A stretch of 57,078 nt of DNA from Oscillospiraceae bacterium (GTDB taxonomy: Bacteria; Bacillota; Clostridia; Oscillospirales; Oscillospiraceae): NCBI GenBank assembly GCA_902768805.1, contig CACXMX010000001.1:1-57078 (forward strand), given 5' to 3'. Positions 1 through 57,078 of the stretch are shown here, in pieces (the first letter of the stretch is position 1; each line of letters starts with the position of its first letter). The position numbers and the translations under genes are program-made. The notes under the pieces were generated by a model, which had not been told where the DNA came from, made no database searches, and was given only the letters and a program-made list of their open reading frames with translations.

Positions 1-376
<376 letters not shown>

Positions 377-388
377 TCAAACGGGCCC

Positions 389-979
389 TCAGTTGGCCAC
401 CTGGACCATGCTGAAGCGGATCACGCGATCCCCCATTTTGAAGCCTTTCTGAAATTCCCGAACGATCTCCTGCTCGCCGCATTCGGGGTCCTCCGTGTGC
501 ATGACCGCGTTGTGCAGCGCGGGATCGAACGTCTGCCCGACCGCTTCGATGGGTGTAACGCCCATGGCCTTGAGCACCTCGAGGAACTGGTTGAGGGTCA
601 TTTCCACACCCTTGCGGTAGGCCTCGTCCGCGGTGGGATTCTCCAGAGCGCGCTGCAGATTGTCGAAGACCGGCAGGAGCTTGACGATCGTGTCCGCTTT
701 GACGTCGGCGTATATGCTGTCCCGCTCACGGGCGGAGCGTTTGCGGAAATTATCGTATTCCGCGGCCAGTCTCAGATACCGCTCCTTCTCCGAAGCCATA
801 TCCTTCCGGAGCTTTTCCGCCTCGTCCTCGGCGGGCTCTTCCGCCGGAGCCTCGGGGATCTCTTCCGCCGGAGCCTCGGGGATCTCTTCCTCCGGGGCCG
901 GAGCGGCCTCCTCTTCCTTTATCTCTTCGGAGGGAACGGTCTCCTCCGTGTTCTGAGTGTTTTCCTTCGGATCACTCAT
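389..979 (-). CDS. grpE: Nucleotide exchange factor GrpE
   Basis: Co-chaperone that releases ADP from DnaK. 196 residues, a usual length. The first ~65 residues are very acidic and disordered, with a near-perfect repeat EEIPEAPA encoded by a 24-bp tandem repeat at 837-884. A long coiled-coil helix follows (roughly residues 55-100, ending RYLRLAAEYDNFRKRSARE), then the beta domain with GVTPIEAVGQTFDP and the family-typical ending VIRFSMVQVAN. The start overlaps the end of hrcA by 8 bp, so the two are translationally coupled. Identification is firm from NFRKR, LHNAVMH and context. Confidence 0.96.
   Translation of the reverse strand: MSDPKENTQNTEETVPSEEIKEEEAAPAPEEEIPEAPAEEIPEAPAEEPAEDEAEKLRKDMASEKERYLRLAAEYDNFRKRSARERDSIYADVKADTIVKLLPVFDNLQRALENPTADEAYRKGVEMTLNQFLEVLKAMGVTPIEAVGQTFDPALHNAVMHTEDPECGEQEIVREFQKGFKMGDRVIRFSMVQVAN
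837..884. repeat. 24-bp tandem repeat inside grpE
   Basis: Two identical 24-bp units (837-860 and 861-884), followed by a degenerate third. In grpE they encode a repeated Glu/Pro/Ala octapeptide in the disordered N-terminal tail. The repeat is in frame, so gain or loss of a unit would change tail length without breaking the gene. Confidence 0.85.
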
Positions 980-2051
980 CGGACGTTACGTCTCCTTTCA
1001 GGATCATTTTTCCGAATCCGGCGGGGGCTTCGCCGCTGCCCAGCAGACGGCTGAGTCCTTCGGCGATATACTGGAGCTTGGCGGCTACCGCCGCGTAGTC
1101 CATCCGCAGAGGACCCACCACGCCGATCAGGCCGCGCTGGCCCTCTCCGGCGTCGTAGCTGGCCATGACCACGCTGGAGTCGCGCAGCTCCTCGGCCAGG
1201 TTTTCCGGACCGATGATGACGCGCACGCCGCTGTCCGATCCGGCGGAAGGAAGGCTCATCAGGTGTCCCGAATCGGACAGATAACTGATCACGCGGTGAG
1301 CCTTGTCCGGATCACGGAACTCCGGCTGCTGCAGAAGGCTGCTCTCGCCGGTGACATAGGCCTCGCCCTCCCGGCTTCGGGAGAGCGCCTCGATGGTAAA
1401 GGCGGCTATGATCGATGTGAGCCCCATCGTGTCCCGGGCGGCGCGTTCGGTGGCCGAGATCAGAACGGGAGTGATCTCCTCATCCGTCAGACCGGTAAAG
1501 CCGGCGTTGAAAAGCGCCGAGAGCTTCTGGATCATACCCTGATCCACGGAGAAGGGAAGATGCACCAGCTTGTTCTGGACGGTGCTGTTGCTCAGCAGCG
1601 CCACGATAATAAAAGTGTTGGCGTCCACATACAGAAGATCGAACCGCTTTACCGTGGCCGCGCGCGGCGCGGAGAGAGCCAGAGCGGGATATCCGGTGAG
1701 CTGCCCCGCAAGCTTGCCCGCGTCCGCCATCAGGCGGTCGAGCTGCTCCATTTTCTCGTTCAGGCGGGCGTTGATGGCCTCGGCCTCCTCCAGGGAGAGC
1801 TTCTGGCGCTCCATAAGCTCGTTGACGTAGAAACGGTACCCCTGAGGAGAGGGGACGCGCCCGGCGGAGGTGTGGGGCTGCTCAAGATAACCCAGCGCCG
1901 TGAGCTCGGAGAGCTCGTTGCGGATGGTGGCGCTGCTGCAGCCCAGACCGGCCGTCTCGGCGATGGTCTTGGACCCTACCGGTTCCGCGGAGCGGATGTA
2001 ATTCTCAACCACGGCGGCGAGTATTCTCTTTTTTCTCGCGCTGATCTCCAT
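972..2051 (-). CDS. hrcA: Heat-inducible transcription repressor HrcA
   Basis: Repressor of the dnaK (and usually groE) operons; binds the CIRCE inverted repeat. 359 residues, a normal length. The N-terminal winged helix carries ILAAVVENYIRSAEPVGSK and SSATIRNELSELTALGYLEQPHTSAGRVPS, the HrcA signature; a GAF-like and dimerization region follows. The ATG at 2051 has an AGGAGG site about 9 bp upstream. It is the first gene of the operon and sits directly behind its own CIRCE operator (2092-2118), so it should be autoregulated: GroEL normally keeps HrcA active and heat stress releases repression (family knowledge). Confidence 0.97.
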   Translation of the reverse strand: MEISARKKRILAAVVENYIRSAEPVGSKTIAETAGLGCSSATIRNELSELTALGYLEQPHTSAGRVPSPQGYRFYVNELMERQKLSLEEAEAINARLNEKMEQLDRLMADAGKLAGQLTGYPALALSAPRAATVKRFDLLYVDANTFIIVALLSNSTVQNKLVHLPFSVDQGMIQKLSALFNAGFTGLTDEEITPVLISATERAARDTMGLTSIIAAFTIEALSRSREGEAYVTGESSLLQQPEFRDPDKAHRVISYLSDSGHLMSLPSAGSDSGVRVIIGPENLAEELRDSSVVMASYDAGEGQRGLIGVVGPLRMDYAAVAAKLQYIAEGLSRLLGSGEAPAGFGKMILKGDVTSDE

Positions 2052-2091
2052 GGCGGCGCCTCCTGCTGTTAGCAGACAAAAGCGGAGAGTG

Positions 2092-2118
2092 TTGGCACTC
2101 TCTCTTTACGAGTGCTAA
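2092..2118 (-). promoter_or_regulatory. CIRCE operator (HrcA binding site)
   Basis: Inverted repeat of two 9-bp arms around a 9-bp spacer; the plus strand reads TTGGCACTC-N9-GAGTGCTAA. This matches the CIRCE consensus TTAGCACTC-N9-GAGTGCTAA with one mismatch in one arm. It overlaps the -10 element and start region of the hrcA promoter, so bound HrcA would block RNA polymerase. Confidence 0.96.
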
Positions 2119-2145
2119 ATTACCACTTTCCCCGACCCTTGTCAA
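2117..2145 (-). promoter_or_regulatory. Sigma-A promoter of hrcA-grpE-dnaK
   Basis: On the minus strand a perfect -35 TTGACA (2145-2140), a 17-bp spacer and a -10 TAATTT (2122-2117). The -10 touches the CIRCE operator, the usual arrangement for HrcA control. Confidence 0.88.
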
Positions 2146-2178
2146 TAGGATTCCGCAGGAAAGAAAAGAATTAAATGA

Positions 2179-2209
2179 TTGTTCACAAATAGCGAAAAAC
2201 ATGTATAAT
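2179..2209 (+). promoter_or_regulatory. Probable promoter of the AAA+ ATPase gene
   Basis: TATAAT at 2204-2209 with a weak -35 (TTGTTC, 2179-2184; spacer 19, or 18 if read one base later). It diverges from the hrcA promoter. The -10 is convincing, the -35 less so. Confidence 0.55.
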
Positions 2210-2280
2210 AGATAGGCGCCGTATCCGCGCTCAGAGCCCGGAGACGGCCGCCGAACATCTCAGAAAGAAGGAACCGCATC

Positions 2281-3750
2281 ATGCCGACACCCTGGAAGCG
2301 TACCCCGGAAGAGCTCCACGCGACCTACGTCGCCAACACAGAGGCCTTTTACAGAGTGGCCGGGCGCGGACTGGCGCAGGAGCTGGACGATTTCGTTACG
2401 TCCTGTGCCCTGGGACTGTGGAAATGCAGCCGCAATCTGAACCAGCAGCACGTGGACGCGGCAAACGCCCTCTATTCAAAAGGAAGGCCTCAGCCCAAGT
2501 GGCTGCTGTGGGACCTGACGGAGAAGGTCTGCGGCGCCGGCGAGTTCCTGCCGCCTCTGTTTTTCTGGAATCTGACGGAGATGGACGCCCGGAGAGGCAC
2601 CAGCAATTCGCGCATCTTTATCCGGATGCTCACGAATATCCTGCTCTATCTCGCGGCGGTGGACGACGAGGTCACCATGGCCGAGGCCGAGTACATCACC
2701 GAGTGCTCCGACCGGCTGACCGCTCTGTGCGACGGCGCCAATGTGCCTCGCTCCAAAGCGCCCATCAATCCCGCGGAATATATCACCAGCCAGGAGCCGT
2801 CGTTCACCGCCAAGGCGGGAACGGCTTCCTCCGGCGGGGCGCAGAGCGAGACCGGAACGGCTGCCGCCGAGCAGCCCGAGAAGCCGGACCTGGACGAGCT
2901 GATGGCAGAGCTGGATGAACTGGTGGGGCTTGAGACCGTAAAAAAAGAAGTCAAAAGCCTGATGAACCTTATCAAGGTGCGCAAGCTTCGCGAGGCCGCG
3001 GAGCTGCCCAACGCCCCGATGAGCCTGCACATGGTGTTTTTGGGCAACCCGGGCACCGGCAAAACCACCGTTGCCCGCCTGATGGCGGGACTGTACGCGG
3101 CCATCGGCGCCCTGTCCAAGGGCCAGCTGGTGGAGGTGGACCGCTCGGGCCTGGTAGCGGGATATGTGGGACAGACCGCGCTGAAGACCCAGGAGGTCAT
3201 CCAGTCCGCCATGGGCGGCGTGCTGTTCATCGACGAGGCGTATTCCCTGGCCTCGGGCGGTGAGAATGATTTCGGAAGAGAGTCCATCGAGACGATCCTG
3301 AAGGCCATGGAGGATCACCGGGACGATCTGGTGGTGATCGTGGCGGGCTACAGCGGGCCGATGGAGAAGTTCATCTCCTCCAATCCCGGACTGCAGTCCC
3401 GGTTCAATAAATATATGTTCTTCCCCGACTATAACGGAGAGGAGCTCATGGCCATGTTCCGCTCCCGCTGCAAAAAGAACGGCTACACGCTCACCGAAGA
3501 CGCCGACGCCTTTGCGCTGGAGCTGTTCCGGGATATGTATGAGAACCGGGACGACAACTTCGGCAACGGCCGAGACGTTCGCAACCGCTTTGAGGATGTG
3601 ATCTCCCGGCAGGCCAACCGGCTGGCGGAGATGGACGCTCCCACCAAGGAGGATCTGATGACCATCATCAAGGCGGATCTGCTCACGGCGGAGGAGATGG
3701 CCGAATACGAGGCGGAAAACGGCGCCGGACCGGCTGAAGATCCGCAATAA
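2281..3750 (+). CDS. AAA+ ATPase of the CbxX/CfqX-SpoVK family
   Basis: 489 residues. The C-terminal half (about residues 205-470) is a CbxX/SpoVK-type AAA+ module: Walker A GNPGTGKTT near residue 255, Walker B VLFIDEAY near 313, then IVAGYSGPMEKFISSNPGL and SRFNKYMFFPDY. The N-terminal ~160 residues are different. They contain a helical stretch LLYLAAVDDEVTMAEAEYI resembling TerB-like domains (tentative), joined by an Ala/Ser/Glu-rich linker (residues ~175-200). The family includes Rubisco activase CbxX and the sporulation protein SpoVK; the substrate cannot be predicted. ATG at 2281 follows AGAAAGAAGG. It is a single gene ahead of pncB, with a 59-bp gap. Confidence 0.85.
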   Translation: MPTPWKRTPEELHATYVANTEAFYRVAGRGLAQELDDFVTSCALGLWKCSRNLNQQHVDAANALYSKGRPQPKWLLWDLTEKVCGAGEFLPPLFFWNLTEMDARRGTSNSRIFIRMLTNILLYLAAVDDEVTMAEAEYITECSDRLTALCDGANVPRSKAPINPAEYITSQEPSFTAKAGTASSGGAQSETGTAAAEQPEKPDLDELMAELDELVGLETVKKEVKSLMNLIKVRKLREAAELPNAPMSLHMVFLGNPGTGKTTVARLMAGLYAAIGALSKGQLVEVDRSGLVAGYVGQTALKTQEVIQSAMGGVLFIDEAYSLASGGENDFGRESIETILKAMEDHRDDLVVIVAGYSGPMEKFISSNPGLQSRFNKYMFFPDYNGEELMAMFRSRCKKNGYTLTEDADAFALELFRDMYENRDDNFGNGRDVRNRFEDVISRQANRLAEMDAPTKEDLMTIIKADLLTAEEMAEYEAENGAGPAEDPQ

Positions 3751-3809
3751 TCGGGCATTGAGCTTTATCTCGATGTCATTTATTGATCATATCGGAGGAG
3801 GACCCGCAT

Positions 3810-5288
3810 ATGGACATGCGCTCTCATCAGAACATGACCATGCTCTGCGATTTTTACGAGCTGACCATGGGCAACGGGTATCTGCGCGCCGGGATAGGCG
3901 ACAGGATCACCTATTTTGATCTCTTTTTCCGCCAGGTGCCGGACGGCGGCGGTTTTGCCATTGCCGCGGGACTGGAGCAGGTGGTGGAGTATATCCGGAA
4001 CCTTCGCTTTGACGAGGACGACATCGCGTATCTGCGCGGCCGGGGGATCTTCTGCGAGGAGTTTCTCAGCTATCTGAAGGATTTCCGCTTCACCGGCGAT
4101 ATCTGGGCCGTGCCGGAAGGGACCCCGGTGTTTCCGAGAGAGCCCCTGATCACGGTGCGGGCGCCCGCCATCCAGGCGCAGCTGGTGGAGACCTATCTGC
4201 TGCTGGCCGTGAACCATCAGTCGCTGATCGCCACCAAGGCGAGCCGGATCGTCCGCGCGGCCAAGGGCCGCGCCGTTATGGAGTTCGGTTCCCGCCGGGC
4301 CCAGGGCGCCGACGCTGCGATCCTCGGGGCGCGCGCCGCTTATATCGCCGGCTGCTCCGGCACCGCCTGCACCATATCGGACCAGTGCTACGGCGTGAAG
4401 GCCCTGGGCACCATGGCCCACTCCTGGGTACAGATGTTCGACTCGGAGTACGAAGCCTTTCAAACATACTGCCGGATGTATCCCACCAACGCCGTACTGC
4501 TGGTGGACACCTACGACACGCTCCGTTCCGGCATCCCCAACGCGATCCGCGCCTTCAACGAGGTGCTCAAGCCTATGGGCATCACGAAGTGCGGCATTCG
4601 TCTGGATTCGGGCGACATGTCCTATCTGACGCAGAAAGCACGCGTGATGCTTGACGAAGCCGGATGGACCGAAGCCACGATCACCTGCTCCAACGCGCTG
4701 GACGAATACCTTATCCAGGACCTGCTGCTCCAGGGGGCGAAAATCGATTCCTTCGGCGTCGGCGAGAGGCTGATCACGGCGCGCAGCGAACCGGTATTCG
4801 GAGGGGTATACAAGCTTGTGGCCGTGGAGCGCGGCGGTGAGATCATCCCGAAGATCAAGGTGAGCGAGAACGTGGTGAAGATCACGGTCCCGCACTTCAA
4901 AAAGCTTTACCGCTTTTATGCCCGGGATACCGGAAAGGCGCTGGCCGACTACATGGCCCTGAGCGACGAGACCGTGGACGACTCGGGTAATTTCGAGATC
5001 TTTGATCCGGACATCACATGGAAACGCAAGATGCTCTACAATTTCGAGGCACGGGAGCTGCAGGTTCAGGTTTTCCGCGGCGGAGAGCTCGTGTACGATC
5101 TCCCCACGCTCGAGGAGATCCGCGCCTACTGCGCCGAGCAGATGAACACGCTGTGGGACGAGGTCAAGCGCTTTGAGAATCCCCATAACTACTATGTGGA
5201 CCTGTCTCAGAAGCTTTGGGACATCCGCAACGATCTGCTGGTGAACGCCCGACACTCCCAGGTCCCCGCGGGTGGGAGCGCGGACTGA
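3810..5288 (+). CDS. pncB: Nicotinate phosphoribosyltransferase
   Basis: Makes nicotinate mononucleotide from nicotinate and PRPP, the first step of the Preiss-Handler NAD salvage route (cytoplasm). 492 residues, typical. Visible motifs are MLCDFYELTMGNGYL at the N-terminus, VMEFGSRRAQG, LVDTYDTLRSGIPNAI, GIRLDSGDMSYL and SFGVGERLITA, all characteristic of the NAPRTase family. The start at 3810 is chosen over an upstream in-frame codon at 3783 because GGAGGAGG lies 8 bp before it. It ends just before a strong terminator at 5329-5355. Identification is firm. Confidence 0.95.
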   Translation: MDMRSHQNMTMLCDFYELTMGNGYLRAGIGDRITYFDLFFRQVPDGGGFAIAAGLEQVVEYIRNLRFDEDDIAYLRGRGIFCEEFLSYLKDFRFTGDIWAVPEGTPVFPREPLITVRAPAIQAQLVETYLLLAVNHQSLIATKASRIVRAAKGRAVMEFGSRRAQGADAAILGARAAYIAGCSGTACTISDQCYGVKALGTMAHSWVQMFDSEYEAFQTYCRMYPTNAVLLVDTYDTLRSGIPNAIRAFNEVLKPMGITKCGIRLDSGDMSYLTQKARVMLDEAGWTEATITCSNALDEYLIQDLLLQGAKIDSFGVGERLITARSEPVFGGVYKLVAVERGGEIIPKIKVSENVVKITVPHFKKLYRFYARDTGKALADYMALSDETVDDSGNFEIFDPDITWKRKMLYNFEARELQVQVFRGGELVYDLPTLEEIRAYCAEQMNTLWDEVKRFENPHNYYVDLSQKLWDIRNDLLVNARHSQVPAGGSAD

Positions 5289-5328
5289 CGTCACCGCACG
5301 GAACAAAGGAACGGTATAAGAAAAGTTA

Positions 5329-5355
5329 GATCCCGCGGTGGAAAACCGCGGGATC
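5329..5355. terminator. Terminator between convergent pncB and patatin-GT genes
   Basis: Perfect 11-bp inverted repeat (5329-5339 / 5345-5355) with a 5-base loop and short T/A-rich flanks. It lies between two converging genes, so it may serve both. Confidence 0.75.
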
Positions 5356-5384
5356 CTTGTCGTATGAGAGGCGTCCGCCGGAAA

Positions 5385-7838
5385 TCAGAAGAAATACCGG
5401 TTCATGGCGTCGCGGGCTTTTTCGATCGCGTCGCTGATGTCGCCGGTCAGATCAAAGAAGCCGTCGAGCACGGTGCGCCTGCGGCGCAGCTCGCCGCTGT
5501 GCCAGCGCTCAAGCACCGTCCGATAGCGGTCGCGGGCGCGGTCCACCGCGTCCTCCCAGCTCAGGTAGATCTCCCGGCAGGCATTCTCGCCGACGGACCG
5601 GAAGAATTCCTTCGAGGCCGAAGGCGAGGTGAGAGCGGCGGCCAGGCTTTCGGCGTTCTCGTCGATGAGGATGCCGGTGACGCCGTCCTCAATGCCCTCG
5701 GCGGCGCAGCTGCCCCGGACGAGCATGCTGGCCAGGGAACAGGCGGCCGCCTCGCGTACGACGAGCCCGTTGGTATCGAAGGTGGAGGGGAACAGGAAGA
5801 GATCCGCGCGCGTGTACCAGGCGCGGATGACGTCACGGTCCTTTTCCGCGCCGACGAAACGGCACCGGTCGGCCAGACCCAGCTCGCCGGCGAAGGCTTC
5901 GACCTCGGAACGATCCATGCCGTCGCCCACGAATACCATGCAGAAATCTCCGCCGCTCTCCCGGATCCGTTTCAGGCCCTCGAGAATAATGCGCAGGCCC
6001 TTATACCACATGATGCGGCCCAGAAACAGATAGACGGGGACATCACCGGGAAGGGACCACTTGGCGTTCAGCTCCGCGACCGCCTCGTCGGAAGCGCGCC
6101 CGCGGCTGAGATCCACCCCGTTGGGCATGACGATATAATCTCCCGTATAGCCCAGAGAGCGGAGATTGTTCCCGGCGCCTTCGCTTACGACCCAGACCTC
6201 GTCGCAGGCGGAAATGTTGTTAACCAGCAGCTTCACCGCGGCTTCCTGCATCACTTCCGAGTGGATCGTATTCTCGATGTCGATGTCGAATTTGGTGTGG
6301 TATGTAAACACTACGGGCACGTTCTCGCGCTCGCGCAGGACGCGCGCGAGAATCGTGGACGCCACGGGGCAGTGTGTGTGGATGATGTCGAAATCCATCT
6401 CGTCCAGCCTGCTCACCACCGAGGCGGCAAAGGGGTTTCCGGCGCGGTACCCCGCCAGCTTTGTGGTATCGATGCTCGGATAGCGAACCACGGGAAAAGA
6501 GTAATCGTCCTTGGCGTCCGGATAATCGGGCGTGGCCACGACGCAGTATTCCTCTTTGCCGGCCAGGCAGCGGGCGTAATTGAGGACGGCGTTGGCGACC
6601 CCGTCCACCACCGGCGGGAAGGAGTCGTTGAGCAGACAGACGCGCAGCGGGCTCTCGGGGGTCCACTCACGCTTCGGAGGAGCGGCGGGGACAGTCTCCG
6701 GCGCTTTGGGAGGAAGCAGGAAATCCGCCACATCGCGCAGACCGCGGTCGAGAGCGCCTTCCCCGCCCACAGCGGAGAGAAGCTCCGTCTCGGCGTAGAT
6801 CTTCCACTCGGGCACGCCGATCCGGTCCGCCGCGTCCTCAAGGAGGACCGTGAGCATTTCCCGGTAGTCTCCGTCCTTTACGCCGAAGCGTTCGGCCAGA
6901 TTCGGAAGAAGCTTTTCATGGACGGAGCGGAGCGTCCAGCCGCTCTCCTCCCCGACGGCGCGGAGCGCCGAGCGAACCAGCAGGGTGCGCGCCTCGTCTT
7001 CGGTACAGTCCATATCTATGCAGTACTTTTTCCCCCGCAGTCCGTAAAGGGCGCGCATGCCGTCAAAATAGCCCAGACGCATGTTCTGCTCGCTCTGCTC
7101 GGCCTCAAACTCCAGAGTGCCGCCCAGTTCCGAGCCGGGCTCGATGGTGAACACCCGCGTGTCGTCGGGGATGCGTACGTTCCGTTCTATCCCGGGACCG
7201 AACAGACGGATGGCGATGATGTTGCGGTATCCGTTCTCCACAAGGACGTGCAGCGGAAGAACGTCCGTCACGCCGCCGTCGGTGTAACGTTTTCCTCCCA
7301 GCTTTTCACTGCGGAAGGCGGGAAAATAAGCGCTGGCCATGAGCATGTTGGCCAGCTCCCCCTCGGGCAGGTCCCGGGCGCGGAGCTCCAGCTCCTTTCG
7401 GTCCGTGAGGGAGTAGGTAACGATGAACAGTTCCGTCTCCGAGTTCCGAACGGCCTCCTCGGGGACGGACTCGCGGATCAGATTCTGCAGCGGCGTGATG
7501 TCGAAGCCCCCGTCGAGGATCACCTTCCCCACCTGGGCGAGCAGAGAGCCGAGGCCGGAAAGGCTGAACTCACCGTTCATCAGCTGGTGCATGGACTCGT
7601 CGTCCACGTCCATGATCTGAGAGTAGCTGATGTTTTTCCAGAGCTCTTCCGCCTTTTCGAGATTTCCCATGGCGATCATGGCGCCGTTGAGCGAGCCTAC
7701 CGAAGAGCCCGCGACCGCGGCAATGCGGATCCCGGCCTGCCGCAGAGCGCGCCATACGCCGATCTGATAGGCGCCTTTGGCGCCGCCGCCCTCCAATGCC
7801 AGCGCATAGGAAATGTTGGGATCGATCTTCAGTTCCAT
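5385..7838 (-). CDS. Patatin-like phospholipase fused to GT4 glycosyltransferase
   Basis: 817 residues with two enzyme domains. Residues ~9-260 form a patatin-like phospholipase: oxyanion hole GGGAKGAYQIG, nucleophile elbow in VAGSSVGSLNG (GxSxG), and catalytic Asp in YTDGGVTDVLP. After a helical stretch and a Pro-rich linker (~375-398), a GT-B glycosyltransferase of family GT4 begins at RVCLLNDSFPPVVDGVA. It continues with FTYHTKFD, VMPNGVDLS, FLGRIMWYKG, FVGDGMD and the acidic site around NGLVVREAA. This resembles bacterial glycolipid synthases acting on diacylglycerol. Start taken at 7838 (MELKIDP), since the upstream extension looks non-coding. Inferred role: coupled membrane lipid hydrolysis and glycosylation. 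No membrane segment is seen. Single gene on the minus strand. Confidence 0.88.
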   Translation of the reverse strand: MELKIDPNISYALALEGGGAKGAYQIGVWRALRQAGIRIAAVAGSSVGSLNGAMIAMGNLEKAEELWKNISYSQIMDVDDESMHQLMNGEFSLSGLGSLLAQVGKVILDGGFDITPLQNLIRESVPEEAVRNSETELFIVTYSLTDRKELELRARDLPEGELANMLMASAYFPAFRSEKLGGKRYTDGGVTDVLPLHVLVENGYRNIIAIRLFGPGIERNVRIPDDTRVFTIEPGSELGGTLEFEAEQSEQNMRLGYFDGMRALYGLRGKKYCIDMDCTEDEARTLLVRSALRAVGEESGWTLRSVHEKLLPNLAERFGVKDGDYREMLTVLLEDAADRIGVPEWKIYAETELLSAVGGEGALDRGLRDVADFLLPPKAPETVPAAPPKREWTPESPLRVCLLNDSFPPVVDGVANAVLNYARCLAGKEEYCVVATPDYPDAKDDYSFPVVRYPSIDTTKLAGYRAGNPFAASVVSRLDEMDFDIIHTHCPVASTILARVLRERENVPVVFTYHTKFDIDIENTIHSEVMQEAAVKLLVNNISACDEVWVVSEGAGNNLRSLGYTGDYIVMPNGVDLSRGRASDEAVAELNAKWSLPGDVPVYLFLGRIMWYKGLRIILEGLKRIRESGGDFCMVFVGDGMDRSEVEAFAGELGLADRCRFVGAEKDRDVIRAWYTRADLFLFPSTFDTNGLVVREAAACSLASMLVRGSCAAEGIEDGVTGILIDENAESLAAALTSPSASKEFFRSVGENACREIYLSWEDAVDRARDRYRTVLERWHSGELRRRRTVLDGFFDLTGDISDAIEKARDAMNRYFF

Positions 7839-7884
7839 GTCGGTGTCCTTTCTCCGGTCAGCAGCCGGCAACTGTCCTGGCTGT

Positions 7885-7914
7885 ATTATAACCGATGCGC
7901 CGGGGTTCGGGCAA
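7885..7914 (-). promoter_or_regulatory. Possible promoter of the patatin-GT gene
   Basis: Minus-strand TATAAT (7890-7885) with a weak -35 TTGCCC (7914-7909), spacer 18. Together with dgt this forms a divergent ~200-bp intergenic region; no clear promoter was found for dgt itself. Confidence 0.45.
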
Positions 7915-8044
7915 CCTCTGTTCGGAATATGCGATGAAGTTTTTTGCGGAAAAAAGGGAAACGGAGCCGCCGCGGCGTATTAGTTATTTGCGAGTGAAAT
8001 GAAAGGTGCTCTGCCCGCAGCGGGCGGAGAAGGAGGCGAACGGG

Positions 8045-9049
8045 ATGGCGGATCCGCGCGAGGAACGGGAAAAACTTGAGGAACTGCTGGTGGGCCCGCT
8101 GGGCGTGCGCGCTCGGGATTCCGCGGGCCGGGCGGTACGTGAAGAAGAGAGTTCGCTGCGCACCTGTTTTCAGCGGGACGCCGACCGGATCACGCACTGC
8201 AAAGCCTTCCGCCGCCTGAAACACAAGACCCAGGTGTTCCTTCAGCCGGAGGGCGACCATTACCGCACGCGCCTGACCCACACGCTGGAGGTCACCCGGC
8301 TGGCGCGCACGGTGGCGCGGGCGCTGATGCTCAATGAAGATCTGGCGGAGGCCATTGCTCTGGGTCACGACCTGGGGCACACACCCTTCGGACATGCCGG
8401 GGAGCGGGCGCTCAATAGGATTTATTCCGGGGGGTTCCGCCATTACGAGCAGTCCCTGAGGGTGGTGGACCGCATCGAAAAGGATGGCCGCGGTCTCAAT
8501 CTGTGCCGGGAGACCCGTATCGGGATCCTGGCCCATACCACCGGCCACCCGGAGGAGAGCCGGGAGTCGATGGTGGTGAGGCTGTGCGATCACGTGGCCT
8601 ATCTGAATCACGATCTGGACGACGCGCTGCGCGCCGGGATCGTCACCGAAGAGGAGGTCCCCGACCTGATCCACGAGAAGCTCGGCACGTGCAGCTCGCG
8701 GCGCATAGACACCTTTATCCGCGACATAGTCGACGAGAGCCGCGGCGGCAGAGTGGATATCTCGGAAGGACTGCGGGACGTGTGGGACCTTTTTCATGAG
8801 TTCATGAATGAGAGAGTATACCGCAATCCCGTGGCCAAGGGAGAGGAAGCCAAGGTGGACAACATCCTGCGCGGTATCTGGGACCATTATTACGCCCATC
8901 CGGAGGCCATGCCGGAGGATTACCGCGCCATCGCCGAACGCGACGGGCTGGACCGCGCCGTGACGGACTATGTCTCGGGCATGACGGACGACTACGCCAT
9001 CGAGCAGTACGGAAAGATCTATATCCCGATGGCCTGGAGCGTAAAATAA
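8045..9049 (+). CDS. dgt: dGTP triphosphohydrolase-like HD protein
   Basis: Removes triphosphate from deoxynucleotides, limiting dNTP pools (family knowledge). 334 residues, matching short dGTPase-like proteins. The HD metal site is clear: TRLTHTLEVTRLAR supplies the first His, GHDLGHTPFGHAGE the HD pair and further His residues. The N-terminal SLRTCFQRDADRITHCKAFRRLKHKTQVF block is family-typical. Start at 8045 (MADPREE) is supported by AAGGAGG 8 bp upstream. It leads the conserved Firmicute order dgt-dnaG-rpoD. A small hairpin lies in the 103-bp gap to dnaG. Confidence 0.93.
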   Translation: MADPREEREKLEELLVGPLGVRARDSAGRAVREEESSLRTCFQRDADRITHCKAFRRLKHKTQVFLQPEGDHYRTRLTHTLEVTRLARTVARALMLNEDLAEAIALGHDLGHTPFGHAGERALNRIYSGGFRHYEQSLRVVDRIEKDGRGLNLCRETRIGILAHTTGHPEESRESMVVRLCDHVAYLNHDLDDALRAGIVTEEEVPDLIHEKLGTCSSRRIDTFIRDIVDESRGGRVDISEGLRDVWDLFHEFMNERVYRNPVAKGEEAKVDNILRGIWDHYYAHPEAMPEDYRAIAERDGLDRAVTDYVSGMTDDYAIEQYGKIYIPMAWSVK

Positions 9050-9152
9050 AGAAGCGATACGGAAAAAAGAATGATCGCGGACTTCTCCGGGAGGGACAGT
9101 CCCGGTCATTCGGAATACAGGACGCATTTCCGAACGAAAGGGGGGAACGGGA

Positions 9153-10880
9153 TTGCCGATACCGGAACGGTTTCTCGATGAACTCACCGAACGCAGCGAT
9201 ATAGTGGAGGTGGTCGGGCAGTACGTACGCCTGACGAAAAAAAGCGGGGCAAACCTGTTCGGACTGTGTCCGTTTCACAGTGAAAAGACCCCTTCCTTTT
9301 CCGTGTCTCCCGACAAGCAGATCTACCACTGCTTCGGCTGCGGCAAGGGCGGCGGAGTCATCAACTTTATCATGGAGATCGAGAACCTGGACTTCCGGGA
9401 CGCGGTGGCCTTCCTCGCGCGGCGCGCCAACATGCCCATGCCCGAGGAGGCGGAGGGAGAGGATTCCTCCCGACGCGGCCGCCTTCTTGAGCTCAACCGG
9501 GACGCGGCGCGGTTCTTTTATGACCGGCTCGTATCTTCCGACGGGCGGGCGGCTCAGGAATATGTCGCCAAGCGCGGCATCTCCGGCGCCATGGTGCGGA
9601 ATTTCGGACTGGGCTTCGCGCCCAACGAGTGGAACGCGCTGACGGACGCCATGAGGAAAAAGGGCTATACCGACCGGGACCTGCTCGACGCCGGGCTGAT
9701 GAAGCCGGGGAAAAAAGGAGGCGGCTACGACACCTTCCGCAACCGGCTGATGTTTCCCGTGATCGATGTGCGGGGGAGCGTTATCGGCTTCTCCGGGCGC
9801 ATCCTTGACGACGGAGAGCCCAAGTATCTCAACAGCCCGGAGACGCCGGTGTTCAGCAAGAGCAGAAACCTGTTCGGGCTGAATCTCGCGAAAAAGACCA
9901 AAAGAGGATATATCATCCTGGTGGAGGGGAACATAGACGTGGTCTCCCTGCACCAGGCGGGGTTCGACTGCGCGGTGGCCTCTCTGGGTACGTCGCTCAC
10001 GCCGGAGCAGGCCCGACTCCTCACGCGCTATACCAAGGAAGTGATCCTCTGCTACGACAGCGACGCGGCGGGGAAAAAGGCGGCGCAGCGCGCCATAGGC
10101 ATCCTGGAGAAGCTGGACATGAAGGTCCGGGTGCTGCAGGTGACCGGGGCGAAGGACCCCGACGAGTTCATCCGCAGGAACGGAGCGGACGCGTTTGCCA
10201 ATCTGATCGAGGGCTCGGCCGGACAGATGGAGTATCGCCTCGCCGTCCTGGCGGAGCAGTATCCGCCGGATACCGCCGAGGGAAAGGTGGACTTTTTTCG
10301 CGCGGCGGCTTCGCTGCTGGCCGCGATCCCCAACGCCGTGGAGCGGGAAGTGTACGCGGCGCGGGCGGCCGACATCGCCGGCGTGAAGAAGGAAGCCGTT
10401 TCCGATGAGGTGGAACGGCTGCGCCGCTCAAAAATGAGGGGCGCGAAAAAGAAGGAGAACCGGGACGGGACCCGCCCGATACCGACCGCGCGGCGCGGCA
10501 TCCGCTACGACGATCCCCGGTCCGCGCGCGCCGAAGAGGGGCTGATCCGGCTGCTGTATCTGGACCCCGGCATCGCGCGGGGCCGTGAGCTCCCCGAAGC
10601 GTCCGCCTTCTCTTCCGAGCTGCTGGGGCGGTTCTATTCCGAGCTCCTTGAACGGATCCGATCCGGGGAGAGGATCTCTTTGGGCGTGCTGGCGGGGCGC
10701 TTCACCTCCGAGGAGATGAGCCATTTCACCTCTCTGCTGGAGGCGCCGGAGGACCTGGCCAACGCGGACCGCGCGCTGGAAGACTACATCGCCGTCATCA
10801 CGGACCGCGGCGCCGAAGAGGACGAGGATCTGGCGAAGATGGCGGAAAAAATGAGAAAAACCAAGAGTTACGGAGGATAG
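9153..10880 (+). CDS. dnaG: DNA primase DnaG
   Basis: Synthesizes RNA primers for replication. 575 residues. The N-terminal CHC2 zinc finger is present (CPFHSEKTPSF then YHCFGCGKGG), followed by the catalytic core with FSGRILDDGEPKYLNS and a TOPRIM domain (VEGNIDVVSLHQAGF; CYDSDAAGKKA). The TOPRIM motif often reads VEGYMD; here it is VEGNID, still with the catalytic Glu. The C-terminal helicase-binding part is short. The start is TTG at 9153, preceded by an AAAGGGGGG site; no ATG is available nearby. The gap to rpoD is 3 bp, so the two are cotranscribed. Confidence 0.96.
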   Translation: MPIPERFLDELTERSDIVEVVGQYVRLTKKSGANLFGLCPFHSEKTPSFSVSPDKQIYHCFGCGKGGGVINFIMEIENLDFRDAVAFLARRANMPMPEEAEGEDSSRRGRLLELNRDAARFFYDRLVSSDGRAAQEYVAKRGISGAMVRNFGLGFAPNEWNALTDAMRKKGYTDRDLLDAGLMKPGKKGGGYDTFRNRLMFPVIDVRGSVIGFSGRILDDGEPKYLNSPETPVFSKSRNLFGLNLAKKTKRGYIILVEGNIDVVSLHQAGFDCAVASLGTSLTPEQARLLTRYTKEVILCYDSDAAGKKAAQRAIGILEKLDMKVRVLQVTGAKDPDEFIRRNGADAFANLIEGSAGQMEYRLAVLAEQYPPDTAEGKVDFFRAAASLLAAIPNAVEREVYAARAADIAGVKKEAVSDEVERLRRSKMRGAKKKENRDGTRPIPTARRGIRYDDPRSARAEEGLIRLLYLDPGIARGRELPEASAFSSELLGRFYSELLERIRSGERISLGVLAGRFTSEEMSHFTSLLEAPEDLANADRALEDYIAVITDRGAEEDEDLAKMAEKMRKTKSYGG

Positions 10881-10883
10881 ATC

Positions 10884-12155
10884 ATGAGCGAGAAGAAAGA
10901 AAAGAAAACCGCGGAAAAGACCGAGGCCGATATCCAGGCCGGTATCGCCGCCCTCGCGGAGGCCATTCTGGCGCTCGACGAGCCCGCGGAGATCGCCGAG
11001 GTCCCCGAGGAGGAGCATCCCCACGGGAAGAAGGAGGCCGCGGATAAGGATCCCAGGACCCGCGAAGAAAAGCTGATGGCCCTGATGGAGAAGGGGAAGA
11101 AAGCCGGGAAGCTCACACTCAAGGAGATCTCCGATGTGCTCGAGCCGATGGAGCTCTCCACCGATCAGGAGCAGAAATTCTACGAGACGCTCGACGAGCT
11201 GAACATCGAGACCATGGGCGAGGACCTGCCCCCTGTGGACGACGATATGATGGCTATCGAACTCGAGGAGATCGAGGAGGTCACCGAGGAGGAGATCGCC
11301 GACACCGACGCCATGGCGGACAGTTTCTCCACCGACGATCCCGTGCGCATGTACCTGAAGGAGATCGGCAAGGTCAACCTCCTGACCCAGGAGGAGGAGG
11401 TCGAGCTGGCGATCCGCATGTCCCAGGGCGACGAAGACGCCAAGCGCCGCATGGCCGAGGCAAATCTGCGCCTTGTGGTCAGCATTGCCAAGCGGTATGT
11501 GGGACGGGGCATGCTGTTCCTTGACCTGATCCAGGAGGGCAACCTCGGCCTCATCAAGGCTGTGGAAAAATTCGACTACACCAAGGGATATAAATTTTCC
11601 ACCTATGCCACCTGGTGGATCCGCCAGGCCATCACCCGCGCCATCGCCGATCAGGCCCGCACGATCCGCATCCCCGTGCATATGGTCGAGACCATCAACA
11701 AGGTCATACGCGTCTCGCGCCAGCTGCTGCAGGAGCTGGGCCACGATCCCAGCGCGGAGGAGATCGCTGAGGAAATGAACATACCGGTGGACAAGGTCCG
11801 GGACATCCTCAAGATCGCGCAGGAGCCGGTGAGCCTGGAAACTCCCATCGGCGAGGAGGAGGACTCTCACCTGGGCGATTTCATCCCCGACGAGGACGCC
11901 TCGGAACCCAGCGAGGCCGCGAGCTTCGCCCTGCTGAAGGAACAGCTGATGGCCGTGCTGGCCACGCTGACGCCCCGGGAGGAGAAGGTGCTGCGCCTGC
12001 GGTTCGGCATCGAGGACGGACGCACCCGCACGCTGGAGGAGGTAGGCAAGGAGTTCAACGTGACGCGCGAACGTATCCGGCAGATCGAGGCCAAGGCTCT
12101 TCGCAAGCTTCGCCACCCCAGCCGCAGCAAAAAGCTTCGCGATTTCCTGAACTGA
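10884..12155 (+). CDS. rpoD: Primary sigma factor RpoD/SigA
   Basis: Housekeeping sigma-70 factor. 423 residues. The N-terminal ~130 residues are acidic (region 1.1-like). Regions 1.2-2.4 are clear: [33 protein letters not shown] and [20 protein letters not shown]. Region 3 has VHMVETINK, and region 4 ends with the helix-turn-helix [28 protein letters not shown] site precedes ATG 10884. It is translationally close to dnaG and followed by two exported-protein genes. Identification is certain. Confidence 0.97.
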
Positions 12156-12209
12156 TCCCCGATGAGTAAATCGTCCCGAACAGGGAAGATCGTAATGGAG
12201 GAGACACGA

Positions 12210-13181
12210 ATGCTTCATGCCGCGGTAAAACGTCTGATCCTGATCACATTATGCCTGGGGCTGCTCGCGGGCATGTCCGCGGTCATCCGGGCGGAAGCGG
12301 CCGGTGAACCGGAGGCCTCCCCCGACGCCGCGCGGATGGCCGCGGAGACGGACGCCGCCATCGCCGCAATAAAGAACGTAACGCTGCGCAGCGAGGAGAA
12401 GATCCTCGCCGCGAGGGCGATGTACGACGCGCTTCCCGAGGAAGCCAAAGCGCTGGTCACGAAAATTGCCGTGCTGGAAAAAGCGGAGAAGACGCTTCGG
12501 ATCCTCAAAGACAAAGACGCCGCTTCCCGGATCAAAAAACTGATCGACGCCAGGCGCTTCGACGAGGCCATAGAGCTCGCCGAGGAATACATGGCCGGAC
12601 AGGAGCCCTCGGAGGCGCCCGCGGAGGTGATGACGCGCTGCCTGCAGGCGTGCGCGCGCAAGGCGGCGGTCATGATGCGTGACGGGGAATACGAGCGGAC
12701 GGACACCTATCTGCAGGAGTGCCGCGAACGGTATGCCGGAGCGGACCTGACCGAACTGGACCGGGCCCTCGCTTCTCTCAACCGCGCCATTGGCGAGCCG
12801 GAAAGCGGCGCCGTCCTGGCGGGGACAAAGGGGGAATACGGGACCGTCACGGTCCGCGCCGGAGATTCGCCCGCTCTGGTCAAAATAGTATCCCTGTCCG
12901 ACCCGAAGAACGCTCTTACGTTTTATGTACGCGCCGGTGAAACGGCGGCAGTGCATGTGAAGGACGGAAACTACACCCTGCGCTACGCGACCGGGGACAA
13001 GTGGTACGGCGCAGATGAGCTTTTCGGCGCGGCGACCCGCTTCTACAGCGTGGACACAGTGCTTCGCTTTTCTACCGACCGCGTGGGCGGCGACATATTC
13101 TCCCAAAACTACCGGGTGGAGATAAGCGCCTCCTCCGACGGCGCGATCAGCGCCGTTCCGACAGAGGCCGACCGGTTCTGA
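12210..13181 (+). CDS. Exported protein with helical repeat and shared C-terminal domain
   Basis: Not recognised as a named family. 323 residues. The N-terminus is a signal peptide (LILITLCLGLLAGMSAV, cleavage probably after ...AEAA), so it is secreted or anchored outside. Residues ~45-105 hold one ~57-residue helical unit with the pattern IAAIKNVTLRSEEKILAAR..YDALP. A C-terminal ~100-residue domain (GEYGTVTVRAG ... NYTLRYATGDKWYG) is shared with the next gene, so the two are tandem paralogues. Start 12210 is supported by GGAGGAG 8 bp upstream; an in-frame codon at 12162 lacks a good site. Placement behind rpoD suggests read-through expression. Confidence 0.75.
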   Translation: MLHAAVKRLILITLCLGLLAGMSAVIRAEAAGEPEASPDAARMAAETDAAIAAIKNVTLRSEEKILAARAMYDALPEEAKALVTKIAVLEKAEKTLRILKDKDAASRIKKLIDARRFDEAIELAEEYMAGQEPSEAPAEVMTRCLQACARKAAVMMRDGEYERTDTYLQECRERYAGADLTELDRALASLNRAIGEPESGAVLAGTKGEYGTVTVRAGDSPALVKIVSLSDPKNALTFYVRAGETAAVHVKDGNYTLRYATGDKWYGADELFGAATRFYSVDTVLRFSTDRVGGDIFSQNYRVEISASSDGAISAVPTEADRF

Positions 13182-13236
13182 CCTGCCCGACTCCGGGCCG
13201 TAAGTATATTCGGATTCGAAAGAGAGTAAAAACTTT

Positions 13237-14706
13237 ATGGATATTGTCCGCAGAAAAATCCTGATCCCGGCCCTGTGCCTGTTCCTGCTGTGCGGCGCGC
13301 TTGCCGGGTGCCGGAGCAGCGAAGCCGCCGAGGCGGAACGGCTGATAGCCGCCCTCTCCGCCGACGCTCCCGACGCCGACGCCGTTGCCCGGGCCCGTGA
13401 GGCGTACGAGGCGCTGCCCGAGGAAGAACAGGAGGCGCTGGAAAATGCGGCGCTGCTGGAACAGGCCGAGTCGAGACTTCGCGTCAACGCGGCAAACGAA
13501 AGCATCGCCGCTCTGGGTGAGATCACTCTCGAGAGCGCCGATGCCATCCTCGCCGCCCGGGAAAGCTGCGGCGCGCTGACGCCCTACGAGCGTACGCTGG
13601 TGGAGGACCTGCCCGCGCTTGCCGCGGCGGAAGAGGAGCTGCATCGCCTTGAGGTGGAGGCCGCGGCGGAAGAGATCGACGCGCTGATCGAAGCTGTGGG
13701 CGAAGTCGGAACGGAGAGCCGCACCGCCCTGGAGGCGGCCCGGACCGCCTATGACGCCGCGGATGAGGAAGTCCGCGCGGCGGTCAGACTCGGCGGGACC
13801 CTGACCGAGGCCGAGAAAAAGCTTCGCGCTCTCGAGGCTCAGGCCGCTGCCTCGGAGTTCGACGCGTCCGTGGAGGCTTTGGGCGAGGTGACCCTGGACC
13901 GCGAGGCGGATGTCACGGCCCTTCGCCGGGAGTACGACGCCTTTCCCGAGGACGTACGCGCCCTGGTGACGGAAGCAGACGCGCTCTCCGAGGCCGAGCG
14001 CGCGATCACGGAGCTTAAGGACAGAGTGGTCTCCGACGAGGTCAAACTGCTCTGCGACGAGAAGAATTACGATGATGCCATCACCCGCGCTGAGACGCAG
14101 ATAGGGACCCGCCCGCCTGCGGAGGTCGGGGGAAGCCTGGTAAAAAGCTGCCTGAGGGCGTATGCGGCGAAGGGGAATGCCCTGCTCAAGGAGCAGAGAT
14201 ACGAGGACGCCTACATGCTCCTGAGCTCCTGCCGGGAAACCTATGCCGGTCAGGATCTTGCCGAGGTGGACAAGGCGTGGAATGCGCTGAAAACGGCCAT
14301 AGCCGAGCCGAAAAACGGACAGTTCTTCAACGCGGCGGCAAGGGGAGGATACGGCACGCTGACCGTGGAGACCGGCCACAGCCCGGCGTTCATCAAGGTC
14401 ATCAGCATCAACGACCCCAAGCGGGTGCTGTCCTTCTATGTCCGCGCCGACTCAAAGACCACCGTCCACGTGAGAAACGGCACATACACCCTCCGCTACG
14501 CCACGGGGGAGAGGTGGTTCGGCACGAAGCAGATGTTCGGCAGCGGCACCATCTACCGCGCCTTCGACGACAACCTGGGCTTCTCCGCAAAATACGGCTA
14601 CAGCGCCGCCGGCAGGGAAGTGAGATGCTCCGCATGGAAGGTCACCCTTTATCCCGTCGCCGGCGGGACTGCGGGCACCACCCCGATCAGCGCGGACGAA
14701 TTCTGA
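13237..14706 (+). CDS. Lipoprotein with four helical repeats, paralogue of preceding gene
   Basis: 489 residues, no named family recognised. A lipoprotein signal peptide with lipobox LAGC (Cys ~25) predicts membrane anchoring on the outer face. About four copies of the ~55-residue helical repeat follow; their consensus is I.ALGEVTLES...ILAAR..YDAL..... The C-terminal domain (GGYGTLTVETG, HVRNGTYTLRYATGERWFG) closely matches the previous gene. The difference in repeat number suggests duplication then repeat expansion or loss. The ribosome site is weak. The stop codon overlaps the left end of a structured intergenic element (14705-14847). Function unknown; cell-wall or surface binding is a guess. 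Confidence 0.75.
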   Translation: MDIVRRKILIPALCLFLLCGALAGCRSSEAAEAERLIAALSADAPDADAVARAREAYEALPEEEQEALENAALLEQAESRLRVNAANESIAALGEITLESADAILAARESCGALTPYERTLVEDLPALAAAEEELHRLEVEAAAEEIDALIEAVGEVGTESRTALEAARTAYDAADEEVRAAVRLGGTLTEAEKKLRALEAQAAASEFDASVEALGEVTLDREADVTALRREYDAFPEDVRALVTEADALSEAERAITELKDRVVSDEVKLLCDEKNYDDAITRAETQIGTRPPAEVGGSLVKSCLRAYAAKGNALLKEQRYEDAYMLLSSCRETYAGQDLAEVDKAWNALKTAIAEPKNGQFFNAAARGGYGTLTVETGHSPAFIKVISINDPKRVLSFYVRADSKTTVHVRNGTYTLRYATGERWFGTKQMFGSGTIYRAFDDNLGFSAKYGYSAAGREVRCSAWKVTLYPVAGGTAGTTPISADEF

Positions 14707-14847
14707 GTGTGCCGATAAAGCCGACACGCTTCGATTGAGAAGCGCTTCGCCGGGCTCTCAATCGAGAGGTACCAGTGCAATCGCACGCGGTGCCGCGCCG
14801 GAACCGCCGCCGGGCCCCGAGTTCTGCGAGCCTTTTTCGGCAGTCAG
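14705..14847 (+). repeat. Structured intergenic element, copy 1 (short, ~143 bp)
   Basis: This stretch aligns to the reverse complement of 45835-46069. The left 33 bases match in register, the central hairpin (about 14731-14768, arms CGATTGAG/CTCAATCG) and the CAATCGCACGCGG block match, and the right end TCTGCGAG..(T)n..CAGTCAG matches. Roughly 90 bases of copy 2 are missing here. The ends are imperfect terminal inverted repeats, as in a MITE. It begins within the stop codon of the upstream gene and ends 1 bp before the terminator hairpin. Confidence 0.75.
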
Positions 14848-14848
14848 A

Positions 14849-14884
14849 GACGCCCCGTTTTTCCAAAAGGAAAAACGGGGCGTC
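14849..14884. terminator. Strong rho-independent terminator
   Basis: Perfect 16-bp inverted repeat (14849-14864 / 14869-14884) with an AAAA loop and A/T runs inside the stem. It lies between the convergent lipoprotein gene and miaB, and probably works both ways. Confidence 0.88.
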
Positions 14885-14915
14885 CTGTTATATTCGTAGC
14901 GCCGTCACCGGACCT

Positions 14916-16343
14916 TCAGGCCCGGACGATCTCGCCGAAAAGCGCGTAGGTATTGCTTCCGGTGATCTTCACGTCGGCCCAGCTCCCGATCAGGGATTCG
15001 CTGCCCTTCAGATGCACCAGCCGTCCGCCGTCGGTGCGGGAGGAAAGCGTATAATCTCCGCTCCGGCCGGGACCGTCGATAAGAACCCGGACGACGCGGC
15101 CCTCCTGAGAGGCGTGAAGCGCCGCGGAAACGGCGTTGGCGCTCTCCACCAGACGGTCGAACCGGCTCTGTATCTCCTGCCTGGGAGTCGGATCCTCCAG
15201 CTTCGCCGCCGGAGTGCCGGGCCTGGGGGAGTAGATGAACGTGAACATGGAATCGAAACGCACTTCCTCCGTCAGACGCAGGGTATCCAGAAAGTCCTCT
15301 TCGGTCTCACCGGGGAACCCCACGATCACGTCCGTGGTCAGCACCAGATCGGGGATAAGCTCCCGCGCCCGCTCGGTGAGAGCAAGGTATTTCTCCCGGG
15401 TATACTGCCGGTTCATGGCCTTGAGTATCCGGTTCGACCCGGACTGTACGGGCAGATGGATGTGCGGGGCGCATTTTTCGCATTCGGCCATGGCCCGAAA
15501 GAGCTTTTCCGTCGCGTCCTTGGGGTGACTGGTCATAAAGCGGACGCGGAAATCCCCGGGGATCGCGTCGATCCGGCGAAGCAGGTCGGGAAAGTCCGTA
15601 TCCTCGTCCAGCCCGCGGCCGTAGGAGTTCACGTTCTGCCCGAGCAGAGTGATGTCCCTGTAGCCGGCGGCGATCAGGGCGGAGGCCTCGGCGATGACGT
15701 CGGCGCTGCGCCGGGACCGCTCCCGCCCGCGGACATAAGGGACGATGCAGTAGGAGCAGAAATTGTTGCATCCGCTCATGATCGTCAGCCAGGCCTTCAC
15801 GCTGCCGTCACGCATGCGGGGCAGCCCCTCGGCCACCGCGTCTTCGCCGCCCGCCTCGAACACACGCCCGCGATTGCCCGGCAGCCCGTGCACCTGCATC
15901 GTGCGCTCGAGAAGCTCGGGAAAACGCCAGAGCTCGTTCGGTCCGAAACACAGATCCACCATACGGTAGGAGCGAAGGACCTGCTCGCGTATCTGCTCGC
16001 TCTGAGCCATGCAGCCGCAAAGCACCACGATGCGCTCGGGGTGCTCGCGCTTGACGTGGGTGAGCGCGCCGACATTTCCGAACACCCGCATCTGGGCGTG
16101 CTCGCGCACGGCGCAGGTGTTCACGACGATGACGTCCGCGAGCTGCTCGTCGCCGGTCATGGTGTAACCCATGGCGCGGAGAAAACCGCGAAGGATCTCG
16201 CTGTCGGACTCGTTCTGCTGACATCCGTAGGTGTCCACCATGGCGAAACGTTCGCCGGGCCCGAGCCGGAGGCGGATCCTTTCGCAGAGTTCAAGCTGTT
16301 CCGCTGTCTTTTCGGGGGCGATCTCCCGACGCTGAAGGGGCAT
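14916..16343 (-). CDS. miaB: tRNA-2-methylthio-N6-dimethylallyladenosine synthase MiaB
   Basis: Radical-SAM methylthiotransferase that converts i6A37 to ms2i6A37 in tRNA, the step after MiaA, encoded 2.3 kb away. 475 residues, typical. The N-terminal UPF0004 domain has TYGCQQNESDSE and cysteines in VNTCAVRE and LCGCMAQ (the auxiliary 4Fe-4S cluster). The radical-SAM motif is CNNFCSYCIVPYVRGRERSR (CxxxCxxC). Then come LGQNVNSYG and a C-terminal TRAM domain. Start 16343 is followed by a normal N-terminus. It diverges from mutL with back-to-back promoters. Confidence 0.96.
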   Translation of the reverse strand: MPLQRREIAPEKTAEQLELCERIRLRLGPGERFAMVDTYGCQQNESDSEILRGFLRAMGYTMTGDEQLADVIVVNTCAVREHAQMRVFGNVGALTHVKREHPERIVVLCGCMAQSEQIREQVLRSYRMVDLCFGPNELWRFPELLERTMQVHGLPGNRGRVFEAGGEDAVAEGLPRMRDGSVKAWLTIMSGCNNFCSYCIVPYVRGRERSRRSADVIAEASALIAAGYRDITLLGQNVNSYGRGLDEDTDFPDLLRRIDAIPGDFRVRFMTSHPKDATEKLFRAMAECEKCAPHIHLPVQSGSNRILKAMNRQYTREKYLALTERARELIPDLVLTTDVIVGFPGETEEDFLDTLRLTEEVRFDSMFTFIYSPRPGTPAAKLEDPTPRQEIQSRFDRLVESANAVSAALHASQEGRVVRVLIDGPGRSGDYTLSSRTDGGRLVHLKGSESLIGSWADVKITGSNTYALFGEIVRA

Positions 16344-16375
16344 GTGAGGGTCTCCTTTGGAAGGGTATTTTGGCT

Positions 16376-16404
16376 ATGATAGCATTTATGTGTGGAATCC
16401 GCAA
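16376..16404 (-). promoter_or_regulatory. Promoter of miaB
   Basis: Minus-strand -35 TTGCGG (16404-16399), 17-bp spacer, -10 TATCAT (16381-16376). It overlaps the mutL promoter on the other strand, so the two may compete for polymerase. Confidence 0.55.
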
Positions 16405-16421
16405 CGACTTCGTGTTATAAT
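16393..16421 (+). promoter_or_regulatory. Promoter of mutL-miaA
   Basis: -35 TGGAAT (16393-16398), 17-bp spacer, perfect -10 TATAAT (16416-16421), about 55 bp before the mutL start. Confidence 0.65.
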
Positions 16422-16475
16422 CCTTTAATCAAACCGATGATCCCGGGGATCGACGGAAAACCAGGGAGGTACGCC

Positions 16476-18341
16476 ATGCCTCATATTCATATACTGGCGC
16501 CCCATGTTGCCGACATGATCGCCGCCGGCGAGGTGGTCGAGCGGCCTGCCAGCGCGGTCAAGGAGCTGATGGAGAACGCTTTCGACGCCGGAGCGCGGAC
16601 CGTCGTGACGGAGATCCGTTCCGGCGGGCGGGAGCTTATCCGTGTGACGGACGACGGATCGGGTATGGCGCCCGAGGACGCGGGCGTCTGCTTCCTTCGG
16701 CACGCGACCAGCAAGCTTGTCGACGAGCGGGGGCTCGAGGCCATCGGGACGCTGGGATTTCGCGGCGAGGCGCTGGCGGCGATCTCCAGCGTGAGCCGCA
16801 TAACGCTCACGACAAAGCAGCACGGCGCGGACATGGGCGTGCGCATGGAGGTCACCGCCGGAAATATCGACCTGATGGAGGAGACGGGCTGCCCTGAGGG
16901 TACCACCGTGCGCGTTCGGGATCTGTTCTTCAACACGCCTGCCCGTCAGAAATTCCTCGGCTCCGACCGGGCCGAGGGCGCCGCCTGCGTTCAGGCCGCG
17001 CTGCGCTGCGCTCTGGGACACCCCGAGGTGTCGGTGCGCTGTCTCCGGGACGGACAGGAGGAGTTCTTCTCGCCCGGAGACGGGCAGGCCTCTTCGGCGG
17101 TTTACGCCCTGCTGGGGCGCGAATTCACCGCGGGCCTGAAGGAGGTATCGACCGAAAACGAGGGAGTGCGCGTGAGCGGCTTCGTGTCCGACCCGGGACA
17201 CTGCCGGGGCAACCGCAGCGGTCAGTATTTCTTCGTCAACGGCCGCCCCATCCGCTCCAAAACCATGCAGGCGGCGCTGGAACAGGCGTACAGGAATCTT
17301 GCCATGGTGGGCAAATTCCCCGCCTGCGTGCTGTATGTCACTCTTCCGGAGGGCCTGGTGGACGTCAATGTCCATCCGACCAAGGCGGAGGTGAAATTCG
17401 CCCGGGAAAAGGCCGTATTCGACGGGGTTTACTACGGCGCGCTCGCCGCGCTCGGCGCCGAGCCGGCACAGAGGATGTCGGCGGAGCCGGACGCCGTCGC
17501 TTCCGGAGAAACGAAAAGCGCGGCTCCTTCCGCCGCGGCCGCCCCGCGCGCGGATTTTTTCCGAAGCATGGACGCGGCCGAGTTTCGCAGACGCTACTCG
17601 CCTCCCACCGGTTCCGGAGGCGGCGGCAGGGATCGGAACAGGCCGGGCGCGGCCGTGCGTGAGAGCGTACCCTACCGGACCGCGGCAGACGCCGGACGGC
17701 GGACGGAAACGGCGCCGCCTCCGCCGGAGGATCCCGTTCCGGAGCAGACGGTGCTGCACGAGAGCTTCACCGAAAAACCGTTTCGCTTCATAGGAGAGGC
17801 GCTGGGCGTGTACATCCTCATCGAGCAGGGGGAAGAACTGCTGCTGATCGATAAGCACGCGGCTCATGAGCGTATCCTTTTCGACCGTATGCGCCTGAAC
17901 GAAAAACCGCTTATGGCGCAGGATCTGCTGATCCCGGAAACACTGGTCACCGACGGAGCGGGAGCGGAGCTGCTGGAGGCCAACGCGCCTGTGCTGAGGC
18001 GTCTCGGATTCGAACTGGAGCCCTATGGGGAGAACAGCTTTGCCGTGCGCGCGGTCCCGGCGGATATCGACGCGGCTCAGGCTGTGCCGCTGCTGGAGGA
18101 ACTGGTCGAAAAGCTGCGTGAGGGCACGGGGCTGTCGGCGGCGGACGTATGGGAACGGCTGGCCGCTACGGTCGCCTGCAAAGCCGCGATCAAGGCCGGG
18201 TGGGAGAGTGACGCCGCAGAGCTGACCGCTCTCGCCCGCAGAGTGGTGAGCGGAGAGATCACCCACTGTCCTCACGGACGGCCCGTGATGCAGCGCTTCA
18301 CCCGCGCCGAGCTGGACAAGCGCTTCGGCCGCATTACATAA
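16476..18341 (+). CDS. mutL: DNA mismatch repair protein MutL
   Basis: Mismatch-repair ATPase that links MutS recognition to strand processing. 621 residues. The GHKL ATPase has IAAGEVVERPASAVKELMENAFDAG, DDGSGM, TLGFRGEAL and a VNGRPIRS block. A Pro/Arg-rich linker (~residues 345-430) precedes the C-terminal domain. That domain carries the endonuclease motif as DKHAAHERILFD (consensus DQHAxxER) plus the zinc-site elements ACKAAIKAG and HCPHGRPVM, so nicking activity is expected. Start 16476 is supported by GGGAGG; an in-frame upstream ATG at 16392 lies inside the promoter. miaA follows 59 bp downstream. mutS is not in view. Confidence 0.96.
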   Translation: MPHIHILAPHVADMIAAGEVVERPASAVKELMENAFDAGARTVVTEIRSGGRELIRVTDDGSGMAPEDAGVCFLRHATSKLVDERGLEAIGTLGFRGEALAAISSVSRITLTTKQHGADMGVRMEVTAGNIDLMEETGCPEGTTVRVRDLFFNTPARQKFLGSDRAEGAACVQAALRCALGHPEVSVRCLRDGQEEFFSPGDGQASSAVYALLGREFTAGLKEVSTENEGVRVSGFVSDPGHCRGNRSGQYFFVNGRPIRSKTMQAALEQAYRNLAMVGKFPACVLYVTLPEGLVDVNVHPTKAEVKFAREKAVFDGVYYGALAALGAEPAQRMSAEPDAVASGETKSAAPSAAAAPRADFFRSMDAAEFRRRYSPPTGSGGGGRDRNRPGAAVRESVPYRTAADAGRRTETAPPPPEDPVPEQTVLHESFTEKPFRFIGEALGVYILIEQGEELLLIDKHAAHERILFDRMRLNEKPLMAQDLLIPETLVTDGAGAELLEANAPVLRRLGFELEPYGENSFAVRAVPADIDAAQAVPLLEELVEKLREGTGLSAADVWERLAATVACKAAIKAGWESDAAELTALARRVVSGEITHCPHGRPVMQRFTRAELDKRFGRIT

Positions 18342-18400
18342 GCCGGCATGCGGCCGGCAGAGCGGATCGGGAGATCCGCTGAGGATTCGGAGGAGCAGAC

Positions 18401-19339
18401 ATGGATCGACCGCGCGTCGTCGTCATTACCGGCCCCACTGCCGCGGGAAAGACCGCCCTGGGAGTGGAGCTGGCCTTGCGCGCGCGGGGAGAGGTGATCT
18501 CCGCGGACTCCATGCAGATCTACCGGGGCATGGACATCGGCACCGCCAAGCCCGATCCGGAGGAAATGAAAGGGGTGCCGCACCACCTGCTCTCGATAGC
18601 CGACCCGTCGGAGAACTGGTCGGTGGCGCGATGGGCGGAGGAGGCCGCGCGCGCGGCGGAGGAGATCCTCTCCCGGGGAAGGATCCCGCTGGTGGTGGGA
18701 GGTACGGGCCTGTACATCGAGGCGCTGCTCTCGGGCACGGATTTCGCGGCCGCTCCGGGGGACAGCGGACTTCGCCGGGAGCTTGAGCGGGAATACGAGG
18801 AGCTCGGCGGCGAGGGATTCCGGCGGAAGCTGGCCGGGACGGACCCCGAGCGGGCCGCCCGCCTGGCCCCCGCGGACAGGAAGAGACTGGTGCGGGCCAT
18901 GGAGGTATACATCCTTACGGGAGAGACGATCACCGAGCACGACCGCAGGACCGCGGCGCTCCCGCCCCGATTCGATTCGGTCCGATACGCTCTGTCCTTC
19001 CGGGACCGGGAAACGCTGTACGCCCGGATCCGTCTCCGGGTGGACGACATGGTGCGGCGCGGCCTGTTTGACGAGACCCGCGCTCTCTTGGAGGCGGGGG
19101 TAAGCCCCGACGCCACCGCCATGCAGGCGATCGGATATAAGGAAGCGGCCGCCGCCCTCCGGGGCGAGTGCACCCGGGAGGAGGCGGCGGAGATGATCAA
19201 GCACGCATCCACCCGCTACGCCAAGCGCCAGCTCACCTGGCTGAGGCGGGATAAGGAGCTGCGCTGGATATTCCGCGAGGACCGGCCGGATCCGGAACGC
19301 ACGGCGGAGGAGATCCTCGGGGAACTGGAGCGGGAATAA
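18401..19339 (+). CDS. miaA: tRNA dimethylallyltransferase MiaA
   Basis: Adds a dimethylallyl group to A37 of tRNAs reading UNN codons; its product is the MiaB substrate. 312 residues. P-loop ITGPTAAGKTALGVELA near the N-terminus, then SADSMQIYRGMDIGTAKP, VGGTGLYIEALLSG and the late QAIGYKEAA and STRYAKRQLTWLRRD blocks, all specific to MiaA. It follows mutL as in many bacteria. A GGAGGAG site precedes ATG 18401. yggS begins 19 bp after its end. Confidence 0.96.
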   Translation: MDRPRVVVITGPTAAGKTALGVELALRARGEVISADSMQIYRGMDIGTAKPDPEEMKGVPHHLLSIADPSENWSVARWAEEAARAAEEILSRGRIPLVVGGTGLYIEALLSGTDFAAAPGDSGLRRELEREYEELGGEGFRRKLAGTDPERAARLAPADRKRLVRAMEVYILTGETITEHDRRTAALPPRFDSVRYALSFRDRETLYARIRLRVDDMVRRGLFDETRALLEAGVSPDATAMQAIGYKEAAAALRGECTREEAAEMIKHASTRYAKRQLTWLRRDKELRWIFREDRPDPERTAEEILGELERE

Positions 19340-19358
19340 CGGGAAAAGAAGGACCGAT

Positions 19359-20090
19359 ATGAGTGTGATCACAGAAAATGTGCTTCTGGCGAAGCGGACG
19401 ATCGCGGAAGCGGCGGCAGAGGCGGGCCGGGACGCGTCCGAGGTCCGATTGCTGGCAGCCACAAAAATGAACGGGCCGGAGGCGATCCGCGAGGCCGTCG
19501 CCGCGGGAGTGGACATATGCGCCGAGAACCGCGTCCAGGAATTCCTGGAGAAGAACGCGATGAACGCCTACAGCGGCTGCGACGTCCATTTTATCGGACA
19601 TCTTCAGCGGAACAAGGTCAAATATCTGGTCGGCGCCGTGTCGCTGATCCACTCGGTGGACAGCGAGAGCCTGCTGTCCGAGATCGACCGCCGGGCCGCG
19701 GCTCTGGGCATCGTACAGGATGTGCTGCTGGAGGTGAACATCGGCGGCGAGGCGTCGAAAAGCGGCGCGGCGCCCGAAGACCTGCCGGAACTGCTCGGCC
19801 GCGCGGGAGAGTTCTCCCATGTCCGGGTGACCGGACTGATGACGATCCCGCCGGCGGAGACAAAACCGGGGGAGAACAGGAACTATTTCCGCCGTATGCA
19901 TGACCTTTTTGTTGACATCCGTCGAAAAAAATATAATAATGTGTTAATGAATGAACTCTCCATGGGCATGAGCTCGGACTATGCCGACGCGGTGCGCTGC
20001 GGCGCCACCATCGTTCGTCTCGGTACGGCCCTGTTCGGAGCCCGGAATTACGATAAAGCAGGAGGCGCCCCGGATGGGACTCTTAGATGA
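19359..20090 (+). CDS. yggS: YggS/PROSC-family pyridoxal-phosphate-binding protein
   Basis: Non-catalytic PLP-homeostasis protein of the alanine-racemase-like TIM-barrel fold. 243 residues. The PLP lysine lies in LLAATKMN; family marks are HFIGHLQRNKVKYL, IHSVDSESL, GLMTIPP, ELSMGMSSDYADAVRCGATIVRLGTALFG. It corresponds to ylmE, the first gene of the Gram-positive division cluster ylmE-ylmF(sepF)-...-divIVA-ileS. It overlaps sepF by 17 bp. Confidence 0.94.
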   Translation: MSVITENVLLAKRTIAEAAAEAGRDASEVRLLAATKMNGPEAIREAVAAGVDICAENRVQEFLEKNAMNAYSGCDVHFIGHLQRNKVKYLVGAVSLIHSVDSESLLSEIDRRAAALGIVQDVLLEVNIGGEASKSGAAPEDLPELLGRAGEFSHVRVTGLMTIPPAETKPGENRNYFRRMHDLFVDIRRKKYNNVLMNELSMGMSSDYADAVRCGATIVRLGTALFGARNYDKAGGAPDGTLR

Positions 20091-20697
20091 ACTGAAAAAA
20101 CTGACAAAGCCATACGATGATGAGGACTATCTCGAGGAAAACCTGACCGAGCCTGTACGCGTGGGAACGCCCAACCAGGCCAACCGGAGCTATGCTTCGT
20201 ATGCCGAGCCTCCGCGCGCGGCCGAGCCGCAGCAGCAGACCCGGCGCCCTTACGTGTTTTCCCGGAACAGCGCTCAGACGCAGCAGAACCAGACCTATGC
20301 CCAGCCCAACAGCTACGACGGCTACGGACAGCAGGGGTATTCCGAAGGCTACGCTCCCCAGGGATACGCTCAGCCCCAGCAGGGCTATGCCCAGCCGCAG
20401 CAGGCCTACGCTCCCCAGGGCGGACAGCCGAGGCTTCTGCTGGTCCGGCCGGACCGATTCGAGGTCGCCGCGGATATTGCCGACCGCATTCGGGAGCGCA
20501 ACGCGATCGTTCTGAATCTGGAGAACACCCAGAAAGACACCACGCGGAGGATCCTGGATTTCCTCTCGGGAGTTACGTACGCTTTGGGCGGAACGGTCAA
20601 GCGCGTCTCGGGCAATACCTTCATCATCACTCCGTCGGGCGTTGATTTTACCGGAGAGGCATACGAGGAACCTCAGAACGCGGGAGGCTATTTCTGA
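20074..20697 (+). CDS. sepF: Cell division protein SepF
   Basis: Cytoplasmic FtsZ partner that anchors the Z ring to the membrane. 207 residues. The N-terminal MGLLDELKKL is the amphipathic membrane helix expected of SepF. Residues ~50-135 are a Gln/Tyr/Pro/Gly-rich linker with repeats of the type QGYAQPQ. The C-terminal ~85 residues (LLLVRPDRFEVAADIADRIRE, RRILDFLSGVTYALGG, FIITPSGVDF) form the FtsZ-binding SepF core. Start 20074 is set by AGGAGG 8 bp upstream and lies inside the end of yggS. The low-complexity linker is longer than usual. Confidence 0.94.
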   Translation: MGLLDELKKLTKPYDDEDYLEENLTEPVRVGTPNQANRSYASYAEPPRAAEPQQQTRRPYVFSRNSAQTQQNQTYAQPNSYDGYGQQGYSEGYAPQGYAQPQQGYAQPQQAYAPQGGQPRLLLVRPDRFEVAADIADRIRERNAIVLNLENTQKDTTRRILDFLSGVTYALGGTVKRVSGNTFIITPSGVDFTGEAYEEPQNAGGYF

Positions 20698-20741
20698 TTC
20701 GGAGCAAAAGGCAAAAGATTAGATAAAAGGGGTAATCGGAA

Positions 20742-21512
20742 ATGATCACTGCACAGGATATTCGCGAAAAAACGTTTGAAAAATCCACGTTCGGCGGGTA
20801 CGCCATGAACGAAGTGGACGATTTTCTCGACGAATTGGCCGGCGATCTGGCCGCCTCACAGAAGGAGACCGCCTCTCTGCGCAGCAAGATGAAGGTCCTT
20901 GTGGAGAAGATCGAGGAATACCGGGAGTCCGAGGACGCGATGCATCTGGCGCTCGTATCCGCCCAAAAGGTCGCCAAAAACATCCAGGAGGAGAGCCGGG
21001 CCCAGGCCGATGAGCTGCTGGCGAACGCCCGCTCCGAGGCCGAGGCGATCGTGGCCGCCGCAAAGGCCGAGGCCGAAGCGATCACCGGAGGGATCGTCCG
21101 TCAGCGTGAGGCGGAGGAGCTTCGTCTGCGCAAGGCGCAGGAGGCGGCCGCGGATTACGTGAAGAAATTCCGCATGGTCCTTGAGCACGAAAACGCCTTC
21201 CTTGATCAGCTGGAGGATTCCGATTTCATCAGCGACGTGATCGTTACACCGGCGCCGGAAGAGCCCAAAGCCATCGCGGCTCCCGCCGCTGAGGCTCCGG
21301 CTGAGCCCGAAGAGGAACCGGCCCCCGAAGAGGAACCCGAAGAGACTGCCGCCGGAGAGAGCGCCGAGGCGGAGCCCGAGGACGACGAGGACTACATCAA
21401 GGCCTTTGAGCGCGCTGTATTCAGCGGCGCCGACATTCCCGCCGATCCTGCGGCCGACGATACGATCCCCACGGCCGAAGACGCGGATGAGGAACCCGGA
21501 TTCCGCTTCTGA
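20742..21512 (+). CDS. divIVA: DivIVA-domain cell division/polarity protein
   Basis: Coiled-coil protein that binds negatively curved membrane at septa and poles. 256 residues. The N-terminal DivIVA domain shows MITAQDIREKTFEKSTFGGYAMNEVDDFLDEL, the usual lipid-binding and dimer region. An uninterrupted coiled coil runs to ~residue 165, with Ala/Glu heptads. The C-terminal ~95 residues are acidic and disordered (repeats of EEPAPEE). It lies between sepF and ileS; ylmG and ylmH, usually found here, are absent. Confidence 0.93.
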   Translation: MITAQDIREKTFEKSTFGGYAMNEVDDFLDELAGDLAASQKETASLRSKMKVLVEKIEEYRESEDAMHLALVSAQKVAKNIQEESRAQADELLANARSEAEAIVAAAKAEAEAITGGIVRQREAEELRLRKAQEAAADYVKKFRMVLEHENAFLDQLEDSDFISDVIVTPAPEEPKAIAAPAAEAPAEPEEEPAPEEEPEETAAGESAEAEPEDDEDYIKAFERAVFSGADIPADPAADDTIPTAEDADEEPGFRF

Positions 21513-21539
21513 ACGGGGATCCCCGGTATAAATGAACAG

Positions 21540-21565
21540 GGCGGGGCCCGCCGGCCCCGCCTTTC
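21540..21565 (+). terminator. Hairpin terminator after divIVA
   Basis: 9-bp GC stem (21540-21548 / 21553-21561) with a 4-base loop followed by TTTC. It lies only 28 bp before the ileS start, so it could act as an attenuator of ileS as well as a terminator of divIVA. Confidence 0.65.
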
Positions 21566-21588
21566 AAATGATGGGAGACATACGATAA

Positions 21589-24378
21589 ATGGATTACAAC
21601 TCCACTGTAAACCTGCCGAAGACCGATTTCCCCATGAGAGCCGGTCTGCCCAAGCGCGAGCCGGATATGCTCCGCTCCTGGTACGAAATGGACCTGTATC
21701 ACGAGATGGTCAGGCGCAACGAAGGGAAGCCCCTTTTCGTGCTGCACGACGGTCCTCCGTTTTCCAACGGAAATCTGCACATGGGTCACGCGCTCAACAA
21801 ATGCCTGAAGGACTTTATCAACCGCTACAAGTCCATGACCGGCTACAAGGTGCCGTATACCCCCGGATGGGACAATCACGGCATGCCCATTGAGTCCGCG
21901 ATCATCAAGGAGCAGCGCCTCAACCGTAAGGCGATGAGCGTGAGCGAGTTCCGGTCTGCCTGCCACAAGTACGCTCAGCACTACGTGGACGTACAGAGAG
22001 AAGGCTTTAAGCGCATGGGCGTGCTGGCCGACTGGGACAGGCCTTATCTGACCATGGACCCGAAGTTCGAAGCCCGTGAGGTGAAGGTTTTCGGCGCCAT
22101 GTACGAAAAGGGCTATATCTACAAAGGTCTCAAGCCCGTTTACTGGTGTCCCAACGACGAGACGGCCCTGGCCGAGGCGGAGATCGAGTATCAGGACGAT
22201 CCCTGCACCACGGTGTATGTCAAATTCCCCATGCACGACGATCTGGGCAAGCTCCCCGGCGTGGACCACGGGAAGCTCTTCTTCCTGATCTGGACCACCA
22301 CCATCTGGACGCTGCCGGGCAACCTGGCCATCGTGCTCCACCCCCGCGACTCCTACGCTCTGGTGAAGGCCCCCAACGGAGAGGTCTATATCCTGGCCGA
22401 AGCGCTGGTCGAGAAGGTCATGAAGGTCGGGGGCTTCGACTCCTGGGAGATCCTGGAGACCCATCCCGGCGCCTTCTTTGAAAACATGCTGGCGTATCAC
22501 CCCTTCCTGCCCAAGACCTCCCGCCTACTCAACGCCGAGTATGTCACCATGGATTCCGGTACCGGCTGCGTGCACACGGCTCCCGGCTTCGGCGCGGACG
22601 ACTACGCCACCTGCCGCCGCTACGGCATGGAGATGGTGGTGCCCGTGGACGATCAGGGACGCCACACCGAATACGCCGGCAAATACGCCGGTCTCAAGAC
22701 CGAGGAATCCAATCCGGTCATACTTGAGGATATGCGCCGGAGCGGAATGCTCTTCGCCAGCGAAGAGATCGTCCACAGCTATCCCCACTGCTGGCGCTGC
22801 CGCAAGCCCATCATCTTCCGCGCCACGCCTCAGTGGTTCTGCTCGGTCGACGCCTTCAAGGACGATGCCTGCGCCGCGGCCGACGGCGTGAAGTGGATGC
22901 CCGACTGGGGCCATGACCGCATGCTCTCCATGATCCGGGAGCGCGCCGACTGGTGTATTTCCCGGCAGCGCCGCTGGGGCCTTCCCATCCCGGTGTTCTA
23001 CTGCCCGGACTGCGGAAAGCCCGTCTGCACTCCGGAGACCATCGACCGGGTTTCCGAACTCTTCGCGGAAAAGGGATCCAACGTCTGGTTCGACGCCGAG
23101 GCGGAAGAACTGCTCCCCGCGGATTTCTCCTGCCCCCACTGCGGAGGAAAGGGCCCCTTCACCAAGGAGACAGACACTCTCGACGGCTGGTTTGACTCGG
23201 GAAGCACCCACACCGCCTCCATGGAGCTGGACGCCCCCGGTTGCTGGCCCGCCGACCTCTACCTTGAGGGCGGAGACCAGTACCGCGGCTGGTTCCAGTC
23301 CAGCCTGCTCACGGGAGTGGCCGCCAAGGGCGGCGCGCCTTACCGGAGCGTGCTGTGCCACGGGTGGACTGTGGACGGCGAAGGGAAGGTCATGCACAAG
23401 TCCCTCGGCAACGGGATCTCCCCGGATGATATCATTCCCAAATACGGCGCGGATCTCCTTCGGCTCTGGGCCGCCAGCGCCGACTATACCCAGGATATGC
23501 GCTGCTCCGATGCCATTTTCAAGCAGCTGAGCGACAAATACCTGAAGATCCGGAATACCGCCCGCTATATCCTCGGGAACCTGAACGGGTACGATCCGGC
23601 CGCGCCGGTGGCCTTCGCGGACATGCTGCCTTTGGACAAGTGGGCCGTCTCGCGGCTCAAAAAGCTTATCGAGAGGTGCCTGGACGCCTATGAGCGCTAC
23701 GAATTCCACACCGTGACCTACGCGGTGCACAATTTCTGCGTGGTGGAAATGAGCAGCTTCTACCTCGACGTGATCAAGGACCGGCTCTACTGCGACGGCG
23801 CGGACTCCCTGTCCCGCCGCAGCGCGCAGACTGCCATCCGGATGATCCTGGACGCCATCACCCGTCTGCTCGCTCCGATCCTGAGCTTCACGGCCGACGA
23901 GATCTGGCTTGCCATGCCGCACACCTCCGACGAGGACGGACGCAACGTATGTCTCAACGACATGCCCTGCGCGTCCGATGAATGGGTGCTCCCGGCTGAG
24001 GAGGAGGACCGCTGGGCCGCCGTGCTCCGGGTCCGGGCGGACGTGAACAAGGCTCTGGAGCTTGCCCGCGCGGAAAAACTCATCGGCAAGCCGCTGGACG
24101 CCGCCGTTACGCTTTATCTTACCGACGACGCTCCGGAGAGCGTCCGGGCTCTGGACAGCGCGGAGCTGGCACCGCTGTGCATCGTTTCCGAGCTTCGCAT
24201 GGTTTCCGGCGCCGGCGAGGGGGTTCCCGGGGAGAATACACCGGGGCTCATCGTGCATGTCGAGCCCAGCACGCTCCCCCGCTGCGAGCGCTGCTGGACG
24301 CATTCCGCCACCGTGGGCGAAAACGCCGAACACCCCACGCTGTGCAAGCGCTGCGCCGCTGCCGTCAGCGGCAGGTGA
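21589..24378 (+). CDS. ileS: Isoleucyl-tRNA synthetase
   Basis: Class I synthetase charging tRNA-Ile. 929 residues, normal for the bacterial type. The HIGH motif appears as GPPFSNGNLHMGHALNK; the KMSKS motif is the atypical VMHKSLGN of IleRS. The editing (CP1) domain includes GTGCVHTAPGFGADDY. The C-terminal zinc site is CERCWTHSATVGE ... CKRCAAAV, typical of IleRS type 1. Many Firmicutes place a T-box leader before ileS; the 77-bp gap here has only the terminator and no T-box sequence or stem array. lspA follows after a GC-rich hairpin. Confidence 0.97.
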   Translation: MDYNSTVNLPKTDFPMRAGLPKREPDMLRSWYEMDLYHEMVRRNEGKPLFVLHDGPPFSNGNLHMGHALNKCLKDFINRYKSMTGYKVPYTPGWDNHGMPIESAIIKEQRLNRKAMSVSEFRSACHKYAQHYVDVQREGFKRMGVLADWDRPYLTMDPKFEAREVKVFGAMYEKGYIYKGLKPVYWCPNDETALAEAEIEYQDDPCTTVYVKFPMHDDLGKLPGVDHGKLFFLIWTTTIWTLPGNLAIVLHPRDSYALVKAPNGEVYILAEALVEKVMKVGGFDSWEILETHPGAFFENMLAYHPFLPKTSRLLNAEYVTMDSGTGCVHTAPGFGADDYATCRRYGMEMVVPVDDQGRHTEYAGKYAGLKTEESNPVILEDMRRSGMLFASEEIVHSYPHCWRCRKPIIFRATPQWFCSVDAFKDDACAAADGVKWMPDWGHDRMLSMIRERADWCISRQRRWGLPIPVFYCPDCGKPVCTPETIDRVSELFAEKGSNVWFDAEAEELLPADFSCPHCGGKGPFTKETDTLDGWFDSGSTHTASMELDAPGCWPADLYLEGGDQYRGWFQSSLLTGVAAKGGAPYRSVLCHGWTVDGEGKVMHKSLGNGISPDDIIPKYGADLLRLWAASADYTQDMRCSDAIFKQLSDKYLKIRNTARYILGNLNGYDPAAPVAFADMLPLDKWAVSRLKKLIERCLDAYERYEFHTVTYAVHNFCVVEMSSFYLDVIKDRLYCDGADSLSRRSAQTAIRMILDAITRLLAPILSFTADEIWLAMPHTSDEDGRNVCLNDMPCASDEWVLPAEEEDRWAAVLRVRADVNKALELARAEKLIGKPLDAAVTLYLTDDAPESVRALDSAELAPLCIVSELRMVSGAGEGVPGENTPGLIVHVEPSTLPRCERCWTHSATVGENAEHPTLCKRCAAAVSGR

Positions 24379-24388
24379 CCGATCATTC

Positions 24389-24411
24389 CGGCGCCGGCCC
24401 GGCCGGCGCCG
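24389..24411 (+). other. GC-rich hairpin between ileS and lspA
   Basis: Perfect inverted repeat of about 11 bp per arm with almost no loop and no T run. It may stabilise the ileS mRNA end or weaken read-through, but lacks the poly-T of a classical terminator. Confidence 0.5.
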
Positions 24412-24467
24412 CGTGATAAATAATGCCTCTTCCTTCGCGGGACGGGGCAACAAGGAGTGGAGAGAGA

Positions 24468-25433
24468 ATGATTTACGCCATCGTCGGTCTTCTTTTCCTT
24501 CTGGCCGATCAGTTCCTGAAATTCTGGACTGTCGCCCATGTGGAACTCAATGCCTACCCCGGCATCGAACTGATTCCCGGTGTGCTGAATCTGACCTATA
24601 TCAAAAACACGGGCATTGCCTTCGGCCTCTTCGGAGACAAGCCCATGCTGCGCTGGATCCTGCTGGCGCTGCTGGCCGCTTTTACGGTGTTCATCGTCGC
24701 GAGCATGGCCACGCGCTATCTCCGCACCGGCTTTGCCCGATGGACCGGCGTGCTGCTGCTGACGGGACTTCTGGGCAACGGAGTGGACCGGGCTGTGTAC
24801 GGGTATGTGGTGGATATGCTTGAACCGAAGCTCGGCAGCATTTCCTGGCCGATATTCAATATAGCCGACGCTCTGATCCTGGTGTTCGGGATCCTCTTCT
24901 GCATCGCTCTGCTCTCCGGAGGCTTCGGGGCTCCGAAGCGCAAAAGGAGAAAGGCTCCCGTCCGCCGTGACGGCCGCGCCCCGGCGAGAAAGCCCCGCCC
25001 CGAAGCGGCCCGCGGCGCGTCCTCCGGAAAGCCCCGCCGTCCGCATGAGGAGGGCCGCCCCGCGCGCAGGAGCGAGCCCGCCGCCGCGCGTCCCGCCGAA
25101 AGGAAGCAGGCCGCGGCGAGCGCGGATGAGGACGAGGGACGTCCCACTCCGGCCCGGGCGGCCGAGACTCTGCGCCGCAGCGGCATCGCCGTGCGGCCCG
25201 CGGAGGAGAGCGAGCCCGCCGCTCCCGTGAGAACGGAGGAGAGCGCACCAAGCCCCGAGAGCGCGCCGAAGGAAAGTGCGCCGGTCTCCGCTCCGGAGCC
25301 GGAAGAGCCCGAGGTCCGCGTCGTAGAGCGGCCCGCGCCCAAAACGGAGCCGAAAGAGCCCGTTCCCGAGAAAAAGCCCGCGAGCTCCATCGAGGACCTC
25401 GATTTGGACTCCATCCTGGCGGAATTTAAATGA
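24468..25433 (+). CDS. lspA: Lipoprotein signal peptidase LspA with long charged C-terminal tail
   Basis: Membrane aspartyl protease that cleaves prolipoproteins. 321 residues, about twice the usual ~150-165. The first ~155 residues are a complete LspA with four membrane helices and both catalytic aspartates: GNGVDRAVYGYVVD and FNIADALI. The remaining ~165 residues are an added cytoplasmic tail. It is first Arg/Lys/Pro-rich, then Glu/Pro-rich, and ends in SSIEDLDLDSILAEFK, a short amphipathic acidic motif. Start 24468 follows AAGGAGTGG. The stop overlaps the rluD start by 4 bp. At least two lipoprotein substrates are encoded in this window (13237, 50153). Confidence 0.9.
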   Translation: MIYAIVGLLFLLADQFLKFWTVAHVELNAYPGIELIPGVLNLTYIKNTGIAFGLFGDKPMLRWILLALLAAFTVFIVASMATRYLRTGFARWTGVLLLTGLLGNGVDRAVYGYVVDMLEPKLGSISWPIFNIADALILVFGILFCIALLSGGFGAPKRKRRKAPVRRDGRAPARKPRPEAARGASSGKPRRPHEEGRPARRSEPAAARPAERKQAAASADEDEGRPTPARAAETLRRSGIAVRPAEESEPAAPVRTEESAPSPESAPKESAPVSAPEPEEPEVRVVERPAPKTEPKEPVPEKKPASSIEDLDLDSILAEFK

Positions 25434-26344
25434 GCCTTAAAGAGATAACAGCCAAGGAGAGCGGCGAGCGGATCGACGCTCTCCTTGCGCGTTGCGGGTA
25501 TACACGAAGCGCCGCTGTCCGGATGATAGAGACCGGCCGGGTGACCCGCGGCGGGGAAGCTGTAAAGAAAAGCGAGCGCACCCGCGCCGGAGACGTGTAC
25601 CTGGTGGAGGAGCCCGAAGAAGCGGCGCCGTCCGCGGCCGAGCCGCAGGATATCCCCCTGGAGGTGGTCTACGAGGACTCCGATGTGATCGTGGTCAACA
25701 AGCCGCGGGGACTGGTGGTGCATCCCGCTCCGGGCCACCCGGACGGAACGCTGGTCAACGCGCTGCTGTACCGCTGCGGAGACTCCCTCTCCGGTGTGGG
25801 CGGGGAGCTCCGTCCGGGCATCGTGCACAGGCTGGACCGGGATACCAGCGGCCTGATCATCGCCGCGAAAAATGATTTTTCCCATCTGTCCCTGTCGGCG
25901 CAGCTGGCCGACAGAAGCCTTTCGCGCGTTTATGAGGCAGTGGTCCACGGCTCCTTCCGGAACGACTCCGGAACAGTGGACGCTCCGATCGGCCGCCATC
26001 CGACAGACAGAAAGCGCATGGCCGTCACGGACAGGAACTCCCGGCCGGCCGTCACGCACTGGGAGGTCATCGCCCGCTACCGCGGCTTTACCCACGTACG
26101 CTGTGTGCTGGAGACCGGGCGCACCCACCAGATCCGCGTGCATATGGCGCATATAGGCCACCCGCTCCTGGGCGATATGGTTTACGGCGCGGGAAAGCCC
26201 GAAAAAGGGCTGGAGGGGCAGTGCCTTCACGCCAGAGAGCTGAAATTCCGGCATCCGCGTACGGGCGAGGAGATAAGGCTGGGAAGCGATCTCCCCGACT
26301 ACTTCACATCCGTGCTCTCCCGGCTGGGGGAGCGACTGAGCTGA
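25430..26344 (+). CDS. rluD: RluD-family 23S rRNA/tRNA pseudouridine synthase
   Basis: Isomerises uridine to pseudouridine in RNA. 304 residues. N-terminal S4-like RNA-binding domain (RIDALLARCGYTRSAAVRMIETGRVTRGG), then the catalytic domain with VVNKPRGLVVHPAPGH and the signature RLDRDTSGLIIAAK containing the catalytic Asp. ETGRTHQIRVHMAHIGHPLLGD follows. The order ileS-lspA-rluD is seen in other bacteria. The ATGA overlap with lspA indicates translational coupling. Exact site specificity (RluD, C or YlyB type) cannot be told from the sequence. Confidence 0.92.
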   Translation: MSLKEITAKESGERIDALLARCGYTRSAAVRMIETGRVTRGGEAVKKSERTRAGDVYLVEEPEEAAPSAAEPQDIPLEVVYEDSDVIVVNKPRGLVVHPAPGHPDGTLVNALLYRCGDSLSGVGGELRPGIVHRLDRDTSGLIIAAKNDFSHLSLSAQLADRSLSRVYEAVVHGSFRNDSGTVDAPIGRHPTDRKRMAVTDRNSRPAVTHWEVIARYRGFTHVRCVLETGRTHQIRVHMAHIGHPLLGDMVYGAGKPEKGLEGQCLHARELKFRHPRTGEEIRLGSDLPDYFTSVLSRLGERLS

Positions 26345-26389
26345 GCATGAGGACTCTGCCGGCGAAGCCGGGAAAAGACTCTCATCCGC

Positions 26390-26417
26390 TTGACTATTTC
26401 TTCGCGGCGCATATAAT
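26390..26417 (+). promoter_or_regulatory. Promoter of sufC-sufBD
   Basis: -35 TTGACT (26390-26395), 16-bp spacer, perfect -10 TATAAT (26412-26417), 70 bp before sufC. A small GGGGC/GCCCC inverted repeat lies between promoter and gene. Confidence 0.8.
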
Positions 26418-26486
26418 AAAATAGCCTGTTCGAAAGGAACATGGGGGCGGCGCCCCTTAAGGGCAGAAAGAGCGAGGAGGAAACGC

Positions 26487-27224
26487 ATGCTTGAACTGCG
26501 CGATCTGTGTTTTTCCGTGGACGATGAAGCGGGAGCACAGGACATTCTAAACCATATTTCCCTGACCGTTCCCGAAAACTCTCTCACCGTGTTCACGGGA
26601 CCCAACGGGGGCGGGAAGACAACCCTGGCCAAAATCATCATGGGTCTCAAGGAGCCCGATTCGGGGACCGTGATATGGAACGGAACGGATATAACGCACA
26701 TGTCCATCACCGACCGGGCCAGACTCGGCATCAGCTATGGATTTCAGCAGCCGCCCAGATTCAAGGGCATCAAAGTAAGGGACCTGCTCGGCATAGCGAG
26801 CCCGAAGAAGCTCCTTTCGAAAAAAGATGCCTGTTCCTTCCTGACTCAGGTAGGCCTGTGCGCCAACGACTATCTCAACCGCGAGGTGGACGCGTCTCTG
26901 TCCGGCGGCGAGGTCAAACGCATCGAGATCGCCACGATCCTGGCCAGAGAACCGGCGCTGATGATCCTGGACGAGCCCGAAGCGGGGATCGATCTGTGGA
27001 GCTTTACGCGCCTGACCGAGACCTTTGAGGAGATCCATCGCAGAGGCAGCTGCACGATGATCATCATCTCCCACCAGGAGCGGATCATATCGCTGGCGGA
27101 TAATGTGATCGTGGTCGACCGCGGCGTCGTTGCCAGGCAGGGGACCGCGGCGGAGATCCTTCCGTCCATCGTGTCCGGTACGACCGGCGACTGCCCCATG
27201 ATCGGCAAGGAGGAGGAACGATGA
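26487..27224 (+). CDS. sufC: Fe-S assembly ATPase SufC
   Basis: ABC-type ATPase that drives the Fe-S scaffold. 245 residues. Walker A TGPNGGGKTTLAK, the SufC-typical YGFQQPPRFKGI, signature LSGGEVKRIEIA and Walker B LMILDEPEAGIDLWS. It is cytosolic: no permease is encoded nearby. The start of sufBD overlaps its stop by 4 bp. With only one SufB/D-like partner this matches the minimal two-gene SUF-type system (SMS, SufB1C1-like) of anaerobes; no SufS, SufU or SufE is in the window. Confidence 0.94.
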   Translation: MLELRDLCFSVDDEAGAQDILNHISLTVPENSLTVFTGPNGGGKTTLAKIIMGLKEPDSGTVIWNGTDITHMSITDRARLGISYGFQQPPRFKGIKVRDLLGIASPKKLLSKKDACSFLTQVGLCANDYLNREVDASLSGGEVKRIEIATILAREPALMILDEPEAGIDLWSFTRLTETFEEIHRRGSCTMIIISHQERIISLADNVIVVDRGVVARQGTAAEILPSIVSGTTGDCPMIGKEEER

Positions 27225-28147
27225 GCGAACTCAACAGTGTGGACACCGCCCTGCTGGAGGTTATTGCCGGCATGAAAAACGGCAAAGCCGAGGGCGCCTA
27301 CAATATCCGGAAGGACTCCGGCTGCGCCGACCGCGTGAATACAGAGAACGTGGTGATCACCTCCAAAACCGACAAGCCCGGCATCGATATCACGTTTGCT
27401 CCCGGCTGCAAGGATACCTGCCACATCCCGGTCATCATCACCGAGTCCGGCCTGCGCGAGACCGTGTACAACGATTTCTATGTGGGCGAAGGAGCCGATG
27501 TTCTGATCATCGCGGGGTGCGGGATCCACAACTGCGGCGAGGACGCCTCCGAGCATGACGGTATCCACGCCTTCCATATCGGCAGGAATGCCCGGGTAAA
27601 GTACGTGGAAAAGCACTACGGCGAAGGCGACGGCCTGGGCGAGAATATCATGAATCCCACGACCATCGCGTATCTGGAGGAGGGGGCCTTCCTGCAGATG
27701 GAGACCAGCCAGATCGCCGGCATCGACTCCACCAGGCGCGAGACCCGTGTGGAATGCGGAAAAGGCGCCGAGGTCGTGGTGACCGAGCGCCTGCTCACCC
27801 ACGGAAAGCAGCACGCCGATTCCGATATGACCATCCTTCTCAACGGCGAAGACTCGAAAGGACGGGTCATCTCCCGCAGCGTTGCCCAGGATGAGAGCGT
27901 TCAGGTCTTCCGCCCCGTGGTGGAAGGCAACGCGAAATGCTTCGGTCACGTTCAGTGCGACTCGATCATTATGGGCAATGCGAAGATCAGCTCTGTTCCG
28001 GCCATTACCGCCAACGATCTGGATGCCCAGCTGATCCATGAGGCCGCCATCGGACGGATCGCCGGAGACCAGCTGCTGAAGCTGGAGACTCTGGGCCTGA
28101 CTCCGGAAGAGGCGGAGGACCGGATCCTCAAGGGTTTCCTGGCCTGA
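27221..28147 (+). CDS. SufB/SufD-family Fe-S scaffold protein
   Basis: Partner of SufC in Fe-S cluster assembly. 308 residues, shorter than classical SufB (~470), as expected for minimal systems. The beta-helix core is recognisable: VERGE-like repeats, IHNCGEDASEHDGIHAFHIG, YVEKHYGEGDG, RVISRSVAQDESVQVFRPVV, and the C-terminal SufB/D signature AITANDLDAQLIHEAAIGRIAGDQLLKLETLGLTPEEAE. Several Cys/His in the N-terminal third (CKDTCH, CGIHNCGE) could serve cluster binding. It ends before a strong bidirectional terminator. Confidence 0.92.
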   Translation: MSELNSVDTALLEVIAGMKNGKAEGAYNIRKDSGCADRVNTENVVITSKTDKPGIDITFAPGCKDTCHIPVIITESGLRETVYNDFYVGEGADVLIIAGCGIHNCGEDASEHDGIHAFHIGRNARVKYVEKHYGEGDGLGENIMNPTTIAYLEEGAFLQMETSQIAGIDSTRRETRVECGKGAEVVVTERLLTHGKQHADSDMTILLNGEDSKGRVISRSVAQDESVQVFRPVVEGNAKCFGHVQCDSIIMGNAKISSVPAITANDLDAQLIHEAAIGRIAGDQLLKLETLGLTPEEAEDRILKGFLA

Positions 28148-28168
28148 TCCGGTTTCCGAAGAGAAAAC

Positions 28169-28198
28169 AAGCCCGACCCGGGTTTCCGGGTCGGGCTT
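28169..28198. terminator. Bidirectional terminator after sufBD
   Basis: Perfect 13-bp stem (28169-28181 / 28186-28198) with a GTTT loop, A-rich before and T-rich after, between convergent sufBD and the macro-domain gene. Confidence 0.85.
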
Positions 28199-28217
28199 GT
28201 TGTGTCCTGAGCGCGGT

Positions 28218-28709
28218 TCAGTTTTCCGAGAATTCCGGATAAAGCTTCTCCGCTTCGGAAAATGCCCCGGCGTCGTCAAAGAGAAGTTCCACGTCCATGG
28301 AACGCCTCTTCAGGAATTCGCCGACCGCTTCGACGGCGATGCGGATCGCGTCCGCGTCCGAATAGCCGTAACGGCCCGCGCCGATCAGCGGGAACGCAGC
28401 GCTGCGGCAGTCGTGATCCGCGGCCAGCTGCAGACAGTCGAGCCAGCATTTTTTGAGCCGGGCTTCATCCTCCCCGTCGCCCTTCCGTTCGGGACAGGGC
28501 ACATGGATCACATAGGTGCAGTACAGGTCGTTGGCGTAGGTGACCCACGCGGGATACTCTCCCATTTCGGCAAAGATCCTGCGCTCCTCCTCGGAAGTGA
28601 CGCCCGGCGCGGGCGCCGCGCCGTCCGAGAGAGCGGCGGCGGTGGCGGCGTATACGATGGTATCGCACTCGGATTCCGCTATGTCATCCAAAACAAAACG
28701 CAGCGGCAT
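28218..28709 (-). CDS. Divergent macro-domain protein
   Basis: 163 residues, probably one macro domain (binds ADP-ribose and related ligands). The layout fits: CDTIVYAATAAAL in place of the usual DAIVNAAN loop, YVIHVPCP in place of the IHTVGP strand, a helix with CWLDCLQLAADHDCRSAAFPLIGAGRYGY matching SIAFPAIGTGxxG, then a C-terminal helix. The NAAN asparagine normally near the catalytic site is replaced, so hydrolase activity is doubtful while ligand binding through the GAGRYGY loop looks intact. Single gene on the minus strand. Confidence 0.75.
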   Translation of the reverse strand: MPLRFVLDDIAESECDTIVYAATAAALSDGAAPAPGVTSEEERRIFAEMGEYPAWVTYANDLYCTYVIHVPCPERKGDGEDEARLKKCWLDCLQLAADHDCRSAAFPLIGAGRYGYSDADAIRIAVEAVGEFLKRRSMDVELLFDDAGAFSEAEKLYPEFSEN

Positions 28710-28764
28710 GTTTATCTCCTCCTCAAAAGTTTTCGCAGTTTTGATATCGGCGCCGGACCGGCTG

Positions 28765-29532
28765 TCAGGGCTCCCGGACCGGTATGTTCAGCGCGCCGAG
28801 CAGAGCGCGGACGGCGCTTTCCGTTTCGGGGTCCGGCTCCTCAAGCGCCAGCTCCACGCCGTCGGGATAGTCCCCGGCGCCGCTGAGCTCATCCTCAAGC
28901 TCACTGAGAGTGAGCGGCTCACCGTTCCACAAAAGCGCCGTGCCGTGGACCGTGACGGTGGGGACCGCCCGGGAGGCGGGGAGCCCTTCTTCCGGCGCAG
29001 CCTCCGCGGCGGGCGCGGAGAGGGGGTTTTCGGAGTCGAACAGCATACCGCCGTTCACAGCTCCGTAAGCTTCGGGCTCGGAAGACACGGCCGCTTCGTC
29101 GGCTGCCTCGTCCTCCGCCTCTTCGGCGGAGACAACGGCGGATTCCTGGGCGAGCCCTGCCGCGGCCGCCTGCGGGGCCGCGCTTTTGGCGCGGAACGCC
29201 GGCAGCGAGCGGGCCCCGGCCCACAGCACGAGGGCGGCGGCCGCCGCGGCTGCCAGGGAACGAAACGGGAAACGGATAACGCGGCCCCGGGGATGATCCG
29301 CCGCGGCTCCGGCCTCGGCGAGGACCCGCTCCATCACGTTCTTCGACAGCTCCGGAGGCGCTTCGGGAAGTTCTTTTGCCGAAAGGCCGTATACCGCTTT
29401 CATGGCGTCGAGAAAGGCGCGGCACTCGGGGCATTCGTCCAGGTGGGCGCGCAGCTCGGCAGCTTCGCCGTCGGACAGTTCGCCGTCCAGCATGGCACAG
29501 ATCCGCTCTTCGAAAACCGTATGATCTGTCAT
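28765..29532 (-). CDS. Membrane anti-sigma factor with zinc-finger (ZAS) domain
   Basis: Partner of the ECF sigma factor encoded directly upstream, with a 4-bp overlap. 255 residues. The N-terminal anti-sigma domain has the zinc motif HLDECPEC (HxxxCxxC) after MLDGELSDGEAAELRA. A single membrane helix follows at ~residues 90-107 (SLAAAAAAALVLWAGA). The ~145-residue outer part is Ala/Glu-rich and ends in a small folded segment (TVTVHGTALLWNGEPLTLSEL). Inferred role: holds the sigma factor inactive until an envelope signal arrives. Confidence 0.88.
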   Translation of the reverse strand: MTDHTVFEERICAMLDGELSDGEAAELRAHLDECPECRAFLDAMKAVYGLSAKELPEAPPELSKNVMERVLAEAGAAADHPRGRVIRFPFRSLAAAAAAALVLWAGARSLPAFRAKSAAPQAAAAGLAQESAVVSAEEAEDEAADEAAVSSEPEAYGAVNGGMLFDSENPLSAPAAEAAPEEGLPASRAVPTVTVHGTALLWNGEPLTLSELEDELSGAGDYPDGVELALEEPDPETESAVRALLGALNIPVREP

Positions 29533-30143
29533 CGGCGCGCACCCCCTTCCTGTTGTTTGACGTGAGGAGCGGGCGTATAGTTCCCGCTTTTCATCAGCTC
29601 GTCCGCGAGCCTCTTCCTTGCGCGGCTGAGCCGGGAGCGAACGGTGCCCAGCTCCAGCCCCAGAGCGGAGGAGAGCTCCTCATAGCTCAGAGCGCCGATC
29701 TCACGCAGCGCAAGGATCTCACGGCAGTCCGGGGGGAGGGCTGCCATGGCCGCGCGTACGGCCCTTATGTCCTCCGCGCGCTCGGCGAGGATCTCGGGAG
29801 ACCAGCGCTCGTCGGGCAGGGGAAGCTCCGTTTCCTCTCCCTCCGAGTCCACCGTCTCCAGCGGGACCGTGTCGCGCCGCCGGCGCAGAGCGTCTATGCA
29901 TACGTTGTTGGTCAGCCGGTAGAGCCAGACGGAAAAACGGCTGTCTCCCCGAAAAGAAGACAGAGAAGTGTATGCCTTAACGAAGGCGTCCTGGGCGGCG
30001 TCGGCAGCGTCGGCCTCATTCCCCATAAGGCGCAGGGCCAGACGGTATACATTCGTCTGGTGCTCGAGCACCAGCGGCTCAAAGGCGTTCGCGTCCCCGG
30101 CCAGCACGCGCTCGATGAGAGCGCTCTCTTCGTCTTTTGTCAT
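29529..30143 (-). CDS. ECF-type RNA polymerase sigma factor
   Basis: Alternative sigma-70 factor with regions 2 and 4 only. 204 residues. Region 2: FEPLVLEHQTNVYRLALRLMGNEADAADAAQDAFVKAY and FSVWLYRLTNNVCIDALRRRR. Region 4: LPPDCREILALREIGALSYEELSSALGLELGTVRSRLSRARKRLADEL, a helix-turn-helix of the RpoE/SigW group. It starts only 3 bp after the dusB stop and overlaps the anti-sigma gene, so the pair sits at the end of trmB-xth-dusB. No separate promoter was seen. Confidence 0.93.
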   Translation of the reverse strand: MTKDEESALIERVLAGDANAFEPLVLEHQTNVYRLALRLMGNEADAADAAQDAFVKAYTSLSSFRGDSRFSVWLYRLTNNVCIDALRRRRDTVPLETVDSEGEETELPLPDERWSPEILAERAEDIRAVRAAMAALPPDCREILALREIGALSYEELSSALGLELGTVRSRLSRARKRLADELMKSGNYTPAPHVKQQEGGARR

Positions 30144-30146
30144 GCT

Positions 30147-31118
30147 TCACCTCAGATTCAGCCGGATCAGACGAACGATCCGCTCCGCGTCGGCCAACGT
30201 GTTCATGGCGATGATGTCCTTCTTGTATTCACCCGAACGGGGCACGCCCTTGAGGAACCAGCACAGCTGTTTGCGCGCTTCCAGTACGGCGATCTTTTCG
30301 CCCTTGAGCTCCACGGCCATACGCAGCTGCGCCATAGCCGTATCCATCCGTTCCGTGAGCGGAGGAAGGGGAGGGATCTCTCTCCCCTCGAGGGCGGCGT
30401 TCCCCTGCTCGAATACCCAGGGGTTGCCGAAGCTGCCGCGGCCGATCATGGCGGCATCCGCGCCCGTATAGCGCAGGATATGGGCCGCGTCTTCACCGGT
30501 TCGGACATCCCCGTTGGCGATGACCGGGATCGAAACGGCGTTTTTGACCTCGCGGATGATATCCCAGTCGGCGCGCCCGGCGTACATCTGCGCCCGGGTC
30601 CTGCCGTGGACGGCCACGGCCGCGGCCCCGGCCGCTTCGCACATCCGGGCAAACTCCACCGCGTTGACGCATCCGGAGTCGAAACCCTTTCGGAACTTGA
30701 CCGTCACGGGCACACCCGCCGAGGCGGCCACGGCTTCTATGATCCGGCGCGCCAGTTCGGGGTCGCGCATCAGAGCGCTTCCGTCGCCGGAGCGGACCAC
30801 CTTGCCTACCGGACAGCCCATGTTGATGTCCACCAGGTCCGCGCCGCAGATCTCGATCGCCTTGCGCGCCGCCGCGGCCATACACGAGGGATCGCTGCCG
30901 AAGATCTGTACCGCCAGAGGGGTGTCGCCCTCCGGACGAACGAGCATCTCGCGGGTCTTGGCGTCCTGATACATCAGCGCCTTGGAGGAGATCATCTCCG
31001 TGGCGCACAATGCCGCGCCGTGGGCGCGGCACATGAGCCTGTAGGACGCGTCCGTAACGCCGGCCATCGGGGCGAGAAACAGCCTGCCGGGGATCTCTAT
31101 GCCGCCGATATTCACCAT
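30147..31118 (-). CDS. dusB: tRNA-dihydrouridine synthase (DusB type)
   Basis: FMN enzyme that reduces uridines in the tRNA D-loop. 323 residues. Family motifs: [37 protein letters not shown] with the catalytic Cys, [20 protein letters not shown] and [16 protein letters not shown]-like end [13 protein letters not shown]. It overlaps xth by 7 bp. The Dus subtype is set by similarity to the Firmicute DusB group and is less certain than the family. Confidence 0.94.
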
Positions 31119-31867
31119 TGCAGGTCAAGCCCCACGGGGCAGTGGTCGCTTCCGACGATCTCCGGGCAGATGAACGCCTCGCGAATGTTTCCGCGCAGAG
31201 CGTCGGAGACCAGGAAATAGTCGATGCGCCAGCCCACGTTCCGCTCCCGGGCGTTGGCACGATAGCTCCACCAGGAATACGCGTCCGCTGCGTCGGGGTG
31301 CAGATAACGGAACGTGTCGGTGAAGCCGGCGGCAAGCAGCTCGGTCATTTTGGCCCGTTCCTGATCGGAGAAACCGGCGTTGAAGTGATTGGTGTCCGGG
31401 TTCTTGAGGTCGATCTCCTCGTGCGCTACGTTCATATCCCCGCACACGACCACACCTTTATGCCGTGCCAGCGAGCACAGATGCTCGCGGAAGGCGTCTT
31501 CCCAGGCCATGCGGTAGTCCAGCCGCCGCAGCCCGTCCTGAGAGTTGGGGGTGTACACCGTGACCAGATAAAAATCCGCGTACTCCAGAGTGAGGACCCG
31601 GCCCTCCGTGTCATGCTCGGAGATGCCCATGCCCGCGGTCACTTCCAAGGGCTCGGTCCTGGCGAAGACGGCCGTGCCGGAGTAGCCTTTCTTTTCGGCG
31701 TAGTTCCAGTAGTCCGTGTATCCGGGGAGAGAAAGATCGATCTGCCCGGCCTGAAGCTTGGTTTCCTGCAGGCAGAAGAAGTCGGCGTCCAGTGCCCGGA
31801 AGGACTCCTCGAAGCCCTTTTTCACGCAGGCGCGCAGCCCGTTGACGTTCCAGGAAATAAATCTCAT
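31112..31867 (-). CDS. xth: Exodeoxyribonuclease III / AP endonuclease
   Basis: Base-excision repair enzyme cutting at abasic sites. 251 residues. Motifs of the EEP nuclease fold: [18 protein letters not shown] (metal Glu), [40 protein letters not shown] and the final GSDHCPVGL with catalytic Asp-His. It overlaps trmB by 4 bp and dusB by 7 bp, so it is tightly coupled. Confidence 0.96.
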
Positions 31868-32607
31868 GTTGCAGATCCCTCCGATGCGGCTTCCGCGCTC
31901 TCGGCATAGCCGCGCGCGTCGGTGAGCGAGGCGTTGCGCAGCCGGGGAACGGGACCCGCCGCGGTGGATTTTGTCGTCTCCAGACGAACGGCCTCCAGCC
32001 GGCAGATCTTAACGCCCCGGTCGTAAAACTTTGCTTCATAATCGGTCATCACGCCCGAAGGCCCGCCGGCGTGCAGATCGCGCGTGACGTTTCTGGTTTC
32101 CCAGCCTTCTTCGGCAAAGCCGGCGAGGCTCCACTCAAAAAGCGCGGCGTTGTCGGTCTTGAAATGGATCTCGCCGCCGGGAGCGAGCAGATCGGCGTAT
32201 TGGCGAAGAAAACCCGGCGCCGTGAGGCGCAGCTTGGCGTCCCGGCTCTTGGGCCACGGATCGCAGAAATTGATGTACAGGCGCGACACTTCGCCGGGAG
32301 CGAAGATCTCCCCTAGAAGTCCGGCGTCGCGGTCCATGAAACGGACGTTCTTCAGGTCCCGCTCCGCGGCGCGCTCCATGGCGACCACCATGGCGTCCGG
32401 GACCTTTTCCAAAGCCAGAAGCAGAGTCTCCGGCTCGGAAGCCGCCTGTTCGACGGTAAACCGGCCCTTGCCGCAGCCCAGCTCCAGACGGATCTCCGAA
32501 AAACCGGGAAAAGACTCGTGCCAGCGGGAACGCAGCTTTTCCGGTTCGGCGATCAGCAGGTGGGCGCAGCGCTCCATGCGGGGGATCAGGTTCGGCTTTT
32601 TTCGCAT
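31864..32607 (-). CDS. trmB: tRNA (guanine-N7-)-methyltransferase TrmB
   Basis: SAM-dependent enzyme making m7G46 in tRNA. 247 residues. SAM motif LELGCGKGRFTVEQA; substrate motif INFCDPWPKSRDAKLRL; TDNAALFEWSL. An open frame extends far upstream, but that part reads across the tRNA-Pro repeat region. MRKKPNLIPRM at 32607 is the family-like start, with a weak GAAGAG site. The C-terminal ~30 residues after YEAKFYDRG are extra. It is the first gene of trmB-xth-dusB-sigma-anti-sigma and lies just downstream of the tRNA-Pro locus. Confidence 0.93.
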   Translation of the reverse strand: MRKKPNLIPRMERCAHLLIAEPEKLRSRWHESFPGFSEIRLELGCGKGRFTVEQAASEPETLLLALEKVPDAMVVAMERAAERDLKNVRFMDRDAGLLGEIFAPGEVSRLYINFCDPWPKSRDAKLRLTAPGFLRQYADLLAPGGEIHFKTDNAALFEWSLAGFAEEGWETRNVTRDLHAGGPSGVMTDYEAKFYDRGVKICRLEAVRLETTKSTAAGPVPRLRNASLTDARGYAESAEAASEGSAT

Positions 32608-32673
32608 TCTCACACTCTTCACTCTCCCGAATGGGATCATACCATATGCGCCGGAAAACATCAACCGAAGCTT

Positions 32674-32770
32674 GGCCGCGGGCTCTTCGTCCCGCAAATT
32701 ATAAGGAGCCCCGGGGACTGTCGTCCCCGGGACTCCTTTGGTCCGAGTGGCGAGACTCGAACTCGCGGCC
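32674..32770. repeat. 97-bp direct repeat, copy 1 (tRNA 3' end plus terminator)
   Basis: Matches 32856-32952 with about four mismatches at a constant offset of 182 bp. It carries a perfect terminator-like hairpin (about 32703-32738) and the 3' part of tRNA-Pro (T arm, acceptor 3' strand, CCA). Its outer ends are also inverted repeats of each other, so each unit is a nested palindrome. Confidence 0.9.
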
Positions 32771-32818
32771 CTGCCGCGCAGGCGACGGCAGGGCCGTGCG
32801 GCGAATGGCCCCACTCGC
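32739..32818 (-). pseudogene. tRNA-like structure with intact tRNA-Pro 3' end
   Basis: Reads on the minus strand from 32818 to 32739. The T arm (GCGAG-TTCGAGT-CTCGC), acceptor 3' strand CACTCGG and ACCA are identical to the real tRNA-Pro. The 5' part differs but GCGAGTG can pair with CACTCGG at 6 of 7 positions. A GCC/GGC D-like stem is possible, and the anticodon region is replaced by a 10-bp stem with a 9-base loop (GGCCCTGCCG / CGGCAGGGCC). No normal 7-base anticodon loop exists, so it is not a decoding tRNA. Either a decayed tRNA or a tRNA-like RNA. Confidence 0.6.
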
Positions 32819-32855
32819 TCCCGGCTGCGCCGGAACCGCTCGGGGATGCCGCGGA

Positions 32856-32952
32856 GGCCGCGGGTCCTTCGTCTCGCGAATTATAAGGAGCCCCGGGGAC
32901 TGTCGTCCCCGGGACTCCTTTGGTCCGAGTGGCGAGACTCGAACTCGCGGCC
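32856..32952. repeat. 97-bp direct repeat, copy 2
   Basis: Second copy of the unit described at 32674-32770. Here the tRNA portion continues into the complete tRNA-Pro gene. Confidence 0.9.
32886..32920 (-). terminator. Terminator of tRNA-Pro (also present at 32703-32738)
   Basis: Hairpin with arms AAGGAG(C/T)CCCGGGGAC and a TGTC loop, followed on the minus strand by TTATAATT. It directly follows the tRNA-Pro CCA end. The same hairpin occurs 182 bp away at 32703-32738. Confidence 0.8.
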
Positions 32953-32996
32953 TCCTGCTCCCAAAGCAGGCACCCTACCAACTGGGCTACACCCGG
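32921..32996 (-). tRNA. tRNA-Pro (anticodon UGG)
   Basis: 76-nt cloverleaf on the minus strand with encoded CCA. Acceptor CCGGGTG/CACTCGG with one G-U pair, D stem GCCC/GGGT, anticodon stem CCTGC/GCAGG around the loop TTTGGGA (anticodon TGG, proline), T arm GCGAG/CTCGC with TTCGAGT. A good promoter lies ~46 bp upstream. Confidence 0.95.
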
Positions 32997-33041
32997 TCGC
33001 AAAAAAATCTCGGTTTGTTTCCGCGCTGCGACACGCAGTTG

Positions 33042-33070
33042 ATTATAGCAGACTCCGTTCCGGGTGGCAA
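33042..33070 (-). promoter_or_regulatory. Promoter of tRNA-Pro
   Basis: Minus-strand -35 TTGCCA (33070-33065), 17-bp spacer, perfect -10 TATAAT (33047-33042). Confidence 0.8.
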
Positions 33071-33136
33071 GAGAAACAAAAGCGCGTGCCGTACGAAGGC
33101 GGGACCGGGCGGCACAGGGCCGCCCGGTCCCGGCGC

Positions 33137-33165
33137 TTGCAAGATCGGCGCGATAATGATATAAT
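33137..33165 (+). promoter_or_regulatory. Promoter of the VanY-like gene and mnmE
   Basis: -35 TTGCAA (33137-33142), 17-bp spacer, perfect -10 TATAAT (33160-33165), 60 bp before the start. Confidence 0.75.
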
Positions 33166-33224
33166 ACCCCGATAATCCATGGCCTGCGCAGGAACAGACG
33201 CTGAAACCCGTCGGGGAGGAGTAT

Positions 33225-34094
33225 ATGAAGATCCAACCGAAAAACCCTCATTATCTGAAGGTCCGCCGAATCGTTGTCGGCGGGCTCGCGGGGTGCGCTG
33301 TCCTGGCCGTGCTTCTCTCGGGGCGGAGCCGCGGCCCCTCGCCCGAGGACATTACGACAGATATGCCCGAGTCAGCCGTGACCGGCGTGACTGAGGAAGA
33401 CGCGATCCCCGGCGAACTGGACTGGGAATATCCCGAGGGATGGGTCGATTACTCGGATCTCCCCGCCGCGGAGACGCTGGGGGACGAGAACCAGCCCGGA
33501 CTTTCAAACTGGCGTTATCTTCTGGTAAACGGGCTGGACCGGACAAACTATATGCGCCCGTCTTATTACCCGGACATGACGCCGATAGAGGCCGGGTACA
33601 GCTTTCAGACCCGCGCCGCCGAATCGCTGCGCGCGTTCCTGTCGGCCGCGCGTGAGCAGGGCTTTACCGTGAGCATCAGCCGTACCTATATGTCCTATCA
33701 GGACCAGAAGACCCGCTTCAACGGCCTGAGCAGCACGCTCTACGATCAGGGCGGCATCACCCTGGCGGAGGCTGAGGAGGAGATCACCCGCCAGGGCTAC
33801 TATCCCGGCGCCGACGAGCATCAGACGGGACTGGCCGTCAATTTCGTGGACGAAAACGGCGACGCCAAGTTCTCCACGCCCGTTCTGGCGTGGATGACGG
33901 AGCACTGCGCCGAATACGGATTCATCCTGCGCTATCCCGAAGGCCGGGAGGCCTATACCGGGCACAAGGCCGAGCCCGGCCATTACCGCTATGTGGGCGA
34001 GACGGCCGCGGAATACATCATGCGCAAGGGGATCACTCTCGAGGAATTCAAATCCGCCTACGACGAGGAAGGAAGCGTGACGTTCGCGTGGTAA
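33225..34094 (+). CDS. VanY-type D,D-carboxypeptidase-like protein (M15 family)
   Basis: 289 residues. An N-terminal uncleaved signal or membrane anchor (IVVGGLAGCAVLAVLLSG, ~residues 16-33) puts the domain outside the cell. The M15B domain spans ~100-285: RTYMSYQDQ in place of SGYRSYxxQ, EHQTGLAVNF around residue 200, and EPGHYRYVG. Active VanY enzymes bind zinc through His-x6-Asp and a late His (EPWH). Here His199 and His253 remain but the Asp is Asn206, and the Trp of EPWH is Gly. The catalytic site may be altered or dead. Start 33225 follows GGGGAGGAG. mnmE starts inside its end. Confidence 0.85.
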   Translation: MKIQPKNPHYLKVRRIVVGGLAGCAVLAVLLSGRSRGPSPEDITTDMPESAVTGVTEEDAIPGELDWEYPEGWVDYSDLPAAETLGDENQPGLSNWRYLLVNGLDRTNYMRPSYYPDMTPIEAGYSFQTRAAESLRAFLSAAREQGFTVSISRTYMSYQDQKTRFNGLSSTLYDQGGITLAEAEEEITRQGYYPGADEHQTGLAVNFVDENGDAKFSTPVLAWMTEHCAEYGFILRYPEGREAYTGHKAEPGHYRYVGETAAEYIMRKGITLEEFKSAYDEEGSVTFAW

Positions 34095-35464
34095 AGACGA
34101 CCGACACCATCGCGGCCATAGCGACGGGGAACGTCATAAGCGCCATCGGCATAGTGCGCCTCTCCGGACCGGAGGCGCTTTCCCTTGCCGACCGCGTTTT
34201 CCGTCCGGCCGACGGGAAGCCGATGTCCGTGCACCCGGACCGGACTCTGGTTTACGGCTCGCTGCTCGACCGGGAGGGAGAGGTGCTCGATCTCTGCCTG
34301 TGCACGGTGTCACGCGCTCCCGGCAGCTATACCGGAGAGGACACCGCCGAGCTTCAGTGCCACGGCTCTCCCGTAGTGCTCAGAGCGGCGCTGGATTCGC
34401 TGTTTTCCCGCGGCGCCCGTCAGGCGCTTGCCGGAGAATTCACCCGCAGGGCATTTCTTAACGGAAGGCTGGACCTGACAAGAGCCGAGGCTGTCATCGA
34501 TATCATCGAGGCGCAGACCCCTCTCGCCGCGCGCAACGCCGCGGGCCAGCTCTCGGGAGCGGTGCAGCGCCGGGCCGACGCGGTGTACGGGCACCTGGCG
34601 GACATCTGCGCCCATTACCATGCTGTTCTGGACTACCCGGATGAGGACATAGAGCCCTTTGTCCTGGAAAAGTACGAGGAAGACCTTCGGTCCGACCTGC
34701 GGAGCATGGAGCGGCTTCTGGCGACCTTTACGCAGGGCCGGTTCCTTGACCGCGGCATCCCGGCGGCGATCGTGGGCAAGCCCAACGCGGGGAAGTCCTC
34801 GCTGCTCAACGCCCTGCTGGGCTATGAACGCGCCATCGTCACCGATGTGGCGGGCACCACGCGCGATACCCTCTCCGAGGGCTGCGTCGTCGGGGGAGTT
34901 CCTCTGCGTCTGACCGATACCGCCGGAGTCCGCCCCACGGAAGACGCCGTTGAGGCGCTGGGCGTGGAACGGGCGCTCTCGGCGGCGGAAGACGCCGACC
35001 TGCTTCTGGCGGTGTTCGACCTTTCCCGCCCGTGGGACGATGAGGATGAGCGGATCTGTGCTCTGGCAGAGAGTCATCTCCACGCCGTAGCCCTGGCCAA
35101 CAAATCCGACCTGCCGGCAGTCTGGGACGCCGGTTCGCTCCGAGGCCGGTTTGAGCGGGTGTGCGTGGTTTCCGCTCCCGACGGAAGAGGCCTGGACGAT
35201 CTGGCGAAGGCGGTACGGGAGATCTATCCTCTGCCGGACGCTCCGGCGGGGGAGATCCTGACCAACGCACGGCAGCACTCGGCCGTATCCCGCGCCGCCG
35301 ATTATCTGCGCGCGGCCGTTTCCGCCATGGAAGAGGGCTGGCCTCCGGACGCGGTGCTGACCGAATGCGAGGGCGCGATGCACTCTCTGGCGGAGCTCAC
35401 GGGCCGTCTGGTGCGCGAGGACGTGACGGAGAGGATCTTTTCGCGCTTCTGCGTCGGGAAATAA
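34088..35464 (+). CDS. mnmE: tRNA uridine-5-carboxymethylaminomethyl GTPase MnmE
   Basis: GTPase that with MnmG modifies U34 of tRNAs. 458 residues. N-terminal tetrahydrofolate-binding domain (TDTIAAIATGNVISAIGIVRLSGPEA), central helical domain, then a G domain with GKPNAGKSSLLN (G1), GTTRD (G2), TDTAGVR (G3) and NKSDL (G4). The C-terminal FCVGK matches the catalytic FCIGK box. The start is GTG at 34088, with AAGGAAG ~12 bp upstream and a 7-bp overlap with the VanY-like gene; longer in-frame starts read antisense-like sequence. mnmG is not adjacent. Confidence 0.95.
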   Translation: MVKTTDTIAAIATGNVISAIGIVRLSGPEALSLADRVFRPADGKPMSVHPDRTLVYGSLLDREGEVLDLCLCTVSRAPGSYTGEDTAELQCHGSPVVLRAALDSLFSRGARQALAGEFTRRAFLNGRLDLTRAEAVIDIIEAQTPLAARNAAGQLSGAVQRRADAVYGHLADICAHYHAVLDYPDEDIEPFVLEKYEEDLRSDLRSMERLLATFTQGRFLDRGIPAAIVGKPNAGKSSLLNALLGYERAIVTDVAGTTRDTLSEGCVVGGVPLRLTDTAGVRPTEDAVEALGVERALSAAEDADLLLAVFDLSRPWDDEDERICALAESHLHAVALANKSDLPAVWDAGSLRGRFERVCVVSAPDGRGLDDLAKAVREIYPLPDAPAGEILTNARQHSAVSRAADYLRAAVSAMEEGWPPDAVLTECEGAMHSLAELTGRLVREDVTERIFSRFCVGK

Positions 35465-35489
35465 GACAGGGGAAACCTCTCGATTTGTA

Positions 35490-35519
35490 TTGAATCTAAA
35501 GCTTCCTTCATGATATAAT
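35490..35519 (+). promoter_or_regulatory. Promoter of ppdK
   Basis: -35 TTGAAT (35490-35495), 18-bp spacer, perfect -10 TATAAT (35514-35519), 58 bp before the start. Confidence 0.75.
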
Positions 35520-35577
35520 ACTCAACTGGACAAAGTCCGTACAATTATGCAAAACACTATCCGTAAGGAGGACCAAT

Positions 35578-38430
35578 ATGAAGAAAAAATACGTCTATCA
35601 GTTCAGCGAGGGCAACGCCGGCATGCGCGAGCTGCTCGGCGGCAAAGGCGCGAACCTGGCAGAGATGTCGAACATCGGCCTGCCGGTGCCGCAGGGATTC
35701 ACCATCACCACCGAAGCGTGCACACAGTACTATGAGGACGGCCGTCAGATCAACGACGACATTATGGCCGAGATCATGGAGAACGTGGCCAAGATGGAAG
35801 AGATCAACGGCAAAAAGTTCGGTGATCTCCACAATCCCCTGCTGGTCTCCGTCCGCTCCGGCGCCCGTGCCTCCATGCCCGGCATGATGGACACCATCCT
35901 GAACCTGGGCCTGAACGACGACGTGGCCGCCGCCATGATCGCCGGCAACCCGGATCCCGGATTCGAGCGTTTCGTTTACGATTCCTATCGCCGCTTTATC
36001 CAGATGTTCTCCGACGTGGTCATGGAAGTCGGCAAGAGCTACTTTGAGCAGCTCATCGACGAAATGAAGGCCCGCCGCGGAGTCACCCAGGACGTGGAGC
36101 TGACCGCTGCCGACCTGAAGGAGCTGGCCGAGGAATTCAAAGCCGAATACAAAAAGCAGATCGGCGACGACTTCCCCGCCGACCCGAAGGTCCAGCTCAA
36201 CGAGGCCATCAAGGCCGTGTTCCGTTCCTGGGACAACCCCCGCGCCAACGTCTATCGCCGCCAGAACGACATCCCCTACTCCTGGGGCACCGCCGTCAAC
36301 GTGATGCCGATGGTGTTCGGCAACCTGAACGAAAACTCCGGCACCGGCGTGGCGTTCACCCGCGACCCCGCCACCGGCGAGAAAAAGCTGATGGGCGAGT
36401 TCCTGACCAACGCCCAGGGCGAGGACGTGGTGGCAGGCATCCGTACCCCCATGCCCATCGCGCAGATGGCCGACAAGTTCCCCGAGGCCTACGAGGAGTT
36501 CGAAAAGGTCTGCGCTCTCCTGGAGGATCACTACCGGGATATGCAGGACATGGAGTTCACCGTAGAGAACGGCAAGCTCTATATGCTGCAGTGCCGCAAC
36601 GGCAAGCGTACCGCCTTTGCCGCTCTGAAGATCGCCTGCGACCTGGTGGACGAGGGCATGATCGATGAGAAGCAGGCTGTGCTTATGATCGATCCGCGCA
36701 ACCTGGACACTCTGCTGCATCCCCAGTTCGATACGGCTGCCTTGGCTTCCGCTACGCCTATCGGCAAGGGCCTGGGCGCCTCCCCCGGAGCGGCCTGCGG
36801 CAAAGTGGTGTTCACCGCCGACGACGCCGCTGAGTGGAAAGAGCGCGGCGAGAAGGTTATCCTGGTCCGCCTCGAGACCTCTCCCGAGGACATCACCGGC
36901 ATGACAGCCGCTCAGGGCATCCTGACCGTACGCGGCGGCATGACCTCCCACGCGGCCGTCGTGGCCCGCGGCATGGGCAAGTGCTGCGTCTCCGGCTGCG
37001 GAGAGATCGCCATGGACGAGGCCAACAAGCAGTTTACTCTGGCCGGCAAGGTCTTCCATGAGGGCGATTACATCTCCATCGACGGCTCCACCGGCAACAT
37101 TTACGAGGGGATCATCCCCACCGTCGACGCCACCATCTCCGGCGATTTCGGCCGTATCATGGGCTGGGCCGACAAGTACCGCCGCCTGGGCGTGCGCACC
37201 AACGCCGATACTCCGCGCGACGCGAAGAAGGCCCGCGAGCTGGGCGCCGAAGGCATCGGCCTGTGCCGTACGGAGCATATGTTCTTCGACCCCGAGCGCA
37301 TCGCCGCCTTCCGCGAGATGATCTGCTCCGATACCGTCGAGGAGCGCAAGACCGCTCTGGCCAAGATCCTGCCCTATCAGCAGGGAGACTTTGAGAAGAT
37401 CTACGAGGCCATGGAGGGCGACCCTGTCACCATCCGCTTCCTGGATCCCCCGCTGCATGAGTTCGTTCCCAACACCGAGGCCGAAATAGAGCAGCTGGCC
37501 CGGACTCAGGGCAAGACCGTGGAACAGATCAAGAACATCATTTCCTCTCTGCATGAGTTCAACCCGATGATGGGTCATCGCGGCTGCCGTCTGGCCGTCA
37601 CCTTCCCCGAGATCGCCGAGATGCAGACCCGCGCCGTGATCCGCGCGGCGATCAACGTGCAGAACGCTCACCCCGAGTGGAAGATCGAGCCCGAGATCAT
37701 GATCCCCCTGGTAGGCGAGGTCAAGGAGCTCAAGTACGTTAAGGATGTCGTCGTTGCCACCGCCGACGAAGAGCTCGCCGCCGCCGGCGTCGAGATGAAG
37801 TATCTGGTCGGCACCATGATCGAGATCCCGCGCGCGGCCCTGACCGCCGACGCCATCGCCAAGGAGGCCGAGTTCTTCTCCTTCGGCACCAACGACCTGA
37901 CTCAGATGACCTTCGGCTTCAGCCGTGACGACGCGGGCAAGTTCCTGAGCGCCTACTACGACACGAAGATCTACGAGAGCGATCCCTTCGCCCGCCTGGA
38001 TCAGACCGGCGTCGGACAGCTGGTGGAGATGGCCGCGAAGAAAGGCCGTTCCGTCCGTCCGGACCTGCACCTGGGCATCTGCGGCGAGCATGGCGGCGAT
38101 CCCTCCAGCGTGGAGTTCTGCCACAAGGTGGGCCTGGACTATGTGTCCTGCAGCCCGTTCCGCGTGCCCATCGCCCGTCTGGCTGCCGCGCAGGCCGCCA
38201 TCAAGGAGGACCAGGCCGCCGATGAGGCCGAGGTCGATCTCAAGGCCGAGGTCGAGGTCCGCGTGACCGCGGCAAAGGCCGCGCTGGCGGACGCCGCCGA
38301 GAAGTTCTCCGCTGTCGCCGCCGACGCCACCGACGATCTCAAGGACGTGGTCGCCGCCGGGCTCAAGAGCCTGAGAGCCGGCTGGGACGAGTTCAAGAAG
38401 ACCTTCGGCGAGGAGCGCAAAGACAAGTAA
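35578..38430 (+). CDS. ppdK: Pyruvate, phosphate dikinase with C-terminal extension
   Basis: Interconverts pyruvate + ATP + Pi with PEP + AMP + PPi; in anaerobes usually a glycolytic or gluconeogenic step. 950 residues against ~875 for the family. The nucleotide-binding domain starts KYVYQFSEGNAGMRELLGGKGANLAEM; the swivelling domain has GGMTSHAAVVARGMGKCCVSG with the catalytic His; the PEP domain ends with GICGEHGGDPSSV containing the catalytic Cys. The last ~75 residues (after AAIKEDQA) are an added amphipathic helical tail ending GWDEFKKTFGEERKDK. ATG follows AAGGAGG. It has its own promoter and a strong terminator; codon use looks like a highly expressed gene. Confidence 0.96.
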   Translation: MKKKYVYQFSEGNAGMRELLGGKGANLAEMSNIGLPVPQGFTITTEACTQYYEDGRQINDDIMAEIMENVAKMEEINGKKFGDLHNPLLVSVRSGARASMPGMMDTILNLGLNDDVAAAMIAGNPDPGFERFVYDSYRRFIQMFSDVVMEVGKSYFEQLIDEMKARRGVTQDVELTAADLKELAEEFKAEYKKQIGDDFPADPKVQLNEAIKAVFRSWDNPRANVYRRQNDIPYSWGTAVNVMPMVFGNLNENSGTGVAFTRDPATGEKKLMGEFLTNAQGEDVVAGIRTPMPIAQMADKFPEAYEEFEKVCALLEDHYRDMQDMEFTVENGKLYMLQCRNGKRTAFAALKIACDLVDEGMIDEKQAVLMIDPRNLDTLLHPQFDTAALASATPIGKGLGASPGAACGKVVFTADDAAEWKERGEKVILVRLETSPEDITGMTAAQGILTVRGGMTSHAAVVARGMGKCCVSGCGEIAMDEANKQFTLAGKVFHEGDYISIDGSTGNIYEGIIPTVDATISGDFGRIMGWADKYRRLGVRTNADTPRDAKKARELGAEGIGLCRTEHMFFDPERIAAFREMICSDTVEERKTALAKILPYQQGDFEKIYEAMEGDPVTIRFLDPPLHEFVPNTEAEIEQLARTQGKTVEQIKNIISSLHEFNPMMGHRGCRLAVTFPEIAEMQTRAVIRAAINVQNAHPEWKIEPEIMIPLVGEVKELKYVKDVVVATADEELAAAGVEMKYLVGTMIEIPRAALTADAIAKEAEFFSFGTNDLTQMTFGFSRDDAGKFLSAYYDTKIYESDPFARLDQTGVGQLVEMAAKKGRSVRPDLHLGICGEHGGDPSSVEFCHKVGLDYVSCSPFRVPIARLAAAQAAIKEDQAADEAEVDLKAEVEVRVTAAKAALADAAEKFSAVAADATDDLKDVVAAGLKSLRAGWDEFKKTFGEERKDK

Positions 38431-38442
38431 TTCCCACAAAAT

Positions 38443-38479
38443 AAAAGGATCCCCGGGGCAGCGCCCCGGGGATCCTTTT
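38443..38479. terminator. Very strong bidirectional terminator after ppdK
   Basis: Perfect 17-bp stem (38443-38459 / 38463-38479) with a 3-base loop, starting AAAA and ending TTTT. It separates convergent ppdK and the TIR-like gene. Confidence 0.93.
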
Positions 38480-38488
38480 GTATGGAGA

Positions 38489-39154
38489 TTATCTGCGTAT
38501 CAGGAAAAAGAGCACGGCCGCGGCGGCCGCGGCGCCTATGAGGAGCCATATCCAGGGGAACGGTTTTTTCCTCTCCGGCGCGGGGGCGGTCTCAGGCTTT
38601 GGCGAGGCATCCTCCGGACTGTCCGGCCCGGGATCGCTCTCCCGGATATCGGTATCCGGCTCTGCCGGTTCGGACTCTTCCGCCGCCGGAGGCTTAAGCC
38701 ATGCCGAGAGCCTCTCGCGGAGCGTGACAAGAAATGAGAGATCGCTCATATCCAGCAGCTCCCGATCCGCCAGATCGGCAGGCAGATCCCCGCCGGCCGC
38801 GTCCCGCCAGCAGGCGATGAAGCCCAAAGACGGGTCGGCCTCCGCCCGCTTCAGGAAGGCGGAGCGCAGCTTCTCCGAAACGGGATCGGAGGCATTCTCG
38901 CTGCCGACACCGGCTGCGATCATCACTTTTGAACCGGAAAGCGCCTCCACGATGCGCTGCGCACGCTGCTCGTCGGTGAGGCCGGCGGGCAGCGCGGAGG
39001 GGAAGAATACCCGGTATCCCGAGCCGATCAGGGCGCTGCACAGCTGACGAAGCGCCGCCGTCTCGGCGGTCAGCGCGTCGGGAAGCTCGCGCGTGCAGAG
39101 AAAGATATCATAATCTGCCGGAGCCGGTTCCGGGGAAACGGGCTTTTCGTCCAC
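38489..39154 (-). CDS. TIR-like domain protein with C-terminal membrane anchor
   Basis: About 221 residues. The N-terminal part (~15-155) resembles the TIR domains of Clostridial SEFIR/TIR proteins: YDIFLCTREL (strand A), TAETAALRQLCSALIGSGYRVFFPSALPAGL, IVEALSGSKVMIAAGV, then FIACWRDAAGGDLPADL and LDMSDLSFL. A Pro/Glu/Asp-rich linker (~155-195) leads to one membrane helix at the very C-terminus (WIWLLIGAAAAAAVLFFLIRR), so the domain faces the cytoplasm as a tail-anchored protein. The catalytic Glu of TIR NADases cannot be placed with certainty (candidate in VSEKLRSAF). Start uncertain: GTG 39154 fits the AAAGGA site better than GTG 39163. Confidence 0.65.
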   Translation of the reverse strand: MDEKPVSPEPAPADYDIFLCTRELPDALTAETAALRQLCSALIGSGYRVFFPSALPAGLTDEQRAQRIVEALSGSKVMIAAGVGSENASDPVSEKLRSAFLKRAEADPSLGFIACWRDAAGGDLPADLADRELLDMSDLSFLVTLRERLSAWLKPPAAEESEPAEPDTDIRESDPGPDSPEDASPKPETAPAPERKKPFPWIWLLIGAAAAAAVLFFLIRR

Positions 39155-39187
39155 GCGGAGCACATCCTTTCGGTTGAGGTCTTTTTT

Positions 39188-39216
39188 ATCATACCTTTTT
39201 TTGCCCCAACAGTCAA
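39188..39216 (-). promoter_or_regulatory. Promoter of the TIR-like gene
   Basis: Minus-strand -35 TTGACT (39216-39211), 17-bp spacer, -10 TATGAT (39193-39188). The surrounding DNA is notably AT-rich for this genome. Confidence 0.7.
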
Positions 39217-39273
39217 TTGCCGGATGGAGTGCTTGGCATTATGTAGACATTTTCCCGTTTTTACCGCAATATC

Positions 39274-39302
39274 TTGACCTTTTCGGATGTTTCTGCTAAT
39301 AT
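39274..39302 (+). promoter_or_regulatory. Promoter of the acidic membrane protein gene
   Basis: -35 TTGACC (39274-39279), 17-bp spacer, -10 TAATAT (39297-39302). It diverges from the TIR-like gene promoter. Confidence 0.7.
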
Positions 39303-39333
39303 TATGTAAAACTGCAGGAAGGAGGCAGAAAAT

Positions 39334-40179
39334 ATGTTTGGAAGATCCAGAAAAAAAGATGATTACGACGATTACGAAGATGAAGAATATGAAGACGACG
39401 AGGAATATGAGGACGAAGAGGACGAGGATTACGAAGAGGACGAGGATTACGACGACGAGGACTACGACGATTACGACGATGAACCCCGCAGCGGCAAAGG
39501 TCTCGTGATCGGGCTGGTGATCCTGGCCGTCATTCTGGCCGCGATCGCCGGGCTCCTGTTCGTACGTCTCCGCAAAGCCAACGCGGAGGTAAAGGACCTC
39601 ACCGAACAGCTCAACTCCACCCGCACGGAGCTCAACACGCTGCTCACCGAAAAGACCACGCAGCCCGCGGCTCCCGAGGTCACTCCCGAGCCCACTCCCG
39701 AGCCGGACATGGTCGACGCGACCAACGGTCCGGAAGTCGTGGTTCCCGATGAACCTCAGCCCGCCGAGCCCGACATGCTTGACGCGACGCCCGAGCCGGA
39801 ACCCACTCCCGAGCCGACACCGGCCGGCACGCCGGACTCCCAGTACATCGGCATCAACACCTCCACCACCATCAACATCACCACCAACCCCGAGGCCAAG
39901 ACCGTAAAGGCCGGCCAGTCCGCCACCTTTACCGCCGCCGCGGCCAACTGGAAGTGGTGCGCATGGCGCTTCATCTCTCCCGACGGGCTCCATGAGATCA
40001 TCTTCGACAAGGTGGCCGGCAGATTCGCGGGCGTGACCACCGCCGGAGGCAATACCACCACCTTTACCGTCAACAACATCCCCAAGGAGATGGACGGATG
40101 GAAAGCGGTGTGCCTGTTCGTCGATGCCGGCAACGGCATGAAGGTCACCGAGGGCGGCATCATTACCGTTACCGAGTGA
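39334..40179 (+). CDS. Membrane protein with Asp/Glu/Tyr-only cytoplasmic tail
   Basis: 281 residues, no family recognised. Residues ~9-49 consist almost wholly of D, E and Y. One membrane helix follows (LVIGLVILAVILAAIAGLLFV, ~residues 56-76), then a short coiled coil (RLRKANAEVKDLTEQLN), a Pro/Glu-rich wall-spanning linker with repeats like TPEPTPEPDM(V/L)DAT, and a C-terminal ~95-residue Ig-like beta domain (AKTVKAGQSATFTAAA, WRFISPDG, ITVTE). The topology is tail inside, beta domain outside. ATG follows GGAAGGAGG. It ends before a strong terminator. Confidence 0.8.
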   Translation: MFGRSRKKDDYDDYEDEEYEDDEEYEDEEDEDYEEDEDYDDEDYDDYDDEPRSGKGLVIGLVILAVILAAIAGLLFVRLRKANAEVKDLTEQLNSTRTELNTLLTEKTTQPAAPEVTPEPTPEPDMVDATNGPEVVVPDEPQPAEPDMLDATPEPEPTPEPTPAGTPDSQYIGINTSTTINITTNPEAKTVKAGQSATFTAAAANWKWCAWRFISPDGLHEIIFDKVAGRFAGVTTAGGNTTTFTVNNIPKEMDGWKAVCLFVDAGNGMKVTEGGIITVTE

Positions 40180-40204
40180 TCACCGATCCGCGCAGCGTAT
40201 AAAC

Positions 40205-40245
40205 AAACAAAAAGAGAACCGGCCCGGCCGGTTCTCTTTTTGTTT
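40205..40245. terminator. Bidirectional terminator
   Basis: Long inverted repeat (arms of about 18-20 bp, AAACAAAAAGAGAACCGG and its complement) with a GC centre, between the acidic membrane protein gene and the convergent alpha/beta hydrolase. Confidence 0.9.
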
Positions 40246-41050
40246 ATGTTCGGGAAAAGAACTCCGATACGCGGCGATTGAAATCTTTTGCCTGTTCCTC
40301 GTACACCGAATGGCCGCCGTTCTCGTAGATGTGGATCTCGCAGCCCAGCCGCCCGGCGATTTCGCGGGAGCCGTCCGCGGTGACGATCCGGTCCCGGCCG
40401 CCGCCCAGTACCAGCACAGGGCATCGGATCTCTCCGAGCCGGCCGTATGTGTCGCAGGTCAGGCAGGACTCCGCGAGAGTGAGGAAACGTTCCGGAGACA
40501 TGGTCTTCATGGCCCGTATCAGCAAGGGGAGGAAGGGGCCCACCCTCCTGAGATAGCCGGGCGAGTAGTTGCTGCGCATATAATCTTCGGCGATCCTCGC
40601 GAGATCTCCCCGGCGCGCGGAGGCGCACCAGTCCCCGATCCGGGCGGTGAGCGTGCTGTTGGGCCTGCTGAGCGTCACGCCCAAAACGAGCCGCCGCACG
40701 AGACTGCCGTGTTCGATGGCGAGGTACTGGGCGATCATCCCGCCCTGGGATACGCCGAGCACATCGGCGTCCCGAAGACCGAGGGCCTCCATGCCTGCCG
40801 CCGTGTCCTCGGCGATCTGAGACAGGGAATAATGCTCCGGAAGGTCTTCCCTGCGGTCAAAACACCACACCGTGTGATCCCGGCCGAAGCCCCGGTAAAG
40901 CGCCCATAGCCCGAAAGCTGCGTCAGGCCCGCGCACATCGCGCAGATTGAGCCCGGAGATCAGCAGCATGGGACGGGGCCCTTTCCCGAAGGAGACCGCG
41001 TTCATCCGCCCCCCCGGGAACTCTATGATCTGTTCTCTCCATGGAAGCAT
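40244..41050 (-). CDS. Alpha/beta hydrolase
   Basis: 268 residues, single alpha/beta-hydrolase domain, no signal peptide. Nucleophile elbow GVSQGGMIAQ, acid in VLVLGGGRDRIV, base His in YENGGHSVYEE; oxyanion region LLISGLNLRD. This is the pattern of generic esterases, lipases or C-C hydrolases, and the substrate cannot be inferred. It is transcribed alone from a minus-strand promoter and stops at the shared terminator. The TetR gene upstream is on the same strand but separated by this promoter. Confidence 0.85.
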   Translation of the reverse strand: MLPWREQIIEFPGGRMNAVSFGKGPRPMLLISGLNLRDVRGPDAAFGLWALYRGFGRDHTVWCFDRREDLPEHYSLSQIAEDTAAGMEALGLRDADVLGVSQGGMIAQYLAIEHGSLVRRLVLGVTLSRPNSTLTARIGDWCASARRGDLARIAEDYMRSNYSPGYLRRVGPFLPLLIRAMKTMSPERFLTLAESCLTCDTYGRLGEIRCPVLVLGGGRDRIVTADGSREIAGRLGCEIHIYENGGHSVYEEQAKDFNRRVSEFFSRT

Positions 41051-41115
41051 GGCCGATCTCTCCCGTTCCGTTATTTCCCCCGCAGCATGAGAGGGACCCC
41101 TCAGGGCTTTTTTTC

Positions 41116-41144
41116 ATCATAGTAAGAATCGGACGTAATGTAAA
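41116..41144 (-). promoter_or_regulatory. Promoter of the alpha/beta hydrolase gene
   Basis: Minus-strand -35 TTTACA (41144-41139), 17-bp spacer, -10 TATGAT (41121-41116). Confidence 0.65.
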
Positions 41145-41149
41145 GGCTG

Positions 41150-41707
41150 TTATTCCCCGGGGACGATCACGGGCAGATACCGCTCGCAGTATTCCGCCAT
41201 CTCCTCGGGGGTTTCTTTCATGCCTCCGGAAAGCCACCAGGCGACGATGTTTTCAAACCCTCCGCACCAGATCAGGCGCTGTATCTTTTTTTCCGTGGAG
41301 AAGGAGGAGTCATGCACGGCCAGCGCGTTGACCACCTGCATCCAGGCAAATTGAAAGTCTTCCCTGAACATGACCGCCACGTCCTCCCGGCGTTCGCGGA
41401 TCAGGCGGAAGGTCTGCTCGTACCAGCCGGCGCCGGTCCCGGACCGGAAAGGGCTGCCCAGGGCACGGACGATCTCCTCGTTCAGATCCGTGGCCGCTTC
41501 GCGGAAAAGGTCGTTGACTACCCGGTAGTTACGATAAAAGGCCATGCGTGACACGCCGGCCTTGCGGCACAGCTCGGAAACGGAGAGATCCTTGCAGGAG
41601 CGCTCCCGCATCAGGGCGAGGAGCGCCGTCTTCAGACAGCTCCGGACCAGGGCACTGCTCTCCGCGCTGTGCCTGCGCAGGGCTTCGTAACGGTCCGGTC
41701 CGCTCAT
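41150..41707 (-). CDS. TetR/AcrR-family transcriptional regulator
   Basis: 185 residues. N-terminal helix-turn-helix: LVRSCLKTALLALMRERSCKDLSVSELCRKAGVSRMAFYRNY, the TetR signature. The C-terminal ligand domain resembles the TetR_C_8 type found next to Clostridial stress or lipid genes. It overlaps degV by 4 bp and is the second gene of a degV-tetR operon. Repeats in the degV/esterase divergent promoter region (42573-42588, 42640-42665) are likely operators, so it probably controls itself, degV and the esterase operon (inference). Confidence 0.88.
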   Translation of the reverse strand: MSGPDRYEALRRHSAESSALVRSCLKTALLALMRERSCKDLSVSELCRKAGVSRMAFYRNYRVVNDLFREAATDLNEEIVRALGSPFRSGTGAGWYEQTFRLIRERREDVAVMFREDFQFAWMQVVNALAVHDSSFSTEKKIQRLIWCGGFENIVAWWLSGGMKETPEEMAEYCERYLPVIVPGE

Positions 41708-42552
41708 GCCGTTCCCCGCTTCCTTCCGCCGCTCTCATAGCCGACGAGCATTCCGCCGCGCTCGGCATAATAGGAGCACAGGCCGCGGTTCTCCCCGACG
41801 CGTACGTCCGCGTCCGGGTACTGAGCGAGTATCGTCTCGCGCAGCAGGGCCGCGGCTTCCGCGTTTTCTGTATGGCGGACGCGTACTCTGCCGCCCGCAT
41901 ACCCGTTTTCACACATGACGGACCACAGCCTGTCGAGAGCCTTTTCCCGGCTGCGGCATTTGCCCAGAGCTTCCAGATCGCCGGCTGCCCCGGCCCGGCC
42001 CACGATATGCATATGCAGCGCCGCGGCCAGCTTTGCCAGCGCCGGGCTCACCCGGCCGTTGCGGGCGAAATTGTCCAGCGATGTGAGCATGAAGCACAGA
42101 CCGGTGGTTTTCCTGTAGGCGCGGATCGCCTCGCAGGCGGCGTTAAAATCGGAGAGCTCCGCGTACAGCCCTGCAAATCTCTCCGCGATAAGCTCCAGCT
42201 CCGGCCCCGTGCTGAGAGAATCGAGCACGAAAACCTTCCGGCCGGGGTGATCGCGCATGTATTCGGCCGCGGCGATGCTGGCCGCGCTGTAGCAGCCGGA
42301 AAGCTTGCTGGTGAGGACGGGAGCGAAGATCTCCCGTTCTCCGCCGAAGGCGTCCAGCCATTCACCCACGCCCGGACAGGCTGTGGAGGTCTCGCAGCGG
42401 CTCGCGCGGATGTCGCGCATCATCACGTCCACGCGCAGCCTGGGCGTGTCAAGGTATTCGCGCTCCCCCAGCCGCACGATCATCGGTACGCTGAGAAAGT
42501 CCGTGTTTTCCATGGACGTAAGATTGCTTGATGAGTCGGTAACTATGCGCAT
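41704..42552 (-). CDS. DegV-family fatty-acid-binding protein
   Basis: 282 residues. DegV proteins bind a fatty acid and can act as FakB subunits that present it to FakA kinase. Motifs: MRIVTDSSSNL at the N-terminus, SRCETSTACPGVGEW (the TSxPs segment), VLTSKLSGCYSAASIAA, VLDSLSTGPELELIAE, and the later MLTSLDNFARNGRVSPALAKLAAALHMHIV. Start 42552 is fixed by AGGAGAC upstream; the longer frame reads through the promoter. It diverges from the esterase operon, suggesting a link between ester hydrolysis and fatty-acid uptake. Confidence 0.9.
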   Translation of the reverse strand: MRIVTDSSSNLTSMENTDFLSVPMIVRLGEREYLDTPRLRVDVMMRDIRASRCETSTACPGVGEWLDAFGGEREIFAPVLTSKLSGCYSAASIAAAEYMRDHPGRKVFVLDSLSTGPELELIAERFAGLYAELSDFNAACEAIRAYRKTTGLCFMLTSLDNFARNGRVSPALAKLAAALHMHIVGRAGAAGDLEALGKCRSREKALDRLWSVMCENGYAGGRVRVRHTENAEAAALLRETILAQYPDADVRVGENRGLCSYYAERGGMLVGYESGGRKRGTA

Positions 42553-42572
42553 ACAGTCGTCTCCTGTTTGAG

Positions 42573-42588
42573 TGTTACAAATGTCACC
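42573..42588. promoter_or_regulatory. Candidate TetR operator 1
   Basis: Sequence TGTTACAAATGTCACC at the expected degV transcription start. Its two halves, TGTTACA and TGTCACC, recur in inverted order at 42640-42665. Position and repetition suggest a regulator site; no experimental basis. Confidence 0.5.
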
Positions 42589-42592
42589 GACG

Positions 42593-42621
42593 ATTATAGG
42601 CGGATCCGCGCGCTTTTTCAA
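42593..42621 (-). promoter_or_regulatory. Promoter of degV-tetR
   Basis: Minus-strand -35 TTGAAA (42621-42616), 17-bp spacer, perfect -10 TATAAT (42598-42593). Candidate operator 1 covers the start site. Confidence 0.75.
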
Positions 42622-42639
42622 TCGTCCTGCCCCCGAAGG

Positions 42640-42665
42640 TGACACATTCGGTTAAAAATGTAACA
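42640..42665. promoter_or_regulatory. Candidate TetR operator 2
   Basis: Imperfect inverted repeat: TGACACATT, 8 bp, then AAATGTAACA. The arms fit the pattern TGNNACATT / AATGTNNCA, and the ends repeat those of candidate operator 1. Confidence 0.5.
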
Positions 42666-42701
42666 GAAAACCGGCCGCACCGAATAATTGGATTCCCGCT
42701 A

Positions 42702-42730
42702 TTGCTTTTTTCAGGGGAAAGACGGATAAT
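42702..42730 (+). promoter_or_regulatory. Probable promoter of the esterase operon
   Basis: -35 TTGCTT (42702-42707), 17-bp spacer, -10 GATAAT (42725-42730), about 65 bp before the first gene. Confidence 0.55.
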
Positions 42731-42794
42731 GTATACAAATGTGATCGGAAACAGGCCTAAAGAAACTATCAAATCTGAACAGGAGGTCACCATC

Positions 42795-43604
42795 ATGTCC
42801 ATTCTTGAGATCAAGATGCGCTCCGGCGTTATGATGCGTCCCATGGAATTCGCGATGTTCCTGCCCGACGATCAGGCGTTCAATTTCAGCGCGCAGAACA
42901 ATCCCTGCTACGACCGCCCGATGAAGACGCTGATCATCCTTCACGGCTATACGGTGGACAATTACGAGTGGATGAGCTATTCCACGCCGTATGAACTGGC
43001 CCTCAGGTATAACCTGGCGGTGGTTATCCCATCCACCGACAGCAGCTTTTATCTGGACCGTCCCGGTACCGGCAATAAGGTGGGCTCCTTTGTGGGAAAG
43101 GAACTGATCGAGTACCTGCGCAGGACCTTCGGCCTGGCGAAGACCCCGGAGGATACGATCATCAGCGGCTATTCCATGGGCGGCTTCGGCGCGATCCACA
43201 CCGCGCTCGCCTATCCCGAGACCTTCGGCTGCGCCCTGGGCCTGTCCTCGGCGCTGATCGTTTACGACATCGCCGGAATGAAGCCCGGCATTCAGCAGGA
43301 AGGCGTCCTGGCGGACTACGACTACTACCGGGAGGTATTCGGCGATCTGGACAAGGTGACCGAAAGCGAGAACAACCCCGAAGTCCTGGTTTCAAAGCTG
43401 CTCGCCGAGGGCAAAAAGATCCCGCGCCTGTATATGACGTGCGGCGACAATGATTTCCTGCTGCAGACCAATAAGCGCTTCCTCGCCTTCCTTGAGGAGA
43501 AGAAGGTCCCCGTGACCTTTGTCCCGGGGGAGGGCGTGCATGATTTCGTATTCTGGAACAAGGCCATCGGCCCGGCTGTCGAATGGGCTCTGGGCGGCAA
43601 GTGA
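42795..43604 (+). CDS. Esterase-family alpha/beta hydrolase (EstA/tributyrin esterase-like)
   Basis: 269 residues, cytosolic. The fold resembles the esterase D / tributyrin esterase group: LIILHGYTVDNYEWM (oxyanion strand), nucleophile SGYSMGGFGAIHTALAYPETF, acid in MTCGDNDFLL, base His in GVHDFVFWNKA. This group cleaves short acyl esters and acetylated sugars. The first of a three-gene operon. Start 42795 is chosen because AGGAGG lies ~9 bp upstream; earlier in-frame codons fall between promoter and ribosome site. Confidence 0.88.
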   Translation: MSILEIKMRSGVMMRPMEFAMFLPDDQAFNFSAQNNPCYDRPMKTLIILHGYTVDNYEWMSYSTPYELALRYNLAVVIPSTDSSFYLDRPGTGNKVGSFVGKELIEYLRRTFGLAKTPEDTIISGYSMGGFGAIHTALAYPETFGCALGLSSALIVYDIAGMKPGIQQEGVLADYDYYREVFGDLDKVTESENNPEVLVSKLLAEGKKIPRLYMTCGDNDFLLQTNKRFLAFLEEKKVPVTFVPGEGVHDFVFWNKAIGPAVEWALGGK

Positions 43605-43623
43605 TCTGAAGGAGGAACCGAAC

Positions 43624-45195
43624 ATGGCAAGAAGATTTTACAGCGGAGCGGATACGACCGTAATGACCGCGGAAGGTCTGCTCAAAGGCTTCTTTCTGGA
43701 CGACGTATACACCTTCCACGGCATCAAGTACGCGGACGCGGAACGCTTTCAGATGCCCACGGCTCCCCAGCCGTGGGAGGGGGTAAAGGACGCCACAAAC
43801 TACGGCTACATCTGCCCGGTGAGCGGAGAGCCCATGCCCACGGGAGAGATCCTGATCCCGCACCGGTTCTGGCCGGCTAACGAGCACTGCCAGTATCTGA
43901 ATATCTGGTCTCCGACGCTGGACGGCGGGGCGAAGAAACCCGTCATGGTATGGCTCCACGGCGGCGGATTTGCCAACGGCTCCTCGATCGAGCAGGTCGC
44001 CTATGAGGGCGACGCTCTGGCCAAATGGGGCGACGTGGTAGTCGTCACGCTCAACCACCGGCTGAATATCCTCGGGTATCTCGATATGTCCTCCTTCGGA
44101 GAGAAATACAGGAACTCCGTCAACGCGGGCATGGCGGATATCGTGGAGGCACTGCGCTGGATCCGGCGCAACATCGCGGCCTTCGGCGGCGACCCGACCA
44201 ACGTGACGCTCTTCGGCCAGTCGGGCGGCGGCGGCAAGATCTCCGCGCTTCTGCAGATCCCCGAGGCCGCGGGCCTGTTCCACAAGGCGGTCCTGATGAG
44301 CGGGATCTTTGAGGGCGGCTTCGGAGAGCCGGTGGACCACCGCGGCTACATTCTGGACATGATGGCCGAGCTGAAGATCCCCGAAAACGAGCCGGAAAAG
44401 CTCGAGCAGGTCCCGTATGTGTTCCTGATGCGAGCCTTCAACAAGGTCGCCCTGAAAAAGTACAGGGAAGCCGGGACGCTGATCAACTGGGGACCGGTGG
44501 CGAACGACTGGTATCTGGGCGACCCGATGGAGGTCGGCTTCAGCGATTTCGCGAAAACAGTGCCGACCATGGCGGGCACCGTGATCGCCGAGTTCGGGAT
44601 GGCTCCTTCCGAACCGGGAGAGGAAGCCCTGAGCAGAAGGGAAAAGCGCGAGCTTGCCGCAAAGCCCTTCGGCGACGAAGGCAAAAAGGTCGTCAGACTG
44701 TTTGAAAAGGCATATCCGGGAAAGGACCCGCTCCTGCTGCGCAAGCTGGACGTGGGCGCCCGCCTCGCTACGACGAAGTTTATAGAAAAGAAGGCGGAGG
44801 TTTCTTCCGCGCCGAACTATCTGTATCTGTTCGCGCTGGACTTTGATGTGGACGGCCCGCGGCCGGCCTGGCACTGCTCCGACATTCCCTTTGTGTTCCA
44901 CAACACCGCAAGGGTCCCCTGCGCGAACATACGGGGCGTGACCGACAAGCTCGAAAAAACCGTCTCCGGCGCCTGGGTGAGCTTTGCCCGCGAGGGCGAT
45001 CCCGGCTGGAAACCCTACAGCGAAGAGTGCAAAGGCACGATGGTCTTCGACCGGAGATCCCGCCTCAGGATCAACTACGACCGCGAGCTGCAGGAGACGA
45101 TCCACCGGCTGACCCCGCCCATGCCTCTCGGCGCCATGGCGGTGATGATGCTGGAGAATGCCGCCAACGAGCAGGGCGGCGACTGGATGTACTGA
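43624..45195 (+). CDS. Type-B carboxylesterase
   Basis: 523 residues, no signal peptide. Family marks: FHGIKYADAERFQMP, NEHCQYLNIWSP, VMVWLHGGGFANGSS (oxyanion hole), LFGQSGGGGKIS where GQSGG replaces the usual GESAGG at the nucleophile Ser, and the catalytic His in AWHCSDIPFVFHN. Substrate unknown (nitrobenzyl-esterase and cholinesterase relatives act on many esters). It lies 19 bp after the esterase, with an AAGGAGG site, so it is cotranscribed. Confidence 0.92.
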   Translation: MARRFYSGADTTVMTAEGLLKGFFLDDVYTFHGIKYADAERFQMPTAPQPWEGVKDATNYGYICPVSGEPMPTGEILIPHRFWPANEHCQYLNIWSPTLDGGAKKPVMVWLHGGGFANGSSIEQVAYEGDALAKWGDVVVVTLNHRLNILGYLDMSSFGEKYRNSVNAGMADIVEALRWIRRNIAAFGGDPTNVTLFGQSGGGGKISALLQIPEAAGLFHKAVLMSGIFEGGFGEPVDHRGYILDMMAELKIPENEPEKLEQVPYVFLMRAFNKVALKKYREAGTLINWGPVANDWYLGDPMEVGFSDFAKTVPTMAGTVIAEFGMAPSEPGEEALSRREKRELAAKPFGDEGKKVVRLFEKAYPGKDPLLLRKLDVGARLATTKFIEKKAEVSSAPNYLYLFALDFDVDGPRPAWHCSDIPFVFHNTARVPCANIRGVTDKLEKTVSGAWVSFAREGDPGWKPYSEECKGTMVFDRRSRLRINYDRELQETIHRLTPPMPLGAMAVMMLENAANEQGGDWMY

Positions 45196-45232
45196 GCGGA
45201 TCGATCATCATATATCAGGGGAGCTGAAGAAA

Positions 45233-45790
45233 ATGGGATATGAACTGACAAAGGAAACCATCGTACAGGACGCGCTGGATATGGGCTTTACCCATGCCGG
45301 CCTGGTGGACGTCACCACGCTCGAAGCCAGGGAAGAGGTCCGCGACATGTGTGCCGTGGACAAGTGCCACGGCTACGACAGGAACTGGAGCTGCCCTCCC
45401 GGATGCGGCACGATCCCGGAGTGCAACGAGCGGATGCACTCCTACGACTGGGGCATCATCACTCAGGTCACGCTGGATATGGAGGACGCCATGGACATGG
45501 AAGCCTGGGGCGAGGCCGGAAAACAGCTGCACGACGGACAGGTCCGCCTCAACGAGGAACTGCACAAGAAGTACAAGGATGTACTTGCTCTCGGAGGAGC
45601 GGGCTGCAACCTGTGCGCGAAATGCACCTATCCTGACGAACCCTGCCGTTTCCCGGAGAAGCGGATGTCCGGCATGGAGGCCTACGGACTGGTCGTCAGC
45701 GAGGCGTGCATGAAAAACGGCCTGAAATACTACTACGGACCCGATACCGTGACCTTCAGCGGGATGTTCCTGGTAAAAGAAAACAGCTGA
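45233..45790 (+). CDS. DUF2284 cysteine-rich metal-binding protein
   Basis: 185 residues. Two Cys groups are visible: CAVDKCHGYDRNWSCPPGCG with a further Cys in TIPEC, and CNLCAKCTYPDEPC, a ferredoxin-like CxxCxxC...C arrangement likely to hold an Fe-S cluster or metal. This matches the DUF2284 family (function unknown, common in anaerobes and next to corrinoid genes). Start 45233 follows GGGGAGCTGAAG. It is the third gene of the esterase operon, and its 3' end faces the CooC/corrinoid-activase cluster across the duplicated terminator. Confidence 0.85.
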   Translation: MGYELTKETIVQDALDMGFTHAGLVDVTTLEAREEVRDMCAVDKCHGYDRNWSCPPGCGTIPECNERMHSYDWGIITQVTLDMEDAMDMEAWGEAGKQLHDGQVRLNEELHKKYKDVLALGGAGCNLCAKCTYPDEPCRFPEKRMSGMEAYGLVVSEACMKNGLKYYYGPDTVTFSGMFLVKENS

Positions 45791-45800
45791 AGCAAACAAA

Positions 45801-45834
45801 AGACCGGCGCGGCCCAAACGGGCCGCGCCGGTCT
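45801..45834. terminator. Terminator hairpin, copy A (left of inserted element)
   Basis: 34-bp palindrome: a 15-bp stem around an AAA-containing loop. It is identical to 46070-46103 except one base. Copy A has an A-run on its left (T-run for the minus strand) but no T-run on its right, where the element begins. Confidence 0.85.
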
Positions 45835-46069
45835 CAGTCTGTCAAAATAGTCTCGCAGAGTTCGCCATAAAGCGGCGAATAGGATCATGAACTGTTTTTG
45901 AGGCAGCTTCGCCGCTTCAAAAACACCATAAGGCGAGCAAAGCGAGCCCTCGCGCCGACCAAACGCGGCGGCTCCGGCGCGACGCCGCGTGCGATTGCGC
46001 GAGTATTCTCGATTGAGAGCCCAGCGAAGCGGGTCTCAATCGAAGCGGGTCGAGTTTTTCGACACGCTC
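45835..46069 (-). mobile_element. MITE-like structured element, copy 2 (235 bp)
   Basis: Lies exactly between two copies of a 34-bp terminator. The ends are imperfect inverted repeats (CAGTCTGTC-AAAA / TTTTTCGACACGCTC). It contains at least three internal hairpins, e.g. TTCGCC/GGCGAA near 45861-45879, GTTTTTGA/TCAAAAAC near 45893-45923 and TCGATTGAGA/TCTCAATCGA near 46008-46043. The reverse complement matches 14705-14847. No ORF. The rest of this 335-bp intergenic stretch is only the two hairpins and short flanks. Confidence 0.75.
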
Positions 46070-46103
46070 AGACCGGCGCGGCCCAAACGGGCCGTGCCGG
46101 TCT
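46070..46103. terminator. Terminator hairpin, copy B (right of inserted element)
   Basis: Same 34-bp palindrome as 45801-45834 with one C-to-T change, followed by a T5 run. Together the two look like one original bidirectional terminator split by an insertion that duplicated the hairpin. Confidence 0.85.
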
Positions 46104-46124
46104 TTTTGCCGGTATTTGCGTCGT

Positions 46125-46733
46125 TTACAGCGTCGAGCCGACGCGTTTCATTTCGCCGAGGATATACTCGCATACGACGACGCGGTCTTCCGCGGCGAAA
46201 GCATCGGGGAAATTGTCGGAAAAGAGGATCTGCGCCGCGGCCGGGAACTCCTCGTCACCCTCCCAGAGAGTGAAGCGCACGAGCAGCCCGGGCAGGAACT
46301 CAAACTCCCAGCAGTCGCCGCTGGCAGGAATATGCGCGGCTCCCATGGCTTTGCATACGGCGTCGAAAACCGCGGGCCGGAAGCCGTAGGTCCCGGCCAG
46401 ACGCAGGATACAGCGCTGACGGAATTTTTCGTTGTAGGTCTCGCCCCAGGGCATTTCGGGATAGGTGAGAAAACCGTGCATGGGAGAGGCCTTTTTCCCC
46501 TCCAGCAGGTAACGGCCGAACAGGATGCGCCAGCGGTCGGTCCATCCCTCGTCGTCAAAGGCGGGGAAGTTGATATGTCTGTCCTCACCCAGGACGTTCA
46601 GCGTAAAGCCGCGTCCATCCCACTCAAGGCCCAGCCGGGCGCTGATCTCCGAGGCGTCGGCCGTTTTCAGACGCCCCATATAGTGCTCAAGGGGCATTCC
46701 GGTCAGATTGTCTGCGCGATAAGGTGTCTCCAT
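46125..46733 (-). CDS. DUF3786 protein
   Basis: 202 residues, cytosolic. The pattern FPAFDDEGWTDRWRILFGRYLLEGKKA, GFLTYPEMPWGETYNEKFRQRCI and the later CWEFEFLPGLLVRFTLWEGDEEFPAAAQILFSDNF is that of DUF3786. Members occur beside corrinoid/methyltransferase and CooC genes in anaerobes; the biochemical role is unknown. It is the last gene of the minus-strand cluster, 3 bp after the corrinoid activase. Confidence 0.82.
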   Translation of the reverse strand: METPYRADNLTGMPLEHYMGRLKTADASEISARLGLEWDGRGFTLNVLGEDRHINFPAFDDEGWTDRWRILFGRYLLEGKKASPMHGFLTYPEMPWGETYNEKFRQRCILRLAGTYGFRPAVFDAVCKAMGAAHIPASGDCWEFEFLPGLLVRFTLWEGDEEFPAAAQILFSDNFPDAFAAEDRVVVCEYILGEMKRVGSTL

Positions 46734-46736
46734 AGG

Positions 46737-48665
46737 TCATTTAACCTCCGAATTGGGGAAAAGACGGGAGTCGGTGTGAGGAAGGAAGCAGGCCGAGACG
46801 AACTCGTCCATGTAGCCGGGCTCATTCGAGAGCTCAACGTAGGTCATGGATCCGGCCAGCTCACGCACCTTGGCCTCGGCCTGGCGGGAGAGAAGGATCG
46901 CGTACGCGCCCGAAAGGGAGGAGTTGCCGATATAGCTGAACTTCTCCAGGGGCAGGTCGGGGAAGATGCCGATGGTGATGGCGTTGGGGAAATCGATGCC
47001 CCCGCCGATCCCGCCGGCGATCTGCACATGGCCGATATCCGCGGGCTCCAGACCCAGCTGGCGGAGCATCAGAAGGATGGCGGAGAAGATAGCGCCTTTG
47101 GCACGGATAAAGTTGTCCAGGTCCACCTCATTGATGGAGACCTCGCGGCCGTCGGCGGATTCTTCCTCAAAGGCCAGAACATAACGGCCCATGCCGTGCT
47201 CGTCGTACCGCACCCGTTTGCCCTCCCGGGCAAATTTGCCTTTGGCGCTGATGATGCCGGAGCGGAACAGGTCCGCTACCGTGTCAATGATGCCCGACCC
47301 GCACAGACCGATGGGCTTCTGACCCTTCGGCCCTATGACCGAAAGCGTCGGCTCCATGGTCTCGGCGTCGATGCGCACCTCTTCAATGGCGCCGTTGGTG
47401 GCGCGCATGCCGCAGGAAATGTCTCCGCCCTCAAAGGCGGGGCCGGCAGAGCACGCACAGGTGAACAGGTATTCGCTGCTGCCCAGCACGATCTCGCCGT
47501 TGGTGCCCAGGTCGATGAACAGCCCGAGCTCGTCCCGGTTCCACAGAGTGCAGGCGAGCAGGCCCGCGGTGATGTCGCCGCCGACATAGCTGCCGACGTT
47601 GGGCGTGAGGATCAGCCCGGCCTCGGGGTGCATGCCCGGCAGGACGTCGCACAGCCGGAACTCGTGACTGTAGAAGAAAGAGGGGATAAAAGGCTCCATC
47701 CGGACGGGATCGGCGTACAGACCGAGCAGCAGGTGAGACATGGTGGTGTTGCCGGCGATGCATGCGCGGTAGATCTGCTTCTGATAGATCCTGGCCTTTC
47801 GGCAGAGCGTTCCCACCAAAGGGACGATGGTCTCTTCCACCACGGCCTTGCGCAGCCGCTCCCGGCCGTTTTCCCGGCCGGATTCGATGATCCGGTTGAT
47901 CACGTCCGCGCCGTAGCGGATCTGACCGTTGCCGGCGGAGGCCTTGGCCAGCAGGTCTCCGGTCTCCATGTCCACCAAAGCGGCGGTGACGGTCGTGGTG
48001 CCGATGTCGATGGCCAGACCGCAGATCTTTTTCTTGCTCTTTACGGGACCTACGTCCACGATGTGGACGCAGTCCTCATCCCGGGCGAGGACGCACCGAA
48101 CGCGGAAGTCATTTTCCCGGAGCACCTCAGCCAGCTTGCGCAGGGCGTAAAGCGTCAGCTTTACGTCCGCGATGCCGGTCTCGGCACGGACAGCCCGTTC
48201 AACGCGGTCGCTGTCGCAGAGCGTGTCGTCCAGGGTGGGAGGATCCATATGGAGCTCACAGGTGAAAATGGCCGGATCGCCCATCACGCCGATCGCTTTC
48301 AGATCGGCCTGTACGTCGTCGAAAGCGGCGCGCACGGTGGGGTCGTTGAGGTCCGCGGTACGGATGCCCGTACGGAAAGCGGAGGCGGTCTCCGGGACCA
48401 GGACCGTTACGTCCCCCATGACCCGCGTCTCACAGGCCAGCCGCCATCCCGCGGCATAGTCCTCCTCGGTGATATGACGGGTGACGGGAGAGTCCGTTTC
48501 GCCGGAAAGGATCTGCACCCGGCACTTTCCGCAGGTTCCGTTGCCGGAACAGGGCGCGTCGATGTAGATGCCCGAGCTGCGTGCGATATCCATCAGGCGT
48601 TCGCCTGACTCCACGTTGACGTCGATGGTCTCTTTCTCGCTGAGTCGGAATGACACTTTCGGCAT
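46737..48665 (-). CDS. Corrinoid activation protein (RACo/AcsV-like, DUF4445)
   Basis: ATP-dependent reductive activator that returns Co(II) corrinoid proteins to Co(I). 642 residues. The N-terminal 2Fe-2S ferredoxin domain has Cys39, 45, 48 and 78 (APCSGNGTCGKCRVQI). A linker domain follows, then the ASKHA ATPase: GLAIDIGTTTVTAALVD, ADVINRI, GNTTMSHLLLG, LFIDLGTNGEIVLG and IAGGIGGGIDFPNAI. This order is that of RACo and AcsV. Its usual target, a corrinoid protein, is not in the window. It lies between cooC and the DUF3786 gene, cotranscribed. Confidence 0.92.
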   Translation of the reverse strand: MPKVSFRLSEKETIDVNVESGERLMDIARSSGIYIDAPCSGNGTCGKCRVQILSGETDSPVTRHITEEDYAAGWRLACETRVMGDVTVLVPETASAFRTGIRTADLNDPTVRAAFDDVQADLKAIGVMGDPAIFTCELHMDPPTLDDTLCDSDRVERAVRAETGIADVKLTLYALRKLAEVLRENDFRVRCVLARDEDCVHIVDVGPVKSKKKICGLAIDIGTTTVTAALVDMETGDLLAKASAGNGQIRYGADVINRIIESGRENGRERLRKAVVEETIVPLVGTLCRKARIYQKQIYRACIAGNTTMSHLLLGLYADPVRMEPFIPSFFYSHEFRLCDVLPGMHPEAGLILTPNVGSYVGGDITAGLLACTLWNRDELGLFIDLGTNGEIVLGSSEYLFTCACSAGPAFEGGDISCGMRATNGAIEEVRIDAETMEPTLSVIGPKGQKPIGLCGSGIIDTVADLFRSGIISAKGKFAREGKRVRYDEHGMGRYVLAFEEESADGREVSINEVDLDNFIRAKGAIFSAILLMLRQLGLEPADIGHVQIAGGIGGGIDFPNAITIGIFPDLPLEKFSYIGNSSLSGAYAILLSRQAEAKVRELAGSMTYVELSNEPGYMDEFVSACFLPHTDSRLFPNSEVK

Positions 48666-48712
48666 GGGTGGGCACTCTCCTGTTCTGTATGAATTTGGAT
48701 TTGAGGCGGTGT

Positions 48713-49489
48713 TCAGAGGTCGAAGTCAAGCTTGTCCAGCGCGGCGCACAGCGCCTTGCGGAACGCGTTGTCCTCGGGAAGCTGAGAAGTGGGGCGGCCT
48801 TCGCCGTCAAACTCGTAGATGTCCTCGTCCTGGGGCAGCACGGCGAGCAGATCCATGCCGGATTTGCGGATCTCCTCCATCACGCCCTCGGAGATCACGC
48901 CGCCGGGCGCGCGGTTGACCAGCAGCTTGATCTGCTTGGGGTTGAGCTTGAGTTCCTTGACCAGCTCAAAGATGCGCGCGCAGGCCTGGATGCCCCGGCG
49001 GGAGGAGTCGCTGACCAGGATCACGGTGTCCACCCTGGGCAGGATGCCCCGGCTGATATGCTCCATGCCGGCCTCGTTGTCCACGACCACATAACGGTAA
49101 TTGCCCGAATAGCGGGACACCTGCGTGCTGAGCAGGCCGTTGACATAGCAGTAGCACCCCTCGCCCTGGGTGCGGCCCATGACCAGCAGATCGAAGTCGT
49201 CGCCCTCGATGAGCGCCTCGGCGAATTTCATTTCGGCGTAATCCTGCTTGGGCATTCCGGGAGGGATGGGGCTGTTGGGATCAAGCGCCGCCCGGGCCAT
49301 CTCCTCGCGGATGGAGCCGAGCGTCGTCTCCACCTCCATGCCGAGGACCTCGTTCAGGTTGGAGTTGGCGTCGGCGTCCACGGCCAGGATGGGGCCTTTC
49401 TTTTTGGCGGCCAGATAATTGATCAGAATGCCGGTGACGGTGGTCTTGCCTACGCCGCCCTTGCCGGCCAGTGCGATGGTGTGGGTCAA
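48713..49489 (-). CDS. cooC: CooC-like nickel-insertion ATPase
   Basis: MinD/ParA-type ATPase used to load nickel into CO dehydrogenase or acetyl-CoA synthase. 258 residues. Deviant Walker A AGKGGVGKTTVTG at the N-terminus, VDADANSNL, GRTQGEGCYCYVNGLL (the CooC Cys-x-Cys metal site), VVDNEAGMEHISRG and LLVNRAPG. It starts 30 bp after the small ORF. CODH/ACS structural genes are absent from the window, so its client enzyme is elsewhere or different. Confidence 0.92.
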   Translation of the reverse strand: MTHTIALAGKGGVGKTTVTGILINYLAAKKKGPILAVDADANSNLNEVLGMEVETTLGSIREEMARAALDPNSPIPPGMPKQDYAEMKFAEALIEGDDFDLLVMGRTQGEGCYCYVNGLLSTQVSRYSGNYRYVVVDNEAGMEHISRGILPRVDTVILVSDSSRRGIQACARIFELVKELKLNPKQIKLLVNRAPGGVISEGVMEEIRKSGMDLLAVLPQDEDIYEFDGEGRPTSQLPEDNAFRKALCAALDKLDFDL

Positions 49490-49519
49490 AGCTGTTCCTC
49501 CTCTGTTTTTAGCTTGTCT

Positions 49520-49738
49520 TCACGCTTCGGTGAGAGAATAGACCACGATCATGCCGTGATCGTCCACATGGTAACGGATGCCGCCGGGCACGTCCTCACG
49601 CTCGATGGACGTGGCCTTGGGCTCCTTCTGCCGGATCCACGCGTCGGGATCGGCGATCTCATACTCTTCAAAAAACACGTCGCGCATCTGATTGTTGGCG
49701 CACTCGTTCTTGATCTCTTTGATGACCTCGTAAATCAT
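49520..49738 (-). CDS. Small acidic protein between cooT and cooC
   Basis: 72 residues, function unknown. The sequence (MIYEVIKEIKNEC..., then IRYHVDDHGMIVVYSLTEA) is acidic, with one Cys and two His near the middle and end. It overlaps the cooT stop by 4 bp and is followed closely by cooC, so it is very likely a translated gene of the nickel/corrinoid cluster. Similar small ORFs sit in some CooC neighbourhoods, but no family name is assigned here. Confidence 0.75.
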   Translation of the reverse strand: MIYEVIKEIKNECANNQMRDVFFEEYEIADPDAWIRQKEPKATSIEREDVPGGIRYHVDDHGMIVVYSLTEA

Positions 49739-49929
49739 GCCGCGTCAGTGGCGATCACGACCGTCGCCCCGGTCAGATCCACGGAGAGTATGGAGCCCTC
49801 CACCTCGGTGGTGAAGCCCATGACGTCCGTGAGGATGATCCTGTTTCCGTTGACTTCGATGTTGGCCACATAGCGGGCCGCGATTTTATCCTCGTCCTTG
49901 TGATTGAGATAAGCGGTGGAAAGACACAT
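49735..49929 (-). CDS. cooT: CooT-family nickel-binding protein
   Basis: 64 residues, the usual CooT size. It starts MCLSTAYL; Cys2 is the conserved nickel-binding residue of CooT dimers. The body VANIEVNGNRIILTDVMGFTTEVEGSILSVDLTGATVVI matches the small beta-barrel fold. A GGAGCATCGGG site precedes ATG 49929. It is the first gene of cooT-orf-cooC-activase-DUF3786, with its own promoter. Confidence 0.88.
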   Translation of the reverse strand: MCLSTAYLNHKDEDKIAARYVANIEVNGNRIILTDVMGFTTEVEGSILSVDLTGATVVIATDAA

Positions 49930-49979
49930 ATCCCGATGCTCCTTTCGTCGGTTTCTGCTGTGGCAGTTCAGCCTTTGTT

Positions 49980-50007
49980 ATTATACACGCTTCCGACGCT
50001 TATTCAA
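49980..50007 (-). promoter_or_regulatory. Promoter of the cooT operon
   Basis: Minus-strand -35 TTGAAT (50007-50002), 16-bp spacer, perfect -10 TATAAT (49985-49980). Confidence 0.7.
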
Positions 50008-50074
50008 ATATATTTTTTGTGTGAGTCTTCCGTATAAAACGACGGATAAAACCCGGCCGTCCGCGCGCGACGGC

Positions 50075-50103
50075 TTTACAGAAACCGGAAAAAGATGTAT
50101 CAT
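50075..50103 (+). promoter_or_regulatory. Promoter of the envelope/hexokinase operon
   Basis: -35 TTTACA (50075-50080), 17-bp spacer, -10 TATCAT (50098-50103), 50 bp before the lipoprotein gene. Confidence 0.6.
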
Positions 50104-50152
50104 TCAAAATGGATTTGTTTACAATGCTCTCATACGGAAGGGTGACTCCGGT

Positions 50153-50668
50153 ATGAAAACAAAGAGACTGGCTGTGTGTATCCTCCTCTCCGCGGCGCTG
50201 ATATGCGGCTGCGGCTCCCGCACGGAGGTGAAGGAGCCTGCTCCCGCCGCCGTTCCGACAGAGGCCCCGACCGGCACGCCCGTCCCGACGGCTGCGCCGA
50301 CGGATACGCCCGCCCCGACGGCGATCCCCACTCCGGTCCCGACGCCGACCCCCACCGCGGTGCCTACGCTCACGCCGATCCCCACTCTCGCCCCGACGCC
50401 CGACGGGCCGACCGCTCCGCCCGCCCAGCCCGGGAAGTATACCTACAGCGGACCGGACGGAAAATGGACGCTCACGCTCAGAAACGACGGCCTTTTCGTG
50501 CTGACCGACCCCAAAGGATTTCAGCATCCGGGTGAAAGCTGGATCACCGAAGACGACGGCACCGTGACCTGCGGTCCCACGGATATTTACGACGCCGAGT
50601 TCGCCTTTGCCCTGGGATGCTCACGCTGGACGATCTCCGGAAAAACCTGCAAACCGGTGATGCCATGA
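50153..50668 (+). CDS. Small lipoprotein with Pro/Thr-rich stalk
   Basis: 171 residues, no named family. Lipoprotein signal LAVCILLSAALICGC with modified Cys ~21. Residues ~28-90 are a PT-rich stalk of repeated (A/T)PT units, like wall-spanning linkers. The C-terminal ~70 residues form a small beta domain (KYTYSGPDGKWTLTLRNDGLFVLTDPKG) resembling lipocalin-like or META-like strands. The stop overlaps the next start by 4 bp (ATGA). Codes for the first product of a five-gene operon. Confidence 0.78.
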   Translation: MKTKRLAVCILLSAALICGCGSRTEVKEPAPAAVPTEAPTGTPVPTAAPTDTPAPTAIPTPVPTPTPTAVPTLTPIPTLAPTPDGPTAPPAQPGKYTYSGPDGKWTLTLRNDGLFVLTDPKGFQHPGESWITEDDGTVTCGPTDIYDAEFAFALGCSRWTISGKTCKPVMP

Positions 50669-51573
50669 GAAGGCGGCTGATCACAGCCCTGCTGAGCCTT
50701 GTGTTCCTGGCGCTGGGAGCCGTTCTCCTCCTGTCCGCCCGGGGCATTCTCCGGGATGAGGGGGTAACGGCGCGCCGTGTGGTCTTTGAAGGCGGCGGAG
50801 GAAAACTCTGGCTGCCCGAGATCGTCCGGCCGCGGGAGGTACCGCTGTACGAAGAGGACCACTCCGGCCACCCGGAGAGCCTCCCGGTGGGCGGGAACCT
50901 TTCCGCGGCGCTGGTGCTCGGCAGCGGGCGGGACGGCACCCGCGCCCTGTCGGCGGAGCTGGCGCGGCGGGGGGTGGCGGTGCTGCTTCCGGACAGGAAC
51001 ACGCGCGCGCCGGCCGCCTGGGACTGGCTGGCCGGACAGAGCTATATCCGCATCTCGTCCATGGCGCTGATCGCGTCGATCGATCATTCCGATGAGGCGC
51101 TCGCTCTCGGCGCGGATCTCTCGTCTTCCGACAGGGCGCCTGCCGCGACGATCCTTATCGGTGACGACGGAGTCCTGCGCGAAGCGGCCGCCTATCCCGG
51201 AAGAAACCTGCTGGTCCTGACCGCGAGAGAAGCGGAGGCCGGAGCGAAGGCGGTTTTCTTCGGCGCGGGATACGACGCGCGAACGGATTTCAGCGGCTAT
51301 TTCGGAGACGGAACGGCCCGCGCTGCGGCTGCCGTTCGGGGACGGGCCGCGTTTTCGTCGCGCAAAACGCTCCGGCAGATACTTGACTGGCAGGGAAGCG
51401 CCCTGGGACATGTGGTGGAACTGCCGGACGACAGCGTGATCTTTCCCATTACAGATTTCTGCCGTATCGCCTCGGCATTCTGCCTCGCCGCCGCCGCGGC
51501 GGTCTGGCCGCTGCGCCGCGGGGAGAAAAAAGGGAAGAGCGGCAGCATACAGAAAAGGAGGCCTCATCCATGA
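50665..51573 (+). CDS. Membrane protein with extracytoplasmic domain
   Basis: 302 residues, not recognised. One membrane helix at the N-terminus (LITALLSLVFLALGAVLLLSA) and one near the C-terminus (IASAFCLAAAAAVWPL), with ~230 residues between. That loop contains ALVLGSGRDGTRALSAELARRGVAVLLPDRN and ISSMALIASIDHSDEALALGADL, suggesting a Rossmann-like or degenerate alpha/beta-hydrolase fold (VLLPDRN as in dienelactone hydrolases). No clear GxSxG is seen. Start 50665 overlaps the lipoprotein stop; its own stop overlaps the hexokinase start by 4 bp. Confidence 0.72.
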   Translation: MRRRLITALLSLVFLALGAVLLLSARGILRDEGVTARRVVFEGGGGKLWLPEIVRPREVPLYEEDHSGHPESLPVGGNLSAALVLGSGRDGTRALSAELARRGVAVLLPDRNTRAPAAWDWLAGQSYIRISSMALIASIDHSDEALALGADLSSSDRAPAATILIGDDGVLREAAAYPGRNLLVLTAREAEAGAKAVFFGAGYDARTDFSGYFGDGTARAAAAVRGRAAFSSRKTLRQILDWQGSALGHVVELPDDSVIFPITDFCRIASAFCLAAAAAVWPLRRGEKKGKSGSIQKRRPHP

Positions 51574-52856
51574 GGACACCGGAACAGTTCCTTCGGGATC
51601 ACGATATGTTTTACGAACAGATGCCGTTCGAAGAGCTGATCGGACGATATCTGGACGAGATGGAGGCCGGGCTGAACGGGCGTCCGTCGTCGCTGTACAT
51701 GATCCCCTCCTATATCCGGGCCGACTCCGAACCCGCGCGCGGACAGAGCGTGCTTGTGATCGACGCGGGCGGGACCAATCTCCGTGCCGGCCGGGTCCAT
51801 TTCGATTCCAAATCCCAAAGCGTGGTGGAAACACTCAAAAAGCGCTATATGCCGGGCGCCGGGGGCGAGCATATCACGGCCGACGAAATGTTCCGCCGGA
51901 TCGCCGAGTTTGCGCTGGAGGCGGCGGAGGGCTGTTCCCGGGCCTGCGTGAGCTTTTCCTATCCCTGCCAGAACCGCCCCGACGGCGACGGCATGATCCT
52001 GGAACTGGGCAAGGAGCTGCAGGTGGAGGGCGCGGAGGGACGCCTCGTGTGCGCCTCTCTGGAGGCGGCGCTGAAGGAACTCGGCGCGGCCGGAAGCCGA
52101 AGCTGGAGGCTGACGAACGACTCCGTCGGCTCGCTTTTGGGCGGGAAAGCCGCCGCGCCGCGGGGGCGTTTCCGGGATTTCATCGGATTCATCCTCGGCA
52201 CGGGGACCAATATGTGCTGCGCGGTGCCCTCGGCGTCGATCGCCAAAGACCCCGAAGCGGCCGCCATGGGCGGTGAAATGATCGTAAATCTGGAGTCCGG
52301 ATGCTTTGACAAGCTCCTGCTGGGGACCGTCGACAGGGAGCTGGACGCCGAGAGCGAGATCCCCGGAGATCATCTCGCGGAAAAGATGATATCCGGAAGC
52401 TACTACCGCCAGGTGCTCGAGCGGACGCTGCTCCTTGCCGCGAGGGAGGGTGAGCTCTCCCCGGAGACCGGGGAAAAGCTCCGCGCTCTGCGCGTTACCA
52501 GCGCTCTGGTGGACTCGTTCTGTCTGGATCCCCATGGGAACAACGCGCTCTCCCAGGCGTTTCTCGGCGAACGGGAACGAACCTTTGCCGCCGGAGTGAA
52601 CATGGCGCTGCTCGAAAGAGCGGCCCGGGTCGCTGCGGCCGGCCTGGCCGCAGTCATCCGCTACCGCGCTCTGCCGCGGGGCAGCCGGGTGTGCGTCAGC
52701 GCCGACGGGACCATGCTGCGGCTCAACCCCGTGCTCAGGCCGGCCATGGAAAGATACCTTGCCGAGTACGCGCTCGAGGGGATGGGCGTGGAGACGGAAT
52801 TTCTGTTCGCGTCCGACGCCACCTTGATGGGCAGCGCGTGGGCGGGGCTCATCTGA
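51570..52856 (+). CDS. Eukaryote-type (hexokinase family) sugar kinase
   Basis: Phosphorylates a hexose with ATP. 428 residues, close to the ~450 of eukaryotic hexokinase modules and longer than ROK or Glk glucokinases (~320). Motifs: SYIRADSEP (like the SFVD region), VIDAGGTNLRAGRV (phosphate 1), SFSYPCQN (like FSFP), LTNDSVGSLLGG with the catalytic Asp, GFILGTGTNMC and CVSADGTMLRLNP. This order is specific to the hexokinase family, which is uncommon in bacteria. It overlaps the preceding membrane gene by 4 bp, an odd neighbourhood for a glycolytic enzyme; a role in envelope sugar salvage is possible (inference). Confidence 0.9.
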   Translation: MRTPEQFLRDHDMFYEQMPFEELIGRYLDEMEAGLNGRPSSLYMIPSYIRADSEPARGQSVLVIDAGGTNLRAGRVHFDSKSQSVVETLKKRYMPGAGGEHITADEMFRRIAEFALEAAEGCSRACVSFSYPCQNRPDGDGMILELGKELQVEGAEGRLVCASLEAALKELGAAGSRSWRLTNDSVGSLLGGKAAAPRGRFRDFIGFILGTGTNMCCAVPSASIAKDPEAAAMGGEMIVNLESGCFDKLLLGTVDRELDAESEIPGDHLAEKMISGSYYRQVLERTLLLAAREGELSPETGEKLRALRVTSALVDSFCLDPHGNNALSQAFLGERERTFAAGVNMALLERAARVAAAGLAAVIRYRALPRGSRVCVSADGTMLRLNPVLRPAMERYLAEYALEGMGVETEFLFASDATLMGSAWAGLI

Positions 52857-52885
52857 TGACCGACCGGATCTGTGAGGCTGTATAG

Positions 52886-53941
52886 ATGGCGAATAACGAA
52901 AGGGAGAGAAAAGCTCCCGTAAAGGGGACACATTCCGCGCCCTCCCGGAGACGGGAGGGCGCAAAAAAGGCCGCTCCGGCCCGAAAAGCCGGCGCCGGAC
53001 ACCGGGGCATGCTCCTCGCGGGCTGGGGATTCCTCGCGGCAGTGATCCTTCTTGCTGCGGCGGTGTTTGTCCGCCTGCTCCCGGAGCGTGAGGAGGCGCC
53101 GGCGATCGTCCCGACCGCGGCTCCGGGCCCCGCCGGAAGCGCCTTCACCGTCCAGACGGAGCAGCAGCTCTCCTCCGGAGACGGCCGCGGAGGCCGAAGC
53201 GTTTCCGTAAAGAGCGTAGACTGCGGCTATATGCCGCCCGCGGAGATCACCTTCGGCCGGCTCAGCACCGTCGATCTGTCCGATATAGGGAAAAAGGTGA
53301 GCGACAACGTTCGCGCCGCCGGCTGGGGCGATACGGTCTGGTCCGTGACCGAGAACGGAGCGCTGCTGATCCGCGCGGCGAACATGACCGTGCTGAGCGG
53401 GGCCGATTTCGAGAAACAGAGCGCCTTCCTTAAAACGGACAAGCCCGAGCAGATATCCCGCACATTTCTGGACAACAGCGGCCTGATCGGTCTGCTGCGC
53501 GACTACGGACTCACTCTTTCCACACAGGTGGAGAACAACGACGGAGAGATCCTCTTTCGCGGGACGGGAACGCTTCCCGGCTGCGAGTGCACGGCCCGCT
53601 TTACCTTCCTGTATACGGGCGCCTTCGATCAGGCGGTGATCCGGGCGGTATATCTGGCCGACGCCGTGACCGTATCGGATGTGATCCCTCTTTCAAAGGC
53701 GGCCTCCCGGGCCGTGACCTGGATGGCCGGGACGGGGGAGAGCGTTGTCGTGACAGACGCGGAGCTGCGTCATGTGAGCGGGCTTCCGTTTTACGCGCTG
53801 ACCTGCTCGGACGGGACCACGGCTTTTGCACTGGCCGTGGACGAGGACGCGCTCTCCGCGGTGCCCGGCGCGCGGGAGACCTATGACAGCCTGATGTCGG
53901 ACGGGATAGAGAACAATGTCTCGCTCTCGGGCGGAGAATAA
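52886..53941 (+). CDS. Membrane-anchored extracytoplasmic protein
   Basis: 351 residues, no named family. A strongly basic cytoplasmic N-terminus (RRREGAKKAAPARKAGAG), one membrane helix (~residues 42-63, LLAGWGFLAAVILLAAAVFVRLL), then ~285 residues outside. The outer part shows two similar alpha/beta halves with repeated segments about a missing-residue scan such as DNSGLIGLLRDYGLTLSTQVENNDGEILF and TARFTFLYTGAFDQAVIRAVYL, recalling regulatory domains of the YycH type (weak). It follows hexokinase by 29 bp, likely cotranscribed. Confidence 0.7.
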   Translation: MANNERERKAPVKGTHSAPSRRREGAKKAAPARKAGAGHRGMLLAGWGFLAAVILLAAAVFVRLLPEREEAPAIVPTAAPGPAGSAFTVQTEQQLSSGDGRGGRSVSVKSVDCGYMPPAEITFGRLSTVDLSDIGKKVSDNVRAAGWGDTVWSVTENGALLIRAANMTVLSGADFEKQSAFLKTDKPEQISRTFLDNSGLIGLLRDYGLTLSTQVENNDGEILFRGTGTLPGCECTARFTFLYTGAFDQAVIRAVYLADAVTVSDVIPLSKAASRAVTWMAGTGESVVVTDAELRHVSGLPFYALTCSDGTTAFALAVDEDALSAVPGARETYDSLMSDGIENNVSLSGGE

Positions 53942-54016
53942 ACGATTGCCCGGGGACCGGACTGCGCGCCGGGCCGACGGGCCCGGCGAAAGCATTTGAG
54001 GACAAAAGGAGACAGT

Positions 54017-54823
54017 ATGAGCTTGCTTACGACCTGCGCTGCCGTTCTGGCGGGAACGGTGATGGCGCTTACCTCCGCCGGAGGAGAGCCCGCGCAGGAG
54101 ATCGACGGCGCCGGCGCGCTGATAGAGGAATACATCGCGGAAAACAAAATCGGCGAAAAACAGCTGGCTCTGGGCTGGCTGGACCTGGAGACGGGAGAGG
54201 CCTACTACGTCAACAAGGACGTCAACTTCTACGGCGCGAGCCTGTACAAAGTGGCGCTGAACATGTACTGGGCCGAAAAAGTGGCCAACGGAGAGGCCAC
54301 CTGGGACACGACCGTCGGGGGCGGGCGGCTCGAAACCCTGATGACGGGCAGCCTGGAGCAGTCCAACAACAATTATTCCTACAAGCTCTATCAGCCCCTG
54401 GGGGCCTACCGCGCCTCCAAGCTGGTCGAGGCGCCGTATTACGGAATGACGGCAGAGGAGGCGCGCGCAGACCGAAAATACTGGACCGACTCCTACATCA
54501 CGCCGCGCCGCATGATCACCTGCCTGTATACGCTCCACAGCGAGCCGGAACGGTTCCCCACGGTAGTCGATCACCTGCTCCTCGCTCAGCCCGGCCGCTA
54601 TTTCCGGCTCTACGAGAACCGCTGGGAGATCGCGCAGAAATACGGCTATCTGTCCAATTTCGGCCGGGATATCAGCACGGCCGGGATCGTCTATGCCCCG
54701 GAACCTTTTCTTCTCGTGGTGCTCACCCACAATCTTCCGCGCGCGGAAGAGCATATCGCGCGGCTGTGCGTGCTTCTGGGTGACTACGTATCGGGAGAGA
54801 CCTTCGTCTATCCGGAAAAATAG
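54017..54823 (+). CDS. Secreted serine hydrolase of the class A beta-lactamase fold
   Basis: 268 residues with an N-terminal signal peptide (LLTTCAAVLAGTVMALTSAGG). SxxK motif in YGASLYKVALNMYW (nucleophile Ser and general-base Lys). A second motif SNNN follows at ...EQSNNNYSY, in the place of SDN. No clear KTG triad is visible, so antibiotic hydrolysis is unlikely; relatives include peptidoglycan-acting serine hydrolases. Start 54017 follows AAAGGAG. Last gene of the operon, before a perfect terminator. Confidence 0.82.
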   Translation: MSLLTTCAAVLAGTVMALTSAGGEPAQEIDGAGALIEEYIAENKIGEKQLALGWLDLETGEAYYVNKDVNFYGASLYKVALNMYWAEKVANGEATWDTTVGGGRLETLMTGSLEQSNNNYSYKLYQPLGAYRASKLVEAPYYGMTAEEARADRKYWTDSYITPRRMITCLYTLHSEPERFPTVVDHLLLAQPGRYFRLYENRWEIAQKYGYLSNFGRDISTAGIVYAPEPFLLVVLTHNLPRAEEHIARLCVLLGDYVSGETFVYPEK

Positions 54824-54834
54824 CGCGTCGGAGA

Positions 54835-54861
54835 CGAAGCGCCGGCACGGCCGGCGCTTCG
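54835..54861. terminator. Terminator of the envelope/hexokinase operon
   Basis: Perfect 12-bp stem (54835-54846 / 54850-54861) with a 3-base loop, followed by TTG ATTATT. Confidence 0.8.
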
Positions 54862-54917
54862 TTGATTATTGCCGTAAATCATCGGCAGACCCGTTGCTTT
54901 TTTCAACAATCTGGCAC

Positions 54918-54946
54918 TTGTCATGCCGGCAAAAATCGTGTATTAT
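54918..54946 (+). promoter_or_regulatory. Promoter of the Opp/Dpp permease operon
   Basis: -35 TTGTCA (54918-54923), 17-bp spacer, -10 TATTAT (54941-54946). A ~120-base leader follows with a GC hairpin (54985-55014, arms GGGATC/GATCCC with GGCCC inside), which could regulate or protect the transcript. Confidence 0.65.
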
Positions 54947-55069
54947 TCTAATGTTTTAAAATGATGTTGCTTCACCGTGATAAAGGGATCGGGCCCGGTT
55001 CGGGGCCGGATCCCGAACGATCATGGTGGTTTTGCGTCTTATCATTAATTCGGAACGGGTGGATTGAGT

Positions 55070-56011
55070 ATGTTCGGTTATATTCTCAAGCGTCTGGGCG
55101 TGGCGATCCTGACGCTGCTGGTGATCATGACGATCACATTTTTTCTGATGAACGCGGTGCCGGGGAGCCCGTTCCTCACGGAGAAATCCACGCCGGAAAT
55201 GATCGCCAGGGCCAACGCGAAATACGGGCTTGACAAGCCGCTGTATGTGCAGCTGTTCAACTATGTAAAAAGCTATCTGCGCGGCGATCTGGGCACCTCG
55301 CTGAAAATGCAGGAGGGAACGCCCGTTTCCAACATCATCTTCCATCAGGGAAAATTCACGCTGTCGATCAAGCTGGGGCTTTACGCGCTGGCTCTGGCGG
55401 TGCTGGTGGGGATCCCGCTGGGCTGCATTGCCGCGTATAACCGGGGGAGCTGGATCGACGGCTTCCTGCGCGTGCTCACAACGGTGGGCGTGGCGGTCCC
55501 CACTTTCGTGCTGGCAACGCTGCTGCTCGTGACCTTCGCGGTCAAGCTGCAGTGGCTTCCCACGCTCTCGAGCAGCCTTACAAGCTTTAAAAGCTATGTC
55601 ATGCCGGTGATCAGCCTGTCCTTCTATTACACGTGCTATGTGGCCAAGCTCACCCGTACGAGCATGCTCGACGCCATCAACCAGGACTATATCCGCACCG
55701 CCCGCGCCAAGGGCGTGAAAACGCGTGTGCTGATCCTCAAGCACGCGCTGCGCAATTCGCTCATCCCCGTGATCACGTATCTCGGTCCCGTCATGGCCGG
55801 CATCATCACGGGCAGCTTTGTGGTGGAGTCCACCTTCTCGATCCCGGGCCTGGGCAAGTATTATGTGCAGAGCGTGCTCAGCCGCGACTATCCGGTCATC
55901 ATGGCGACCACCGTGGTGCTCTCCGCTCTGGTCATTTTCATGAATCTGGTGGTCGACATCGCCTACAAGATCGTCGATCCCCGCATCAACATTGCCGCGA
56001 AGGAGAACTGA
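55070..56011 (+). CDS. Peptide/nickel-type ABC transporter permease (DppB/OppB)
   Basis: Inner-membrane permease of a DppBC/OppBC importer. 313 residues with about six membrane helices. Family marks: N-terminal LKRLGVAILTLLVIMTITFFLMNAVPGSPF, YGLDKPLYVQLFNYVKSYLRGDLGTSL, and the inner-membrane signature DYIRTARAKGVKTRVLILKHALRNSLIPVITYLG followed by FVVESTFSIPGLGKYY. ATG 55070 is preferred; a TTG two codons earlier is possible. No substrate-binding protein gene precedes it, so the operon starts with the permease. The next permease starts 3 bp after its stop. Confidence 0.93.
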   Translation: MFGYILKRLGVAILTLLVIMTITFFLMNAVPGSPFLTEKSTPEMIARANAKYGLDKPLYVQLFNYVKSYLRGDLGTSLKMQEGTPVSNIIFHQGKFTLSIKLGLYALALAVLVGIPLGCIAAYNRGSWIDGFLRVLTTVGVAVPTFVLATLLLVTFAVKLQWLPTLSSSLTSFKSYVMPVISLSFYYTCYVAKLTRTSMLDAINQDYIRTARAKGVKTRVLILKHALRNSLIPVITYLGPVMAGIITGSFVVESTFSIPGLGKYYVQSVLSRDYPVIMATTVVLSALVIFMNLVVDIAYKIVDPRINIAAKEN

Positions 56012-56014
56012 CCT

Positions 56015-57078
56015 ATGGCTAATCTTACTTCGATCAGTCCCTTCCGGCCGGATCCGGACAAGATCATGGAGGCCTTCGGCCTGAACGAATCGGATTTCTC
56101 TCCCGCCGATGAGAGCGAGAAGGAATCCATGGTGGAAAAACACAAGAGCGTATCCTATTGGCGGGACGCCTGGCGGAGGTTCCGCGCCAACACCGTGTCG
56201 ATGGTGGCGCTGGGGATCTTCGCGCTGTGTCTCCTGTTTGCCTTCGTGGGGCCCTCGCTGATCCCCTACGGCTACGGAGATCAGTACCGCAACTCCCAGA
56301 AGCTGGGACCCTTTGAGTACTCCAAGGGCGAGGAGAGGATCCGCTCCGTACAGGATGTGGGAGACGGGTTCTATGCCACCGCGCTCCAGCGCGGCAGCAT
56401 AACCGCGCTGAGAAAGGGCGACTATTATATCACCCACAAGGGCAATACCTATGCCTTTACGCTGAAAAAATCGCTGGAAAAAGCCATGATCTTCCTGGAC
56501 ACATCGGCGGAGGAACCGCTGTATGTGGTCAAGGAGTCGAATATCAAGGATGGCGAGTTCACCAAGACGGAGCCCATCGAGTTCACCGGCACGGCGGCCG
56601 AGGGAGCGACGGAGATAAAGCTTTCGCACCGGGTGTTCCCGCATGTGTTCGGAACGGATTCCTCCGGCCGCGACCTGATGGCGCGCACCATGTACGGCGC
56701 CCGGGTGTCGATCATCATCGGCCTGGTCGCGTCGCTGATCGTGCTCATTATCGGATCGATCTACGGCGCCATTTCCGGCCTTGCCGGAGGGAAGGTCGAC
56801 TTCGTCATGATGCGGTTCGTGGAGCTCATCTACTCCATTCCCGAGGTCCTTATCGTACTGCTGCTCCAGGTGGTGCTCAAAGACCCGCTGCAGGCGTGGT
56901 TCGACGCGGGGACGTCCTCTTTCGCCCGCGCGATGAGCGACCTGGGCACCGGCATCGTGAGCATTTTCATCACCTTTGCGGTGCTTTTCTGGGTGACGAT
57001 GGCCCGTATCGTACGCGGTCAGGTGCTGCAGCTCAAGGAACAGGAGTATGTCACCGCCGCCACGGCCCTCGGCGCCAC
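56015..57078 (+). CDS. Peptide-type ABC transporter permease (DppC/OppC), cut by window end
   Basis: Second permease of the importer, open to the window end (354 codons seen). An N-terminal cytoplasmic segment (~50 residues) is followed by SYWRDAWRRFRANTVSMVALGIF (the OppC TM1 start), then ~125 residues with repeated beta strands outside the membrane before VFGTDSSGRDLMARTMYGARVSIIIGL, the usual second block. It continues through MMRFVELIYSIPEVLIVLLLQVVL to EYVTAATALGA. The extra outer domain between TM1 and TM2 is larger than in E. coli DppC but is seen in some Gram-positive OppC. ATP-binding subunits should follow. Confidence 0.92.
   Translation, partial: MANLTSISPFRPDPDKIMEAFGLNESDFSPADESEKESMVEKHKSVSYWRDAWRRFRANTVSMVALGIFALCLLFAFVGPSLIPYGYGDQYRNSQKLGPFEYSKGEERIRSVQDVGDGFYATALQRGSITALRKGDYYITHKGNTYAFTLKKSLEKAMIFLDTSAEEPLYVVKESNIKDGEFTKTEPIEFTGTAAEGATEIKLSHRVFPHVFGTDSSGRDLMARTMYGARVSIIIGLVASLIVLIIGSIYGAISGLAGGKVDFVMMRFVELIYSIPEVLIVLLLQVVLKDPLQAWFDAGTSSFARAMSDLGTGIVSIFITFAVLFWVTMARIVRGQVLQLKEQEYVTAATALGA

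Follow-up and report, generated by a model that had tools for sequence, protein, structure and literature searches.

Patatin-like phospholipases carry the motifs GGGxKG, GxSxG and DGG/A with a Ser-Asp dyad, and release a fatty acid from their substrate, which leaves a lysolipid and not diacylglycerol. The latter is the product of PlcP, a phospholipase C. GT4 glycosyltransferases (GTs) carry an E-x7-E motif. In some marine bacteria agt, a glycosyltransferase gene, is located downstream of plcP, and expression of Agt in E. coli resulted in MGDG and GADG (PMC4796936). The function assigned to gpgS is GlcNAc transfer onto phosphatidylglycerol (PMC12713373).

Here we report on a gene that encodes a patatin and a GT4 glycosyltransferase in one frame. 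It was found in the window, i.e. the whole stretch of 57,078 nucleotides of an Oscillospiraceae contig that was analysed (CACXMX010000001.1, assembly GCA_902768805.1). The PlcP-Agt pairs of phospholipid-to-glycolipid remodelling (PMC4796936) are similar in that a lipid-cutting gene adjoins a glycolipid GT gene. They are two genes, however, and PlcP is a phospholipase C, whereas the lipid-cutting domain of the fusion is a patatin by Pfam. A GT4 fused to LPG_synthase_TM, observed in the same taxonomic family, and the gpgSDF gene set (PMC12713373) likewise combine a GT4 with a partner for membrane lipids, yet there the partner is flippase-like and not an acyl hydrolase as in the fusion. With the GT4 lipid glycosyltransferases as such (alpha-MGlcDAG synthase, PimA, GpgS) the protein shares the GT-B fold and the Pfam GT4 domains; it differs from them in that it scores below the curated cut-offs, has an Asp as the first acid of E-x7-E and carries a patatin.

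Domain architecture of the fusion protein

The gene is on the minus strand and extends from an ATG at 7838 to a stop at 5385 (817 amino acids). A Shine-Dalgarno-like AAGGA is located 7 nt 5' of the ATG. The features of the gene and its immediate neighbours are as follows.

5385..7838, minus strand: patatin-GT4 fusion gene, 817 amino acids plus stop; fusion in 5/9 genus genomes
7242..7802, minus strand: patatin domain, residues 13-199 (Pfam PF01734, E 1.5e-31)
7773..7790, minus strand: GGGAKG oxyanion-hole motif, residues 17-22
7695..7709, minus strand: GSSVG nucleophile motif, residues 44-48, with Ser46
7272..7280, minus strand: DGG motif, residues 187-189, with Asp187
6711..7013, minus strand: helical extension of the patatin, approximately residues 276-376, common to standalone patatins
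6651..6710, minus strand: Pro/Ala-rich linker, residues 377-396, pLDDT <50 at 377-387
5496..6650, minus strand: GT-B/GT4 glycosyltransferase, residues 397-781 (Pfam PF13439, PF00534)
5751..5777, minus strand: D-x7-E motif, residues 688-696; the aligned MshA has E-x7-E
5388..5495, minus strand: Arg-rich C-terminal tail and helix, residues 782-817, pLDDT by blocks falling from 75 to 51
3783..5288, plus strand: nicotinate phosphoribosyltransferase gene, convergent neighbour
8006..9049, plus strand: HD-domain gene, divergent neighbour, dGTPase-like by name; then dnaG and rpoD

The patatin half matched PF01734 with 110.6 bits (gathering score 27.7). The motifs GGGx(K/R)G, GxSxG and DGG were each kept in all 31 patatin-bearing rows of an alignment of 35 rows (A2). 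When the patatin part was modelled alone (residues 1-376), a pLDDT of 90.9 and a pTM of 0.89 were obtained. The best fold match was PlpD, a solved bacterial patatin-like phospholipase (target TM 0.74, E 3.8e-11), followed by CapE, VipD, CapV and plant patatin; a sequence profile likewise ranked PlpD first. Fold, Ser-Asp motifs and oxyanion motif are shared with PlpD, whereas identity in the fold alignment is about 19%, and the helical extension and the C-terminal GT set the fusion apart. Motifs and model together suggest that the patatin is very probably catalytically active.

In the C-terminal half both Pfam domains of a GT4 enzyme scored above gathering, Glyco_transf_4 at residues 411-579 (E 2.3e-22, 80.3 bits) and Glycos_transf_1 at residues 590-753 (E 7e-24, 84.7 bits). 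Foldseek matched the GT part to BshA (7.0e-20, target TM 0.84), MshA (1.6e-19) and PimA (5.5e-15), with only 17-21% identity to BshA and MshA. The first acid of the E-x7-E motif is replaced (D688-x7-E696). This Asp is common to all five fusions and to the four standalone GT rows of A2, and looks like a family trait. The GT motifs, D-x7-E included, were kept in the same rows wherever these were aligned. Judged from its motifs and its modelled fold, the GT can be expected with good confidence to be an active enzyme as well. In the full-length model (mean pLDDT 86.3) each fold is good, and the mutual placement of the domains is not settled (pTM 0.52). Thus, the original prediction of both active sites in a single 817-residue frame, with a complete GT4 domain, was borne out: Pfam domains and motifs were located as described, both GT4 halves were present, and the models recovered a patatin fold and a GT-B fold.

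The surroundings of the gene were scanned with Pfam. Among nine neighbouring window genes (975-16343) no lipid gene was detected; they were housekeeping genes or were without a match. Antisense to the fusion gene the plus strand has an ORF of 857 amino acids (5364-7937). Its 5385-7838 part had no Pfam match, and the ORF was rejected as a true gene; probably, this frame is an effect of GC-rich codon use. Further along the plus strand, 12162-13178 and 13237-14703 are adjoining genes that by eye look alike and seem to encode exported or lipoprotein-like proteins, neither with a Pfam match; the second seemingly contains several copies of a helical, Ala/Glu-rich repeat.

Conservation and translation as one protein

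The one-frame fusion is present in five of nine genomes of the genus (the window, G002, G003, G004 and G006). Two genomes, G001 and G008, possess the GT without this patatin; G001 has a distant patatin, 31% identical, elsewhere in the genome. In two others neither GT nor patatin was detected at E 1e-20. The four additional fusion genomes were taken to be those of loci L025-L028 because contig coordinates and scores were identical; they are Oscillospiraceae MAGs from sheep rumen, goat rumen and goat ileum. Their fusion proteins are 62-76% identical to that of the window. The same one-frame protein in four further species makes chance and misassembly very unlikely, and a misassembly or frameshift join was rejected on these grounds. 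A loss of catalytic residues in homologues was not seen, as the patatin and GT motif sets are intact in 5/5 fusions.

By a rough NG86 estimate from 10 pairs, in which dS was high, dN/dS was 0.10-0.57 for the patatin and 0.21-0.42 for the GT; the helical extension was looser (0.23-1.84). At this rough level both domains appear to be under purifying selection. In one fusion (L028:6001-8169) most of the helical extension of the patatin is missing and both catalytic cores are kept.

The question whether the GT might be translated separately was approached through internal start codons. In none of the five fusions did the last 40 codons before the GT core contain a start codon with a Shine-Dalgarno-like site. 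Further upstream, the window has a GTG 45 codons and L025 one 42 codons ahead of the core, each with GGAG at a spacing of 12 nt; this GTG also occurs in L027, where it lacks a Shine-Dalgarno-like site. An ATG is located 47 codons before the core in L026 (GGAGG at 5 nt) and 50 codons before it in L028 (GAGG at 5 nt). Listed by position, the upstream candidates, which occur in four of the five fusions, are ATG 328 and GTG 357 in the window, GTG 356 in L025, ATG 352 in L026, and ATG 257 and GTG 189 in L028. No candidate is common to all five. These sequences give no indication that the GT is translated separately, and the fusion is almost certainly made as one polypeptide, an estimate that is lowered slightly by the candidates further upstream.

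Origin and distribution

In a GT tree of 71 rows the fusions formed one clade (support 96/91), which adjoined standalone GTs from two genomes of another genus (92/92). In a patatin tree of 100 rows they again formed one clade (99/77), here next to nine standalone patatins of 'Lapin' (rabbit) MAGs (99/95). That patatin and GT have different nearest standalone relatives fits one joining event.

Outside the genus no fusion was found in 300 genomes of the family, 391 of the class and 299 of the family of L031, a Lachnospiraceae MAG; these surveys were samples, possibly overlapping, and scoring was limited to the 2 or 3 top candidates of each genome. As a standalone protein, the patatin with its helical extension is widespread in Lachnospiraceae and other Clostridia. 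In addition, a genome contig collection was scanned with two patatin patterns, and the best 80 of 570 relatives were inspected; this approach is patatin-biased and may miss loci. Among these best 80 of 570 loci were 4 fusions, 4 with a nearby GT gene and 72 without such a GT in the sequence at hand. A scan of viral contigs yielded 107 pattern matches and no relative; a phage or mobile origin was rejected accordingly. Searches of open-licence literature for the patatin-GT pairing or for this patatin family retrieved no title or abstract start in which the fusion was described. By sequence the protein is a new combination of two known domain families, present in one genus in these surveys.

Standalone genes, other fusion partners and the case for a linked function

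In four Lachnospiraceae MAGs, which form one clade, a standalone GT gene and a standalone patatin gene lie close together on one strand at the following loci.

L029:5881-9358, one strand: GT and patatin genes
L030:3002-6193, one strand: GT and patatin genes
L031:5986-8568, one strand: GT and patatin genes, 15 bp apart
L056:5978-9392, one strand: GT and patatin genes

The order is GT then patatin, the reverse of that in the fusion. One small gene, by eye prepilin-peptidase-like, lies between the two in L029, L030 and L056.

Beyond adjacency, the occurrence of standalone GT and patatin in the same genome was counted. In the family survey (E 1e-40; 3 fusion genomes set aside) both were present in 1 of 297 genomes with 2.2 expected (82 GT, 8 patatin), in the L031-family survey (E 1e-60) in 3 of 299 with 4.2 expected (23 GT, 55 patatin), and in the class survey (E 1e-40) in 13 of 390 with 9.3 expected (41 GT, 88 patatin; hypergeometric P 0.10), each time with scores for the 2 or 3 top candidates of a genome. 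Standalone GT and patatin are not clearly found together in excess. The same-strand neighbours of the patatin in the best 80 of 570 loci were SPFH (36), NfeD (35), DAG-kinase-like (25), ArgF-like (38) and BirA-like genes (40); NfeD, Band_7 and DAGK_cat were named by Pfam, the others by eye and from the patatin fusions. Around standalone GTs clustering revealed no neighbour, apart from the domains themselves, in more than 6 of 41 loci.

Members of this patatin family also occur as in-frame fusions with ornithine carbamoyltransferase (ArgF; 12 genomes) and with biotin ligase (BirA; 1 genome, L171), which amounts to 13 of the 55 patatin-bearing genomes in the L031-family survey.

L169-L177 and L187-L190: ArgF/BirA fusion loci, e.g. 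L170:2062-4155, minus strand

Ten of the 13 were identified by Pfam, the other three were assigned to the ArgF group through BLAST. The patatin motifs are kept in all 13. The ArgF start codon with a Shine-Dalgarno-like site is kept in all 12 ArgF fusions (11 ATG, 1 GTG), which may allow ArgF to be produced on its own as well; in the BirA fusion no Shine-Dalgarno-like site was found at the start codon taken for BirA. These proteins have in common with the GT fusion an N-terminal patatin of the same family, but their partners are unrelated to the GT and the ArgF fusions retain an internal start. ArgF and BirA are partners without an evident lipid role, and a fusion by itself is therefore weak proof of a coupled function. 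By comparison, the GT fusion looks more committed than the ArgF fusions.

Possibly, the patatin-GT4 gene is a neutral, translational fusion, in which a patatin family prone to stop-codon loss and run-through was joined to a GT, with domains that work apart and share expression. The frequent in-frame run into ArgF or BirA speaks for it, as do the lack of a clear co-occurrence of the standalone proteins and the absence of a lipid gene among the nine window neighbours scanned. However, the internal starts retained throughout the ArgF fusions have no counterpart in the 40 codons that precede the core of the GT in the five GT fusions. Moreover, adjacent standalone genes were seen in the surveys in no group but the L031 clade, where their order is reversed, so a run-through presupposes an unobserved ancestor in which the patatin gene preceded the GT gene. 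We regard a neutral fusion as a real possibility with the chances somewhat against it.

The glycosyl acceptor

What the GT may glycosylate was examined with curated NCBIfam models. The best model was alpha-MGlcDAG synthase (NF049988) with 85.1 bits against a cut-off of 400. GlcNAc-PG synthase (NF053787) reached 64 bits (cut-off 480) and processive DAG glucosyltransferase 26.3 bits (cut-off 500). GT4 models with other acceptors scored similarly, i.e. XrtA-type 79.7, MshA 77.3, TuaC 70.7 and BshA 66.2 bits. The fusion GT did not reach any curated NCBIfam cut-off, and all scores were far below. The resemblance to diacylglycerol glycosyltransferases which the original prediction had claimed is consequently weak, since the best score lies close to those of several models with other acceptors.

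Six GT relatives were scanned in the same manner. GlcNAc-PG synthase was best for three of them (L148, L019, L020), with 110.8 bits in L148 (cut-off 480), and MGlcDAG synthase for L018. For L031, which is closest to the window GT among the six, and L015 the top model was the polysaccharide GT HpsP (82.5 and 71 bits, respectively). In six genomes from the same family (L147-L149, L158-L160) we also observed GT relatives (about 35% identical) that are greatly extended at the N-terminus. These six proteins, far longer than the GT alone, form one clade in the GT tree. In the three that were scanned with Pfam, L148 being a flippase-fused GT, the extension is a flippase-like LPG_synthase_TM domain.

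The alternative is a glycan enzyme: the GT4 would build an exopolysaccharide, a teichuronic-type polymer or a small molecule (BshA-/MshA-like), and the patatin would only anchor this GT to its membrane environment or trim that environment. The MshA, TuaC and BshA scores near those of the lipid GTs are in line with this, and so are the HpsP matches of L031 and L015 and the top fold matches, BshA and MshA. Against it, identity to the BshA and MshA structures is low, all curated scores fall well short of their cut-offs, distant GT relatives are fused to flippase-like domains, and lipid GT models were best for four of the six relatives (GlcNAc-PG synthase in 3/6, MGlcDAG synthase in 1/6). A glycan role of the GT is, in our view, unlikely. 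A membrane lipid as acceptor is, from these sequence comparisons, the somewhat more probable case.

CBASS-type patatin effectors have the gene of a partner nucleotide cyclase nearby. A defence effector, which like CapV or CapE would lyse the membrane of a phage-infected cell and so kill it, is highly improbable: CapE and CapV are among the fold matches and PADLOC phospholipase effectors matched weakly (best E 3.7e-5, 21 bits), but no nucleotide cyclase was among the nine neighbouring genes scanned, which were housekeeping or unmatched, many standalone patatins among the best 80 of 570 loci reside in housekeeping runs, and the viral contigs gave no relative.

A putative two-headed lipid enzyme

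A membrane lipid is a reasonable setting for the fusion because a distant GT branch is fused to a flippase-like domain and the standalone patatin is often located near SPFH, NfeD and DAG-kinase-like genes. Of the coupled membrane lipid remodelling originally proposed, the membrane-lipid part gains from these observations; the coupling is drawn from the fusion itself, as standalone GT and patatin do not clearly co-occur and the patatin is also fused to ArgF and BirA. As a whole, coupled membrane-lipid remodelling is plausible.

We consider it an even chance that the fusion is a cytosolic, membrane-peripheral, two-headed lipid enzyme. Having no evident membrane spans (the model contains soluble domains only), the protein would act at the cytosolic face of the membrane. 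The patatin head would remove or transfer acyl chains of membrane glycerolipids. The GT head, of the retaining GT4 kind, would use a nucleotide sugar as donor and glycosylate a membrane lipid, either diacylglycerol or phosphatidylglycerol. The flexible linker, or the fusion as such, would keep both activities at the same membrane site in a 1:1 ratio. Product channelling is not required because lysolipid and fatty acid are not the usual acceptors of lipid GTs. Unlike PlcP, the patatin would not yield diacylglycerol, hence a direct hand-over is not implied. The two activities would be linked more naturally if acyl chains were edited on the glycolipid product or on the phospholipid that competes with it.

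That both heads act in one lipid-editing route is put forward tentatively, as possible but short of probable. It is doubtful whether the protein goes as far as a complete one-polypeptide editor, in which the patatin deacylates or transacylates and the tethered GT glycosylates the same pool so that phospholipid is swapped for an (acyl-edited) glycolipid. Such an editor would be the fused counterpart of the two-gene remodelling systems, with a different cutting chemistry.

The contrast to the ArgF fusions carries a general lesson: inferring a coupled function from a fusion calls for a check of retained internal starts and of other fusion partners. The fusion would tie a widespread and apparently uncharacterised clostridial patatin family to a concrete second activity. 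To our knowledge, control of the phospholipid/glycolipid ratio is poorly mapped in gut Clostridia; if both heads use the same lipids, the patatin-GT4 protein would provide a compact model for the tuning of this ratio in these bacteria.
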